A DNA stretch of 64,000 bases. It comes from Daphnia pulex (lineage: Eukaryota; Arthropoda; Branchiopoda; Diplostraca; Daphniidae). The notes beneath the pieces were generated by a model, which was given only the letters and a program-made list of their open reading frames with translations, did not search any database and was not told where the DNA came from. The first letter of the stretch is position 1. The number at the start of each line of letters is the position of its first letter. Of this stretch, positions 1-64,000 are shown in pieces. The position numbers and the translations under genes were made by a program. The DNA lies in the NCBI RefSeq assembly GCF_021134715.1, contig NC_060019.1:124001-188000 (forward strand), read 5' to 3'.

Positions 1-1436
1 GATTTCGTGCCGTGTTTAGGAGACTTGAAGGAGAGCATGGAAGAACTGGATGAGACATTGGATTGAGTCGATTGTAAGCGAGACGATTGTCGACATGTTC
101 TGGATGAACCACCTGGTAAAATTGTATCTCCAGCCTCTTCCAACCATCTCTCCAATACGGTTTTTCTTTTCGGTTTGCTCTTTGTAGCAGAAGCTGGTGC
201 TGCTTTATTCTTTCTAGTGCTTCTCAGGACAGGAGACTCTGTAACTTGAGATCGAGTCTGACAAACAGGTGTTTCCTTGGAATTAGCATTATTCTTGGCT
301 GTAGGTTTAGGTGATCTCAGATTGTGTAGCGGCTCGTTCTCAGTGTTCTGTGATGTGTCCATACTCCTCAGCCGCCTAGTTGATCTGGGTGATTCGAATA
401 TCTCCGTTTCTGAATCTAGAAATTATTTTAAAAAATACACACAAGTTACTTAAATCATTCCTTTACATTTGAATAGTGAATAAACCCAACTAAAGTAGTG
501 GGTATCAACAATAAACACAAAATAAAACCAATGAGAAGCACACAAGGGCCCAAATAGCACAGGAACATTGCTAAATAAAGTTTTAACCAGCCTTCAAAAT
601 TCTACATTTAAGAAAAAATGTTGCAAATAAAAATTTCTAGAGAAATCACTGAAAGAGCTGTAGCCAAAACTATAGCGTCACTTGTAAGAGCCAAATATCA
701 ACACTTTTACCATCAACTTACCTAAAGACAATGTGGATGGGACTTTGTTGGATGAATTTTTGGGTTTCGGCAAATTATCTTCTTTTTCAATATCTGAAAG
801 TTCTTCTTGAATTGGTTGTAGAATTTCTTTAGGCAAGGAAGTCTGGCTAGTCTCTTTAGCTGCTGAGGATTTCTTGGGTTTCAGGACGATATCCTCTTCC
901 TCGTGATCTGATGGTTCTTCTTCTAGTGTTTGCAGGGTTTCTTTGAGTGAGTGAGTCTTGCTGGATTCTGAGGAACGCTGGCATGAATTTGCAGACTCTT
1001 TGGCCAATTTTCTGGAAGGTTGTGGTAATTTTCTTGCATTGCTCAGATTTTCCCCAACATTTACCGTTTCTTCAACTTCATCAACTCCAGAAATGTTGGC
1101 TTTCTTTGAAGAATTTTTCGTCCTGCACTTTGTTTGGTTCTCGGTAGAATTCAATGTGACATCAACCTTTCCTTTACTTCTGGTTTGTCGTCCAACTTGT
1201 GGCTTTGTAATTGCTTGTTCTTTTTCATATTCTGTATCCTTATCTGAAGCATTACCCATATTTTTTAATGGAGTATTTACCAAATTTTTGTTAGTCAAGT
1301 CTTTAAGAGCGATTTTGTTTTTCTGGATATGATTTTTGTTCGAACGTGCTTCAGGAGATTCTGAACCATGCCTGTTGTTCTCGGATTCTTGAACAAAGGT
1401 CCGAATTCTCGGGCTTTTCAGTCTTTGCGAACTCAT
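1..1436 (-). CDS. Charged, probably nuclear protein (5' part; runs off window)
   Basis: Two exons are visible: 1436-722 and 415-1, joined by a GTAAGT donor and a TTTCTAG acceptor. The second exon is still open at the window edge. The protein is rich in Ser, Lys, Glu and Asn, has no membrane segment and contains many SP and basic patches, as in disordered chromatin or cell-cycle proteins. An early stretch (SPRIRTFVQESEN, residues 8-20) faintly recalls the SPRI-F-EKEN region of sororin, a cohesin regulator. I do not regard that as an identification. The second exon contains a basic linker (KSKPKRKTVLERWLEEAG) and ends in a serine run. The start codon lies only 77 bp from the transposon terminus at 1513, so the native promoter has probably been separated from the gene. 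Function is not assigned. Confidence 0.6.
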
Positions 1437-1512
1437 CCTTCAATTTTTTTTCGTTTGATGCTAATTTGAATAATTTTCTAACACCAAACAAAAAACACCA
1501 AACTGTTTTTTT

Positions 1513-1624
1513 CGGTAAAATCTATTGCACTCCGGAGTCCGGAGCGCTCTAGTGTCAAAAGTGGCTATTGCACTCCGGAGTCCGGAGTCCTCTAGCGTCA
1601 AAAGTGGCTATTGCACTCCGGAAA
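1513..1624 (+). repeat. Left terminal inverted repeat of the MULE
   Basis: The sequence starting CTATTGCACTCCGGAGTCCG occurs at 1522, 1565 and, partly, 1608, so the terminus is built of 43-bp units. The reverse complement of 8238-8349 matches it with only a few substitutions. Weaker similarity continues inward to about 1662. Confidence 0.9.
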
Positions 1625-1920
1625 GGAAATATGTAGTACTTTCATTTGGCGACCGATGGCATTCTGTTTCTGTGTTTTGAAATTTGAATGGATTAGATTT
1701 GAATTCTTTGGAAATTCAAATAAAATGTATTTATAACAATCAAATATATTTGAATCTCAATAATAAATAGAAATAGTCAGTGTATAGAAGGAACTTTTAT
1801 TTCGTTATCGTTAACTTAGCTAGAGTACAATGTCCAACATTGAATCAGTACCTTACAATTCAAATTGTAAATATTTATAAACATTTCAATTCAGGGTGAT
1901 ATTTCTTGTTAACCAAACAG

Positions 1921-2330
1921 GTTGTTAAACACGCTATAAACGCACGACATAGTGAGTCACCCTCTGTCGCCCCCTTACTTGCCTGAAGGTCGAGCCGGAG
2001 TTCTCAGAACGGGGCTTCGAGGGGTTCTTTGTGACCTTTAAACGCATTGACCAACAACTCACTATTTCTGCTGATTGATTCACACGTAACGTGTGATTCA
2101 GCTATATTACACAGAGATCATTATATTCAAAGTATAAATTTATGTTGTTAAACACGCTATAAACGCACGACATAGTGAGTCACCCTCTGTCGCCCCCTTA
2201 CTTGCCTGAAGGTCGAGCCGGAGTTCTCAGAACGGGGCTTCAAGGGGTTCTTTGTGACCTTTGAACGCATTGACCAGCAACTCAAGATTTCTGCTGATTG
2301 ATTCACACGTAACGTGTGATTCAGCTGATT
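1921..2330. repeat. Direct duplication of a 185-bp block inside the MULE
   Basis: A block beginning GTTGTTAAACACGCTATAAA occurs at 1921 and again at 2144 (223-bp period) with few differences. Each copy ends in a hairpin-forming TCACACG-TAA-CGTGTGA (2080-2096 in the first copy). A shorter remnant of the unit start occurs near 2333. It lies upstream of the transposase gene, so it may be subterminal regulatory repeat or a small nested element. No coding capacity is seen. Confidence 0.8.
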
Positions 2331-2832
2331 TCACGCTATAAACCATGCAATGCCCGTGTCTCTTATTCCAATAAACTAACAGCTAAACACGTCTTTCATA
2401 TCTTGAAACAAAACAATACAAAACTAAGTTAACATGCAGATGCAGTTTACTTTATTATAGTGAGTGTTATAATATCAAAAGACATTTTAACTGAATTGTG
2501 AGTGCGAAAAAATACTTGGTATTTTCGTGTTTAATTTCAATCGGTGCTTTGTCATCACATGAATGAACTGACAATGAAAAAGTAATTGATTTAAGAGGGG
2601 GAAAGAATTGGCACATGGTGCGGCGTCAATCAAAGATCCTTTAAGAGCGGAATATGGAAGCGCCTTGTCCTTTGATGATGGATTGCTTTGGGTTCCAACG
2701 CCGCGGAGATAATCATAAACAAAGTTAACCACTCCTCTTTTTGGCTACCAGTATTTTGTAACATCTATCTCCCTTATATAATAATGTTGGAAAAAGAATA
2801 TTCCTCAATAGAGTTCAGTGCCTCATCTCAGA

Positions 2833-5800
2833 ATGTCGTTGCTAAAATCACTTGCCTTAAATCAGACTTTTGATAGTAATTCAGAGATTGTAGAGTTTAT
2901 TAAGCAGTTAGAGACAGAAAATGTATATTTGCGTCGTGGTCATTGTGAGTCAATTAGTAGTTACAACAATGACCGAAGAAATCAAATCGTACTTGACGAA
3001 AAGTTTGAGTTTAAAAGAATTCAATACATGTGCCCTCATTTTGGTACTCACAAATCACGATCAAAGGGTTCACGACTGAACCAAAATGTGATGCCAAACA
3101 ATTGTCCAGTGCAGATTAGATTTGTTTTTAATCCAGTTAGTGAAAAGTTTGAGATCAAGGTCTTGGAGTTGGAGCATAAAGACCACCCTGTTTCTGCGGA
3201 ACATGTCAAGACCTATGCAAGAAAAAGGTAAGATTTACTTTTACATTGGTTTCCAAATTTCATTAATGTGCTAGAACTATTTACTTTACATTCCGTGTGA
3301 TGTAATAAGGTTTTGTTGTATGTTCGATTAAATGATTGGATTTCATGTTATATATTTCCTGGAATGACCTTGTCGACCTTGTTGCACGTTATTACAGGCA
3401 TATGAATGACGAGGCCCTTAGTTTCGCCAACGGTGCGCTTTCTGCCGGCGCTCAACCGACTAAAATTCGCAAGATTCTGCAAGATAAATTCGGTTCCAAT
3501 CTCATTAGCAAGGACCTGATTAATATGAAGCAGAAATTAATAGGTTAGCGAACACACTTAATTTTTGTAAAACCATTTTACTTGAACAAATCAAGGACAA
3601 CTTTTTTCTGTCATTAGGGAATTTGGAAGACGATTGGAGCAATTCAGTTAGCTTTCTTGATAGTCTACAACAAGATCCAAACAACGTCGTCAAAGTGCTG
3701 CACGACCCGGAAGGAGAAGTCACCGCTATTTTCGTGCAGCTAGAAAAGCAACGCAAACTGTACAAAATGTACGGCAAAGTCGTCGAGGTAGACGGGACTT
3801 ACAATATTGATCAAGCTGGATTTGCGCTGTATCATTTGCTGATAGAAGACAATAATGGCGATGGTCAACCCGTAGCTATGTTCTTCATTAGAGAAGAGAC
3901 AACGGAAGCGATTTCTGAATGCCTGCGAATATTTGCAGAGGTAATGACTGTCTAAATTAGATTTTAAGTGTTTCTTATAATCAAACTTGACTGTACCTAC
4001 AGAATAACGACGTCTCCATGACAAAAGTGACCATATCCGACAAAGACTGCGCTGAGATAGCCGCGTTGGAGAACTGCTTTCCTCATGGGGTTCACATCCT
4101 TTGTCAGTTTCACGCATTGAAGGCCGTAGACGTCTACATAAAGAAACCAAAGGACGGCGAACGCGTAGACAAAGAAAAAATCCACGAAATTATTAAACAC
4201 TTTCGTGCGGCTATGTATGCTGAAACGCAGGCTGATTTTGAAACAGCAAAAGCGTACCTGTTGAAACAAGGTGAATCGATAGTTAAAGATAATCTATAGA
4301 ATGTATTAAAAATGTGTACATACTTCATAGGTTCCGGACCAGGAAGTATTGCAGCATACTTCGAAAATAACTGGTTCAACATAGCCGACAAATGGAGTAA
4401 CCTTGGACGTCGAAATCTTCCAACGTTTGGTAACAATACCACCAATCGTCTTGAACGGTAAAACACGCTATTAAATTTTCATTTACATCACCGATAACTA
4501 AATACCTGAATTACATTTTAAGATTTCACCACACTATCAAGGATGTCCTCCAGAAAACCAAGCGATTGTCAGAAGTTCTCCGCAATTTAATAGACATCGT
4601 TTTGATACGCCTTTCTGACCGAAAAATGAAACAGTGCATACGAGAGGTAAAATTCTCCAAGAAGGAAAAGCATCCGTTGATCAAAAAGTTTGCGGACACC
4701 ATCTCCCCTTTTGCTTGGGGCCATCTCGAAGCAGAACTGAAAATAATGAAAGAGAATTACAACTTCGTACTTAATGAGGTTAATAAATTGTTTGTTATTT
4801 TTTTAAATGGATCTAATTTATAAATTCTGCTTAGGAATCATCAACGTACCACATAGTTTCACGCTACACTACGTACAAATTGAAACAAGATCTCACTGGC
4901 TGCACGTGCAAGTTTTTCTTGGATTTTCAACTGCCTTGCCGCCACATTATCAACTTCCACATCAAAGAAAACACCGAAGTTCCAGTGGGATCATTTTCTA
5001 ATCACTGGTTAAATGAATGTCTGGAGGTAAAGCAAAGTTAAAATGATTATCGATAACTAAATTTATTTTTTAAACATTTATTTGTTACAAGAATGATGCG
5101 GTCGTTTCCGCAAGCGTTTCATCGCCATCTGGAGTTCAGCGTCCGAAAAAGACCCGGCTGCGTGCAACGGGGAAAAGCCAATATATCATGGCCACTAACG
5201 TTTTCCGTAGGATGGCCGACACGATGAGTGGACTAGCAGCCTCCGACTTCGAAGTCCAATTGCACTTCTTCCTTAACATTCACAAATTAATGAAAGAGGG
5301 GAAACTCCTTCGAGTAATGGAAGACGAGAAGCAGGAGACCGAGAATCCTTCGAACAACTCACTGGTTGATTCTCCGACTGTTGCGGAACGTATTGAAACA
5401 TCTACAGCAAGGACCAAGGCAAATATTTAAAACAATCGAACAAACATATGGTATTCTAACAAAAAATACCTTTATAGGTTTTTGCTCAACCTTGGGCATC
5501 GCTCCGTCTTCCCGTTGCCCCTGTTAAAAGAGGCAGGCCAAAACAGGACAAAGGATATTTTACTGCTTACAAAAAGAAGTCGAAGACAACGCGTGACGAT
5601 GTTTCAGTGGTGGATCCAGATCCAGATGAGAAGAACGTGAAGCCTAGGAAACGATTGAGAACAGAAAACGTAAGCAAATGTCTTATACATCCTAACAATA
5701 CGTATAATAACTGTACTGTGTTTCTCACTTTTGTTTAGATGGGTGGAATTATGAGCAGAGAGATGGAGGAAGTGCTAATTTTGGCTGAGGAAGAAGAACA

Positions 5801-7050
5801 CATGAAGGATTATTATAATCAAGATTCGTCATCACAGCTTCAGGAATTACCTAGTACATTAGAGGTAAACAAGTATTATTAATCCATTGAAAATTATCCA
5901 AGTTAATACTAATTGATCTTCAATAGATAACTATCGACGCTCCCATCATACCTACACCCAGCGTAGTTTCACCTGTAAACAAAACAGACGTTCGCATCAC
6001 CACAGCCGCTGATGTTCCACCAGTCGATGAAGTGGACGTGTCCATCATTGATCACAACTACACATTGATCACAACTACACCCAGCGAAGTTTCACCTGTA
6101 AACAAAACGGACATCAGCATCACCACAACCACTGATGTTCCACCTGTCGATGTCACACTGATCACAACTGCATTACCCGATAATTCTGTAGAGGTAACAA
6201 AATGATATTTGGAAGAATTTCAGAAAAATGATTCGAATTTCCTTACTTCCTTTAATAGCTTGTGTCTTCGACTGATGGTTGCCTCCGAAAAAACCGAAAT
6301 AGACGGGACAGGAGTAAACAACCCTATCTTTTCTTGGACAAGCCGCAAGTATTAACAAAGACGAACAAACTCATGTCAGGCGACATCAACAAGGCGCAGG
6401 CAATCCTGAAAAAGCAACATCCAGAAATAGGTGGTCTGTTCTGCTGTACAATTGGAGGCAGCCTTGAATTCCCCCGAGCGCAGGGCGATCAATGGTTGCA
6501 GATCGTTCATGACGGATCGGATCACTGGGTATTAGTTGCCAAAGGGTTTATTCAACGTGAACATGTACTGGTGTATGACAGCAGTCCCGGCAATCCATGG
6601 AGAAACGAGCATGTCCTAAGTTGTATGTCCAGTCTCCTCCAATCACCTGAAAAGGAAATGACATACATCATCAAAGATTGTCAACGGCAGAGCAATGGGT
6701 ATGATTGCGGGGTATTCGCGATTGCTTTTGCTACGAGCTTGGCATTCGGAGAAGACCCTGCAAAAAGAATGTATGACCCAAAAAAGTTACGCCCTCACCT
6801 TATTCAGTGTATGGATTCCGGCGAACTAACTCCATTCCCATCAGTTGAAAGTCGTGCAACAAGGACTCACGAGACTGTCGAAGCAGAATTATTGTATTGT
6901 ACCTGTCGCAGGACAGGCTGGGAGAAAAATGGATTTGAGTTTATCGGATGTGACACGAATGGTTGCGACGGTTGGTTTCACAAAATGTGCATCAATAATT
7001 GTCCTAAAGATATGAATGATAAATGGTTTTGTATTAACTGTCAATTGTAA
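2833..7050 (+). CDS. MULE transposase fused to SWIM, Ulp1-like protease and PHD domains
   Basis: Twelve exons (2833-3227, 3398-3543, 3618-3940, 4003-4270, 4331-4457, 4523-4778, 4835-5026, 5092-5418, 5478-5669, 5739-5864, 5927-6193, 6259-7050) sum to 1136 codons with no stop. Order: an N-terminal FAR1/FLYWCH-like zinc DNA-binding region (C-x-H, then C, then H near residues 75-125); the MULE catalytic core with VDGTYNI (first Asp), CQFH and NTTNRLE (probable catalytic Glu); a SWIM finger (CTC...CRH); an AT-hook-like KRGRPK and an acidic/Thr-rich linker; then in the last exon a C48 cysteine-protease domain (DHW His, VYDS Asp, NGYDCG Cys) and a C-terminal C4HC3 PHD finger. The exon 8/9 intron appears to use a GC donor (AAG|GCAAAT). 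Its role is to cut and move the element. The protease probably acts on SUMO-like modifiers, by family analogy. Confidence 0.85.
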
Positions 7051-7364
7051 CTGTCTCAAATAAACTTACTGTACAAAGAAATGTTGCTTATCACCATTCG
7101 TCCGTTTTCCCGCGCATACACCGACCAAGACACTGAGCAGCGTGCAAATAACAGCGGTGTCCTCACGAGTTTTCTATCGAGAAGACATGGCGACCTGGTC
7201 GTTTCCTTTTGATACGATCTACAGTCGATATAAGAGTTATTTTGACTTGGAGGTTGTAGGAAATTAGGCGTAAATCAACTACCATTGGCAGAATACATGG
7301 CCTAGCCAAAGTCATAGTAAATGACATCATTATGACTGGATGAAAGTCGAGGATTTTGGGATCA

Positions 7365-8090
7365 ATAATGTTGGAGAATCACCATGTACAGCAGAAATTT
7401 ATTTCCTATCATTCCCTCTTCATTAACACACCTATAAATGAGAAATAAGCATTGTTAATCAAACTAATTTCAAACACAATGTTCTATGAACCTGGTTACA
7501 ATCAGAATGCCATCGTAGAGTGTATGGCCTGCTGGAAATCACCAAGTACAGCAGAGATTTAATTGCAATCATTCCCTCTTCATTATCACACACCTATAAA
7601 TGAGAAATAAGCATTGTTAATCAAACTAATTTCAAACACAATGTTCTATGAACCTGGTTACAATCAGAATGCCATCGTAGAGTGTATGGCCTGCTGGAAA
7701 TCACCAAGTACAGCAGAGATTTAATTGCAATCATTCCCTCTTCATTAACACACACCTATAAATGAGAAATAAGCATTGTTAATCAAACTAATTTCAAACA
7801 CAATGTTCTATGAACCTGGTTACAATCAGAATGCCATCGTAGAGTGTATGGCCTGCTGGAAATCACCAAGTACAGCAGAGATTTAATTGCAATCATTCCC
7901 TCTTCATTATCACACACCTATAAATGAGAAATAAACATTGTTAATCAACTAATTTCAAACACAATGTTCTATGAAACTGGTTACAATCAGAATGTCATTG
8001 TAGAATGTATGGCCTGTTGGAAATCACCAAGTACAGCAGAGATTTATTTCCTATCATTCCCTCTTCCTTTATGCACACCATAAATATTAA
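7365..8090. repeat. Tandem repeat, about 4.3 units of 161-163 bp, in the MULE 3' part
   Basis: GTATGGCCTG recurs at 7522, 7683, 7846 and (as GTATGGCCTGTTGG) 8007, and each unit contains ACCAAGTACAGCAGAGATTT. The middle units are almost identical, while the first and last are diverged, as expected for expansion by unequal exchange. It sits between the transposase stop and the right terminus. No coding potential is seen. Confidence 0.9.
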
Positions 8091-8237
8091 ATGTTAATCA
8101 AACCAATTGACTAACGAGAAATTGCGAATCCAATTGAACGAGGCAATTGCGAAGAAAGAGGCAAAAAGTTTTAACGAGGTGATGAGAGTCAAAACACAGA
8201 ATCAGTCGTTATTTGATTTGCCATTCGTCGCCATAAA

Positions 8238-8349
8238 TTTCCGGAGTGCAATAGCCACTTTTGACGCTAGAGGACTCCGGACTCCGGAGTGTAATAGCCA
8301 CTTTTGACACTAGAGCGCTCCGGACCCCGGAGTGCAATAGGCGTGACCG
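8238..8349 (-). repeat. Right terminal inverted repeat of the MULE
   Basis: Inverted copy of 1513-1624 with the same 43-bp internal units, including the alternating GCGCTCTAGTGTC and GTCCTCTAGCGTC variants in the same order. That order shows the two ends are homologous across the whole composite repeat. Confidence 0.9.
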
Positions 8350-8680
8350 TTTTTTTCTCTTTTTCGTTCACAATAATGGCGCGCAACGGTTACTCCTGGT
8401 GGCAGTTTTGTGCAATAATGCTTGAAAAATAAAACACTTTTTTGTATATTTTAATAAGGTTATTGAAGTAAATTCATTACAGAAAATTTGGAAAAATTTA
8501 ATTCAATTGAAATTGCTTTATTTTATGACTAATTCTTCGATAAAATTGTATTTTAAAATTTTGATTGCAATTGTTGATTTGGCACTGTTGCTTTTTTCTG
8601 AAGTTTGAAAATTCTCTAGAATCGTCTTGTTTGAAGTCTGAGTGTCTTGTAGTTTGATTAGTTTGATTACTCGATTAAAT

Positions 8681-9421
8681 ATGAATAATTCACAAGAAAT
8701 GTCGAATGAGATATTAAAAATTGTAGAAGAAGCTTCTCAGAAAATTTTGAATTCTCATAAAACTACAGATGGGGATGATTCCATGTCGAGAACAGCTCAG
8801 CAGTTTATGGAAGTATGAAACACCTCTGCTTATTATCATGATTCATTCTAATTTGTTTGTTTCGACTTTAGTTGTTTTCAAAGAACTTGACAACAGCCAT
8901 TGAAATTGCTTTCGAAGGAGATGATGAAGCAGCAGCAGGCACAGAGATGAATTTAAAAGAAGGTAAAAACAACTTATTTTGCTATTGAGTATAACATCAA
9001 CATCTTCCAAGACCAAATTAAATTTTGCAGATGAAGAGGAATACAATGAAGCTATTGAGGATGTCATCTATAAACGAAAACAAGGAACCAAGATGTGCAA
9101 AGACGTCCTAGAGAAGACACTGGCCATTGAAAAGAAGGCAGCGGTATGTCTGATCTAATCTTTTATCTGATTCATTGGACTTGATGGTTACGTTGTTTGT
9201 ATCAGTTGGCTGTGGAGGTCAACCCAGGAGTAGTCAATGTGCAAGAGTTTGAGAGACAGCCAGTACCATACAAAAAAGAGGAACTCAAAGTTTCAACCAA
9301 GAAAACTTTGAGCAACATAAAGTCCTCTGCATTTAAAGTGCTTGATTTAAACCACCGGGTGGAAGAACTCGTAGAAGCCGCCAACATTATCTCAAAAGAA
9401 GTTGATGCTGTTGAATTTTGA
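8681..9421 (+). CDS. NSL1-like kinetochore (MIS12 complex) protein, probable
   Basis: Four exons (8681-8812, 8872-8962, 9031-9143, 9206-9421) give 183 aa with consistent phases. The protein is helical with no membrane segment. It has a KRKQ followed by a K-x3-LE-x3-T-x2-K helix (around residues 87-110) and a C-terminal helical domain. Both resemble NSL1, the MIS12-complex subunit that links the inner kinetochore to KNL1. Vertebrate NSL1 is longer (about 280 aa). Similarity is modest and judged by eye, so a different small coiled-coil protein is possible. Its 5' flank (8350-8680) begins right after the MULE terminus. The original upstream neighbour was probably the divergent gene starting at 1436. 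Confidence 0.5.
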
Positions 9422-10419
9422 TCCACTTATTCAAATTTGTGAATGTCCCAAAGATGTATGGATACCAGGTATTGTAATTAAAATAAAATGAGTTATATGT
9501 TGGATTATTTTACATGTGTATTATTGGGGTAGTGTAGTTGTATCAAGTAATTTAAGTAATAAAGTGCGTTTCTAATACGCCACTGATATTATAGTAACAT
9601 CAAATTGAGGGCAATTGAATCAATTCTAAAAATCTTTGGCCAACATGTTTGTATTTTTCGAAATGTCGATGAAAACAAATACTGAACATATACACACACA
9701 TTAATTTTTTGTCTAAACTTTTGGTTTTTGTACTGTCGAGTCCTTTGTGGTGACCAATATAATCGAGGAGCAAAATGATTTAAAAATTTAAAAAAAAAGC
9801 CAAAATAAACAAACAAAATCGTGCGCGTGATGACGTCAATGCCCTGATAAGATATTAAACAAACAAAAAGAGAAATTGGACTCGGACATCAAAACCATAT
9901 TCCTCAAACGGAGAAAAATGCATAGTAGATTTTGGTTGTTTTTTAAATGTGTGTGAATCTTTCAAAGACGGAAAAATGACCAACAGCAATTTGAAAAAGG
10001 AAAAGAAATGGATATAATAATAATAGAATGTTTGAAAAAAGTGCGTCCCGTGAAAAAACAACAGATTTTTATCCGTCAACAACAACAAGGGGGAAGAGCG
10101 ACGCACTGGCTGCTACAATGGATGATGTATAACAAGAAGAGGAAGGGATTCATAATTTTTTGGTCAACAACTCGGGGGGGTTAGGTTGAATGGCGGAAAT
10201 GGATATCGGGAAAAAAAAGAAAAGGTATCGAAAAATAAACCACCGGGTTATTTTGTTTTGGTACTGTTGTTGTTGTTGTTGTCTGTCCTCCAAAATATAA
10301 TTTGTTTAAGTATATGTATAGAATATAAATCTGTGTGTCAACAGATGGACCATGTACGTGTGTGATAATAAAAGAAGAATGGGGAACCGGTATTGTTTTG
10401 CAATGAGAGAGGGTGGAGC
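9422..10419. other. Intergenic: 3' ends of convergent genes
   Basis: No supported gene. It holds the 3' untranslated regions of the plus-strand gene ending at 9421 and the minus-strand PPP1R37 ending at 10420, several AATAAA-like signals and a short TTG repeat at about 10266-10284. Small open frames here lack splice or codon support. Confidence 0.6.
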
Positions 10420-12894
10420 TCAGGTGGTTAAAACGTCAAAACCGACGATAACTTTGCTGGGAGAACTACGAATGAGACTGGTGTAATCGGTGGCAGTTGA
10501 AGCATCTTCCTTGGTGCTATCGGCATTGTTATTGGATGAGTGCACTCCACCAGGAGCAGGAGCAGAGTCACCCGTGTCTGGCAGTTCAATTTCGGGAGTT
10601 GTCACAGCCACTGGAGTGACGGTGAAACGGGAGCGTGGGGAAGGTAAAGGCGATTGACTCGGTGCATCCACTCGAGTTACCTGGACAAATTGATAAATAA
10701 ACTTTGAATAATTTTTAATTAAATTAGCACAGTAGAATGTCACCTTAAATCTTCCTCCGCTGGGTGAAGGCAGTGGACTGGGTGACGGACTGGGCGAAGG
10801 GCTGGGCAATGGACTGCGAAGTTTCCGCCTGGGCTGTTGATCATCTTCTTTGTTATTCAATGGGAGGAGCAGCTGCTTATCGCTCGGCGGGACCAGACAA
10901 GTGAGCGAGATTTTGCGAGACATGACCTCATCAGCATTGGCTTCTTTATTGTTGCTGGACCGCTTGTTGAGATCACTGGGCAGGCTGGACAGAGTGTCAC
11001 TGTCGTTGGCTTCAGTCTCGTGAGATGTGCAGCAAGTGGCGATCTCTTCAATCAGACGCTGATACTCGGCAGCATTTTGATGGTGGCCGGAGGTAGTAGA
11101 AGGAGGAGGATCGATGGGATCCAAGTCCAGTTGGTTGATGGTCGGACAATGTTTGAGAGCAGCAGCCAGGGCCATCAATCCTGCCAGTGCGATCTGGTTT
11201 TTACGCAAATCAACCCGTTTCAATTGCGTTCCAGTAGCCAACGATTCGGACAGCGAAATGATCCCTGGGCACGTCAGTCCGTTCTCCTGGAGTCCCAAAT
11301 GCAAAAGCCAACGGTTGCGCTCCAATCCAGATGGAATGAGTCCAATAATTCCTTCGTCGCCTAATTTATTATGACCCAAATTAAGTGTTTGCAGAGTCTG
11401 GTTAGTTGCCTGTTTAAAAATAATAAAGCTGTTTAATTATCGTGAAAGTTGTTTAATGTTGTAATTTAAAATGTACCAAAACTTTGGCGAGAGCGGGAGA
11501 CGATTCGTGAGTGATACCGTTGTTCCAGACGACAAGCGAGATCAGTCCAACATTATCCAACAGAGCATCGCAAATGTAACCCATTCCTTTATCTAAAATT
11601 TCGTTGTTCCTAATATAAAACCCCAAAATTATTATCAAAATTTTGTTGTTTAATTAAATTTGATTCACCTCAAGTCTACGTGCTGAAGTGACGAATTTCC
11701 AGTCAACAAAATACCAAGCTGTAAGGCGTCGAAAGGCGTTAATTTGTTTTCGGCCAGGTGCAGCTCACGAAGATTCCGGTTCATTTTCAATGAACTTGCT
11801 GTTGAGTAACAACAACTTGTTATTGTGTTTTGTTGGTTTATATTTAAAAATTTTAGTAAACAATACCGATGATGGCAAGCGACCTTCCGGTGAGACCACA
11901 ATCGTTCAAGTACAAAACCCTTAGGCGAGAGTTGGATCTCAGTGCCCTGGCCAGTAAAGTTGAGCTGTGTTCCGATAGCCCAACTTGAGCTGCGTCCAGC
12001 CATTCCAAACACTCGGTCTATATGTACGACACAATAACAAACGTGAGTCATGGGTTAAAAAAGATTGCACAGGAAAAACAATAACCACACCCTTTTGATC
12101 ATGCGACAGCACGCTTGCCAGCCCCTGCTGGTCATGTTCTTGTTGGAGGCGATGCTCACATGGGTGGCTGCTTCGTAAAATTCGATCATGTCGAACAATG
12201 CAATCAGACCCTGATGATGGGAGAATATTACAGCATATGAATTAAACATTTTTCAGGCCATGTGACGGGACTTACATCATCACTGGAGTGGGCATCTCCA
12301 ATATCCAAGAGTTTCAGAGGAACATTTTTCAAAACATCCTCCAACGATTCACAGTCATGGGAATTCAAGTTGCGTCCTCGCAACGTGAGGCTGGCCGAGC
12401 GTGGACGACTCAAGTCCAAAGTCTAACTTCCAAAAAGGGAATAAATTAGCATATATTTTTCCCCATTTTATGGGTTTGTACCCAATGACCTTTAACTGCT
12501 CAATAATGTGCTCAACAGGTTCAGCCTCGTTCTTCTTGCACGAAGAGGTGTATGCAGCAACAATGTTGATATCACTTTCTTCTTCGGTAAGGATACATTC
12601 TGAAATAATTTTAAACAAATTTATTATCTGGAAAGTTACAATACATAAAAGCCTCAATATACCTGGAACGTCAGGAACTGTGGGCTCTAGGTTCTGGACC
12701 AACTGGGTCTCGTCAGAAGGGAAAGAAACTCTCTTCTCCAACATCCTGCGTTTCTGCTTGATGCCTTCGAAGGGCAGGTCAGAAGACTCGTCCAGATTGT
12801 GAGAAAGATCAAGTTCATTTGGGGTTTCATTTCCCGTCTGACATGCACCTGTGAAACGTAACCTGCTGCTCCACTCTTCAATTTCTTCAGCCAT
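10420..12894 (-). CDS. PPP1R37: Protein phosphatase 1 regulatory subunit 37 (leucine-rich repeat)
   Basis: Nine exons (12894-12663, 12599-12490, 12422-12276, 12210-12091, 12017-11867, 11798-11669, 11609-11477, 11409-10744, 10680-10420) sum to 649 aa. Near the N-terminus is the PP1-docking RVxF motif KRVSFPSDE. A run of leucine-rich repeats follows (including ALFDMIEFYEAATH, NLRELHLAENKL, LNLGHNKLGDEG, RVDLRKNQI), then a Ser/Pro-rich tail with the family's KVTRVD segment near the end. PPP1R37 binds and inhibits the PP1 catalytic subunit. The first Met at 12894 is preferred because it opens directly before conserved sequence. An in-frame upstream Met at 12927 is possible. The exon 2 donor (GTCATT) is weak but needed for frame and homology. 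Confidence 0.9.
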
Positions 12895-13888
12895 CTTAGA
12901 ATGAGTAGCGAGAATCATGACCCACACCTGTCAAGAGGAGTTGGACAAGTTGAGAAACGTGTTCGACGCAGAAAGAAGACATATGTTGGCAATAATAAGT
13001 CTATATAGCAACAAGAGTTCTTACGAGCGATCACCAGATAGCATTTCCATCCAACTGAAGCGAGTGCGTATAGATTTCCCCGATCAAAACCTCGAGTTGA
13101 AAATATTATTAAATGGGAATAACATGTATAGAGAATTGACACAGTGACCACGAGCACGACGACAAGCGAAAGGGGTATATGTAGCTTAGCGTTATATGTT
13201 TTTTTGTTGTTGTATGGCGTGATAAGTCTCGCAGTAACAAGGCAACGACCAATCAGCTGCGAGAGTAAGGAAACAACTGAAGAGCGGCCCTGTTACTGAG
13301 CTGTTACGTAGTCTGCACACAGCAGACCTTCATCGTTCGTTCGTTCGTTCGGACTTCGGCGGGAGTCATGAGAAATGACCGAGCGAAAAAAAGCCCCCCC
13401 ACTGTCCCCCGTAGGGTGGTAGCCTATACGCTTTTCTCGTGAATTGATTGAGCTACGCTGTGTGGGTTCAGTGTACTCTGTACCGAAAAATATCGATGCA
13501 AAAATAAAGGGGAACACGCACGTGAAAGGTGTGTACCATTACCGTATTCCCCCTATAGCTCGTGTATTTTTACGATGCCGGTGTATACTTTAATAAATCC
13601 CATTGAAAACACACAAAGTTCTTGCCAGACTGACTGGCGCGCCTTGTACTTTCTCATCTCTTTTTCCACTTGAAAAATTTGCATTAGCGTAACGTATCAT
13701 TAAAATGATAAGAGAGAGAGCTTTCGGCAAACATTTGCATAATGAGAGATTGCCACAGCTGTCTGGGTCACGTAGCAAATTATGTGAGAGGTGCAACAAT
13801 GAAGACAAAAAGGGTGAAAATCGTTATGAAATTAAACACGAATAGCACATTTGTTTTTATTTAAAAACCAAGTCGAGTTATTTTGTGA
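12895..13888. other. Intergenic: PPP1R37 upstream region and GPKOW 3' flank
   Basis: No supported gene. It should contain the PPP1R37 promoter (minus strand, near 12900-13300). A CGTTCGTTCGTTCG microrepeat is present at about 13334-13351. Open frames on both strands are short and without recognisable domains. Confidence 0.5.
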
Positions 13889-15940
13889 TTACAAGTTGCG
13901 CACATCTCCCGTGTATTCGCAAATGTCGTCGTAGTCTAGTTGGAAAACTTCATCGCGATCCGGTAGAATCTGGACGGTGGCCGTGTATCGTTCCTTGTCC
14001 CTTTCAATCACTTGGCAGACCTTTTTATTAAAAAATAAACAAGTTAACAAAAACAACATGTGTGTAAATTTCAGCTAACAACCTGTCCTTTTCGTTTGCC
14101 CTTGACGACCATGACGTAAGCGGGATCGCTACGCGGAATGACAGTTTCCAATTTAGAAATGTTGACGTTTTCCAAAAGTTTCCCGTTTTCGGCTTTGCAA
14201 ATGCAATGATTCTTGGAAATCACGTCCACCACAACCATCTGGAATTCATACCAATCGGCGTGAGAGAAATTCATCTTTTATTTTTAGGACATTTTTATTT
14301 ACTTTCTGTTTGTAGAATTGGCCGTCCTTGAATGAAGAATCGACGCAGCGGACTCGCAAGAGTGGGTGAAGCCAAGGTTCTCGTTTCTCGTCAGAACCTT
14401 TCGACGACCGATTTTTAGAACGAGATTCTTTCTTCTCATCACGGCGCTCCCGACTGCCACTCCGACGACTACCTTTTTTAAAATAAAAGGAAAAAATTAT
14501 TATAGTGGAATTTCATTACAAACTGATTAATTAACAACGGGAAATTCTGACGGTACGGGCTGGGCGGCTGGCACGAGAACGCCAATGATAAATGTAGGAA
14601 AGCGTGACCTTGGGTAGGAGGAGCTAGACAGGACAATCTATCACTACTTACGATGGCTAGGACTATGCTTCCGTTTCTTTCTGCTCTCGCGATCATTTCT
14701 TTCCTTCTCGTTTCGCTCCTTGTCCTGTTTCGTTTTGTACTCGTCGTATTTTTCCTTGTCTGAGAATTAAAAGAAAGATGATTAATTTCAAGAAGAAATT
14801 TGGCTTGAAATAGATTTAATTTACTCAGAATCCTGGCGGAATCACGATATTCTTTAGCAGAAACTGGTTTCAGAAAGAGCTCGCTCATTTCCAATTCGTT
14901 GCTTCCGACAGCCATCCGCACCAGAGCACGACCAGTGTTTGCGTCCATGCTAAGAACCTGATGAAACAAATTTAGTTATAATTTAATGGCAGATTTTAAT
15001 AGAATTTTTACTTACTTGTCCATATAAACCTTGATGTTTCCCGCTGAGCAACTGTACATTTGCACCGATAATCACTTTGAGCTCTTCTTCGCCTTCTTTT
15101 GGCTTTGTTAAAGCTTTAGCTGCATTTTCTAAAACAGTACGGTCAGCCCCAAGACCAAGTCCTTTAGGCCTAAGTTTCACCTCCATGGGAGCAGCCACTC
15201 TTGATTGAATAAAAGATAATTTGATGAGAATTCAGAACCATTAATTAATGTGAAATATGGCAATGATACCCTTTTCTAGAGAGACCGATACCCTCTGAGG
15301 CTTTCCAACCCATTCCTCTCAACATGGCCATTCCATAGGCTTCCACTGGGATCGCTTCATAATCATCAAGTGTGGACTAGAGAGAAATGTCAAGAGTTAA
15401 TTACATAATTAAGGTGCAGTTGCGAAATTCAGTACCTGATCTGCACGGAGGGAAACATCTACTTTTTCATCTGTTTCAAAGCCAGATGGAACACGATTTT
15501 GCATAAATAGGGGGATATCAATGTTGGAGGGTACGCCATTGCCTCTGTTCTCCCAGCCATCAACAGCCTTCAGTGTTTCTTGCAGGATTTCTTTTTCGGC
15601 TTGCTTGTCCAAGTCTGATGCTTCTGTGTTCTCGGTTTTGGTATCACTGCCAGGGGTCCTCCACCGATTCTTTGTTATAAGAGGAATAACCAGTTCCTTT
15701 TTGGGTGCTTTTTTGATGGATCTAAATAGAATAATGCAGAAAATGAATGTAAAATTAATATTTTGTGGCGGGAAAAGCAACATACCCATTGATTTTGTTG
15801 TGCTCGACAGTTTTGACGAAATCAGTCTCTTCGCGAGTTTCTTGAGTCGTATCCAATAGTTTCGACTGAGTTAATTTCACGTTATCATGTTTCTTTTTTG
15901 AACTAAAGGCAAAAGACACACCAGGCTTGGTTTCCGACAT
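13889..15940 (-). CDS. GPKOW: G-patch domain and KOW motifs protein (spliceosomal)
   Basis: Nine exons (15940-15786, 15721-15436, 15376-15270, 15199-15016, 14957-14825, 14759-14652, 14472-14303, 14238-14083, 14020-13889) give 476 aa, about the same as the human protein. Seen in order: an N-terminal SFAFSSKKK-type start and [17 protein letters not shown]; a G-patch ([19 protein letters not shown]); [10 protein letters not shown]; a first KOW ([15 protein letters not shown]); a basic RS-like linker; and a second KOW ([13 protein letters not shown]) with the conserved acidic C-terminus. GPKOW (Spp2 homologue) binds the helicase DHX16/Prp2 through the G-patch and acts at spliceosome activation in the nucleus. 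The ATG at 15940 starts the conserved MSETKPG segment. All splice sites are canonical. Confidence 0.93.
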
Positions 15941-16528
15941 AATGACACACGAATACGTTAATATCAAGGATTTCCTTTTCGCTCAGAAGATGTCTTTATG
16001 GAAACAACAAAAAAGGTGGGGAGACGCAAGCAGACGAACATTGAAAAATCAAATCAGACAACTGCCGTGCATTCTGCGGTGGTATTATAACTACGCGTAG
16101 CTTCTGCATAATTTTCGTGTAATTAAAATATCTAATTAATTCGCTAGGCGAAGGCGATGTTTCGTCGTTTTAATTAAATTGTCTGAAGGAAAAATTCAAT
16201 TATGTTACTAGGCAACTGCAACTGATTTGATTTCATCCTGCCTGACGCTGATGCCGCCAGGCCACAGCCGCGGTTGCCTCTAGTGCCTACTTGACTTTGA
16301 TTAAAATGTAACCGAGTACGTAATTAAAAGGAAATGGAGCACGAAGATGAGAAGATGATATCATGGGCTCATTTTGTAACTGCCTGTAGCGTCACGCAAT
16401 GGAGATGCTCGCATCATATTGACAAAGTTGTAAGGCTTCATCAAAGAATTGAGGTCACTATATATTGATACTGATGCACGTAGACCATTGAAGTGACATA
16501 ATCATGTGACACAATCAAGTATATTTAT
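15941..16528. other. Intergenic: GPKOW promoter side
   Basis: No gene recognised. This is the upstream flank of GPKOW (minus) and the 3' flank of the possible small gene at 16529-16810. Confidence 0.5.
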
Positions 16529-16810
16529 TTAATAAAATCGAACGACCGGGGCCTTGATTTTTTTGTAGGCTGGTTCCGAAATTGACCAATCGTAACCTTC
16601 GGTGTAATCTACCAGACACTCGCTAGATGTCTGCATCGGACGAGTCAAGCAGACGACAAAATAAAACTCTAGAACAAAAATATTTACGCATTTACGAGCA
16701 TCGACGATATTTGTTCATTCCAAAACAACTACGTACTGCCATAGAGTGTTGGGTTTGATTTCGTCATTCACTCCTTCCTCTATGGTACTACTAACACAGT
16801 GCTGTGACAT
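16529..16810 (-). CDS. Possible small two-exon gene of unknown function
   Basis: Exon 1 (16810 to about 16735) starts with ATG and reads MSQHCVSSTIEEGVNDEIKP. A 60-70-bp GT-AG intron follows, then exon 2 (about 16667-16529) reads through a hydrophobic stretch (FYFVVCLTRP) to a stop directly followed by AATAAA. The joined product would be about 71 aa with one possible membrane segment. The acceptor choice (TAGAG|TTT) is needed to keep frame. I recognise no family. The order of a short ORF, intron, stop and poly(A) signal is what supports it. It could still be the 3' part of a longer gene or chance. Confidence 0.3.
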
Positions 16811-17407
16811 AATTCCAACCGTATGTTATTACAAAACACATTTATCCTGACCTGAAATTTATTTGTACCAAGTGTCTTGCTCCCATTTCTAGGAAAAATA
16901 GGGTTAAGGTTACTCGACAATTTGTTGCTTAACTTGGAATAGATTGGCTGTTTTCCCAAATAGTAGTTTATTTTTAAAAAAAGATTGATTTCATTTCGTT
17001 CAAGGTCTCCATGTAGCCACTGGCCCTATAAAAGGACAACCATTCGAGGTTGTATTAGTAGTAGAATAACCCCAAGAGACGATCTTTCTAGTCTGTAATT
17101 TTCCATTACGACGACGACATTTCAAATCTTTTACCAAATTCAGAAGGCCGGCAATTTAAATGTTTTAAAAGTTACCTCCAAGCGTTAAAAAAAGTCCCCG
17201 TATACAACAGGTAGTAAAAAAAGAAGAAGGGCGTCGATTTACCCTTTCTTTTCTCAATTAAAAGGGTCATTGACGTTTGTTAACCCCCCTTCGATTTAAA
17301 ACGGTGAAAAAAAGAGGTCTTTTACGGTCAAGGTCATCGACTGTCGTCCGCCAAACCGAGGAACTGCGTTCGACTTGTTTGCCTTTTTCGCCAGTGCATT
17401 CTGAACA

Positions 17408-19738
17408 ATGGTGCGACTCGTACGTCTTTTCTGCTTGTTCATCTCTTCTGCCACTTTTGGACTTGCCCAAGTTCAATCTCTTCCTCCGCCATGTCCAAGG
17501 TAAATTTCATCTATTTCTGTGTGTGTTGGCAATGATTAATCTTTTCGTGTTTCTCTCAATAGTCCCATTTACTGTCACGGTCCACTCTTGCACACGGTTC
17601 AGATGGCCAAATTGTATCACGACTCCAAGACTTTTGTCGACAAGAAATTACGTTTCGACCCAGAATTAGTTGCAGCCAATTTCACTCAACTGATGAACCT
17701 TACAGACAATAGTCCATCCCAAAACGATCTCGTCATCTTCATCAGTCAACATTTCGAGAGTGAAGGATCAGAATTTCAACCGTGGGATCCTTCCGACTGG
17801 CTCGACAGCCCGTCATTCCTTCAAAATATCAACAACACACAATTGAGAAATTGGGGGAAAGAATTACATGGAGCCTGGAAATTCCTAGGCCGACAAATTA
17901 AAGGTACAATGCAAATTTTATTACAAGTTTTCCATTTTTTTAAATGACACATTTGTCGTAATTCTTATATAACAGATGACGTCAAAGAACGCCCCGAGCT
18001 ATACTCGATGATTTATGTGCCTCATCCTTTCATCATTCCTGGAGGAAGATTTCGTGAAATTTATTACTGGGATTCTTACTGGATCGTCCAAGGTCTTCTC
18101 ATCTCTCAAATGAACCACACGGTTGGGTCTAAATAATTTTCTCTAAAAGTTTAAATCAATATTGACAAAACTTTTGATTATTTTGTCTATTAGGTGAGGG
18201 GAATGTTGGATAATTTCCTGCATATGGTGGATGTTTACGGCATGGTCCCAAATGGCGGTCGCATCTACTATCAGCTGAGGTCGCAGCCCCCAATGTTGAT
18301 TCCCATGGTGGATCGTTACATCAACGCCACTGGGGATGTCGAATTTCTTAATGGGCGGTTACATCTCTTGGAAAAGGAATTTCAATTCTGGATGGCCAAC
18401 AGGACAGTCTCCGTCAAGGGACACACTTTGGCGAGGTTTAATGTCGAATCGGATGGACCACGACCCGAATCTTACATGTAAGAATTCCTTGATTTAATTC
18501 GTTTTTAATAGAGGTTAAACACATTTTTCTATCAATTCCCAGTGAGGACTTTCATTCGTCTGCCCACATGAGTGAAATCGATCGTCAAGACTTTTACATC
18601 AACATGAAATCGGGAGCTGAATCCGGTTGGGATTTCAGTTCCAGGTGGTTCATTGTAGACGAAGGTCACAACGAAGGCAATTTGAGCCACATTAGTACCC
18701 GCAACGTCGTGCCGGTCGATTTAAATGCCTTTGTTTGCATGAACGCTCGAATGCTTTCGGAAATGTTCCGCAAAGTCGGAGATGACAGAAAGGCTCAAAT
18801 GTATCACGACAAGTACATCGAGTGGAAAAGAGCCATTCAAGCGGTTAGAATAATTCATTTTTAACCCAATTAAATTGATTAATTAACTTTTGATTCTTTT
18901 TTCTAGGTGCTGTGGAATGAAGAACAAGGCATCTGGCTAGACTACGATTTAACTAATAATTTGCAACGACCATATTTCTACGCATCGAATATCGCTCCGC
19001 TATGGGCCGGTTGCTTGGATGCCACTCCATCCGGTGGCGTAGACTCTGCTGTTGTCCACAGAGTGATGGATTATCTGGAGCACAGTCAATCTACAAAGTA
19101 ATAATGATGATGTTGATTATTATCGATGTGTTTGTTCACGTTTTTCTCGACTTTTCGATTTTTTCTTTTTAGATTTGCCGGAGGAATTCCGACATCCATG
19201 CAACACACTGGCCAACAGTAAGTGTCTTATTGACCCTACGGTTTATCTACTGAAGCCTAAACAAATATTTGCCTTGTTTTTCAGATGGGATTTCCCTAAT
19301 GGGTGGCCGCCCCTGCAACACATGTTGGTTGTCGGTCTTGAAAATACCGGTGACCCCAGAGCCAAAGCCTTGGCCTTTAATCTCGCCCAAAAGTGGCTGA
19401 TTAACAATTACGATGCATATCAACAAAGTATGCCCAACGCCATGTTTGAAAAAGTACGTCCAAGATAGTCTCTGATTTAATTTAAACGGTTCAATTTTTT
19501 AACAAATTCCTTTCCATTGGTTGTTTAGTATGACGTGACTGTTGTTGGACTACCAGGAGGTTAGTTGAACAACACAATTAATTTTATTCAATACCCTTAT
19601 TAATTTATCAATTTTTGATGTGCAGGTGGTGGTGAATACGACGTTCAGCTTGGCTTTGGTTGGACGAACGGTGTCATTTTAGATTTCCTGCACATTTATG
19701 GTGATCGATTGGTGACTGAACAACCGACAAATACTTAA
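17408..19738 (+). CDS. Treh: Trehalase (secreted, GH37)
   Basis: Ten exons (17408-17499, 17563-17903, 17976-18121, 18194-18477, 18543-18843, 18907-19097, 19173-19217, 19285-19453, 19529-19559, 19626-19738) sum to 570 aa. It has an N-terminal signal peptide (LVRLFCLFISSATFGLAQ) and the two trehalase signatures, PGGRFREIYYWDSYW and QWDFPNGWPP, followed by the glycine-rich GGGGEYDVQLGFGWTNG. Catalysis: hydrolysis of trehalose, the arthropod blood sugar, to two glucoses. SGWDFSSRW carries the expected catalytic Asp region. No C-terminal membrane anchor is seen, so this is the soluble type. An exon of only 31 bp (19529-19559) and a 45-bp exon (19173-19217) are needed for the frame. N-glycosylation sites (NFT, NHT, NRT) fit secretion. 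Confidence 0.95.
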
Positions 19739-20064
19739 TTATTATGTAACTATCTGATTTCAGTTTTTGTGATGAAGAGAAAGAAAGAAAAACCACTATG
19801 ATTGTAAAATTTTATTGACTATTTTATGTAAAGTAATTTCTTTTCTGTTTGGTTAATTTCCCTGTAATCCTTGTTACATAATTTGCATTATTTTGTGTTC
19901 CCGATCCTAGTCTCATCGCCATATTGTACATGATTTCAATTTTTTGTAATTTTTCTTCTATTTTTGGGTTTAGAATACAAATTGTGCACTTACAAACCAA
20001 CTGAATAATTAATTAATTAACAAATCAAAATAATTTGAATATTGCGCCAGAGCCATTTTAGTAA
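19739..20064. other. Trehalase 3' UTR and spacer to SRD5A-like gene
   Basis: AT-rich spacer of about 330-440 bp between two co-oriented genes. No gene or RNA seen. Confidence 0.5.
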
Positions 20065-20175
20065 ATGTGGCAATGTTCAAAACGTGATAATCGTCTAAAA
20101 TGTAAACATCAACGTCACTTCTTCAAACCTGTTTTGTTAGACGATTCAAAGCTTTGCAAACAAGTGGCCGCCAAG

Positions 20176-21258
20176 ATGTTGGAAAAATTAAATTCTTGTG
20201 GGGATGAATTTATTACCAGCTATTTGCATCCTTTATTTGGTGCAAACAATGATTCAGAAATGTTTTCCCAAATGGTCTGGATTTCATTCTTCTACACCCT
20301 TAGTGTCGCTGTTAGTATGGCCTTATTTCCAGCACCATATGGTAAATTTAGTAACTTGTTTTGAGTATTATCAAAGTAACCATTTTTTCATTAAAGGACG
20401 ATACAGCAGCTCAAAGTATGGCTTCCTGCTTCCTGCAAAAATCGCTTGGATAACTCAAGAATCTCCATCTTTCATAGTGCCAGTCATTTTATTGCTGACT
20501 ACATCTTCAGCGTTTTGGAATTCCACAGTGAATAAAATGCTCTTGATAGGGTTTATTATACATTACGTAAACAGGTAAAAGTTCTTAATTATTCCTTGTT
20601 TACTCAAGTTCTTTTTGATAAACCGAGGTTGACTATATCTATTTCAGGAGTATTATCTTTCCCTTGTGTGCTCGTGGCAATGAAGATACCCCTTTTATAC
20701 CATACATCTCAGCAATGGCATTTTCCATTTTCAATGGGTTCATGCAGGGGCATTACCTATTAAACTATTATCTGTATGATGAACAATGGCTAACTTCTCC
20801 TCAGTTCATCATAGGTATTTTTAGGGTACAGGAAAATTTGAAATAGATTTTATTAATGTACCTTTTGTTTTTTCAGGATTCACCATGTTTTGTGTTGGAA
20901 TGGCCATCAATATTCATTCAGGTACATTGATAAAAAAGCACTTAATAGAAGAAGTTAAAAGTTTTGTAACTTATTTTCAACAGATCAGCAACTGATTCAC
21001 TTGCGCAAACCTGGAGAAACTGGGTACAAAATGCCTGTCGGCGGATTGTTCGAGTACGTGACTGCACCCAATTTCTTTGCTGAAATCATCGAGTGGATCG
21101 GTTTTGCCATTGCTTCCTGCAGTCCTCCAGCAGCCGTTTTCGCTTTCTTCTCCACAGTCTTCCTTTGCTACAGAGCATGGCACCATCACCATTTCTATTT
21201 AAAGAAATTTGACAACTATCCGCGATCCAGAAAAATCATCATTCCATTCGTATTTTAA
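20176..21258 (+). CDS. 3-oxo-5-alpha-steroid 4-dehydrogenase (steroid 5-alpha-reductase) family
   Basis: Five exons (20176-20341, 20397-20574, 20648-20814, 20877-20921, 20984-21258) give 276 aa, close to the 255-265 aa usual for SRD5A1/2. Seen: GRYSSSKYGFLLPAKIAWITQE, the membrane segments typical of the family, GMAINIHSD with LRKPGETGYKMPVGGLFEYV, and the C-terminal YPRSRKIIIPFVF. These are hallmarks of the NADPH-dependent ER-membrane reductase that saturates the 4,5 double bond of 3-oxo-steroids. The start at 20176 is chosen for length. An in-frame ATG at 20065 would add 37 residues. In crustaceans the substrate may be an ecdysteroid precursor or another enone, which cannot be told from sequence. 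It best resembles the SRD5A1 subgroup. Confidence 0.9.
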
Positions 21259-21497
21259 ATTGTTGGAGTGTTTTGTTCTTTATGTTTAAAGTAGGAGAAA
21301 TCTAGATGCTATGGCCAAATGTTTTTATGCAGATCAAACATAATTTTCAGAATAAATTGAATCAAAGAGATTCGGTTCTGTTTTAATCGTGGTAAAAAAT
21401 TACGTACATTCATTCTGCTTTACAATTGAAACTAGAAATGTGTATTTGACCAGCAAATGGGTAAGATTAGATACTTCAAAAGGTCAGAACAAATTGA

Positions 21498-21896
21498 TTA
21501 ACACATATTTTCGACTTTTGAAAAATAGTAATCAGCTTCTTTAGTACGGCGGTTGACGAGTTCTTGAACAACTTGGCCATTCACGTAAACCCATCGCAAA
21601 CATTCGTCGCGGATAGTTGGGTTGTCAGGGCCAGACACGCACCTTTTTCAAAAGAGTTGAAGTCGAGAACGCTCCGGTTCCGATGTTGTAAGTGATAGAG
21701 ACTAGCGCGTCGAATTGAACTTGTCTTATAACAACTCCGGTTCCAACTAGTCGGTCAACCTCTGGGGCGAACTTTATTTTTAAAGAATTCTAATTTAATG
21801 CTTACTTTATTCGCGCTAATTATTAAAACTCACTGATTGATCCACCCAGTATTGAAACAAATCATCGGCTCCTTGCTGAGTGATGGTGTCTCCTTT
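21498..21896 (-). pseudogene. Remnant of phage-type lysozyme (GH24), frameshifted
   Basis: On the minus strand, 21896-21834 reads GDTITQQGADDLFQYWVDQS. A short GT-AG intron follows, then 21789 onward reads through FAPEVDRLV and FDALVSITYNIGTGAFSTSTLLKK. After a +1 shift near 21650-21657 it continues RDECLRWVYVNGQVVQELVNRR...ADYYF and stops at 21498. This matches the C-terminal two thirds of T4-type (GH24) lysozymes, which cleave bacterial peptidoglycan. The N-terminal part with the catalytic Glu and the GYGH segment is not found within the next kilobase upstream. So this is a truncated, frameshifted copy, or an assembly error plus a missed exon. GH24 genes in animals are usually explained by transfer from bacteria or phage. 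The intron shows it is a eukaryotic gene copy. Confidence 0.65.
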
Positions 21897-21959
21897 AATT
21901 AATTAATTAATTCGCTATGGTCGACCTGGGTCCGCATCACTTCATCTTTGATATCGAAT

Positions 21960-22654
21960 AAAGGTACACAACTGATAATATTGACACGAGCAGGTTAACG
22001 GCGGGCGACGCTGATGTCGATGATGGTCACACAGTTTAAGTTCGTGGAGGAGCTCAACGTTAAGAGCACAGACTCCCCACCTTTGACTCAACTCTACCGA
22101 CCACACCCTTTCGCTAGATCGACGGTGCCAACAACTGAACAAACACAGCACAGACCCACACACCAGATGCAATCAACTCGTCAAGTAGGACGTATTTTTA
22201 TCTGATGTTAGTTTAACGTTCCTCTGCATACGTATGTGCAGCTCGACGAGGATTACGCGTTATTATGTTCCCAAAAAGATGACGCAATACCTAGTTGCAA
22301 ATAAAACAATATGTTGTGACCCTATGTTGGTCTGATTTGATCACATTTTCAAGTTCAGATATAGGCCTAGCTACTCTCGGGCCGACATTACATAATATAG
22401 CACCCACAATCATAAATTTACCTTTCTTATTACGACAACAGCGATGTTTCTAATGTCTTGGCTGATTTTGACAGTTTGAGCAGCGACAAATTAAAAAGTG
22501 GTGTTTAGTTTAGATTTAGAACTGATGCGCAGGAAGATTTTACATACCTGCCAGACTATGTGTCACTGGTGTCACCAGGTGTCACCCAAATGACCCAATG
22601 ACATGTCATTGCAAATACGGCAAAATTGTACTTTTAATATTGATCTAGTGTTTT
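21960..22654. other. Gene-poor stretch
   Basis: Open frames on both strands are short, composition-biased and without splice context. I see no gene, RNA or element here. Confidence 0.4.
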
Positions 22655-25600
22655 TTTCCCCGTGTCGAAGTCATGGCAGACAGGTTCATAATTTAGAATT
22701 ATAAATAGCAAAAGAAAAATAGTAAAGTAAACCAAACCCCGTCATATCATATGAGTTGATGTATTAGCGGTATTAATGTAATCATTTTCAAAATTTCATT
22801 TTTTTTTCTTCCAGATTTTTAAAAAAATCTTGTTTTTGCCGCTTAATTTCCCTTCGGTATCTAATTCGGTTTGGCAACATGACAGCATTGCCAACTTAGC
22901 CTGTGGCCACTAAATGGCTCCTCCTTCTTCCTCCTTCTCCCCGCCAAAAAAAAAATGTCAGCAGTTAGTCAGCAGCAATTTACGGTCACGTCGGTCAGCA
23001 GTCAGAGCCTTTGCGTTAGTTATGGAGAATTAGAAGATATCTTGTTGTGTTAAGTTGTGTATCGAGACGAAGGCTATGAATGTTGAATGCTTCACCAGCT
23101 TCAATCAGCTATTTCTGTGTTTTGAATGGTAAATTACATTAATTTCAACTACAGTAATTTTTTACAGAATGTGTGGGTCCTAAACTTGATTGATTCCTTT
23201 CACCATGTGCAGCAGTGCAGTTAAATAGTAGCTGATATCATGTGACATCTTTCTGCAATGATATGTTCATTCTGTTCAGCACAATGTTGTGTGGTGATTC
23301 AATATTAGTCATGCAGGACTCCGATTTAAGTTATGCAATTCAGATAAGTTGGTTGGTGATTATTGTATTATTAACTATAATGTCTTTTTCATGATGTTTG
23401 GATAGTGATTCAAAATTGCTCATCGGTATAGCAAGATGACTGGATTATTGCAGCAGTGCTACAGTCCAGATGGGATTCAACTCGAGGAATTACAGTTGTG
23501 AATTTTGGTCCAAGGCTACCCTGCTGGTATGTTCTATTTACAATTTTGGTCGGCCAGTTAAGAATTCATGACGACAAAAGAAATTCTGTTTCCAGGCCGA
23601 TGATATGGAAGTGAAATCAACTCTTTTTGATGTAACTACAAGTTCCTAATTCCGTCAGTGCCCTACAACTAGTGTTTGATGGCCAGTCACCCTGTATGGA
23701 TGACTTTCAACTGGAACGACTTTCATCATCTAAGGAAATCACTTGACGATTGTATTTTCTTCTAAATGTGAGGTTTAATTTGTGGTAGTGCTAAATTTTC
23801 TCTCTCGTAGGTTGTTTTCCTGATTGACACATTCATGTCAGCTCTTTACACCCATGTCACCAACACAATCAGCTGGAAGATTGAATCTCATTCTGTGGTC
23901 GTATTTCTTGAAAATGTGATAACTACCACATACTTGGACTGATGATTTTGAGGATACTATGACAATCGTTTAAAATTGTATTGCTTGTAGTCTACAGTCT
24001 AACGTTAACATGTTGTTTTTGTTTCGTTTCAGAGAATCCTGGTGTTGGAGCCTGGCGTTGCTGCAGCGTGTTACTGGTTAATCCTCGACATTGTGTAAGT
24101 TGTGTGTGTTAGTTAGAAGCTATTTGTCATTATCCACAGTGATGATTTGGGCTCTTTCTATCTTGGTTTACGGCAATCTCGCGCTGGGGTACATTGTTGC
24201 CCAATCGAAACCCTCGGTAAGGTCTGAGATGAGCCACCAAACGAGACCAAAGTTCACCAAGACTTTCAATTGTACATTTCAGGTTTCACTAATAATAACA
24301 AAAACAATTAATCCAGGAAATATTCTTCCGGCGTCTTCAGCTCAACTCCCGTTACCTCCGGATCATGGCCACTGCTCCTGCTGTCGGATGATGTCTATGC
24401 GGAAATTGATCCTGACACAACACACCGCAGCTGCCTTTGTTCAGGTCAGTTCTTTAGCTTACCCACTAGTTTAAAAACTAAAAATTATTCTGCAACGCTT
24501 TACGCACCAGCGATAGACTACTAAAATTTAGGACAAAACCATATTTAAAAATGCGATTTTGAAGTAGATTTTTCCCCCTATGAATGAAAGCATTCATCTT
24601 GAAATATTTTGTTTGTTTTGGTTCCCATGACGTCTTTTTCTTTTAATCGATTAGCAATTCCCTCTCTTTGTCCATGTTTGTTGTTCTTTACGCAATCCAG
24701 CGCGTTTTGCCTGCTCTTGTTTAAATAATTGACGTCCACATCTTCGTGATTGAGGATTAGTTCGTCAATTCCAAGATATCTTTAGCCAGAAATGATGGGG
24801 TCTTCTCCCTTTTTCAGCAAGTAATAGCGAAAAGTAGTCATTTGTTTGGCACATGATGCATGATGGAGAGCGGTCGCGACATTTACTTAAATCTTCGTTG
24901 AATAAAAATCGAAATAGCGCAGGTTCCATTATTTCGGTCTCCTCTTTCGCCACCTAAATAGTCACGCACAAATGGGAACATTTTAATTCATTTCTCCATA
25001 ATGATGCACAAATGTTTTCAAACAAGATCAAATGAAGGTTCCAGTACGTGTGCAATGTATCCGTTAGTTTTTAATCAATGAGAAGGAATGATTTTGTCAC
25101 TTTTATGACGAAAGGGGCTTCCCTCCACCTGGGGAGGATAAGGTAGATCCTCCTACCGCATTTCACCACTTGAGATCTTATTTTACATATCTTGTCCCGG
25201 CAGCTAATTGCATCCTCTTTTGCCGTTAGCTACTTTTTGGGATTTGAAAATTGTTTGCCCGCTGTTCATTCCAACTTATCGACCACTGCATTTCAAACCC
25301 TTTCCTCTCGTTTTCTTTCTTCGTTACAAGAAGAAAAACTTGTCTTGTCTACTTTCGTCAGTTTGTTTGAAAACGAGCTTCAGCTCGAGCCTACCTGGGT
25401 CCGCATTTGCAGGTTTCGTGATTCCACCGGCGGGTAGTTTTTTATCAGGTGCAGTCGAGAGAAGCAGAAGGAGTTGCAATGGGTCGGACTTGGTCATCCG
25501 CAACGGACTAATCAAAGGTGAACGTTTACAGGGAATCATCCAATCAGAGCATAATGACATGTAGACAACACTCCCGAACGACACGTTCGAACACGCACAT

Positions 25601-26340
25601 CGCCTTTTGTACCGCAAATGTTAGCAGCTGTAGGCAAATAGATAGAAATTTAATAGAATAGAAAGAATTCGCCGGATCAGATATGCAATCGTTGCTTGAC
25701 AGAAAGGAAATTTGTATAACTTGTAATAGAGCCAGACAGAAGTCTAATCCCAATTTTCGAAGATGTAACTAAATCAAAGTTAATGTTCAAAAGTCTGAAA
25801 TGTGATCGTAGAAGTAAGAAAGCGACTTACAGGCCAAACTTCCAGAAAAGGTCCTTGTCGCATTTTAATACTCTACTATTATTATTTAATTCGTTTATTA
25901 ACCAGGGAAGTATGCCTATACATGAACTTTCTAACGCTTTTGAAAAAATCTTCTAGTCAGATAGAGCGGGAAAAAACTTTTGAATGAAATTAATTCCTGC
26001 CTTCTTCTTAACTTCACCAATATCATTGACATTGCGAATACGGCAGCCTCTTGTTGACGTATTCTCCTTTTTACCATTTTCGACTAATATTCAACATAAA
26101 ATCAGCCAAGAATCTGTTTTTTCTTTTTCCCCTTGGCCGAGTAAAATCAAAGACGGAACAATTTTTTTTTTTAAGTTTGAAATGAAGTTTTATTTGAATC
26201 GAAAAAGAGAGAAAAACAAAAGAAACTGGACCAGCTTCTACCATCGAAATAGTCATCGCAAGCCAACAACTATTCCGATAGGCAAAACTGACGTCCAGCT
26301 TCAATTGTTACATAACTTTAATTTAAAAAAAAAAAAAAAA
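22655..26340. repeat. Segmental duplication, copy 1 (paired with 48733-52440)
   Basis: From CCCCGTGTCGAAGTCATGGC (about 22658) to the 3' flank of the KH coiled-coil gene, the sequence matches 48733-52440 in the same orientation and order, with indels and point changes. It therefore travels with the 3' ends of the two KH-bearing copies (26348 and 52459). Most of it is non-coding. It contains an ankyrin-repeat relic and several conserved exon-like plus-strand stretches (for example 24030-24080 and 24316-24445) with GT/AG borders but no clear product. Confidence 0.85.
24590..24960 (-). pseudogene. Decayed ankyrin-repeat gene 3' end (copy 1)
   Basis: Minus-strand translation shows a scattered FLFNEDLSKC and LLLAEKG, then NALDCVKNNKHGQREG near the end. 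These are the same segments as in the better-preserved copy at 50570-50960, but with a roughly 60-bp deletion and frame changes. The pattern (N-x-S/R-x-NAL and repeated helix pairs) is that of ankyrin repeats. It is non-functional as it stands. Confidence 0.5.
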
Positions 26341-26347
26341 TATAAAA

Positions 26348-28822
26348 CTAGCGAGAACCGGACTTGAGTATTTCGAAAACTGTACGACAATTGGCTAGCG
26401 TACCCCAGATGGTGACGTATCTGTTTTCTAGCGAGGGGGGATTGATGCATATATAGTAGTCGGAGGACAATTTTCTCAACAGGTAATCGTTGGAATAGTA
26501 GTTAGTTCTCAAGTTCAAGTACGGACACTCCAATGTCACTGTCAATTTTTCACAGACGTCGGAGCAAGCGGCCAGTCGACGTTCAGCATCTCCTCCGGTG
26601 ATAAAAAGTTCGCCATTGACAAAACTTAGCCACACCCCATACTCTTCTTCTATCCTTTCGGCATTGCAACCATTTCGTCCAATAACTTTCCCGCAATCAC
26701 TTTTCGATATCCCAAACACGACGATTTGATCGACGTCAACTTCTTTTTCTACGGTTGATTTAATGTGAAATTCAGGTAATACAGCCGACGGTTGCCTAGT
26801 AGTTTTCAATACGTCAGTGGGTAGAGGCTGATGTGCCTGTGGTACGGTGACTGGCGATTTCGCTTTAGATTTGGTGCAACCTGAAGCTAAAAAGGCCGTT
26901 ACGACATCAGTTATCTCATCTGATGGACGAATGGGCTCTTCAATTTGGTGATGGTGGAATATTGAGGGTAAAATTTCAGACAAGTTCACTGGTTGTGGCT
27001 CGGTGGTCGATGAGTCGACTTGAGGTTTAAATCCAGATGTTAAAAATGCAGTTACAATGTCGGTTATTTCAGTTACTGCAGGGATAGGCTCTTCAATTTG
27101 GTGGAATACTCCATCACTGCCATCACACCCGACGTCCGTTGTCATTTTCGGTTGGATTTGTTTCTGTTGCAATTCGGTCAACTTTCGAACTGCTTCGTCT
27201 TTTTCCTTGTCTAGGGTTCTCATTTGATCCACCAGCTGATTGACCCTTTCGGTCTGTTTGTTAAGTGATAGCTGGAGTTCTTCCAGTGCCATCTTACTGG
27301 ATAGAACAAGACAATCGGCGTCTTCCAGTTTTCGCCTTAACCGCCCATCATTTTCGGCCAAACTGAGATTTGTCGCTTCGAGTTCAGTAATGGTTCTACT
27401 CTTTGACTCCAGCTCTCGTTTAGCCACGGCCAACTGCTGCGTGTCCAATTGTTGTTCAGCAAGGGAAGTCCGGAGTTGCTCCAATTCCACTCGACTTTCT
27501 CGATTTTGCTCTTGAAGTTTTGTTATGGTTCTGTTTTTGGATACCAGAACACGTTGACTCAAAGCAAGCTCATCGTGTACCTTGTGCAATTTTTCTTCTT
27601 CAAGACTATTATGTAGTTTCTCCAAATTCGCTCGTGTGTATGCAATAACTCTATCCTTGGCTTCAACTTTTCGCCTAAGCACCGAATTCTCTTTTGCCAA
27701 ATGGAGATTTTCTTCTGTATTGGCAGAAATTAGACTTTTCGTTTCTTCGAGTTCGCATTTGGTAGTTTCCAACTCGTCATGTATATTCTGAAACATTTGC
27801 AGCTTTGATGAGGAGTCTGCCAGTTGTGATTGAACTTGACTCAACTCATTCGCCAAACTTTCTTTTTCCAACACAATCTGTGTGATCGTTCTATCCCTGT
27901 CTTCAATTTTTCGCCTTAGACGCGAATCATCATTTGCCAAGCGGAGATTTTTCTCTGTCATGTCAGTAATAATACTTTTCTTTTCTTCGAGTTCGCTTTT
28001 GGTGGTTTCCAATTCGTCGTGTACGTTTTGGTACTGTCGCAGCTTTGATGAGGAGTCTGTCAGTTGGGATTGAAGCAGACTCAACTCATTCTCCAAGCGA
28101 TCCTTATCCAATAAAATCAGGTTTTTCTCAATCACATTAGATGTGATAATTCTATCCAGGTCTTCGATTTTTCGCCTTAGTTGCGAATCGTTTTCGGCCA
28201 AACGGAGATTTTCCGTTTCAAGTTCAGAAATGGTTGTATTCTTCGACTCTAGCTCACGTGTAGCTATGGCCAACTCGCGCGTGTCCAATTGCTGTTCAGC
28301 AAGGGAAGTCCGGAGACATTCCGATTCCGCTCTACTGGATTCAAGAAAATAATTTGTACTTTCCAGTGTTCGCCTTAGTCGCAAATCCTCATTTGTCAAG
28401 CGAATATTTTTCACTGTAATGTCAGTAATAAAACGTTTCTGTTTTTCGAGTTTAGTTTTGGTATTAGATGACTCGATGCGGAATTGTCGTAACTTGGAAT
28501 GGGAGTCTGTCAGTTGTGATTGGACTAGACTCAACTCATTCGCCAAACGTTGGTTTTCCAATTCAATCAGGTTCTTTTCGTCGACTTTTTCCTTCAGACG
28601 AAGAAAACTTTGGTTGTTCAAGTCTTCTCCGCTGGCAGTCGATAATCCATCGTTAATTACAGGTCGGGGAAGTGCATGCTGGTTACTGCATGCAACGTCA
28701 GGTTTAATCTTATTCAGGTTAGCAGACGAATGCCGAGTTGGTGATTCGGTCATTCGTCTGAAGAAATCCATGATCCTAAGAAAAAGGAAAGCAAATATAG
28801 TCACTTCCAAAGTTCCGATCAT
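26348..28822 (-). CDS. Membrane-anchored coiled-coil protein with C-terminal KH domain (copy A)
   Basis: Single-exon ORF of 824 aa from the ATG at 28822. Residues about 5-20 (LEVTIFAFLFLRIM) form one hydrophobic N-terminal anchor. Residues about 60-560 are long heptad-rich coiled coil made of in-register repeats (ANELSLVQSQLTDS, SKLRQF/QMFQ, LRLTNDDSRLRRKIED). A low-complexity linker with two similar EEPI..EITD(I/V)VTAFL(T/A)SG units follows. The last about 130 residues carry a type-I KH fold (GKVIGRNGCNAERIEEEYGV), which binds single-stranded RNA or DNA, and a conserved tail ending SGSR. I recognise no named orthologue. Expected topology: anchored by the N-terminus with the coil and KH in the cytosol (inference). 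A kappaB-like site and TATA lie just upstream. Paralogues start at 48066, 56328 and 59971. Confidence 0.8.
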   Translation of the reverse strand: MIGTLEVTIFAFLFLRIMDFFRRMTESPTRHSSANLNKIKPDVACSNQHALPRPVINDGLSTASGEDLNNQSFLRLKEKVDEKNLIELENQRLANELSLVQSQLTDSHSKLRQFRIESSNTKTKLEKQKRFITDITVKNIRLTNEDLRLRRTLESTNYFLESSRAESECLRTSLAEQQLDTRELAIATRELESKNTTISELETENLRLAENDSQLRRKIEDLDRIITSNVIEKNLILLDKDRLENELSLLQSQLTDSSSKLRQYQNVHDELETTKSELEEKKSIITDMTEKNLRLANDDSRLRRKIEDRDRTITQIVLEKESLANELSQVQSQLADSSSKLQMFQNIHDELETTKCELEETKSLISANTEENLHLAKENSVLRRKVEAKDRVIAYTRANLEKLHNSLEEEKLHKVHDELALSQRVLVSKNRTITKLQEQNRESRVELEQLRTSLAEQQLDTQQLAVAKRELESKSRTITELEATNLSLAENDGRLRRKLEDADCLVLSSKMALEELQLSLNKQTERVNQLVDQMRTLDKEKDEAVRKLTELQQKQIQPKMTTDVGCDGSDGVFHQIEEPIPAVTEITDIVTAFLTSGFKPQVDSSTTEPQPVNLSEILPSIFHHHQIEEPIRPSDEITDVVTAFLASGCTKSKAKSPVTVPQAHQPLPTDVLKTTRQPSAVLPEFHIKSTVEKEVDVDQIVVFGISKSDCGKVIGRNGCNAERIEEEYGVWLSFVNGELFITGGDAERRLAACSDVCEKLTVTLECPYLNLRTNYYSNDYLLRKLSSDYYICINPPSLENRYVTIWGTLANCRTVFEILKSGSR

Positions 28823-28899
28823 TTTCAAACTGTGTGATAGTTCGTGATAGTTTGTTTGCAATTCAAAACTGCGATACCTGCTAGTGCCGTTGGGGTTGC

Positions 28900-28926
28900 T
28901 TATATAGACTTTTCCAGGGGAATCCC
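28900..28926 (-). promoter_or_regulatory. TATA box and kappaB-like site upstream of copy A
   Basis: On the minus strand GGGATTCCCC (28926-28917) is followed by TATATAA (near 28908-28901), about 80 bp before the ATG at 28822. GGGATTCCCC fits the Rel/NF-kappaB consensus GGGRNNYYCC exactly. The same arrangement occurs at copy B. Confidence 0.6.
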
Positions 28927-29141
28927 GTTTTGCACTGTCAATTTTCTCTGTTTCAATCAGATTTCTAATTATGTTTATGCTATTTAACTTTTGGTATTGA
29001 TTTTTTATCTTACTTTAAGGTGTAACGAACATTGTTCATTTAGTTTTGAATTAATTGCAATTCGTTTTAATAATTTAATTGCATTTTGAAATACAGGTTT
29101 TCCGAATTCCGGTTGGGCTTTTCAATATTGCCGGTCTGGAC

Positions 29142-29172
29142 ATGTCTGGAAAACGACAGGGCGCCCATAGCG
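29142..29172 (+). other. Conserved divergent 31-nt start exon (copy A promoter)
   Basis: ATG...AGCG followed by GTAAGT, reading MSGKRQGAHS, on the opposite strand to copy A. Identical or nearly identical 31-nt units with the same donor lie at the same place upstream of copies B, D and E. Here an acceptor at about 29530 would add DKQHPMEKLPML and a stop. It may be coding or a non-coding divergent transcript. Confidence 0.45.
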
Positions 29173-29529
29173 GTAAGTTGGCCAACTAAAGAAGTATTAC
29201 GTAATAGTATTACAGAATTTTTTAATTCTCATCACTTTTGTATTTTATGCGTTCGGTTGTACCGTGAATATTTTAATATTGTTCGAAATTCGTGGGAAGA
29301 ATACGTTTGTATGTTTTTTAAAAATTGTTCTAGGTGTGGTACTCTCTATTTAGTTCGTGTGGTACTATCTTGATATAGCGGCACTCAAACCAAAACAATC
29401 ATTTTTCCTGGAACAAGTTAAAGTTTAGTATGGTTTCTTCCAAACCCAAAACATTACAAAGAAGAGCAAACATAGCTTCCTCTATTCTGTCAATATTTTT
29501 CGTAACCAATTTTTATTTGTTTTTTATTT

Positions 29530-31140
29530 AGATAAACAGCATCCCATGGAGAAACTACCGATGTTGGCCGAGTTACGTCCCACTTGATTCTTCACCTTTC
29601 TTTAATGTCCAAGTGTACACCCATGTGAGTGTGGGTGTATTCACGAGGACACCCTTTTCCTATCCTGCATGGTGGATTCCACTTTTCAACGGATGGAGCA
29701 CCTGTGGATGCCTGACCGTATACTTCCCAGGCTTAAAGGTAGGAAATATACATGTCTATTCTTCCTTTTGGACTGTTTTGAAGTGTTGATTGTAAACCGT
29801 TACGGAGTACGATTATTTCGGTTGACTATGGAACTAACCAATGGAAGGGGGAAACTAAGAAACTTTTGAAAATGAAAAAATGGAAAATTTTGTATCGAAC
29901 GACTGCAGATCAGGCCCGTGGAAGCAGGCAGGCCGAGGACTTTGTTTATTCAAAATGTGCGAGTTTTAAGAACACACTCGAATTTAGATTTTTGGGTCAT
30001 TTGAGTATTTTCTCTATTCTGATTCTTCATCCAACACTGTTTGAGAAATGAAGTCCTTGACTTGTTGTTGGCAGATGGATGTCTGTATCTACTCGCTGCT
30101 TTCGAAAAGAACAACAGCACAGATAGGCCTACTTTTTTTTCCATTTATTGTTTTGTTCTTGGGAAAGTTTTGGCGTTGCTGGGGAATGGCCAAATTTGCG
30201 TCTTGTTTTACGTCTTGCGTATCTCCGGGTATATATCTTGAATTCACTTCCATATCTGGAATGACAGCGTAATATTATTGCGCCAGAAGGTTTTCTTGAA
30301 AACGTCCCATGACATGAGGATCACCATCTGACGCAAATCACACTCAAATATCTTGACTGTATAAGGAGATGTCCAATCCGCGCGACGGCTGGCAATAGTC
30401 CGGTTTGCTTTTTCTTTACCATCAAACGCGAAAATTCTTTTCGGGGTTGTCGTTGAAAGAAACATAAAGATGTCATGTTTATCTTTAATGTTGTCGTAAG
30501 ATCCTTTTAGAGTCTTTTTTTTTTTTTTTTTAATTTGACTTTCCAATTTACAACAGCCACAACTTTTTTATGATGGATTTTGCATTTTTCCCATCTGCGC
30601 TGTCTCTTTTCTTATAGCCATTAGCGGGTTATTTTAATAGAATTTTTTAACTTAACTACGTCATTTCAAACTCATTGAATTATTGAATTATAAAAATATC
30701 TCCCCAGCCCAAATATCATTGCCTAATGCATGTCAAATATTATTTTCACCTGTACAAAATTCATTAAGCTCATTTTCTAACAAACAGTAAAATCTCTGAC
30801 GTATCCACTAAATTCCAATACCGAGGCACTTTGATCCCATCCAAAAGTTTTAGCAATTCTCTGGTGGATTTTCGTGAGTCGTGGTCCACTGCCGCTAATT
30901 TGTACGTGGCGTCTGATGTCCCGTCAGCCATTAGAGACTTTCCGGGATGTGGAGGCGTTTATGATTATACCGTCACCAACATCATCAACCGTCGGCGCTT
31001 AAATTTTTTGATTAGCCGCAGCATCCGCCATGTCCCCAAAAGCGGAATGAGAAATACCACGAACGAAATCTCAACCGACCCAAAAAGAACTGCATATAGT
31101 CTGAGTGAGATAAATGTCAACTAAATCTTTCATTTTATCG
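29530..31140. other. Region with exon-like relics, unresolved
   Basis: Several open stretches exist but no gene can be closed. Plus strand 29532-29740 reads IPWRNYRCWPSYVPLDSSPF onward for about 68 codons. Minus strand 30960-30790 reads SLMADGTSDATYKLAAVDHD onward for about 55 codons, and minus 30500-30244 reads FLSTTTPKRIFAFDGKEK onward. A T17-18 run at 30517-30534 and frame breaks suggest decay. The FVLGKVLALLGNG-like plus-strand stretch near 30160 has a weak partner near 40965. I do not assign a function. Confidence 0.3.
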
Positions 31141-31375
31141 TCACCATCCGCAGGAAATAGAAAATGGGGGTGCATCACATACGTCCGCATAAGTCCTTTT
31201 GCAATACAGATAATAGATAAAAGACAAGTGAAGGAATCAAATTAATTTTCTTAGTCATTTGGAGCACTATTGGAAATTTGATTGCGAATAAAGACAGTAA
31301 CGTAGAATCATTTTTTTGTTTTTGGCCTGTCGTAATTGATTTAATGCGAGTCAGATCAATTTTTGTTTGTTTTTG

Positions 31376-32343
31376 CTATGAAATGTTGGCGATTCTTGTT
31401 ATGACGTCGACCGATGAAATCCTCTCGTTGGGATTGTTCTTCAACATGTCCATGATGACAGCGTGCATGGGATGTTTTTGCTCTTCCATGGCTGCAATGA
31501 TATGTTATCGTTATATCTGCTATTGAAGTTTGGTTTAAGAAATATGGAACACACATACCTTTCAAATTGACTGGCGTGTCATTGACAATGTTGGCGGGGA
31601 TATTGAACTGTGAGCCGTAGGGGTGACGTCCTTTTAAAAGATAAAAGCCGAAAATGAGACCGGCGGAAAAAACGTCACTTTTAACGGTTCCTTCTTGACG
31701 AAGGGGCGTTGTTCGATCCAAATTGTTTTTTATCTGCAAGATTTCAGGGGCCAGCCAATTATCGGGCCGTGTGTTGTGCTCGGTCGTCGAGAAACTTCCC
31801 CTGTCGTTGAGTGGCGAACTTAATCCAAAATCGGCCCATTTCATCGACACATTTCCTCCATCAGTCGGATGATGGAGAGAAATGAAAACATTTTGGGGTT
31901 TAATATCCCAGTAGATGAATCCCTTTTCGTGAATATGCGCCAATCCCTTGGCCAACTGGAGGCAAACTTCTTCTTCTGGGGGCATTTTCTCTTGATACTT
32001 TTTCTGGGCCTCGTCACCGTTGAATAGTTGATTCAGCGATAATTGGCACAGTTCCAGTGCGTAATATCTAATTGGATCAAACAACATTATTGAACTTATT
32101 TATTAAGCCACTTGTAATATTCACCTGAAATCACTGTCGCTTTCAACGTGATTAAAGTTTGACGACATTTGGATGATCTAATTTCTGCAGAGCTTCTTCT
32201 CCTCCTTTGCTGTTTTCAACGTTTTCGATTTGAATTCGCTTGACGGCCACTTTTCTGTTCATCCACGTCCCTTCGTAAACGGTCCCGTAACAGCCCCGCC
32301 CTATCAACTTGCACCTGTCTAGGATTATACAAGTCAACACCAT
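31376..32343 (-). pseudogene. IRE1/RNase L-like protein kinase K1, frameshifted
   Basis: Exons 32343-32125, 32067-31559 and 31491-31376. Protein kinase features: glycine loop IGRGCYGTVYEG, VAVKRI lysine, ALELCQLSL hinge, DIKPQN catalytic loop, WADFGLS and APEILQ, then SDVFSAGLIFGFYLLKGRHPYG and the terminal NERISS. The pattern is closest to the kinase of IRE1/RNase L. The HRD triad is changed to YWD (catalytic Asp kept). An extra base near 32150 turns KLYHVES into KL-stop, so exon 1 is out of frame with the rest. No KEN/HEPN nuclease domain follows. The frame break could be real or a sequence error. The catalytic core is otherwise well conserved. The upstream dyad (32391-32409) is shared with K2-K4. 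Confidence 0.7.
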
Positions 32344-32390
32344 CTTCTCTCGGCTCACGCTCACGACCGTCCAAGACTTGACTGACTTAA

Positions 32391-32409
32391 CTCGCCAACT
32401 GATGGCGAG
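32391..32409 (-). promoter_or_regulatory. Conserved dyad upstream of kinase K1
   Basis: CTCGCCA-N5-TGGCGAG, a perfect 7-bp inverted repeat, 48 bp upstream of the K1 start codon. Equivalent dyads lie at 36869, 39898 and 44816. It could be a DNA operator or a 5' UTR hairpin. Confidence 0.6.
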
Positions 32410-33345
32410 TTGCAGATGGAAACTTGCCTTCCCATCGTAAATCGGCCACGCCCCTTTCCAACAAACTGGGCTCGGCCGAATGAAGCCAGGGGCAATATGA
32501 TTGTCGCGGAGCTCATCCGCTTAATTCTTTTGGTGTTCTTTCTTTAAACGCTCGTTCGGTTGTTTGCCTGTTTGACTTCTCTAGCTCTCTCTCCCTTCCC
32601 GGTTCTATTTCTCTTGAACCTTTTTTTTTTCGTGTCAGGGAAATTTGGTGAACGACAAAAATCCTAATAGAAAGGCAACTCTATTTCCTCTAATAGAACG
32701 AGATATAGCATTAGAGACATATACGTTTAGAATTGTTTTCGCGGGTTCATTTTTTGGAGCCCAAAGTAAAGTTCATTTTATTGACACTCGGGAAATGTAA
32801 CTTATCGAAGTCAATGGCTTACGATGACACGAGGACATGATGGTGTTGCTTTGATGTCCATAGAATAGGTCCTGTGTAACCGTGGGTTATGTTCAACATT
32901 TTAATCGAAAATGTTCAATCCGGATCAAAGGTTTATTTGGACTTTTTAGACTGAATTTCGATTGGATTTCCGATTCATCCTCCTTCCTGGTCGTGATTGA
33001 ACTTGTTTAAATATTCTCGTCGTTATTGCAGATCCTATGTGCTATGTGTTTGAAAAGGAAATGAATAGAACTGATGATCACCGATGATCATTGGCTAAAT
33101 CAAGTCGCACAACTTCGGTTCGGATACTTGTCCATAATAGCCTATACATGCAATGGATAAGTATAACATCGATTCAACCAACGATCAGTTTATTACAACA
33201 TAAGTTTAATCAAGAACAAATACTTGAATAATGCTCAAGTGTAACTAACTCAGCTACAAGTGAAAGTCATTGGTTATGACATCCTATTTGAAATTTTGAA
33301 AATTTAATTATTCAACAAAATGTGATAAAATTTCATTGTGTATCG
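32410..33345. other. Intergenic between K1 and K2
   Basis: Promoter side of K1 (a second shared element at 32423-32441) and the 3' flank of K2. No gene seen. Open frames are very short. Confidence 0.5.
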
Positions 33346-36300
33346 TCAATCCGCAATTTCCCTTTCCAGTTGTTCCTTGATGTCGGACAAAGTTCTTGAA
33401 GGGGGGATTTGCGTCGAAGGTTTCTCATTGTATTTTTTGGCAATTTCGTTGTTGTAAGTGGTTAAAATGTATTCGCGCAATGGCAATTCTTCGTTGATGC
33501 GAGGATTTCTCCATCCGGGAAAGACCTTGGCATATTCTCTGTATAGATAAGAGACAGTCGAATCGTCAAGTTGAAATGTACGATCATCTTCGTAAGATTG
33601 ACTGCATGTCATGTGAACCAATTCATCAGTGTGTATGTAAGATAGTCCTGCAACTCCCCCTGGTTGATGGACTGCATCATGAGGTCTGTCTTGTGTGTCG
33701 TGATTGGCCGCTTCGATGCACAGACTCTTACACAATTGACAAAAAGCGTCGCATCGAGGCAAAGCTGCTTTATCGTTCACATCTTTCATATACTGGACCA
33801 CTTTTGGACTCAGTTGTTTTGAAAATTTGTTTTTATCTTTAATAGCTTCTTGCTTTTCTAGCACTTCAATTAATGTTTTCAAGCAGGTCTTTTGAAATTC
33901 CTCCTTCTCTTCGTTGTCGCAGTCTTCGTATTCGCCACTGCAATCGATTCGAAATGCCGAGCCCAAAATTTCGCTCTGCAAATAACCATCTAAAAATTCT
34001 TTTCGTAAATGATCGACAAAAGTTTGCGCTTTTTCTTTGTCGACTTCGACTGCTGCCGCTTTGCTAATTGCATCTCTCAAACGATTTTTGAAACTTCTCC
34101 ATTGTTCGTCGACGTGGGGGACCTTTTGAGCGATTAAGAGGTGGAGCACGTCTGCGTAAAACCACTGAGGATTTCTTAAATAATCGAGTACTTGATCCAG
34201 TTGATTTCTTTCCAGCAAGTCGATCAAATGGAGATCCATGTGCTTTTGCATGTATCTGGCGTCGTATAGCCAACGCTCGTTTCGAATTCTTCGACAAGTC
34301 CTCTGCACCATATCATTTTCAAATGCTGCAGAAAACAAAGAAAGAATTCAATTATTATTAGTTTTGTGGGTGATATAATTAAAATTACCTGGAATAATGT
34401 GTTCTTCCAATAAGTCTGCCATGTAAGTAGCGAACAGTTTGGTCTTTGCCACGCCATTTGACACCATCATGAAATAATACCAACGCAGATTTTCTTTGTT
34501 GGACTCGAGTTTCGCTGGCACAGAGTTCTCTTTTTCCCATTGATCTTGAACTTTCTTCATCAAATTGACTGTAAGTTCCATACCATACTGAAACATACTC
34601 TCAACAACGGAATTCTCACCAAGTTGGTGTTCGCTAAGTTTTGAATCTATTTCACGAATAACATGAGAAACTATGCTATTGTCATAACAGAGCGTCCCAG
34701 CTGTGATTCTGTTTACGGCGTCGTTAACAGAATCAGCACACATGTTGACGGGATTTTGTTTTTTCTTTTCTCTCTCATTGCCGTTGTCATTAATAAAGGT
34801 AGAACCAAGACGTTTTAAATATTCAATCAAGCCACTTGACTTTTGGTCTTTGTTATTCTTCCCTGCTGGCAGGTTTGGATCAATAGGGAGTTTATTAGTC
34901 CAATTTATTTCAATTTGTTTTTTCTTTATCACGCTGCTGTTCTGACACACTTGCTTTTATTTCACGTTGAACGTCTGTGCTAGGAAATTCATTTTTCGCT
35001 TCATCCAAGATTTTTTTGAACATGTCTTCAAATTTTTTATTCTTTTCATTGTCTTTCCAGTCGGTAACTTTTGAATTCTTGAAAAATGCGTTGATTTCCT
35101 GACGCATCTTTTTTTTGTATTCTTCCACACGATTGTCGTAATGGAACAGTGTATCGTAGGCGCTTTTCAGTTTCAATCTCCAATTAAAATCTTGGTCGTT
35201 CTTGTTGCGATCCCACATAATTTGAAATTGGAGTTGCCACTTTTCTTGGCCTTTTTTGTTCACCACGTCATCCACCGCTGTATTTAGTTCTACAACCGTG
35301 GCATGTATTTCAGCGCAAAGTTTGTCTTTGAAGTATTCAAAGGAATCTGACTGTTTTCTTTCTTGTTTACCTCTTTCTTCGATCGATTTTATCATTTCTT
35401 GTTTTACTTTTTTAAAGGACTTTTCGTAAGCCTCAGCCAATTTTCGTTCAATCCTTTTGTACTCCACACGATTGTCGTAATGGTTTTTCTGAATTGTGAA
35501 AAATTTGATTCTTGAAACAACTTCGGCCGATGAAATCCTCTCGTTGGGATTGGCCTTCAACATTTCCATGATGATCGCGTGCATGGGATGTTCTTTCATT
35601 TCTGCAATGAAATTTCACCCAGATGTAATTTGCTATTTCAATCTGGCTTATGATCATATCATGGAACTTACTTGGCATATTGACTGGCTCATTTTTAAAA
35701 ATGTTTGGTAGAACATTGATAGGTGAACCGAAAGGATGATCACCGCCTAATAGATAATAGCCGAAAACGAGTCCCGCGCTAAAAACGTCGCTCTTGACGG
35801 TTCCTCTTGGACGAATGTCGGGTGTTGTCGTCGTTGTTTTACCACCATTTCCTTCTTCATCAAATATCTTCAATATTTCAGGGGAATGTCAGTTGTGGGT
35901 TCCTCTCATTCCACTAATGGAATGACTTCCTGTTGGGTTGACTTGTTTGCTAAGTCCGAAATCGGCCCATTTCATTACGACTTTTTCTCCAGTGGTATCT
36001 ACCCAGATGAGAACGTTTTCGGGTTTGAGATCTCGATGGATCAATCCCTTTTCGTGAATGTGTTCCATTCCCTGGGCCAACTGGAGGCAAACTTCTTCAT
36101 CGGGAGGCATGAGTCCACGGTATTTTCCCGGTTTCTTGTCATCCAAGAATTTTTGATCCAGTGATGCCTGGCAAAATTCCAGCGCATAAATTCTGATTTG
36201 ACAGAACAAAATATTAGAGTTTTTATTTTTTTTTTCACTCGTAAATTTTATACACCTGAAATCGTGGTTGCTTTCAACGTGATAAAGTTTGACGACATTT

Positions 36301-36799
36301 GGATGATCTAATTCCTGTAGTGCTTCTTCTCCTCCTTTGTTGTTTTCAACGTTTTCGATTTGAATTCGCTTGACGGCCACTTTTCTGTTCATCCACGTCC
36401 CTTCGTAAACGATTCCGTAAGCCCCTTTCCCTAAAACCTTTTGTCTGTCGATAGAAATCGACAGCGAAACACTTTGGTGTAAAAAACAAAGAAACATATT
36501 TTTAAACCAATTGATTCAAATATAATTGATGAAAGTTAATAAAATATTCACTGTTTAGTTGGAAATATTTACATTTAACAAACTTTTACCTTACTCAACT
36601 TGTTACTGTAAAATTGTTATCTAAAACAAATGACGTAGCAATTCATTTCTATTGAAATCTGGCGAATGTGCCCCCAATTATCTTGCCCAATTTTATTCTT
36701 TTTGGTTTTGACTTAGACGTTGACGACTCTCTGATAGGCTAATCTAATTATTCAATCAATGTTTAAACTTGCACTACTTTACTTTGAATTGGTAGCCAT
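33346..36799 (-). pseudogene. Kinase K2 fused to a long helical region with a VLIG/GVIN-type C-terminus; in-frame stop and frameshift
   Basis: Exons 36799-36783, 36471-36256, 36192-35672, 35601-34389 and 34325-33346 (about 980 codons). The N-terminal 300 residues are an IRE1/RNase L-like kinase with intact GKGAYGIVYEG, VAVKRI, HRDLKPEN and ADFGLSK. After the terminal NERISS, about 400 residues are charged helices. The last about 270 residues include CDAFCQLCKSLC, clustered His, HQPGGVAGL, a Cys and YREYAKVFPGW, which is the Cys/His signature found at the C-terminus of vertebrate very large interferon-inducible GTPases. Two breaks: TGA at 35891-35889 replaces the Trp of the N-W-x-(A/S)PE motif conserved in K1, K3 and K4, and one extra A in an A6 run (34916-34921) shifts frame. 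The reading frame resumes cleanly after each. Pseudogene, polymorphic allele or sequence error are all possible. Confidence 0.7.
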
Positions 36800-36868
36800 T
36801 TTCCCGACTGGGACGAGGTGTCCTTGAACGAGAAGAAAAATTATCACGCTTAAACTGTTGCAACTTGT

Positions 36869-36890
36869 CTCGCCACCAACTGCTGGCGAG
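36869..36890 (-). promoter_or_regulatory. Conserved dyad upstream of kinase K2
   Basis: CTCGCCA-N8-TGGCGAG, perfect 7-bp arms, 70 bp upstream of the K2 start codon at 36799. The same spacing is seen in K4 (69 bp). Confidence 0.6.
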
Positions 36891-37318
36891 TTACTGAAGT
36901 TCTTGCCTTTCCATCGGAAACTGGTGGCCACGTCACCACAAAAAAGGGCTTGTCGCCGCTTCTAAAATTATCAGGCGGAAAGTATCTTTTTCTCCGTATC
37001 ACACTCTTGTGGATTTATTGACTTGTTGTGGAGAAGATTTCTAACATGTCTGTTCAGAATATTTCTAAGGTCACGCCCCATACAAAACCCGTAGGCGGTT
37101 GTGGCCACAGTTTTTCCTGTTCACTTGACAACGAAGAAACTGTGAGAGCAAGTTGCTCTTTTCTGTAACTCTTATAAACGCAGTTGGGCAAAATCAAAAT
37201 CAGCCGAGACGATTCAAAAAGGGGGATTGGAGAATATGAATTGGTCTAAAATGATTAATGCGTAAAATAAGATGGACCTTGCGCTTTGCATTTAAAATCA
37301 AAAAGGTTCCGGAAAAAG

Positions 37319-37795
37319 ATGGATCCTCAAGGATTTGCTGAAGTTGATGTATGAATGAGTATGATGTAGAATGTATGATTCACGCGTCAATAGGCAATTT
37401 TGAATCAGATTTATGGATCTGCTGCTGGTGATGGTAACAATGCCAGCACGCTTTACCAAGGCATTCAGAATACAGGCGCCATTGACATTTTGAAAGAGAA
37501 TGTCGACTGTTTGGCGTCGACGAATTCTTATTTCGTCTCGGTCTGGTCAGCTGATAACCGGAAACGAGTCCAAGAAGCTTGCGCCAGGATTTTGAGGCAA
37601 GTGTGGGATAAACGGAACGTGTTTACTCATCAGCGGATTACCAATTTGGATTTTTGGAGGGACATGCTCGGTCGAATGATCGCCTTTTGCCATTTGTTAT
37701 TTAACCATGAGATGGACACTGACAGATCGAATGCTTTCCAGTCGCAGTGTGAATCGCAGTTGGTCAACATGGATGTTGAAAATCATCTCTATTAA
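37319..37795 (+). CDS. Small HEPN-like protein (putative ribonuclease-type R-x4-H motif)
   Basis: Two exons (37319-37348 and 37409-37795, donor GTATGA, acceptor TCAG) give 138 aa from MDPQGFAEVD. The protein is predicted helical. It contains WDKRNVFTH, an R-N-x3-H arrangement that matches the R-x4-6-H active-site motif of HEPN nucleases, followed by a long amphipathic helix (DFWRDMLGRMIAFCHLL), the usual HEPN layout. It is the only likely gene in the cluster on the plus strand and lies divergently upstream of K2. IRE1 and RNase L carry a HEPN-family (KEN) nuclease directly after their kinase, which these kinases lack. A functional link is inference. It may also be a fragment of a DZIP3-type HEPN gene. 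Confidence 0.45.
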
Positions 37796-38878
37796 CCTTT
37801 GTCGATTCCAAAGAGAATAACAAAAGACACTTTCAGTCGTGAGTAATAATCTGACAATTGGAAGCTTCTTTTGTTCTTCTTCTCCATTTTATTGCATCTC
37901 ATCTGCTTTGATCTAACCAACGATTGATGTCTAACCGTCTTTGATTGTCTAACCAATGAATACCGAGCTCTTATGCCAAAGCCGGCCAAAGCTTTTTCTT
38001 TTTCTCCCCTTTGGTTATTGTATTATTGCACGCACTCAGCTCTAGGCTGCTGACGTTATTGTATGTGGTGCTGCTGCACCGCGGGTTTGTTGTTCAAGTT
38101 TTGATGATCCGCCCATTGCTGCTGATTAACCGACCAATCGGCACGAGACAGCGCCAACGCCATGTAAGGTGATGAGGAAGGTGGGACCGTGACTGTGTGA
38201 GACGTGCAATCGGTTGTCTAATATTATTTTAACAGCAGGGCTAAGATCAGTAAGAAGACCATAAAAACACCATAAACATTTATCACTTATTCGACTGATG
38301 TCCGTCCCCGAGGAGGAAGCGAGCAATCTCATTTTTTATTGCTCTTCTTTTATCTTCAGATTATCCATCTCTCTCTTTTTCGTGACTGTTAGGCATCGAA
38401 CAACTAAAAGTTAAAAGTCAAGGCTGACCTCCATGATATTGGAAATGACTATGAAAAGACATCTGCTTTTCTTCGCATTCTATTCGACTCTTTATTTAGT
38501 ATGATTCTATTTCCACGATGTCGCCAGTTTCTAAGAAAAGGTTGCGTCATGCGTATATAATACTCCATTCCACCTCTTTCTTTCCCCTTATTCCTTAATT
38601 TATTGCATCAACAATCGGCTAATAAAAAACGTCTAGCCGGTCGTGATGCTTGGCGAGATTGGGTCCGCCAGCGGCTCTTTTTCTTTTCTTTACCCCCACA
38701 CGGACCACCAATAAGAATTTTTATTTTCTTTTATATTCATGTGAACGAAATTAAACTAAATTAATTTCGCACTATTGATACTTGTTACATTCCATTCGCC
38801 AATTTGAAATGAGCAGGGCTAAAGGTTAAAATTGCTTGGGGCCATGCCATACTGTTATGGTCTTATGGAGTCTTCTGT
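37796..38878. other. Intergenic, no gene seen
   Basis: The 3' flanks of the HEPN-like gene and of K3. A short stretch (about 38190-38250, GTGCAATCGGTTG...) resembles 62885-62950 near K5. That is consistent with duplicated 3' flanks of kinase copies. Confidence 0.4.
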
Positions 38879-39851
38879 TTATTCTCCCTTGTTGATTCTT
38901 GAAACAACGTCGGCCGATGAAATCCTCTCGTTGGGATTGGCCTTCAACATTTCCATGATGATCGCGTGCAGCATGGGATGTTGCTGTTTTATTTCTGCAA
39001 TCATATCAAAATTTAATTTGCTATTTAAATCTGGCTTATTAAGAAAAGGAACATACTTCTCAGAATGACTGGCTCATTTTTGAGAATGTTTGCTGGAACA
39101 TTTATAGCAGAACCGAAAGGATGATCACCGCCTAATAGATAATAGCCAAAAACAAGTCCCGCGCTAAAAACGTCGCTCTTGACGGTTCCTCTCGGACGAA
39201 TGTCGGGTGACGTAGTTTTACCAACATTTTCTTCCGTCATTATCTTCAAAATTTCCGGCGCCATCCAATTGTGGGTTCCTCTTACTCCACTCATGGAATG
39301 ACTTCCTCTTTCGTTCACTTGTTTACTAAGTCCAAATCCCGACCATTTCATTAAGACTTTTTCTCCAGTGGAATCTACCCAGATGAGAACGTTTTCGGGT
39401 TTTATATTCCGATGGATCAATCGTTTTCCATGAATGTGTGCCAATCCCTTTGCCAACTGGAGGCAAACTTCTTCTTCTGGCGGCATTTTCTCGCGATAGT
39501 TTTTCTGGGCCTCGTCACCGTTGAATAGTTGACTCAGTGATAATTGGCACAGTTCCAGTGCGTAATATCTGATTTGTTCAAACAACAAAATTATTAGAGC
39601 ATCTTTATTTTTTAATCTCCTGGAAAATTTGATTTACCTGAAATCAAGGTCGCTTTCAACGTGATAAAGTTTGACGACATTTGGGTGATCTAATTTCTGC
39701 AGAGCTTCTTCTTCTTTGTTGTTTTCAACGTTTCGATTTGAATTCGCTTGACGGCCACTTTTTTGCCCTTCCACGTCCCTTGGTAAACGGTCCCGTAACA
39801 GCCCCGCCCTATCAATTTGCACCTGTCTAGGATAATACAAGTCAACACCAT
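38879..39851 (-). pseudogene. Kinase K3: frameshifted and catalytically dead paralogue
   Basis: Exons 39851-39638, 39568-39057 and 38994-38879. Same family as K1 (RGCYGTVYQG, VAVKRI, ALELCQLSL, SDVFSAGLVFGYYLLGGDHPFG, NERISS). Exon 1 lacks one A in the run after CAAATCG (near 39733), so the frame breaks after VAVKRIQI and resumes one base later. Both catalytic aspartates are also replaced: HRD reads HRN (HRNIKPEN) and DFG reads GFG (WSGFGLSK). Even with the frame restored it could not be a normal phosphotransferase. The promoter dyad is retained with one mismatch. Confidence 0.75.
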
Positions 39852-39897
39852 CTTCTCTCGGCTCACGCTCACGACCGTCCAAGACTTGACTGCTTGA

Positions 39898-39919
39898 CTC
39901 ACCAACTGTTGATGGCGAG
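39898..39919 (-). promoter_or_regulatory. Conserved dyad upstream of kinase K3
   Basis: CTCACCA-N8-TGGCGAG, one arm mismatch, 47 bp upstream of the K3 ATG at 39851. Confidence 0.5.
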
Positions 39920-40246
39920 TTGCCGATCAAAACTTGCCTTCCCGTCGGAAACCGGCCACGCCCCTTTCCAACAAACTGGGCTCGGCCGAATGAAGCTTCC
40001 GCCCCAGTGTGAATCAGATCATCCGCTCATAGGTTTTCTTTTTTGGTGTTCTTTCTTAAACTGATTGAGATGGTTGATCTATTTTTTGTGCCCACTAACT
40101 AACTAACCTAACCAAACAAAAGTCGTGGGTTACAAAATCCACGTTGAAAGTTTTGAAAAATTTATGAATCAAAAAAGAAACGCGAGCCAATGTCACGTCG
40201 TTGGTCGTTAATCCTCCTTCATTTTAAATTTCTCCTTGGGGAAATT

Positions 40247-40530
40247 TTAGTCGAAAAGTTTCTTGTTATATTTTTTGGCAATTTTGTTGTTGTACTCAGC
40301 TGAAATGTAGTCGCGCAATGGCAATTCTTCGTTGATGCGAGGATCTTGCCATCCAGTAAAGACCTCGGCAGTCTCTCTGTAGGAATAAGCGACAGCAGTC
40401 GAATCTGAAATTTCCTTTTAGGAAAAATGTACAGTCTTCTTCGTGATGAGATCTGTCTCCATGACATGCATCGACTGCATGTCGTGTGATCCAATTCCTC
40501 GGTGTTTGCATAATGCAGTTGGATTTTCAT
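40247..40530 (-). pseudogene. Relic of a K2-type C-terminal (VLIG/GVIN-like) domain
   Basis: With frame changes the minus strand reads ANTEELDHTTC, then YSYRETAEVFTGWQDPRINE, ELPLRDYI and NNKIAKKYNKK to a stop at 40247. This is colinear with the end of K2 (HTDELVHMTC, YREYAKVFPGW, NPRINEELPLREYI, NNEIAKKYNEK). No kinase is found upstream, so it is the stump of a lost K2-like copy. Confidence 0.7.
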
Positions 40531-40599
40531 TTCAACATAATAAAAAAAAATACAAATAAAAAATACATAAAATTTTTATTAATCCTGTTTCAAGTGTTA

Positions 40600-41640
40600 A
40601 TTTCGTGTGTTTTTTTTTAGACGAGGCCATATTTTTTTACTCTTCAATCAGCAGGAGACACTCCATTTCCAACTGTCCGGATCGTCCGAGGGATTGTCAC
40701 ACCTCCATCATCGCGATGAATATGTCAAGGATTCAAGGTAGGAGACTTTTGATAGTCGATATTTCAACTTTCTTGTCATTATTTGAGTGATGCATTGGCG
40801 TCGTCAAAATTTGAAGTCAACTTCCAGCGCGAGTATTACCCGAGCTTAGACAATTCCAATCTCGTAATTTTGTGAACAGTTCCATCCCTATCCGAAATTG
40901 GATTCATTTCTTTTCCCCTCGATTAAGGACGCAGTTATACTTGCGTTCTGGTTGTCTTTCGTTCTTATTGGAAAAGGTTTGGCGTTGCTGCGGGGCAAAA
41001 CTGCACTTCTCTCTTTAATTATCTTTGCCTCGTTGTCATTTTATGGCACGAATAAGTCTTGCCTATACTCAAATGAGAAATAATCGTAAATCAATTTCGT
41101 GCCGGGAATTTCGACGTTGCTACCCGCAAGGTTTTCTGTTGATGGCGTTCCACAAATTGTAAATTGCCGACAGCTCAATATCGCCATTTTCATAACAGTT
41201 TTATTGCCGAAATTTCGTTCGGTCTTGTATAATGCCTTCCAGATTGTCGTGTAACCGAACAAACACAAGACGAAGACCTTTTTTGGTAATTGTTATTGAT
41301 TATTTAAAATTAAATCAGTCTTTTCATTTTTTCAACATTTTAAATTCCGTCAAGAACTTGTGGTCTTTCTGGCTTAATCGATTGTGAAAGGTTGGGCCTT
41401 TTCCATGTGTCTGCAGCAGCTTGTTTTTTTTTTCTGATGATGACGTCTATTGCCCTGCTGATGCAGCATCTGTGTACAAATCAACAAAAGCGAAACTTGG
41501 TTTTCCTTTTATTGGTCTTGAATTTTCGTCAAGCGGCCTTGCAGGTTTTATAGTTAGGATTTGGATTGAATTTTCAGATTTTAGTTGGCATTTATTTATC
41601 AATTGATTTGAAACTTTATATACTCTGGATGTGGATAATG
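40600..41640. other. Exon-like stretches, unresolved
   Basis: An acceptor-like T-run and AG (40611-40620) leads a plus-strand open stretch ending at an AAG|GTAGG donor (40739). On the minus strand 41268-41041 is open for 75 codons (FGYTTIWKALYKTERNFG onward). Neither can be extended into a gene, and both may be remnants related to the unresolved region at 29.5-31.1 kb. Confidence 0.25.
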
Positions 41641-41849
41641 TATTTCTGCTAGGTCATTTCAATTGCCATATACTTTGGATTCACTGAGCATTCTTTTATA
41701 CTCGTGATATATTCATGCGGATATTCATCTTTGAAATGAACGTGCGTGAACGACTTCGTATAGTCTAAAGTAGTGAAGAAATGTTTGACGATGAAATGGG
41801 TGTATTTGAAACAACAGAAAACAAACACGTAGAACTAATATAATCTTTG

Positions 41850-42927
41850 TTAGTCAACATCATCAATTGTGAATAGTACTTTGAACGGGTCTGGTGATTG
41901 AAGCGCATTTTCTATTTCAGGGATAGTCTGTACACTGTCCTCGTTGAACATGATTTGAATGCCTTTAGAAGCTCTTTCACACGATTCTATCAACTCCTTT
42001 TGCGCTTGTTTTTTTTTTTTCGGGTTCGATGGCCACCATTCCGTGGATGTTCCTCAAAGGTCCCATGATGTAGCTGTTTGAGACTTTGACGTACGTGGCA
42101 GCGATGTGATGTGACTTGATGGACGTTTTCAGCAATTTCTTCATTGGAACGGTCATTACGAAATCAATAAAAAAAGTATCTTCTTGGGCATCTTTGGCAT
42201 GTTTGAGAAACATGTTTTGTTTTTTCGAAACTTTTTTTATGTGCTTGTTAAAGAATTGGAAGTACAGGGTCATACCAGCCCAATTTTCCTGCAATTCGCT
42301 AAGTAGTTTCATTCCGTCTTTTAAGATTTGCATTGGATCTGTACTGATGTCTTTTTCAACATGAATGTGCATATTTTTTAAACTTTTAGTGAACTCATCG
42401 CACATTTTTTTTATCTCCTTCTCGGATTTTTTCTGACCATTTATAGCTGCTTCTTGGCGCCTTTTTTTCTCCTCAATATTTGCATACATTGCATCTTGAA
42501 TCTCTTGCTCTTTTCTTCCATGGCTGGCCGACATCGCCAGCAGAACTTGGTTAATCAAATAACTCAATAAGTTGAAAGCGTCGAGTTCCTCCTCTGACCG
42601 TTTCAGTCCGTCGTCGGCTGCTTGTTTGATGCATTCCAGCCGTCTGGGCACCAATTTCTCTATGTCGACTTTGCTGTCGGATTTGATTATTGTGACGCAA
42701 TCTATTACATAAAAAGCCAACTGGGCCACCTGTAACTGAATCTTTTCCATGTTGGTATGCGCCTTCTTGAAAGCATTGTAAGCGTCGTTGACGATTTGCA
42801 CCAGAGTTGTGCGGAAACTGCTCGGATGTTTAATTAAAGGAATGTGCGTTTTGTCGATCTGGTCAATTCGGAAATCCGTCAACTGCGACGTGCGAATCAT
42901 CAGTTGGCTCAAGACACCGATGATCAT
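41850..42927 (-). CDS. Uncharacterised long-helix protein with a homopolymer frameshift
   Basis: From ATG 42927 the frame reads about 300 residues: helical, with two hydrophobic stretches (QLAFYVIDCV; FNLLSYLINQVLLAMSAS), a charged coiled segment (IEEKKRRQEAAINGQKKSEK) and WAGMTLYFQFFNKHI. It then stops at 41977, just after a run of 12 A (42009-42020). With 11 A the frame continues QAQKELIESCERASKGIQIM and on to an acidic end (FTIDDVD) at 41850, with better protein character. So an indel in the run is likely. The open frame also extends upstream to an AG acceptor near 43014, so a first exon may be missing. No family is recognised. Confidence 0.5.
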
Positions 42928-43227
42928 GGGGGCCCGAACAAGCTCATGCCACTTGGTGTCATCCGTGTCATCCTCGGTAGAAACTACACCGAGATAGTGC
43001 AGCTGGATATAACTATAATCAATATGAAAAGTAAAACAAATTAATCAATTCGTATAACGCAAATTTCGCATTAGACTTTGAACTTTGACTTGTGATATAA
43101 TTGCGCTACTCAATATGTAAACGTTTCATTTTTTAAAAAGTCATTTGCTTTTTGGACCATTTTGGAAAGTATAAGTCTATTTGGGGAGGCATGTAATACT
43201 CCCTCCTGCTAGTTGCAAAAGTGCTGT

Positions 43228-43360
43228 GTCGTATAAAGGCTGTCGGCCCCAGAACGAGTGCCTTCATTCACTTCTGCTGCAGATGGAGGAAGAATCAAAT
43301 GATAAAACATCGTCTCCTACAGTTAAGCTACATCAAACTTCAGGGAGCTGTACCCTTCAG
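43228..43360 (+). other. Orphan promoter and first exon
   Basis: GTATAAAGGC (TATA-like, 43228) lies 54 bp before ATG 43282. The frame MEEESNDKTSSPTVKLHQTS runs to a CAG|GTACTT donor at 43359. Downstream is the 3' end of K4, so no second exon is evident. It may be a 5' gene fragment left by rearrangement. Confidence 0.3.
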
Positions 43361-43422
43361 GTACTTTAAAATTGGAAATTTTGTTGCCAATTCCCAATGA
43401 TTGTTTGCAAAATTTGGTTGAA

Positions 43423-44747
43423 TTAATATAGCCAAATTCTTAACTGGAATTTTATCAAGTTGTTGATTCTTGTTACGACGTCGGCCGATGAAATCCTCTC
43501 GTTGGGATTGGCCTTCAACATGTCCACGATGATCGCGTGCATGGAAGGATCTTTTATTTCTGCAATGATGAAATTTCACCCAAATGTAATTTGCTATTTC
43601 AATATGGCTTATTTAACGGAACTTACTTGGCAGATTGACTGGCTCATTGTTGACAATGTTTGGTGAAACATTTATAGCAGAACCGAAAGGATGATCACCG
43701 CCTAATAGATAATAGCCAAAAACAAGTCCCGCGCTAAAAACGTCGCTCTTGACGGTTCCTCTTGGACGAGTGTCGGGTGTTGTCGTCGTAGTTTTACGAT
43801 CATTTTTTTCCTCTTCAATAAATATCTTCAATATTTCAGGGGAATACCAGTTGGGGGTTCCTCTCATTCCACTAATGAAATGACTTCCTCTTTCGCTAAC
43901 TTGTTTACTAAGTCCAAAATCGGCCCATTTCATCAACACTTTTCCAGTGATATCCACCCAGATGAGAACGTTTTCGGGTTTGAGATCTCGATGAATCAAT
44001 CGGTTTTCATGAATGTATGCCAATCCCGTAGCCAACTGGAGGCAAACTTCTTCATCGGGGGGCATGGCTCCACGATATTTTTTCGGGTTCTTCTCATTCA
44101 AAAATTTTTGATCCAGCGATGCCTGGCAAAATTCCAGCGCATAAAATCTGATTTGATAGAACAAAATTATTAAAGATATATTTTTTTTTCCTTTCGTAAA
44201 TTCTTTACACCTGAAATCAATGTCGCTTTCAACGTGATAGAGTTTGACGACATTTGGATGATCTAATTTCTGCAAAGCTTCTTCTCCTCCTTTGTTGTTT
44301 TCAACGTTTTCGATTTGAATTCGCTTGACGGCCACTTTTCTGTCCTTCCACGTCCCTTCGTAAACGGTCCCGTAAGCCCCTTTCCCTAAAATCTTTTCTC
44401 TGTCGATAGAAATCGACAGCGAAACACTTTGGTGCAAAAAAACAAAGAAACATATTTTCAATCAAATTGATTCAAATCTACTTGGTGAAAGTTAATAAAA
44501 TATTCATTGTTTAGTTGGAAATAATTAAATTTATTAAATTAAACTTGTTACTGTAAAATTGTAATCTTAAACAAATGACGTAGCAACTCATTTCTATGCA
44601 AATCTGGCGAACGTTCCCCCAATTCTCTTGCCCAATTTTTTTTCTTTTTTTGGTTTTAACTTAGACGTTGACGACTCTCTGATAGGCTATTCTAATTATT
44701 CAATCAATGTTTAAACTTGTACTACTTTACGTTGAATTGGTTGCCAT
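43423..44747 (-). CDS. IRE1/RNase L-like protein kinase K4 (the only intact copy)
   Basis: Exons 44747-44731 (MATNS), 44426-44211, 44147-43627 and 43559-43423 give about 296 aa with consistent phases. Complete kinase motifs: GKGAYGTVYEG, VAVKRI, glutamate-containing helix, ALEFCQASL hinge, HRDLKPEN, ADFGLSK, NWYSPEIL, SDVFSAGLVFGYYLLGGDHPFG, NERISS. The insert-rich activation segment and the ALE(F/L)C hinge resemble IRE1/RNase L. The protein ends shortly after the kinase domain, with no nuclease (KEN) domain, transmembrane segment or VLIG-like tail. The 17-bp first exon is supported by the same exon in K2. Predicted soluble Ser/Thr kinase, substrate unknown. Upstream about 500 bp is near-identical to K2's, so the two are recent duplicates. 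Confidence 0.8.
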
Positions 44748-44815
44748 TTTTCGACTGGGACGAGGTGTCCTTGAACGAAAAGATAAACGATCACGCCATC
44801 GATGTCGCAACTTGT

Positions 44816-44837
44816 CTCGCCACCAACTGCTGACGAG
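44816..44837 (-). promoter_or_regulatory. Conserved dyad upstream of kinase K4
   Basis: CTCGCCA-N8-TGACGAG (one arm mismatch), 69 bp upstream of the K4 ATG at 44747. A second shared element (CTTGCCTTTCCATCGGAAA) follows at 44849-44867, as in K2 (36902-36920), K1 and K3. Confidence 0.55.
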
Positions 44838-45392
44838 TTACTGAAGTTCTTGCCTTTCCATCGGAAACTGGTGGCCACGTCGCCACAAAAAAGGGCTTGT
44901 CGCCGCTTCCAAAATTATCAGGCGGAAAGTATCTTTTTCTCCGTATCACTCTTTTTTGGTTTTATTGACATGTTGTGGACAAGAGTCACAAGACTCTCTC
45001 GAGACTATCGTGTTTCAAGAGCTCTTTTCCTTTTTTTGATTCACTATTTAATCGAATATTTACTGAACAGTTCCAGCTCATTTTTTCATCTTATGTTTTT
45101 AACATGATAACGTATATGACGTTTGCTTTACCCCGGCCTTCGTAACAATATTTCATGCACGTCTCTATCATGTTCATTGATGATGCCAGAAATTTATTTT
45201 TCCTTTTTATTGTGCTGCATATGAAAGGCATCCTTCTCCGGCTTCTCATAGAAAAATGAATGACGAAACAAGTAAAAGATTTGAAGTTTAAAATGAAATT
45301 TTATTAGAATCGAAAAAAAGAGAAAAACAAAATCAAATGAAAAAACAAAAGAAACTGGACCAGCTTCTACCGCTTCTACCATCGAAATAGTC

Positions 45393-45680
45393 GCCCACTT
45401 GCTCGGCTGCTACCTCCACCCGCAACGCACGTCAGGAATCGACGGACTCGTTTGAGGGTAATGAAACCCCCCGTCAAGGTGTTAGTCAACTGTACACCGG
45501 CGTGCGAGTGAAGACGATCTAATTCCTTTCACCGTATATAGGAGCCATGATAACTCAACTTATATACAAGTGCCAGGAATTTCAAAAGTCTTCACTCACA
45601 TCACACCAGCGACCAGCGAACCAACTCCGTCGACGGGTTCATCCGCCAATCCCTTTGGATTGTCACGAGGAGGCAACGTC
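45393..45680. repeat. 288-bp insertion in the 3' flank of copy B
   Basis: The 3' flanks of copies A (near 26240) and C (near 52360) read ATCGAAATAGTC directly followed by ATCGCAAG. Copy B has 288 bp between these two strings. The insert has a TATATAGGAG-like promoter motif but no recognisable ends or ORF. Ends share only GTC. Confidence 0.6.
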
Positions 45681-45984
45681 ATCGCAAGGCAACAACTATT
45701 CCGATAGGCAAAACTGACGTCCAGCTTCAATTATTACTTAATTTTAATTTAAAAACAAAACAAGACAGAACAATTAGCGAAATTCATTTGAAAGAACTTC
45801 GTCCTACAATCTACGACATTTTTCTAACTTTCCCCAAAATTGTTACCGGCAGATTTTGAATTACGTTTTTATTAAACCTATTATATTAAACCTATAACCT
45901 TTACCCCATATTGATTTTCAATCCTCTTTACATTACTCCCATGGTGTCCGAGGGTCAGCCGAGGATTCGCACCTCTTCGCTGCC

Positions 45985-48066
45985 TCATACGACTTCTGCC
46001 GCCAATTTCGGTTTCATTTCTTTTGACTTAAATATCTTCCATTTTGGCAAATTTTCAAACGGCTTCTTCCATTTCTTCTTCTTCTCTTCTAGTCTTTTCA
46101 CTTGATCCTGTAAGTGCTCTAATACCCTTTCGGTCTGGGATACTCGTAGTTCTTCCATTTCCGCCTGACTGGATTGAAGAAGACGATCGGTTTCTTCCAA
46201 TTGTTGCCTCAGCTGTGAATCGTTTTCGGTCCAACGGAGAATTTCCGTTTCAAGTTCAGAAATGGTTCTATTCTTCAACTCTAGCTCCATGTCAGTCATT
46301 ACACGTTTGTTGTTTTCGTTTTCGCTTTTGGTAGCTGCCAACTCGTCGTGTACCTTCTGGACTGTTTGCATCAGGTTGGAATGGGAGTCTTTCAGTTGTG
46401 ATTGAACTAGACTCAACTCATTCGCCAAACGTTCTTTTTCCATCACAATCTGTGTGATCGTTCTATCCCTGTCTTCAATTTTTCGCCTTAGACGCGAATC
46501 GTCTTTTTTCAAGCAGAGATTTTTCTCCGTAATATCAGTCATTAAACGTTTGTTATTTTCCAATTCGCTTTTGGTGGCTGCCAACTTGTCGCGTAGGTTC
46601 TGAAACATTTGACGGTTGGGGCTGAACGTCTGTTGGGATTGAAGCAGACTCAACTCATTCGCCAAACTTTCTTTATCGAACAAAATAAGTCTGATCGTTC
46701 TATCCTTGTCTTCAATTTTTCGCCCAAGTCGAGAATTTTCATCTGTCATGTCAGTAATAAGACTTTTCTTTTCTTCCAGTTTGCTTTTGGTAGTTACAGA
46801 CTCGTTGCGGAATTGTTTTAACTTGGAATGGGAGTCTTTCAGTTGGGATTGGACTAGACTCAACTCATTCTCCAAACGTTCTTTTTCCAATTCAAGGTTT
46901 TTCTCAATCGCACTGGATGCCATAATTCTATCTCTTTCTTCGATAATAATTCTATCCCTGTCTTCGATAATTCTATCCTTGGCTTCAATTTGTCGCCTTA
47001 GTCGCGAATCGTCATTTGTCAAGCGGAGATTTATCTCTTTTATGTCAGTCATTTCACGTTTGTTATTTTCGAGTTCGCTTTTGGTAGCTGCCAACTCGTT
47101 GTGTACGTTCTGAAACATTTGCAGCTTTGATGAGGAGTCTGTCAGTTGGGATTGAAGCAGACTCAACTCATTCTCCAAACGTTCTTTATCCAATAAAATC
47201 AGGTTTTTCTCAATCGCATTGGATGCCATAATTCTATCTCTTTCTTCGATAATAATTCTATCCCTGTCTTCGATAATTCTATCCTTGGCTTCAATTTGTC
47301 GCCTTAGTCGCGAATCGTCATTTGTCAAGCGGAGATTTATCTCTTTTATGTCAGTCATTTCACGTTTGTTATTTTCGAGTTCGCTTTTGGTAGCTGCCAA
47401 CTCGTTGTGTACGTTCTGAAACATTTGCAGCTTTGATGAGGAGTCTGTCAGTTGGGATTGAAGCAGACTCAACTCATTCTCCAAACGTTCTTTATCCAAT
47501 AAAATCAGGTTTTTCTCAATCGCATTGGATGCCATTATTCTATCTCTGTCTTCGATAATAATTCTATCCATGTCTTCGATTGTTCGCCTTAGTCGCGAAT
47601 CATTATTTGTCAAGCGGAGATTTTTCTCTGCCAAGTCAGTTACAACAATTTTCTTTTCTTCGAGTTCGCTTTTGGTACTTGCCAACTCTTCCTGTACGTT
47701 CTGAAACATTTGTAGCTTTGAATGGGAGTCTGTCAGTTGGGATTGAACAAGACTCAATTCATTCGCCAAACGTTGGTTTTCCAATACAATCAGGTTCGTT
47801 TCGTCGACTTTTGCCTTCAGCTGAAGAAAACTTTGGTTGTTCAAGTCTTCTCCGCTGGCAGTCGAAAATTCATCGTTAATTTCAGGTCGGGGAAGTGCAT
47901 GCTGGTTATTGCATGCAACGTCAGGTTTAATCTTATTCCGCTTATTCAGGTTAGCAGACGAATGCCGAGTTTGTTTTTCGGTCGATCTGCAGAGTATATT
48001 CATGATCCAGATAATCAAGACAAATAGGAAAGCCAATATAGTGACTACCACCAACATGTCGTTCAT
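45985..48066 (-). CDS. Membrane-anchored coiled-coil protein, basic tail, no KH domain (copy B)
   Basis: Single-exon ORF of 693 aa from ATG 48066. The N-terminus MNDMLVVVTILAFLFVLIIW is a transmembrane anchor followed by a short basic/Ser region and STASGEDLNNQSFL, shared with A and D. The rest is coiled coil. It contains near-perfect 102-residue (306-bp) tandem repeats (start of unit at 47515, 47209, 46903 on DNA). The end is basic (KKKKWKKPFENLPKWKIFK) with no KH domain, unlike A. No KH remnant is found in the 240 bp downstream. I recognise no named family. The 3' flank is homologous to those of A and C except for a 288-bp insertion. Confidence 0.75.
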   Translation of the reverse strand: MNDMLVVVTILAFLFVLIIWIMNILCRSTEKQTRHSSANLNKRNKIKPDVACNNQHALPRPEINDEFSTASGEDLNNQSFLQLKAKVDETNLIVLENQRLANELSLVQSQLTDSHSKLQMFQNVQEELASTKSELEEKKIVVTDLAEKNLRLTNNDSRLRRTIEDMDRIIIEDRDRIMASNAIEKNLILLDKERLENELSLLQSQLTDSSSKLQMFQNVHNELAATKSELENNKREMTDIKEINLRLTNDDSRLRRQIEAKDRIIEDRDRIIIEERDRIMASNAIEKNLILLDKERLENELSLLQSQLTDSSSKLQMFQNVHNELAATKSELENNKREMTDIKEINLRLTNDDSRLRRQIEAKDRIIEDRDRIIIEERDRIMASSAIEKNLELEKERLENELSLVQSQLKDSHSKLKQFRNESVTTKSKLEEKKSLITDMTDENSRLGRKIEDKDRTIRLILFDKESLANELSLLQSQQTFSPNRQMFQNLRDKLAATKSELENNKRLMTDITEKNLCLKKDDSRLRRKIEDRDRTITQIVMEKERLANELSLVQSQLKDSHSNLMQTVQKVHDELAATKSENENNKRVMTDMELELKNRTISELETEILRWTENDSQLRQQLEETDRLLQSSQAEMEELRVSQTERVLEHLQDQVKRLEEKKKKWKKPFENLPKWKIFKSKEMKPKLAAEVV

Positions 48067-48157
48067 TTTCAGCACTTTTTGTTTGTTTGTTTGTTTGCTA
48101 GTGAAAACTGCTATGTCTGTCTTTGTCTCTGTGTCTGTGTATTGCCGTTGGGGTTGC

Positions 48158-48184
48158 TTATATAGACTTTGCCAGGGGAATCCC
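48158..48184 (-). promoter_or_regulatory. TATA box and kappaB-like site upstream of copy B
   Basis: GGGATTCCCC (48184-48175, minus) followed by TATATAAG, about 100 bp before ATG 48066. Arrangement identical to copy A. Copies D and E have the degraded forms GGGATTACCC and GGGATTACCG. Confidence 0.6.
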
Positions 48185-48398
48185 TTTTTGCACTGTCAAT
48201 TTCCACCGTTTTAATCAGATTTCTAATTATGTTTATGACATTTTATCTTTTTTTATTGATTTTTTATGTAGTGTAAGGTGTAACAAACATTGTTCAATTA
48301 GTTTTGAATTAATTGCAATTTATTTTAAACTTTTAATTGCAATTTGAAATAAAGGTTTTCGGAATTTTGGTTGGGATTTCAATGATGCCGGTCTGGAC

Positions 48399-48429
48399 AT
48401 GTCTGGAAAACGACAGGGCGCCCATAGCG
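48399..48429 (+). other. Conserved divergent 31-nt start exon (copy B promoter)
   Basis: Identical to 29142-29172 (MSGKRQGAHS) with the GTAAGT donor. The nearest good acceptor (about 48567) would add only DILTF before a stop. Confidence 0.4.
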
Positions 48430-48732
48430 GTAAGTTCGCCAACTAAGAATTTTGTTTTTTAGGTGGGTTTGCAAAAACGTTGACTGCATTCATTTTCTGT
48501 AAACTAAAATCAGCAACACAATTGAATATTCATCTCTTCTTTTTACTTTTTATTTGTTGGTTTTTAGATATTTTGACGTTTTGATAATGGAAATGAAAAT
48601 GATTGGACATAATCATCAACAACTGTACCTTCAGCAATCATCAACGAACATTGCGAAACTTGCCCGGGAATATGCGTGTTAGTGCAAATTGTTCTACAAA
48701 ATTTTACTATTAAATATTGATTTGTTTTTTCC

Positions 48733-51700
48733 CCGTATCGAAGTCATGGCAGACAGGTTCATTTTTCTTTTGCTATTTAAAATTGCTGTAATAATAAATA
48801 CTATAGCAAAAGAAAAATAGTAAAGTAAACCAAACCCCGTCATATGACTCATATCATAGCAATAGTTGATGTATTAGCGGTATTAATGTAATAATCATTT
48901 TCAAAATTTCATTTTTATTGTTTCTTTTCTTCCAGATTTTTAAAAATCTCGTCTTTGCCGCTTAATTTCCCTTCGGTATTTAATTCGGTTTGGCAACATG
49001 ACAGCATTGCCAACTTAGCCTGTGGCCCCTATGGCTCCTCCTTCTTCCTCCTTTTCCCCGCCAAAAAAAATATGTCAGCCAGTCAGTGATGTTAGTCAGC
49101 AGCAGCATACGGTGAGCGGTCACAGCTTTTGCGTTAGTTATGGAGCATTAGAAGATATCTTGTTGAGTTAAGTTGTTTATCGAGAGACGAGACGAAGGCT
49201 ATGAATGTTGAATGCTTCACCAGCATCAATCAGCTATTTTTGTGTTTTGAATGATAAATGATAACTAACTAACTCAACTAATTTTTACAGAATGTGTGGG
49301 CCCTAGACTAGATCAGATCAATCCATTTCACCATGTGCAGCAGTGCAGTTACGATATCATGTGACATCTTTCTGCAACGATGGTAGTTCACGATTTAAGT
49401 TATGCAATTCAGATAAGTTGGTTGGTGATTATTGTATTATTAACTATAATGTCTTTTTCATGATGTTTAGATAATGATTAAAAATTGCTCATCGGTTCAG
49501 CACGATGACTGGATTTTGGATTATTACAGTAGTGCTACAGTCCAGATGGGATTCAACTCGAGGAATTACAGTTGTGAAATTTGGTCCAAGGCTATCCTGC
49601 TGGTATGTTCTATTTACAACTTTGGTCGGCCAGTTAAGAATTCATGATAACAAAAGAAATTCTGTTTCCAGGCCGATGATATGGAAGTGAAATCAAGTTC
49701 TGTTTTGGATTTAATTACGAGTTCCTTATTCATTCAGTGCCCTACAACTAGTGTTTGATGGCCAGTCACCCTGTATGGATGACTTTCAACTGTATAACAT
49801 CTAAGGAAATCACGTGAGGATAGTATTTTTTTCTAAATGTGAGGTTTAATTTGTGGTATTGCTAAATTTTTTCTCTCGTAGGTTGTTTTCCTGATTGACC
49901 TGTTCATATCAGCTGTTCATGTTTGGTTTCTCTTAAGTTCGCCACCAACACAATCAGCTGGAAGATTGATTCTCATTCTGTGGTAGTATTTCTTGCAAAT
50001 GTGATAACTACCACATACTTGGACTGATGATTTTGAGGATACCATGACAATCGTTTAAAATTGTATTGCTTGTAGCCTACAGTTCAACATTAACATGTAA
50101 GTTGTTATTGTCTCGTTTCAGAGAATCGTGGTGTTGGAGCCTGGCGTTGCTGCAGCGTGTCTACATTTGGCGGTTACTGGTTAATCCTCGACATTGCGTA
50201 AGTTGTGTGTGCACAAAGTTCTTTCAAGTTCACCAAGACTTTCAATTGTACATTTCAGATTTCACTAATAATAACAAAAACAATTCAATCCAGGAAATTT
50301 TCTTCCGGCGTCTTCAGCTCAACTCCTGTTACCTCCGAATTATGGCCACTGCTCCTGCTGTCGGATGATGTCTATGCGGAAATTGATCCAGACACAACAC
50401 ACCGCAGCTGCCTTTGTTCAGGTCAGTTCTTTAGCTTACCCACTAGTATAAACCATAGGAAATATTCTATTAACGCTGTACACACCAGCGATAGACTACT
50501 TAATTTCAGGACAAAACCATATTTAAAAATGCGATTTCGAAGTAGTTCTATTCCCCCTATGAATGAAAGCATTCATCTTGAAATTTTTGTTTTGGTTCCC
50601 ATGACGCCTTTTTCTTTTAATCGATTAGCAATTCCCTCTCTTTGTCCATGTTTGTTGTTCTTTTCGAAATCCAGCGCGTTTTGCCCACTCTTGTTTAAAT
50701 AATTGACGTCCACCTTTTCGTGATTGAGGAGTAGTACGTCAATTCCAAGATATCTTTAGCCAGGAATGTCGCCACATGGAGTAGAGTGTAGGCATTGTTG
50801 TTGCTGCGTATGATGGGGTCTGCTCCCTTTTTCAGCAAGTAATAGCGTAGTCATGTTTTTGGCACATGATGCATGATGGAGAGCGGTCGCGACATTTAGT
50901 TAAATCTTCGTTGAGTAAAAAATCGAAATAGCGCAGGTTCCATTATTTCGGGCCACCAAAATAGTTACGCACAAATGGGATCATTTTAATTCATTTTTCC
51001 ATAATGATGCACAAATGTTTTCGAAACAAGATAAATGAAGGTTCCATTACGTGTGCGATGTATCTGCTTGTGTTGAATCAATGAGAAGGACTGATTTTGT
51101 CAATTTTATGACGAAGGGGCTTCCCTCCACCTGGGGAGGATAAGGTAGATCCTACCACATTGCACCACTTGAGATCTCATTTTTCATATCTTGTCCCATC
51201 AGCTAATTGCATCCTCTTTTGTCGTTAGCCACTTTTTGGGATTTGAAAATTGTTTGCTCGTTGTTTATTCAAACTTTGACGATGCGTCTTGTTTTTGTAT
51301 GGTGCGATAAGCGATGGACTTGTCGATCACTGCATTAAAAACCCTTTCCCCTCGTTCTCTTATTTCGTTACAAGAAGAAAAACTTTTCTTGTCTACTTTC
51401 GTCAGTTTGTTTGAAAACGAGCTTCAGCTCGAGCCTACTTGGGTCCGCTTTTGCAGATATCTTGATTGTCTTGTTGATTCCGCCGGCGGGTAGTTTTTAT
51501 CAGCTGCAATCGAGAGAAGCAGAGGGAGCTGCAATGGGTCGGACTTGGTTTCAAAGTTGAACGTTTACAGGAAATCATCCAATCAGAGCATAATGTGTAG
51601 ACAACACTCCCGAATGACACGTTCGATCACGTACATCGTCCTTAACCCCCCTATTTTGGTTTAATTTTGGTTTTTATTGCAAATGTTAGCAGCTGTAGGC

Positions 51701-52440
51701 AAATAGAAATCATAGAAAAGAAAGAACTCGTCAGATCAGGTATGCAATCGTTGCTTGACAGAAAGTAAATTTGGATAACTTGTAATAGAGCCAGACAGAA
51801 CTCAAATCCCAATTTGTGAAGCTGTAACTAAAGCATAGTTTATGTAACTAAATCTGAAATGTGATCGTAGAAGTAAGAAAGCGATTTACTTGAAAAGCCC
51901 AAACGGTCCTTGTCGCATTTTGAGAGTACTTTATTAACCCAGGGTACTTTAGTAATTAACTTTCCCGGCTTTTTAACTATAAGGCTCAATCATTGTGCTC
52001 GTGTCAGGATGATGAAGAAATATTCTAGTCAGATGGAACGGGAATAACCTTTTGAATGAAACTTATTTTTGCTATTTAGATGATTGCATTAATCCCGTCT
52101 TCTTAAATTCACCCTGATCATTGAAAATTGCGAATACGGCAGCCTCTTGTTTACGTATTCTCCTTTTTAACCATTTTCGCATAATATTCAACATAAATTC
52201 AGCTAAGAATCTGTTTTTTCTTTTTCCCCTTGGCCGAGTAAAATGAAAGACGAAACAAGTTGAAGATTTGAAGTTTAAAATGAAATTTTATTTGAATCGA
52301 AAAAGACAGAAAAACAAAATCAAAGGAAAAAACAAAAGAAACTGGACCAGCTTCTACCATCGAAATAGTCATCGCAAGACAACAACTTGCGATAGGCAAA
52401 ACTGACGTCCAGCTTCAATTATTACATAACTTAAATTTAA
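48733..52440. repeat. Segmental duplication, copy 2 (paired with 22655-26340)
   Basis: Same order and orientation as copy 1, ending at the KH-domain gene end. Differences include a 60-bp segment kept here in the ankyrin relic, a distinct 49920-49940 stretch and a CAAACTTTGACGATGCGTC insertion near 51275. No intact gene inside. Confidence 0.85.
50570..50960 (-). pseudogene. Decayed ankyrin-repeat gene 3' end (copy 2)
   Basis: Across three frames the minus strand reads YFDFLLNEDLTKC, TALHHASCAKNM, YLLKKGADPIIRSNNNAYTL, LLHVATFLAKD, then NYLNKSGQNALDFEKNNKHG and on to a stop. These are two to three ankyrin repeats and the usual terminal N-K-x-G-x-NALD. Frame changes within 150 bp show it is dead. 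The better preservation than at 24590-24960 shows the decay started before duplication and continued after it. Confidence 0.6.
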
Positions 52441-52458
52441 GAAAAAAAATATAGAAAA

Positions 52459-53186
52459 CTAGCGAGAACCGGACTTGAGTATTTCGAAAACTGTACGACA
52501 ATTGGCTAGCGTACCCCAGATGGTGACGTATCTGTTTTCTAGCGAGGGGGGATTGATGCATACATAGTAGTCGGAGGACAATTTTCTCAACAAATATTTG
52601 TTGGAATAGTAGTTATTTCTCAAGTTCAAGTACGGACACTCCAATGTCACTGTCAATTTTTCGCAGACGTCGGAGCAAGCGGCCAGTCGACGTTCAGCAT
52701 CTCCTCCGGTGATAAAAAGTTCGCCCTTAACAAAACTTAGCCCCACCCCATACTCCTCTTCTATCTTTTCGGCATTGCAACCATTTCGTCCAATAACTTT
52801 CCCGCAATCACTTTTCGATATCCCAAACACGACGATTTGATCGACGTCAACTTCTATGGTTGATTTAATGTCGGCCGGCATCTTTAATTGAAAAACGTTA
52901 AACGGAGATTTTTTTTTTTTAAGTTCTTTTATAGCTCTGTTGTTTGACTGGACCTCACGTTTGCAAAAAGAATGGTCAAACGGAGAATTTCCGTTTCAAG
53001 TTCAGAAATGGTTTTATTCTTTGACTCTTTATCAATGTTAGTCATTACACGTTTTTTATTTTTTAGTTCCCTTTTCGTAGTTGCTAACTCGTCGTGTACC
53101 TTCTGTAACATTTGCAGGTTGGAATGGGAGTCTGTCAGTTGTGATTGAACTAGGCTCAACTCATTCGCCAAACGTTCTTTTTCCAA
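52459..53186 (-). pseudogene. Broken coiled-coil/KH gene (copy C)
   Basis: 52881-52459 encodes a KH domain about 95% identical to that of copy A (GKVIGRNGCNAEKIEEEYGV, same SGSR end). Upstream, after a T12 run (52909-52920), a separate 85-codon frame (53186-52929) carries one coiled-coil unit (ANELSLVQSQLTDSHSNLQM). The N-terminal anchor, most repeats and the promoter are missing. The KH frame alone starts MPADIKSTIE and could in principle be expressed, but no TATA or kappaB site is seen. Confidence 0.7.
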
Positions 53187-53865
53187 TAAAATCTGGTTTT
53201 TCTCAATTGCACTAGATGCAATTTTCGGACGATTCTTTAGATGACTTCTTCTTTAGAATCTTCTTCGTATTTGATTTATATATGATATCATTTTTGTCTT
53301 ACTTTTGCACATTTTGGGTTTCTTTCGGTTTCAAACTCAATCGACACTTTTTCATCTGAAAAATTCCACGAAATTCCACCACTTGATATCCCTTCGCGGC
53401 GAGCTGATAAGCTTGCTTTGCTATCTTATTCAAAATAAATTACTACCTTGCGATAATTACATAACTCTTAATTTGCATCGACAAAAGTTAAACTTCGACA
53501 GTGCCAGCGTAGCAATTGTTTTTTTTTCATCTAAATAAATCTTCTTTCATCGAAATCATTTAAATCTTATGTATTTTAACCCGCGCGTGATTCTTGATCA
53601 AGACTTTTTTTTTTTTCTTACGAAAACCTGTGATCAGCAGAGCCATGTTTCTCTATGGGTTAAACCAGTTATTAGAAAAATGATTTCGAGCGTAAAATTA
53701 GAGCTATAGAATTTATGATGCTAAGTTTCATTTAAATAATTTCGAAATAACAAATGAAATGAACAGTTTGAAATTTATTTTATTGAATTCGATCGTCATG
53801 CATTTTAATCCAGACAATAATATTTTTTGATGACAAATGGATAGTAGCTGTCCCGTCCCGAACGT

Positions 53866-56328
53866 TTAGTATCGGGCGGTGACCGAGGCTCCGTAACTGG
53901 GGGGATTTTCATATTCCGGCGGCAGATCCGGGTATGTCGTCTGACATACATTTTCCGTTTCTCGAGTTGTTGCTGTCGTCGCAGGACGACGCCGACGACG
54001 GTCCAATTGTCGCCTCAACTGTGAATCGTTTTCGGTCCAACGGAGAATTTCTCGTTTCTTTTCTTCGAGTTCCCTTTTCGTAGTTGCTATCTCGTCGTGT
54101 ACCTTCTGGAATATTTGGTTGGATTGGGAGTCTCTCAGTTGTGATTGAACTAGACTCAACTTATTCGCCAAACGTTCTTTATCCAATACAATCAGGTTTT
54201 TCTCAATCGCATTGGATGCAATAATTTTATCCCTGTCTTCGATTTTTCGCCTTAACCGCGAATCGTCTTTTTTCAAGCGGAGATTTTTCTCCGTAATGTC
54301 AGTCATTAAACGTTTGTTATTTTCGAGTTCGATTTTGGTGATTGACAACTCGTCGCGTTGGTTCTGAAACATTTGACGGTTGGAGCTGAACGTCAGTTGG
54401 GATTGAAGCAGACTCAACTCATTTGCATAACTTTCTTTATCGAACACAATCAGTCTGATAGTTCTATCCTTGTCTTCAATTGTTTGCCTAAGTCGCGAAT
54501 TTTCATTTGTCAAGCGGAGATTATTCTCTGTCATGTCAGTCATTTCACTTTTCTTTTCTTCGAGTTCGCTTTTGGTAGTAGCTGACTCGATGCGGAATTG
54601 TTTCACTTTGGAATGGGAGTCTTTCAGTTGGGATTGGACTAGACTCAACTCATTCTCCAAACGTTCTTTTTCCAATTCAAGGTTTTTCTCAATCGCACTG
54701 GATGCCATAATTCTATCTCTTTCTTCGATAATAATTCTATCCCTGTCTTCGATAATTCTATCCTTGGCTTCAATTTGTCGCCTTAGTCGCGAATCGTCAT
54801 TTGTCAAGCGGAGATTTATCTCTTTTATGTCAGTCATTTCACGTTTGTTATTTTCGAGTTCGCTTTTGGTAGCTGCCAACTCGTTGTGTACGTTCTGAAA
54901 CATTTGCAGCTTTGATGAGGAGTCTGTCAGTTGGGATTGAAGCAGACTCAACTCATTCTCCAAACGTTCTTTTTCCAATTCAAGGTTTTTCTCAATCGCA
55001 CTGGATGCCATAATTCTATCTCTTTCTTCGATAATAATTCTATCCCTGTCTTCGATAATTCTATCCTTGGCTTCAATTTGTCGCCTTAGTCGCGAATCGT
55101 CATTTGTCAAGCGGAGATTTATCTCTTTTATGTCAGTCATTTCACGTTTGTTATTTTCGAGTTCGCTTTTGGTAGCTGCCAACTCGTTGTGTACGTTCTG
55201 AAACATTTGCAGCTTTGATGAGGAGTCTGTCAGTTGGGATTGAAGCAGACTCAACTTATTCGCCAAACGTTCTTTATCCAATACAATCAGGTTTTTCTCA
55301 ATCGCATTGGATGCAATAATTTTATCCCTGTCTTCGATTTTTCGCCTTAACCGCGAATCGTCTTTTTTCAAGCGGAGATTTTTCTCCGTAATGTCAGTCA
55401 TTAAACGTTTGTTATTTTCGAGTTCGATTTTGGTGATTGCCAATTCGTCGCGTTGGTTCTGAAACATTTGACGGTTGGAGCTGAACGTCAGTTGGGATTG
55501 AAGCAGACTCAACTCATTTTCATAACTTTCTTTATCGAACACAATCAGTGTGATCATTCTATCCTTGTCTTCAATTGTTTGCCTAAGTCGCGAATTTTCA
55601 TTTGTCAAGCGGAGATTATTCTCTGTCATGTCAGTCATTTCACTTTTCTTTTCTTCGAGTTCGCTTTTGGTAGTAGCTGACTCGATGCGGAATTGTTTCA
55701 CTTTGGAATGGGAGTCTGTCAGTTGGGATTGGACTAGACTCAACTCATTCGCCAAACGTTCTTTTTCCAATACAATCAGGTTTTTCTCAATCGCATTGGA
55801 TGCCATTATTCTATCTCTGTCTTCGATAATAATTCTATCCATGTCTTCGATTGTTCGCCTTAGTCGCGAATCGTCATTTGTCAAGCGGAGATTTATCTCT
55901 TTTATGTCAGTCATTTCACGTTTGTTATTTTCGAGTTCTCTTTTGGTAGCTGCCAACTCGTCGTGTACGTTCTGAAACATTTGCAGCTTTGATGAGGAGT
56001 CTGTCAGTTGGGATTGAACAAGACTCAACTCATTCGCTATGCGTTCTTTTTCCAATTCAATCAGGTTCTTTTCGTCTGCCATCAAACGAAGAAAACTTTG
56101 GTTGTTCAAGTCTTCTCCGCTGGCAGTCGAAAATCCATCGTTAATATCAGCTCGGGGAAGTGCATGCTGTTTGGTGCATGCAACGTCAGGTTTAATCTTA
56201 TTCCGCTTATTCAGGTTAACAGCCGAACGCCGAGTTTGTTTTTCGGTCGATCTGCAGAGTATATTCATGATCCAGATAATCAAGACAAATAGGACAGCCA
56301 ATATAGTGACTACCAACATGTCGTTCAT
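53866..56328 (-). CDS. Membrane-anchored coiled-coil protein with PPxY tail (copy D)
   Basis: Single-exon ORF of 820 aa from ATG 56328. N-terminal anchor MNDMLVVTILAVLFVLIIW, then the family's STASGEDLNNQSFL and about 680 residues of coiled-coil repeats, two of them nearly identical on DNA (starts at 54991 and 54688, 303-bp period). The last about 45 residues are unlike A, B or E: RQLDRRRRRP, a Thr/Ala stretch and LPPEYENPPSYG. That carries two PPxY motifs, the recognised ligands of WW domains (for example NEDD4-type ubiquitin ligases). The tail frame is open to a stop at 53866 and in register with the coil, so the swap looks real. The divergent mini-exon and TATA lie upstream. Confidence 0.75.
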   Translation of the reverse strand: MNDMLVVTILAVLFVLIIWIMNILCRSTEKQTRRSAVNLNKRNKIKPDVACTKQHALPRADINDGFSTASGEDLNNQSFLRLMADEKNLIELEKERIANELSLVQSQLTDSSSKLQMFQNVHDELAATKRELENNKREMTDIKEINLRLTNDDSRLRRTIEDMDRIIIEDRDRIMASNAIEKNLIVLEKERLANELSLVQSQLTDSHSKVKQFRIESATTKSELEEKKSEMTDMTENNLRLTNENSRLRQTIEDKDRMITLIVFDKESYENELSLLQSQLTFSSNRQMFQNQRDELAITKIELENNKRLMTDITEKNLRLKKDDSRLRRKIEDRDKIIASNAIEKNLIVLDKERLANKLSLLQSQLTDSSSKLQMFQNVHNELAATKSELENNKREMTDIKEINLRLTNDDSRLRRQIEAKDRIIEDRDRIIIEERDRIMASSAIEKNLELEKERLENELSLLQSQLTDSSSKLQMFQNVHNELAATKSELENNKREMTDIKEINLRLTNDDSRLRRQIEAKDRIIEDRDRIIIEERDRIMASSAIEKNLELEKERLENELSLVQSQLKDSHSKVKQFRIESATTKSELEEKKSEMTDMTENNLRLTNENSRLRQTIEDKDRTIRLIVFDKESYANELSLLQSQLTFSSNRQMFQNQRDELSITKIELENNKRLMTDITEKNLRLKKDDSRLRRKIEDRDKIIASNAIEKNLIVLDKERLANKLSLVQSQLRDSQSNQIFQKVHDEIATTKRELEEKKREILRWTENDSQLRRQLDRRRRRPATTATTRETENVCQTTYPDLPPEYENPPSYGASVTARY

Positions 56329-56400
56329 TTTCAGCACTTTTTGATTGTTTGTTTGTTTGCTAGTGAAAACTGCGATGTTGACTATAGCTGTTGGGGTTGC

Positions 56401-56426
56401 CTATATAGACTTGCCAGGGTAATCCC
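56401..56426 (-). promoter_or_regulatory. TATA box with degraded kappaB-like site upstream of copy D
   Basis: Minus strand GGGATTACCC (56426-56417) then TATATAG, the same position as in A and B but with one change in the kappaB half-site. Confidence 0.45.
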
Positions 56427-56655
56427 GTTTCGCACTGTCCATTACTTCTAGTTTAATTAGATTTCTAATTATGTTTATGGTATTTAACTTTTTATATTGA
56501 TTTGTAATCATACTTTAAGGTCTAACGCACATTGTTCAATTAGTTTTGAATTAATTGCAATTTATTTTATACTTTTAATTGCATTTTGAATTTTGAAATA
56601 AAGGTTTTCTCCTTTTCGGAATTCCGGTTGAGATTCAAATGTTGCCGGTCTGGAC

Positions 56656-56686
56656 ATGTCTGGAAAACGACAGGACGCCCCTAGCG
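56656..56686 (+). other. Conserved divergent 31-nt start exon (copy D promoter)
   Basis: Reads MSGKRQDAPS with a GTAAGT donor. The matching downstream exon (acceptor TTTTAG near 56960) reads DRVCISLKGFGAQLYWI and then stops. Confidence 0.4.
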
Positions 56687-56689
56687 GTA

Positions 56690-58690
56690 AGTTCTCAAAC
56701 TAAGAGTTTGCGAATTCATTGAAAAGTGTTACGGTGTTACAGTGCACTAGAAATCTGCTATTGGCGTTGAATTAGAATTTTGTTGCTTTTGTGGTATTGT
56801 CATTAGTGAATCATCACCACCAACAGATGCACTTTGACGTGCTTGAAGAAAATCAAGACTACCAATTTCATGTTCAAAATTTGGTAATTACCCTTTTAAT
56901 GTTATACTAGCTGGTAGCTGCTGCTAAAAGGATTTTAGAATACTTTTACTACCTTTTAGATCGTGTGTGTATCTCCCTGAAAGGATTTGGTGCTCAGTTG
57001 TACTGGATCTAAAAAATGGCAGGTGACATTCATTTTAATTTTCTTCATCATATCTAGTTAAAGTAAATTTTTATTATACCCCTTTTCTCCATCTAGTATG
57101 CTTGATAATTGATAACAAACATAAATCCTAGTACCCTAATAACCCTACAGCCTACATGGCGAAATGAGGTGGAGGCAGTGAAAGAAAGCTCATTTCAAGA
57201 TGGCTGCTTTCAAAAACCCCTTTCTCTTCAATTCCTTTTTTCTTCGTTTCATGAAGGAGATTTTCAGTACCCCAAACTCATAGTTCGATTGCAAAGTGTC
57301 GGATACATGTAAAGTATTTCTCTAGTTGGTTTATCTGTTTCTGACAGTGACTGGCAGCCAAGGACTCTATAAATCACGAGAACAAGAAATGGTGTTTGCT
57401 GGAGGAATATTACCCAGGTGTAATCTGACATTTGGCTGTTACTTTTTGAGGCTGTGAATTGTGATGTCAACGCTTGTTGTTATTCAACTTGGTAAGTCAC
57501 TTAATATCATTAATTTCTTGTTTTAATTTTAAATTTTTTCTGCTCTTTCATTGCCTTGGAGTTGGCCGAGAGAAGTGACAGCCTGTCACGTCGCCAAATG
57601 TTCGATTGGCTCAATGGACAAAGTGCTGGACATTTTTTGGGATAATACCTTTGGAGGCTAAAGGTTATCCAGGTAACATTTTTTTTTTTTTTTTTTTTCA
57701 AATTTCAGTTAAATTCTTTCGTTGATTTGATGCAGTTATTTTTTCCAGGTTGGGTGGCCATACTGATTTGGAGGCTGACTTTCTCTGTGCAACAAAGGTA
57801 AGAGTGTACCACCTTAGTTTGACCAGTTCAACTCTAGACTTCCAGGCAAGCATTAGGCCTATTTATTTAATTTTGAAAATTTCATGTCAGTTTATTTCAG
57901 TGTTATATGTGTAGTCAAGCCTACTGAAGTGCATTTCGAGTGCCTGTTTGCTACCTGCTATTCAGTTGTGTTAGGTATTTCAAATCTACTTCTTGTTGTA
58001 ATATTTGCCAGTTTCCAGTAAGTGTTTCAGTCATTTTTTTATAACACAAGGTGTGTCTCATAGTCATAACACAGGGAGCATGTAAACTTTTTCTTAGTCA
58101 CTATTTGTAATTAAAACATTTCACATTGTATTGGTAACTGACTAATCTTAAGTTATATTTATTGGTAATGGTTATGTAAAGAGTTGTTCCTTATATTTCA
58201 TTGATCAATTAGTTTCATCGACGATGCGACCTCTGGCTGGGATCTGGATGGAGAAAATGTTGGACCATTTCTCGCAACTCTTTGCCGATGCGTGGATCGA
58301 AGGATGGCACGAGATACATACACCAGGTAGGAAACCAAATCAAAATCCATTTATTTTTGCGGACCATGAGCTGTACCATGTCTAGGTGAATTTATTATCT
58401 CATCTAATTCTTTCGAGAGTGACTAGATGACTCAATTCGATAAGAGTTACGTAATAGAGAAGTGTATTTCAGTCGTGGCTTTATTAGAAGATGTATTCGA
58501 TACTCCCATTTTTGAGTCGATTTGCACGTAAAGAGGGCAATGAAATTACAACTCGCAAGTCAAATTTCTCAATGAATTAGCTTGGGCTTTTCTCATGATC
58601 AGTGCGAGATGGCGTTGGCCGTCTACCTGGCCCTTTACGAGTCGGTGTCGCTATTTCCTTTAGATTTTGGTTTGATCTTGGTCAATACTT
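56690..58690. repeat. Duplicated intergenic block, copy 1 (paired with 60347-62400)
   Basis: Colinear with 60347-62400 at high identity over about 2 kb, from TAAGAGTTTGCGAATTCATT to CATGATCAGTGCGAGATGGC. Together with copies D and E this makes a tandem gene-plus-spacer duplication. It has exon-like blocks with GT/AG edges (for example GGCCATACTGATTTGGAGGC ending CAAAG|GTAAGAG, 57753-57800) but no closed gene. Confidence 0.8.
58215..58325 (-). pseudogene. Kinase C-lobe exon relic (copy 1)
   Basis: Minus strand reads VPSFDPRIGKELREMVQHFL then HPDPSQRS and a stop shortly after. This resembles the last helices of a protein kinase domain (hPDPxxRPs motif), perhaps of Wee1/Myt1 type. It is not of the K1-K5 family, and no other kinase exons are evident around it. 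Confidence 0.4.
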
Positions 58691-58699
58691 TATCGGACC

Positions 58700-59971
58700 T
58701 TATCTTATCTTCCATTTTTGCCAATTTCCGAGCGGCTTCTTCCTTTTCTTCTTCTCGTTTAGACTTTTCACTTGATCCTGTAGGTGCTCGATTGTGTAGG
58801 TCTGGTGATTCAGGGATACTCGTAGTTCTTCCATTTCCGACTGACTGGATTGAAGAAGAAGATCGGCTTCTTCCAATTGTCGCCTCAACTGTGAATCGTT
58901 TTCTACCAAACGGATTTTTTCCGTTTCAAGTTCAGAAATGGTTCTATTCCTTGACTCTAGCTCAATTGTAGCCGTGGCCAAATCATCGTCTGCTTTTTCT
59001 TTTAGTTCTTCCAATTCCCTCCGACCGGCTAAGATAATTTTATCCCTGGCCTCAATTTTTCGCCTAAGTCGCGAATCATCATTTGTCAAGCGGATATTTT
59101 TCACTGTCATGTCAGTCGATACATTTTTCTGTTTTTCGAGTTCGCTTTTGGTAGTTGCTAACTCGATGTGAAATTGTCGCACTTTGGAATGGGAGTCTGT
59201 CAGTTGTGATTGAACTAGACTCAACTCATTCGCCAAACGTTCTTTATCCAACACAAGGTTCTTCTCAATCGCTCGACTGGATGCGATAATTTTATCTCTG
59301 TCTTCGATTTTTCGCCTTAGACGCGAATCGTCATTAGTCAAGCGGAGATTTTTCATTTTCTCTGTCATGTCAATGTCAGTCATTAAACGTTTCTTTTCTT
59401 CGAGTTCGAGACTCAACTCATTCACCAAACGTTCTCTATCCAATACAAGGTTTTTCTCAATCTCACTGGATGTGAGATGTGAGATAATTCTATCTCTGTC
59501 TTCAACTTTTCGCCTTAGTCGCGAATTTGCATCTGTCAAGCGGAGATTTTTCACTGTCATGTTAGTAATTAGATTTTTCTGTTTTTCGAGTTTGCTTTTG
59601 GAAGTTACTGATGACTCGATGCGGAATTGTTTCACTTTGGAATGGGAGTCTGTCAGTTGTGATTGAACTAGACTCAACTCCTTCGCTAAGCGTTGGTTTT
59701 CCAACACAATCAGATTCTTTTCGTCTGCCATCAAACGATGAAAACTTTGGTTGTTCAAGACTCCGCTGGCAGTCGAAAAATTTTGGTCAATTACAGGTTT
59801 GGTTGCGTAATTAACGTCAGATTCAATATTATTCAGGTTAACAGCCGAAAGCCGAGTTTGTTTTTCGGTCGATCTGATGAGTAAATTCATGATCCAGGTC
59901 AAAACAAATAGGAAAACCACTAGAGTGACCACTAGAGTGACCCCTAGAGTGACTACCAACATGTCGTTCAT
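58700..59971 (-). CDS. Membrane-anchored coiled-coil protein, short, basic tail (copy E)
   Basis: Single-exon ORF of 423 aa from ATG 59971. The N-terminal anchor is lengthened by a 12-bp repeat (VTLGVTLVVTLVV). STASGVLNNQSF and about three coiled-coil units follow, with partial deletions relative to B and D. The end (SLNEKKKRKKPLGNWQKWKI) matches the basic tail of B. No KH or PPxY is present. It forms a tandem duplicate with D. The shortened coil could still form a dimer. Function unknown. Confidence 0.7.
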   Translation of the reverse strand: MNDMLVVTLGVTLVVTLVVFLFVLTWIMNLLIRSTEKQTRLSAVNLNNIESDVNYATKPVIDQNFSTASGVLNNQSFHRLMADEKNLIVLENQRLAKELSLVQSQLTDSHSKVKQFRIESSVTSKSKLEKQKNLITNMTVKNLRLTDANSRLRRKVEDRDRIISHLTSSEIEKNLVLDRERLVNELSLELEEKKRLMTDIDMTEKMKNLRLTNDDSRLRRKIEDRDKIIASSRAIEKNLVLDKERLANELSLVQSQLTDSHSKVRQFHIELATTKSELEKQKNVSTDMTVKNIRLTNDDSRLRRKIEARDKIILAGRRELEELKEKADDDLATATIELESRNRTISELETEKIRLVENDSQLRRQLEEADLLLQSSQSEMEELRVSLNHQTYTIEHLQDQVKSLNEKKKRKKPLGNWQKWKIR

Positions 59972-60069
59972 TTTCACCACTGTTTGTTTGTTTGTTTGCT
60001 AGTGAAAATTGCTGTGTCTGTCTATGTCTTTTGTCTCTGTGTCTGTCTATTGCCGTTTGGGTTGCGGGG

Positions 60070-60099
60070 TTGCCTATATAGACTTGCCACGGTAATCCC
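60070..60099 (-). promoter_or_regulatory. TATA box with weak kappaB-like remnant upstream of copy E
   Basis: TATATAGG-type box near 60074-60081 and GGGATTACCG (60099-60090), two changes from the perfect site of A and B. Confidence 0.4.
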
Positions 60100-60312
60100 G
60101 TTTCGCACTGTCCATTACTTCTGGTTTAATCAGATTTCTAATTATGTTTATGTTATTTAACTTTTTGTATTGATTTTTTATCTTACTTTAAGGTGTAACG
60201 AACATTGTTCATTTAGTTTTGAATTAATTGCAGTTAATTTTAATATTTTAATTGCAATTTGAAATAAAGGTTTTCGGAATTCCGGTGGGGATTCGATTTT
60301 CCCGGTCTGGAC

Positions 60313-60343
60313 ATGTCTGGAAAACGACAGGACGCCCATAGCG
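60313..60343 (+). other. Conserved divergent 31-nt start exon (copy E promoter)
   Basis: Reads MSGKRQDAHS with a GTAAGT donor. An exon after TTTAG near 60622 continues the frame DHVCISLKGFCAQLYWISKM and ends at GCAG|GTGAC, giving the longest open version of the divergent product among the four copies. Confidence 0.45.
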
Positions 60344-60346
60344 GTA

Positions 60347-62400
60347 AGTTCTCAAACTAAGAGTTTGCGAATTCATTGAAACGTGTTACGGTGTTACAGT
60401 GTACTAGAAATCTGCTGTTGGCGTTGAATTAGAATTTTGTTGCTTTTGTGGTATTGCCATTAGTGAATCATCACCACCAATCAATGCAATTTGAGCTTTG
60501 ACGTGCTTTGAGCTTTGACGACTACCAATTTCATTTTCAAAATCTGGTTATTACCCTTTTAATGTTATACAGCTGCTGCTGCTGCTAAAGGGATTTTAGA
60601 ATACTTTTACTACCTTATTTAGATCATGTGTGTATCTCCCTGAAAGGATTTTGTGCTCAGTTGTATTGGATATCAAAAATGGCAGGTGACTGCATTCATT
60701 TTACTTTTCTTCATCATACCTAGTTAAAGTAAATAGTTATACCCCTTTTCTCCATCTAGTATGCTTGATAATTGATAACAAACATAAACCCTAGTACCCT
60801 ACAGCTACTGCCTACATGGTGAAATGAGGTGGAGGCAGGGAGAGAAAGAAAGCTCATTGGCTGCGATGGCTGCTTTCAAAAATCCCTTTCTCTTCAATTC
60901 CTTTTTTCTTCGTTTCATGAAAGAGATTTTCAGTACCCCAATCCCCAACCTCATTGTTCGATTGCAAAGTGTCGGATACATGTAAAATATTTCTCGAGTT
61001 TGGTTTCTCGAGTTGGTTTATCTGTTTCTGTCAGTGACTGGCAGCCAGCAAGGACTCTATATAAATCACGAGAACAAGAAAAGGTGTTTGCTGGAGGAAT
61101 ATTACCCAGGTCTAATCTGACTTTTGGTTTTTACTTTTTGAGGCTGTGAATTTTGATTCAACTTTATCTTCTTGTTATTCAACTGCGGTAACTCAATTAA
61201 TATCATTAATTTCTTGCTTTCATTAATTTTTTCTGCTCTTTCATTGCCTTGGAGTTGGCCGAGAGAATAAGTGACAGCCTGTCACGTCGCCATATGTTCG
61301 ATTAGCTCAACGGACAAGGTGGGACGACCAATTTGGGACCTTTGGAGGCAAAAGGTTTCCAAGTAACATTTTATTTATTTTTTTTTTCAAATTTCAGTTA
61401 AATTCTTTCGTTGATTTGATGCAGTTATTTTTTCCAGGGTGGCCATACTGATTTGGAGGCTGACTTTCTCTGTGCAACAAAGGTAAGAGTGTAAGACACT
61501 GCTGCATCTCACCTTAGTCCGACCAGTTCAACTCTAGACTTCCAGGCAAGCATTAGGCCTATTTATTTAATTTGGAAAATTTCGTGTCAGTTTATTTCAG
61601 TGTTATATTTCAATATTTGTAGTCAAAAGGATAGGTCGAGCCCAATGAAGTGCATTTCGAGTGCCTGTTCGCTACCTACTATTCGGTTGTGTTAGGTATT
61701 TCAAATCTACTTCTTGTTGTAATATTATAACACATTGTGTGTCTCATAACACAGGGAGTATGTAAACTTATTCTTAGTCACTATTTGTAATTGAAATGTT
61801 TCACATTGTATTGGTAACTGACTAATCTTAAGTTATAGTTATTGGTAATGGTTATGTAACGAGTTTTCCCTTATATTTCGTTGATCAATTAGTTTCATCG
61901 ACGATGCGACCTCTGGCTGGGATCTGGATGCAGAAAATGTTGGACCATTTCTCGCAACTCTTTGCCGATGCGTGGATCGAAGGATGGCACGAGATGTATA
62001 CACCAGGTAGGACCCCAAATCAAAATACATTTATTATTGCGGACCATAAGCTGTACCATGTCGAGGTGAATTAAGTTTACTATCTCGTCTAATTCTTTCG
62101 AGAGTGTCATGAAAAGATGATTAAATTCGATAAGAGTGTAATAGAGAAGTGTATTTCAATTGTGGCATTAGAAGATATGTTCGATGCTCCCATTTTTTAG
62201 TCGATTTGCATGTATAAAGAGTGCAATGAAATCAAAACTCGCAAGTCAAATCTCTCCATTTATTTGCTTGGGCTTTTCCCATGATCAGTGCGAGATGGCG
62301 TTGGCTGTCTACCTGGCCATTTTTCATACGAGTCGGTTTTGCTATTTCCTATAGATTTTAGCCGATTTTGGCTTGCTCTTGGGCAATACTTTGTCGGATA
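60347..62400. repeat. Duplicated intergenic block, copy 2 (paired with 56690-58690)
   Basis: See copy 1. It carries small indels, such as a missing TTGGG before GGTGGCCATACTG. No intact gene. Confidence 0.8.
61895..62005 (-). pseudogene. Kinase C-lobe exon relic (copy 2)
   Basis: Same sequence as 58215-58325 (VPSFDPRIGKELREMVQHFL, HPDPSQRS, stop), nearly unchanged. It lies at the same place in the duplicated spacer. Confidence 0.4.
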
Positions 62401-63616
62401 CCCACTACTTGTTAATGTTCGAGTCACCATAGTTTTGTCGATTGAAGATGAAGGGGAAAATATTTCTTTGTAACAGATTTTTGCATACATCTGACCGACG
62501 TAACTATACTGGGCTTTTAGTTTTGTATTTGATTTTAGGGGTTCATGTTTTGTTGACGAGATTCGCTATGGCTCACGGGGAGACTATTGAGATGGAGGAT
62601 TCCACCTTTATTTCGTCCAAGGTTTTCACTCCGACAAAGTGAAGTGAACTCCTTAAACCTTACTTTTCTTCTTGATTCCGCTTAACACTTATATTCGCTA
62701 CTATATTTTTTTTCTAGTTGCGATTATTATTTTTGGTCGTCGTTTTCTTGTTGACGTAATTCTCTTGATCTCGTCGGGCATTTCCCCTCTCTCCTCGGTG
62801 CAGTGTAGTGTCCCGCCAGACATCGTGAAACACGCAACGTACACACCTGAATGACGACGCTATTTCTCTGTGTTTACGCCGTGACTGAGACATGCAATCG
62901 GCTGTATATATTTTTTTGTTGGCAGCAGCAGCGCTAGGACCAGTCTATATCATTCGTTTGTCTGTCGGCTCTTGAAACTGTGCACCCATTTCGGCAGCTT
63001 TTCTAAACAATTTCCGATTTTCTTTAGCAGATAGGGGCTACCGAATTAAGTCAAATTAACAGCTCGCGCGTATGTTTGGTTTGCGCTTTATTCTGAAATG
63101 TCAATCTCTTGCATCTCATTATTTCTTTGGATTAATTAATGAAACAATTAAAACGGTATTTGCGATAGTGCTAGCCTGAATTGATTTCGCCGATCATGAA
63201 ATTCTCGTAGTAAACATCGATATGATTTCAAGTGCGGCACCGAGCCGAAAAAGTCTTGGAATTGAGTTTATAGTGTATGTCTGTATAGTTTTTGTTTGAC
63301 AACAAAAGTAGGCCTATAGTCTGAATTAATAACTGTTTTTATAGTTATGCGAAAACAAAGTAACCAATTAAAGGTGCGGAAAAGGTGTTTGAAAAAGTCC
63401 TTGAATGCATTTTGTTGGGCAGTGAGACGAATCTCGTTAGGATTTCAGCTAGGAGGTCTTCGTGGTGTTTTTTTTTTTGTTGCCATATTTAGGGCAACGC
63501 CTCGATTTCAAGATTTTTTAGAAACCAACCAGTTGATTCTGGTTTCCTTTCTGTCCTTTCTCGGCTCCATTTGAAATGAAGTACTGTATAGCGGGGGGAG
63601 GAGAAAGTTGTTCATG
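62400..63616. other. Intergenic with small open stretches
   Basis: A short plus-strand frame (62570-62641, MAHGETIEMEDSTFISSKVF) and TATATATTTTTTT tracts are present. Part (about 62880-62950) resembles the flank of K3 near 38200. No gene can be supported. Confidence 0.35.
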
Positions 63617-64000
63617 CTATTGTCGTTCATCAACAATGTTGGTGATTTCTGTCACGACATCGGCTGATGAAATCCTCATTTCAGGATCCTTCTCCAACAT
63701 TCTCATGATAATCGCGTGCATGGGATGGTCCCTTTTTCCTGCAAGGATGAACATGAAATTCAATTTGCTATTCAAATGATGTTCTTAAAATGGGTAGGCC
63801 TACATATACCTTTCAGATTTTCTGGTTTTGAATCGAGAATGTATTGCATTATGTTTTCTTCTGGATAAGGATGACGTCCTCCTAAAATGTAATAACCAAA
63901 GACGAGTCCTTGGGAAAAGACGTCGCTTTTGACGGTTCCTGGTGCTGTCTCATTTCCGTCTTTTTGTATCTGCACTAATTCGGGGGCGTTCCAGTCAGGG
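63617..64000 (-). CDS. IRE1/RNase L-like kinase K5, C-terminal part (runs off window)
   Basis: Exon 64000-63810 reads DWNAPELVQIQKDGNE, then GTVKSDVFSQGLVFGYYILG, GRHPYPEENIMQYIL. The last exon 63738-63617 reads DHPMHAIIMRMLEKDPEMRI SSADVV and stops. This is the C-lobe of the K1-K4 family but more diverged (about half identical by eye). The visible part is intact. The N-lobe and catalytic motifs lie outside the window. It again ends right after the kinase domain. Confidence 0.75.

Follow-up and report, generated by a model that had tools for sequence, protein, structure and literature searches.

The window analyzed here, a 64,000-nucleotide stretch of Daphnia pulex DNA (positions 124001-188000 of contig C3 in a searched genome of 133 Mb and 13 contigs), carries on its minus strand, at 33346-36799, the exons of a kinase, helical segments and an ending of 326 residues, an arrangement that we call K2. 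Its features and those of its sister kinase K4 are the following:

36783-36799, minus strand: putative first exon of K2, an ATG at 36799 followed by a GT donor (K4 is arranged alike at 44747)
35889-36515, minus strand: first part of the K2 kinase up to a stop, with a probable intron at 36255-36193 (Pfam Pkinase, 3.8e-25; splice strings)
35889-35891, minus strand: TGA stop within the K2 kinase frame, after the DFG motif and before SPE, the APE equivalent (K4 codes W there)
35484-35888, minus strand: K2 kinase C-lobe and tail, with a probable intron at 35671-35602 (splice strings; alignment of the tail to C8)
35463-35483, minus strand: 21 bp of filler where the kinase and VLIG parts meet (identical to 35144-35124)
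35124-35144, minus strand: presumed source copy of the filler, within helical part A (alignment and repeat search)
34958-35462, minus strand: VLIG-type helical part A, corresponding to the stalk that follows the G domain, which is itself missing upstream (42% identity to C6a VLIG frame residues 898-1084)
34389-34956, minus strand: VLIG-type helical part B, in a frame different from that of part A (43% identity to C6a VLIG frame residues 1086-1281)
33346-34325, minus strand: exon of the VLIG-type C-terminal domain, open, containing the Cys/His cluster and the stop (identity of 55-67% to the ends of six large GTPases)
33604-33753, minus strand: Cys/His cluster of that domain, from C192 to C241 (invariant in 7/7 copies)
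43426-44461, minus strand: K4, the sister of the K2 kinase, whose kinase exons showed no lesion (tree support; translations)
43210-43539, minus strand: end of the K4 kinase, linker and a decayed start of the VLIG N-terminus (junction as at C8)
40237-40468, minus strand: VLIG C-terminal ending in decayed form, located downstream of K4 (75% nucleotide identity to the K2 ending, 232 columns)

The preliminary description had presented K2 as one gene running from the kinase through the helices into the ending, and this stretch is real, but its coding sequence is interrupted twice. The stop-to-stop frames comprise the kinase N-lobe (35889-36515) and C-lobe (35448-35888), helical parts A (34910-35614) and B (34348-34956) and the ending (33346-34347). 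An ATG was found at 36799, as were GT/AG strings at the proposed splice junctions (35672/35601 and 34389/34325), and the regions upstream of K2 and K4 share 89% identity across 516 columns. The catalytic motifs VAVK, HRDLKPEN and DFG are kept, but the catalytic domain does not run through uninterrupted, the TGA preceding the APE equivalent. The second lesion is a frame change near 34957, between helical parts A and B; an intron was considered as its cause and rejected, as inspection by eye revealed no GT..AG pair of plausible length.

Kinase family and origin of the ending

To place the kinase, we compared the K4 kinase, which is about 80% identical to that of K2, with the PDB by phmmer. IRE1 occupied rows 2-14 among the best 60 of 444 (2e-16 to 2e-15), row 1 being an EGFR chain that scored over a repeated domain, and RNase L was not among these 60. 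An IRE1-like kinase family is thereby supported at the level of sequence. Unlike in IRE1, no KEN ribonuclease domain follows the kinase; the KEN profile PF06479 is absent from the window and was met at two places in the genome, on C1 and C4 (E <= 0.001). The kinase also differs from IRE1 in belonging to a large local family, the K4 query giving 161 exon-level matches, most of those listed on C3 and C11. Of the earlier label, IRE1/RNase L-like kinase, the first half stands, whereas the second can apply to the kinase domain at most. On C3, the kinases at L060, L061 and L066 are IRE1-like and appear by eye to be followed by long ankyrin-repeat frames, an order that we take to be the reverse of that in RNase L. 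KEN domain expansions are reported for Oikopleura and monocots in PMC3710099, where the Daphnia expansion described concerns another HEPN family, not KEN.

A search of the genome with the 326-residue ending returned 15 matches, namely K2, six full-length open copies on C6, C5, C7, C2, C11 and C12 (56-67% identity to K2) and eight pieces, which derive from another, broken copy on C6, from single copies on C8 and C5 and from the window relic. Residues C192, C196, C199, C203, H209, H216, H220 and C241 are invariant in all seven aligned copies. A VLIG-type large GTPase precedes all six full copies, and the order common to these loci is N-region, G domain, helices and ending. The C2 gene is a single frame of 1607 residues, ending included, those on C5, C6, C11 and C12 consist of frames of 1236-1296 residues and an ending exon, and that on C7 is split into shorter frames. 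The two frames scanned, from C2 and C6a, matched the Pfam family PF25683 (URGCP_GTPase) at 2.3e-63 and 8.2e-60, respectively. With a G-domain query we located seven loci in the whole genome, the six VLIG genes and C8, and no G domain in the window, where full C6a VLIG and C8 queries matched helices, ending, relics and kinase tails only.

Because six paralogues carry it after a G domain, we assign the ending to the VLIG/URGCP-type large GTPase family; judged by these relatives, the K2 ending is of VLIG/GVIN/URGCP type. This agrees with the preliminary description, although the ending itself matched no convincing Pfam family (0 matches for K2; best of the seven members, 0.026). Its Cys/His residues and YxxYxxxxPxW signature may correspond to those that close vertebrate VLIG/GVIN proteins, the link to which runs through the GTPase domain. 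PDB searches by sequence yielded no VLIG structure, and for the ending no solved natural structure scored below 0.2; designed TIM barrels, the best rows (7e-4 to 3e-3), matched a helical stretch and were regarded as fortuitous. The want of a Pfam or natural PDB match is what one would expect of a chance resemblance, but such an ending would hardly be common to six large GTPases at the identities given above, nor share one 1607-residue frame with PF25683 on C2, and we regard chance as exceedingly improbable. Pattern searches yielded 79 matches in IMG/VR and 87 in GTDB contigs, with no relatives in either, and no match in phages. When the K2 ending was modelled from its single sequence, the predicted structure had a mean pLDDT of 38.6. 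K2 keeps the helical stalk and C-terminal domain of the local paralogues bearing PF25683 but differs from them in having a kinase in the place of N-region and G domain, and in being broken.

The kinase-VLIG junction at C8 and K4

At the C8 locus, a related kinase (56% identical to K2 in the C-lobe, compared with 80% for K4) leads through a linker of ~40 residues into a VLIG N-region within one 331-residue frame, and G domain, helices and ending follow downstream with several breaks and gaps. The locus is decayed, and its linker frame could be open by chance. One gapped DNA alignment of K4 with C8 spans kinase tail, linker and VLIG start, and at this junction the usual VLIG start region, roughly the first 80 codons, is missing from both. 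None of the three copies of the putative fusion found in the assembly (K2, K4 and C8) is intact, but the K4 kinase alone could still work.

This junction bears on whether kinase and VLIG were always two neighboring genes in the same orientation, K2 having come to look fused through deletion of the space between them. Such an arrangement would be in keeping with the related kinases L062, L063, L064 and L065, which stop soon after the kinase tail (by eye; four of the seven related tails compared), and with the SNTX-ankyrin frame that immediately precedes the C6a VLIG frame but is separate from it. It is nevertheless harder to reconcile with a kinase-linker-VLIG junction common to C8 and K4, from which the usual VLIG start region is absent and through which the C8 frame is open, and with the other six VLIG genes, which have no kinase match in ~4-5 kb upstream (E <= 1e-3, K2 kinase queries). 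We therefore consider two permanently separate genes unlikely and favor a fusion of kinase and VLIG.

A second decayed ending, placed at 40247-40530 by the preliminary description, had been taken as evidence that K2 represents a repeated architecture. The ending is real and lies at 40468-40237, 3 kb downstream of K4 and upstream of K3 on the minus strand, but a separate helical frame (41977-43044) stands between it and the K4 VLIG relic (43539-43210); it therefore speaks for the repetition of an ancestral architecture, but not for a pairing of kinase and ending without GTPase. The helical frame itself, also on the minus strand, belongs to a family with 39 genome matches, many near kinase clusters on C3 and C11, and Pfam found nothing above cut-off in it.

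A probable deletion scar, divergence and constraint

Alignment of K2 with C8 revealed how the two parts of K2 meet. K2 follows the C8 kinase tail to ...CAGAAAAAC, continues with the 21 bp identical to 35144-35124, and aligns with the C8 VLIG stalk from there on, without linker, VLIG N-region or G domain; the junction is in frame. The filler matches a site 339 bp downstream letter for letter and is the longest exact repeat in 2176 bp. A chance repeat was rejected as its source, since 200 two-base-block shuffles gave a maximum of 15 bp and never reached 21. We read the join as a deletion repaired with templated filler, and the missing GTPase appears best explained by loss through internal deletion, the direction of the change being inferred from relatives that have the G domain and not from an intact fusion gene.

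Trees were built for both parts. The ending tree had nine rows, among them neither the K4 relic nor the broken C6 copy; it joins K2 to C8 with support of 100/99 and leaves the other five of six inner branches open. In the kinase tree (11 rows), K2 and K4 group at 97/98, and C8 is not placed with them to the exclusion of K3, whose distance from K2 and K4 is similar to that of C8 (dS 0.33-0.50). The K3 kinase tail carries no VLIG relic, and given this grouping K3 must have lost the VLIG part or never had it.

Nei-Gojobori estimates between K2 and C8 gave a dS of 0.35 and dN/dS of 0.48 for the pooled kinase parts (199 codons), and a dS of 0.29 and dN/dS of 0.54 for the pooled VLIG parts (468 codons); the similar dS values fit one unit copied together. 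Single pieces ranged from 0.20 to 0.45 in dS and from 0.37 to 0.79 in dN/dS, with part B at a dS of 0.25 and dN/dS of 0.59 in one comparison and without an open C8 frame in another. Among the six intact endings, pairwise dN/dS was 0.09-0.27 in 13 of 15 pairs, the other two being saturated, and the K2 ending gave 0.17-0.38 against five of these six (nearest C6a, dS 0.60), values to be read with many VLIG pairs near saturation. The dN/dS values, which stay below 1, and the presence of three long open frames suggest that K2 was constrained during part of its history, and part of it may therefore still be expressed.

These data also bear on the proposal, made in the preliminary description, that a working protein pairs the kinase with the ending in place of a GTPase. 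For this to hold, K2 would have to be intact in other individuals or species, with lesions private to this assembly. The preserved splice sites that were checked, the catalytic motifs, all eight Cys/His residues, the in-frame deletion junction and a K2-C8 dN/dS below 1 are compatible with such a protein. Against them stand the two lesions, one of them before the APE equivalent, a pooled K2-C8 dN/dS of about 0.5 that exceeds the 0.09-0.27 of intact VLIG endings, and the breakage of C8 as well. We judge a working GTPase-less K2 quite improbable, and the proposal is not supported in that form, the G domain having apparently been deleted and K2 being broken in this assembly. Because its GTPase part is missing and its sequence broken twice, K2, which joins a stress-type protein kinase to part of an immune-type giant GTPase, resembles what is left of a fused gene more than a working new protein. 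Lacking a G domain, its product could at most bind or recruit, and we make no claim of K2 activity because K2 is broken.

A probable broken kinase-GTPase fusion and its possible relatives

We conclude that K2 is probably an internally deleted, broken copy of a kinase-VLIG fusion gene, a reading to which we give a probability of roughly 0.75. An IRE1-like kinase gene without KEN would have been joined, via the ~40-residue linker, to a VLIG/URGCP-type giant GTPase gene lacking roughly its first 80 codons, a junction seen at the DNA level in C8 and in decayed form in K4. The relationships of K2 to C8 and to K4 suggest two duplications of this unit, one between C8 and the window and a further one within the window. 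At K2, where the junction is seen and its direction deduced, a deletion would have taken linker, VLIG N-region and G domain, with repair by a 21-bp copy of a nearby site preserving the reading frame. The stop and the frame change, both seen, probably broke K2 later, and all three fusion copies found would since have decayed.

IRE1-type kinases act through clustering. In its intact state the fusion would probably have linked clustering of the kinase with self-assembly of the GTPase on the surfaces of microbes, in the manner of the GVIN1 coat. Human GVIN1 is described in PMC11974893 as a giant GTPase of the VLIG/GVIN/URGCP type that forms such a coat. It is possible, and we propose it tentatively, that a Daphnia kinase-giant-GTPase fusion persists intact in some clone or related species, coupling kinase clustering and GTPase coat assembly in cell-autonomous defense, with K2 as its broken offshoot and the VLIG ending as a module reattached to other N-termini (the K2 kinase and an SNTX-type sequence at C5:8.88 Mb). 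If so, the intact fusion would represent an immune-type chimaera of a new kind, and it is on the kinase-GTPase fusion, not on the kinase-Cys/His pairing, that the interest rests. Among the listed titles and abstract beginnings (in one search, 30 of 45 papers), none concerned a kinase-VLIG fusion or crustacean VLIG genes. K2 as found represents genome decay with a readable repair scar, and the wider finding is a VLIG/GVIN-type GTPase family in Daphnia whose C-terminal domain is attached to at least two unrelated N-termini.

The SNTX-type gene at C5:8.88 Mb (L032:5903-8666) resembles K2 in that a non-GTPase N-terminus, here Stonustoxin helical and Thioredoxin_11 domains, runs in frame into a VLIG-type ending, which continues in another frame. 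It differs from K2 in its unrelated N-terminus and in a more distant ending, 38 and 44% identical to that of K2 (two pieces). At C6:1.36 Mb (L024:2367-4613 and 4896-8774; L025:2497-3400), an SNTX/MACPF-like and ankyrin frame directly precedes a VLIG GTPase gene, which is followed by a tandem broken VLIG ending.
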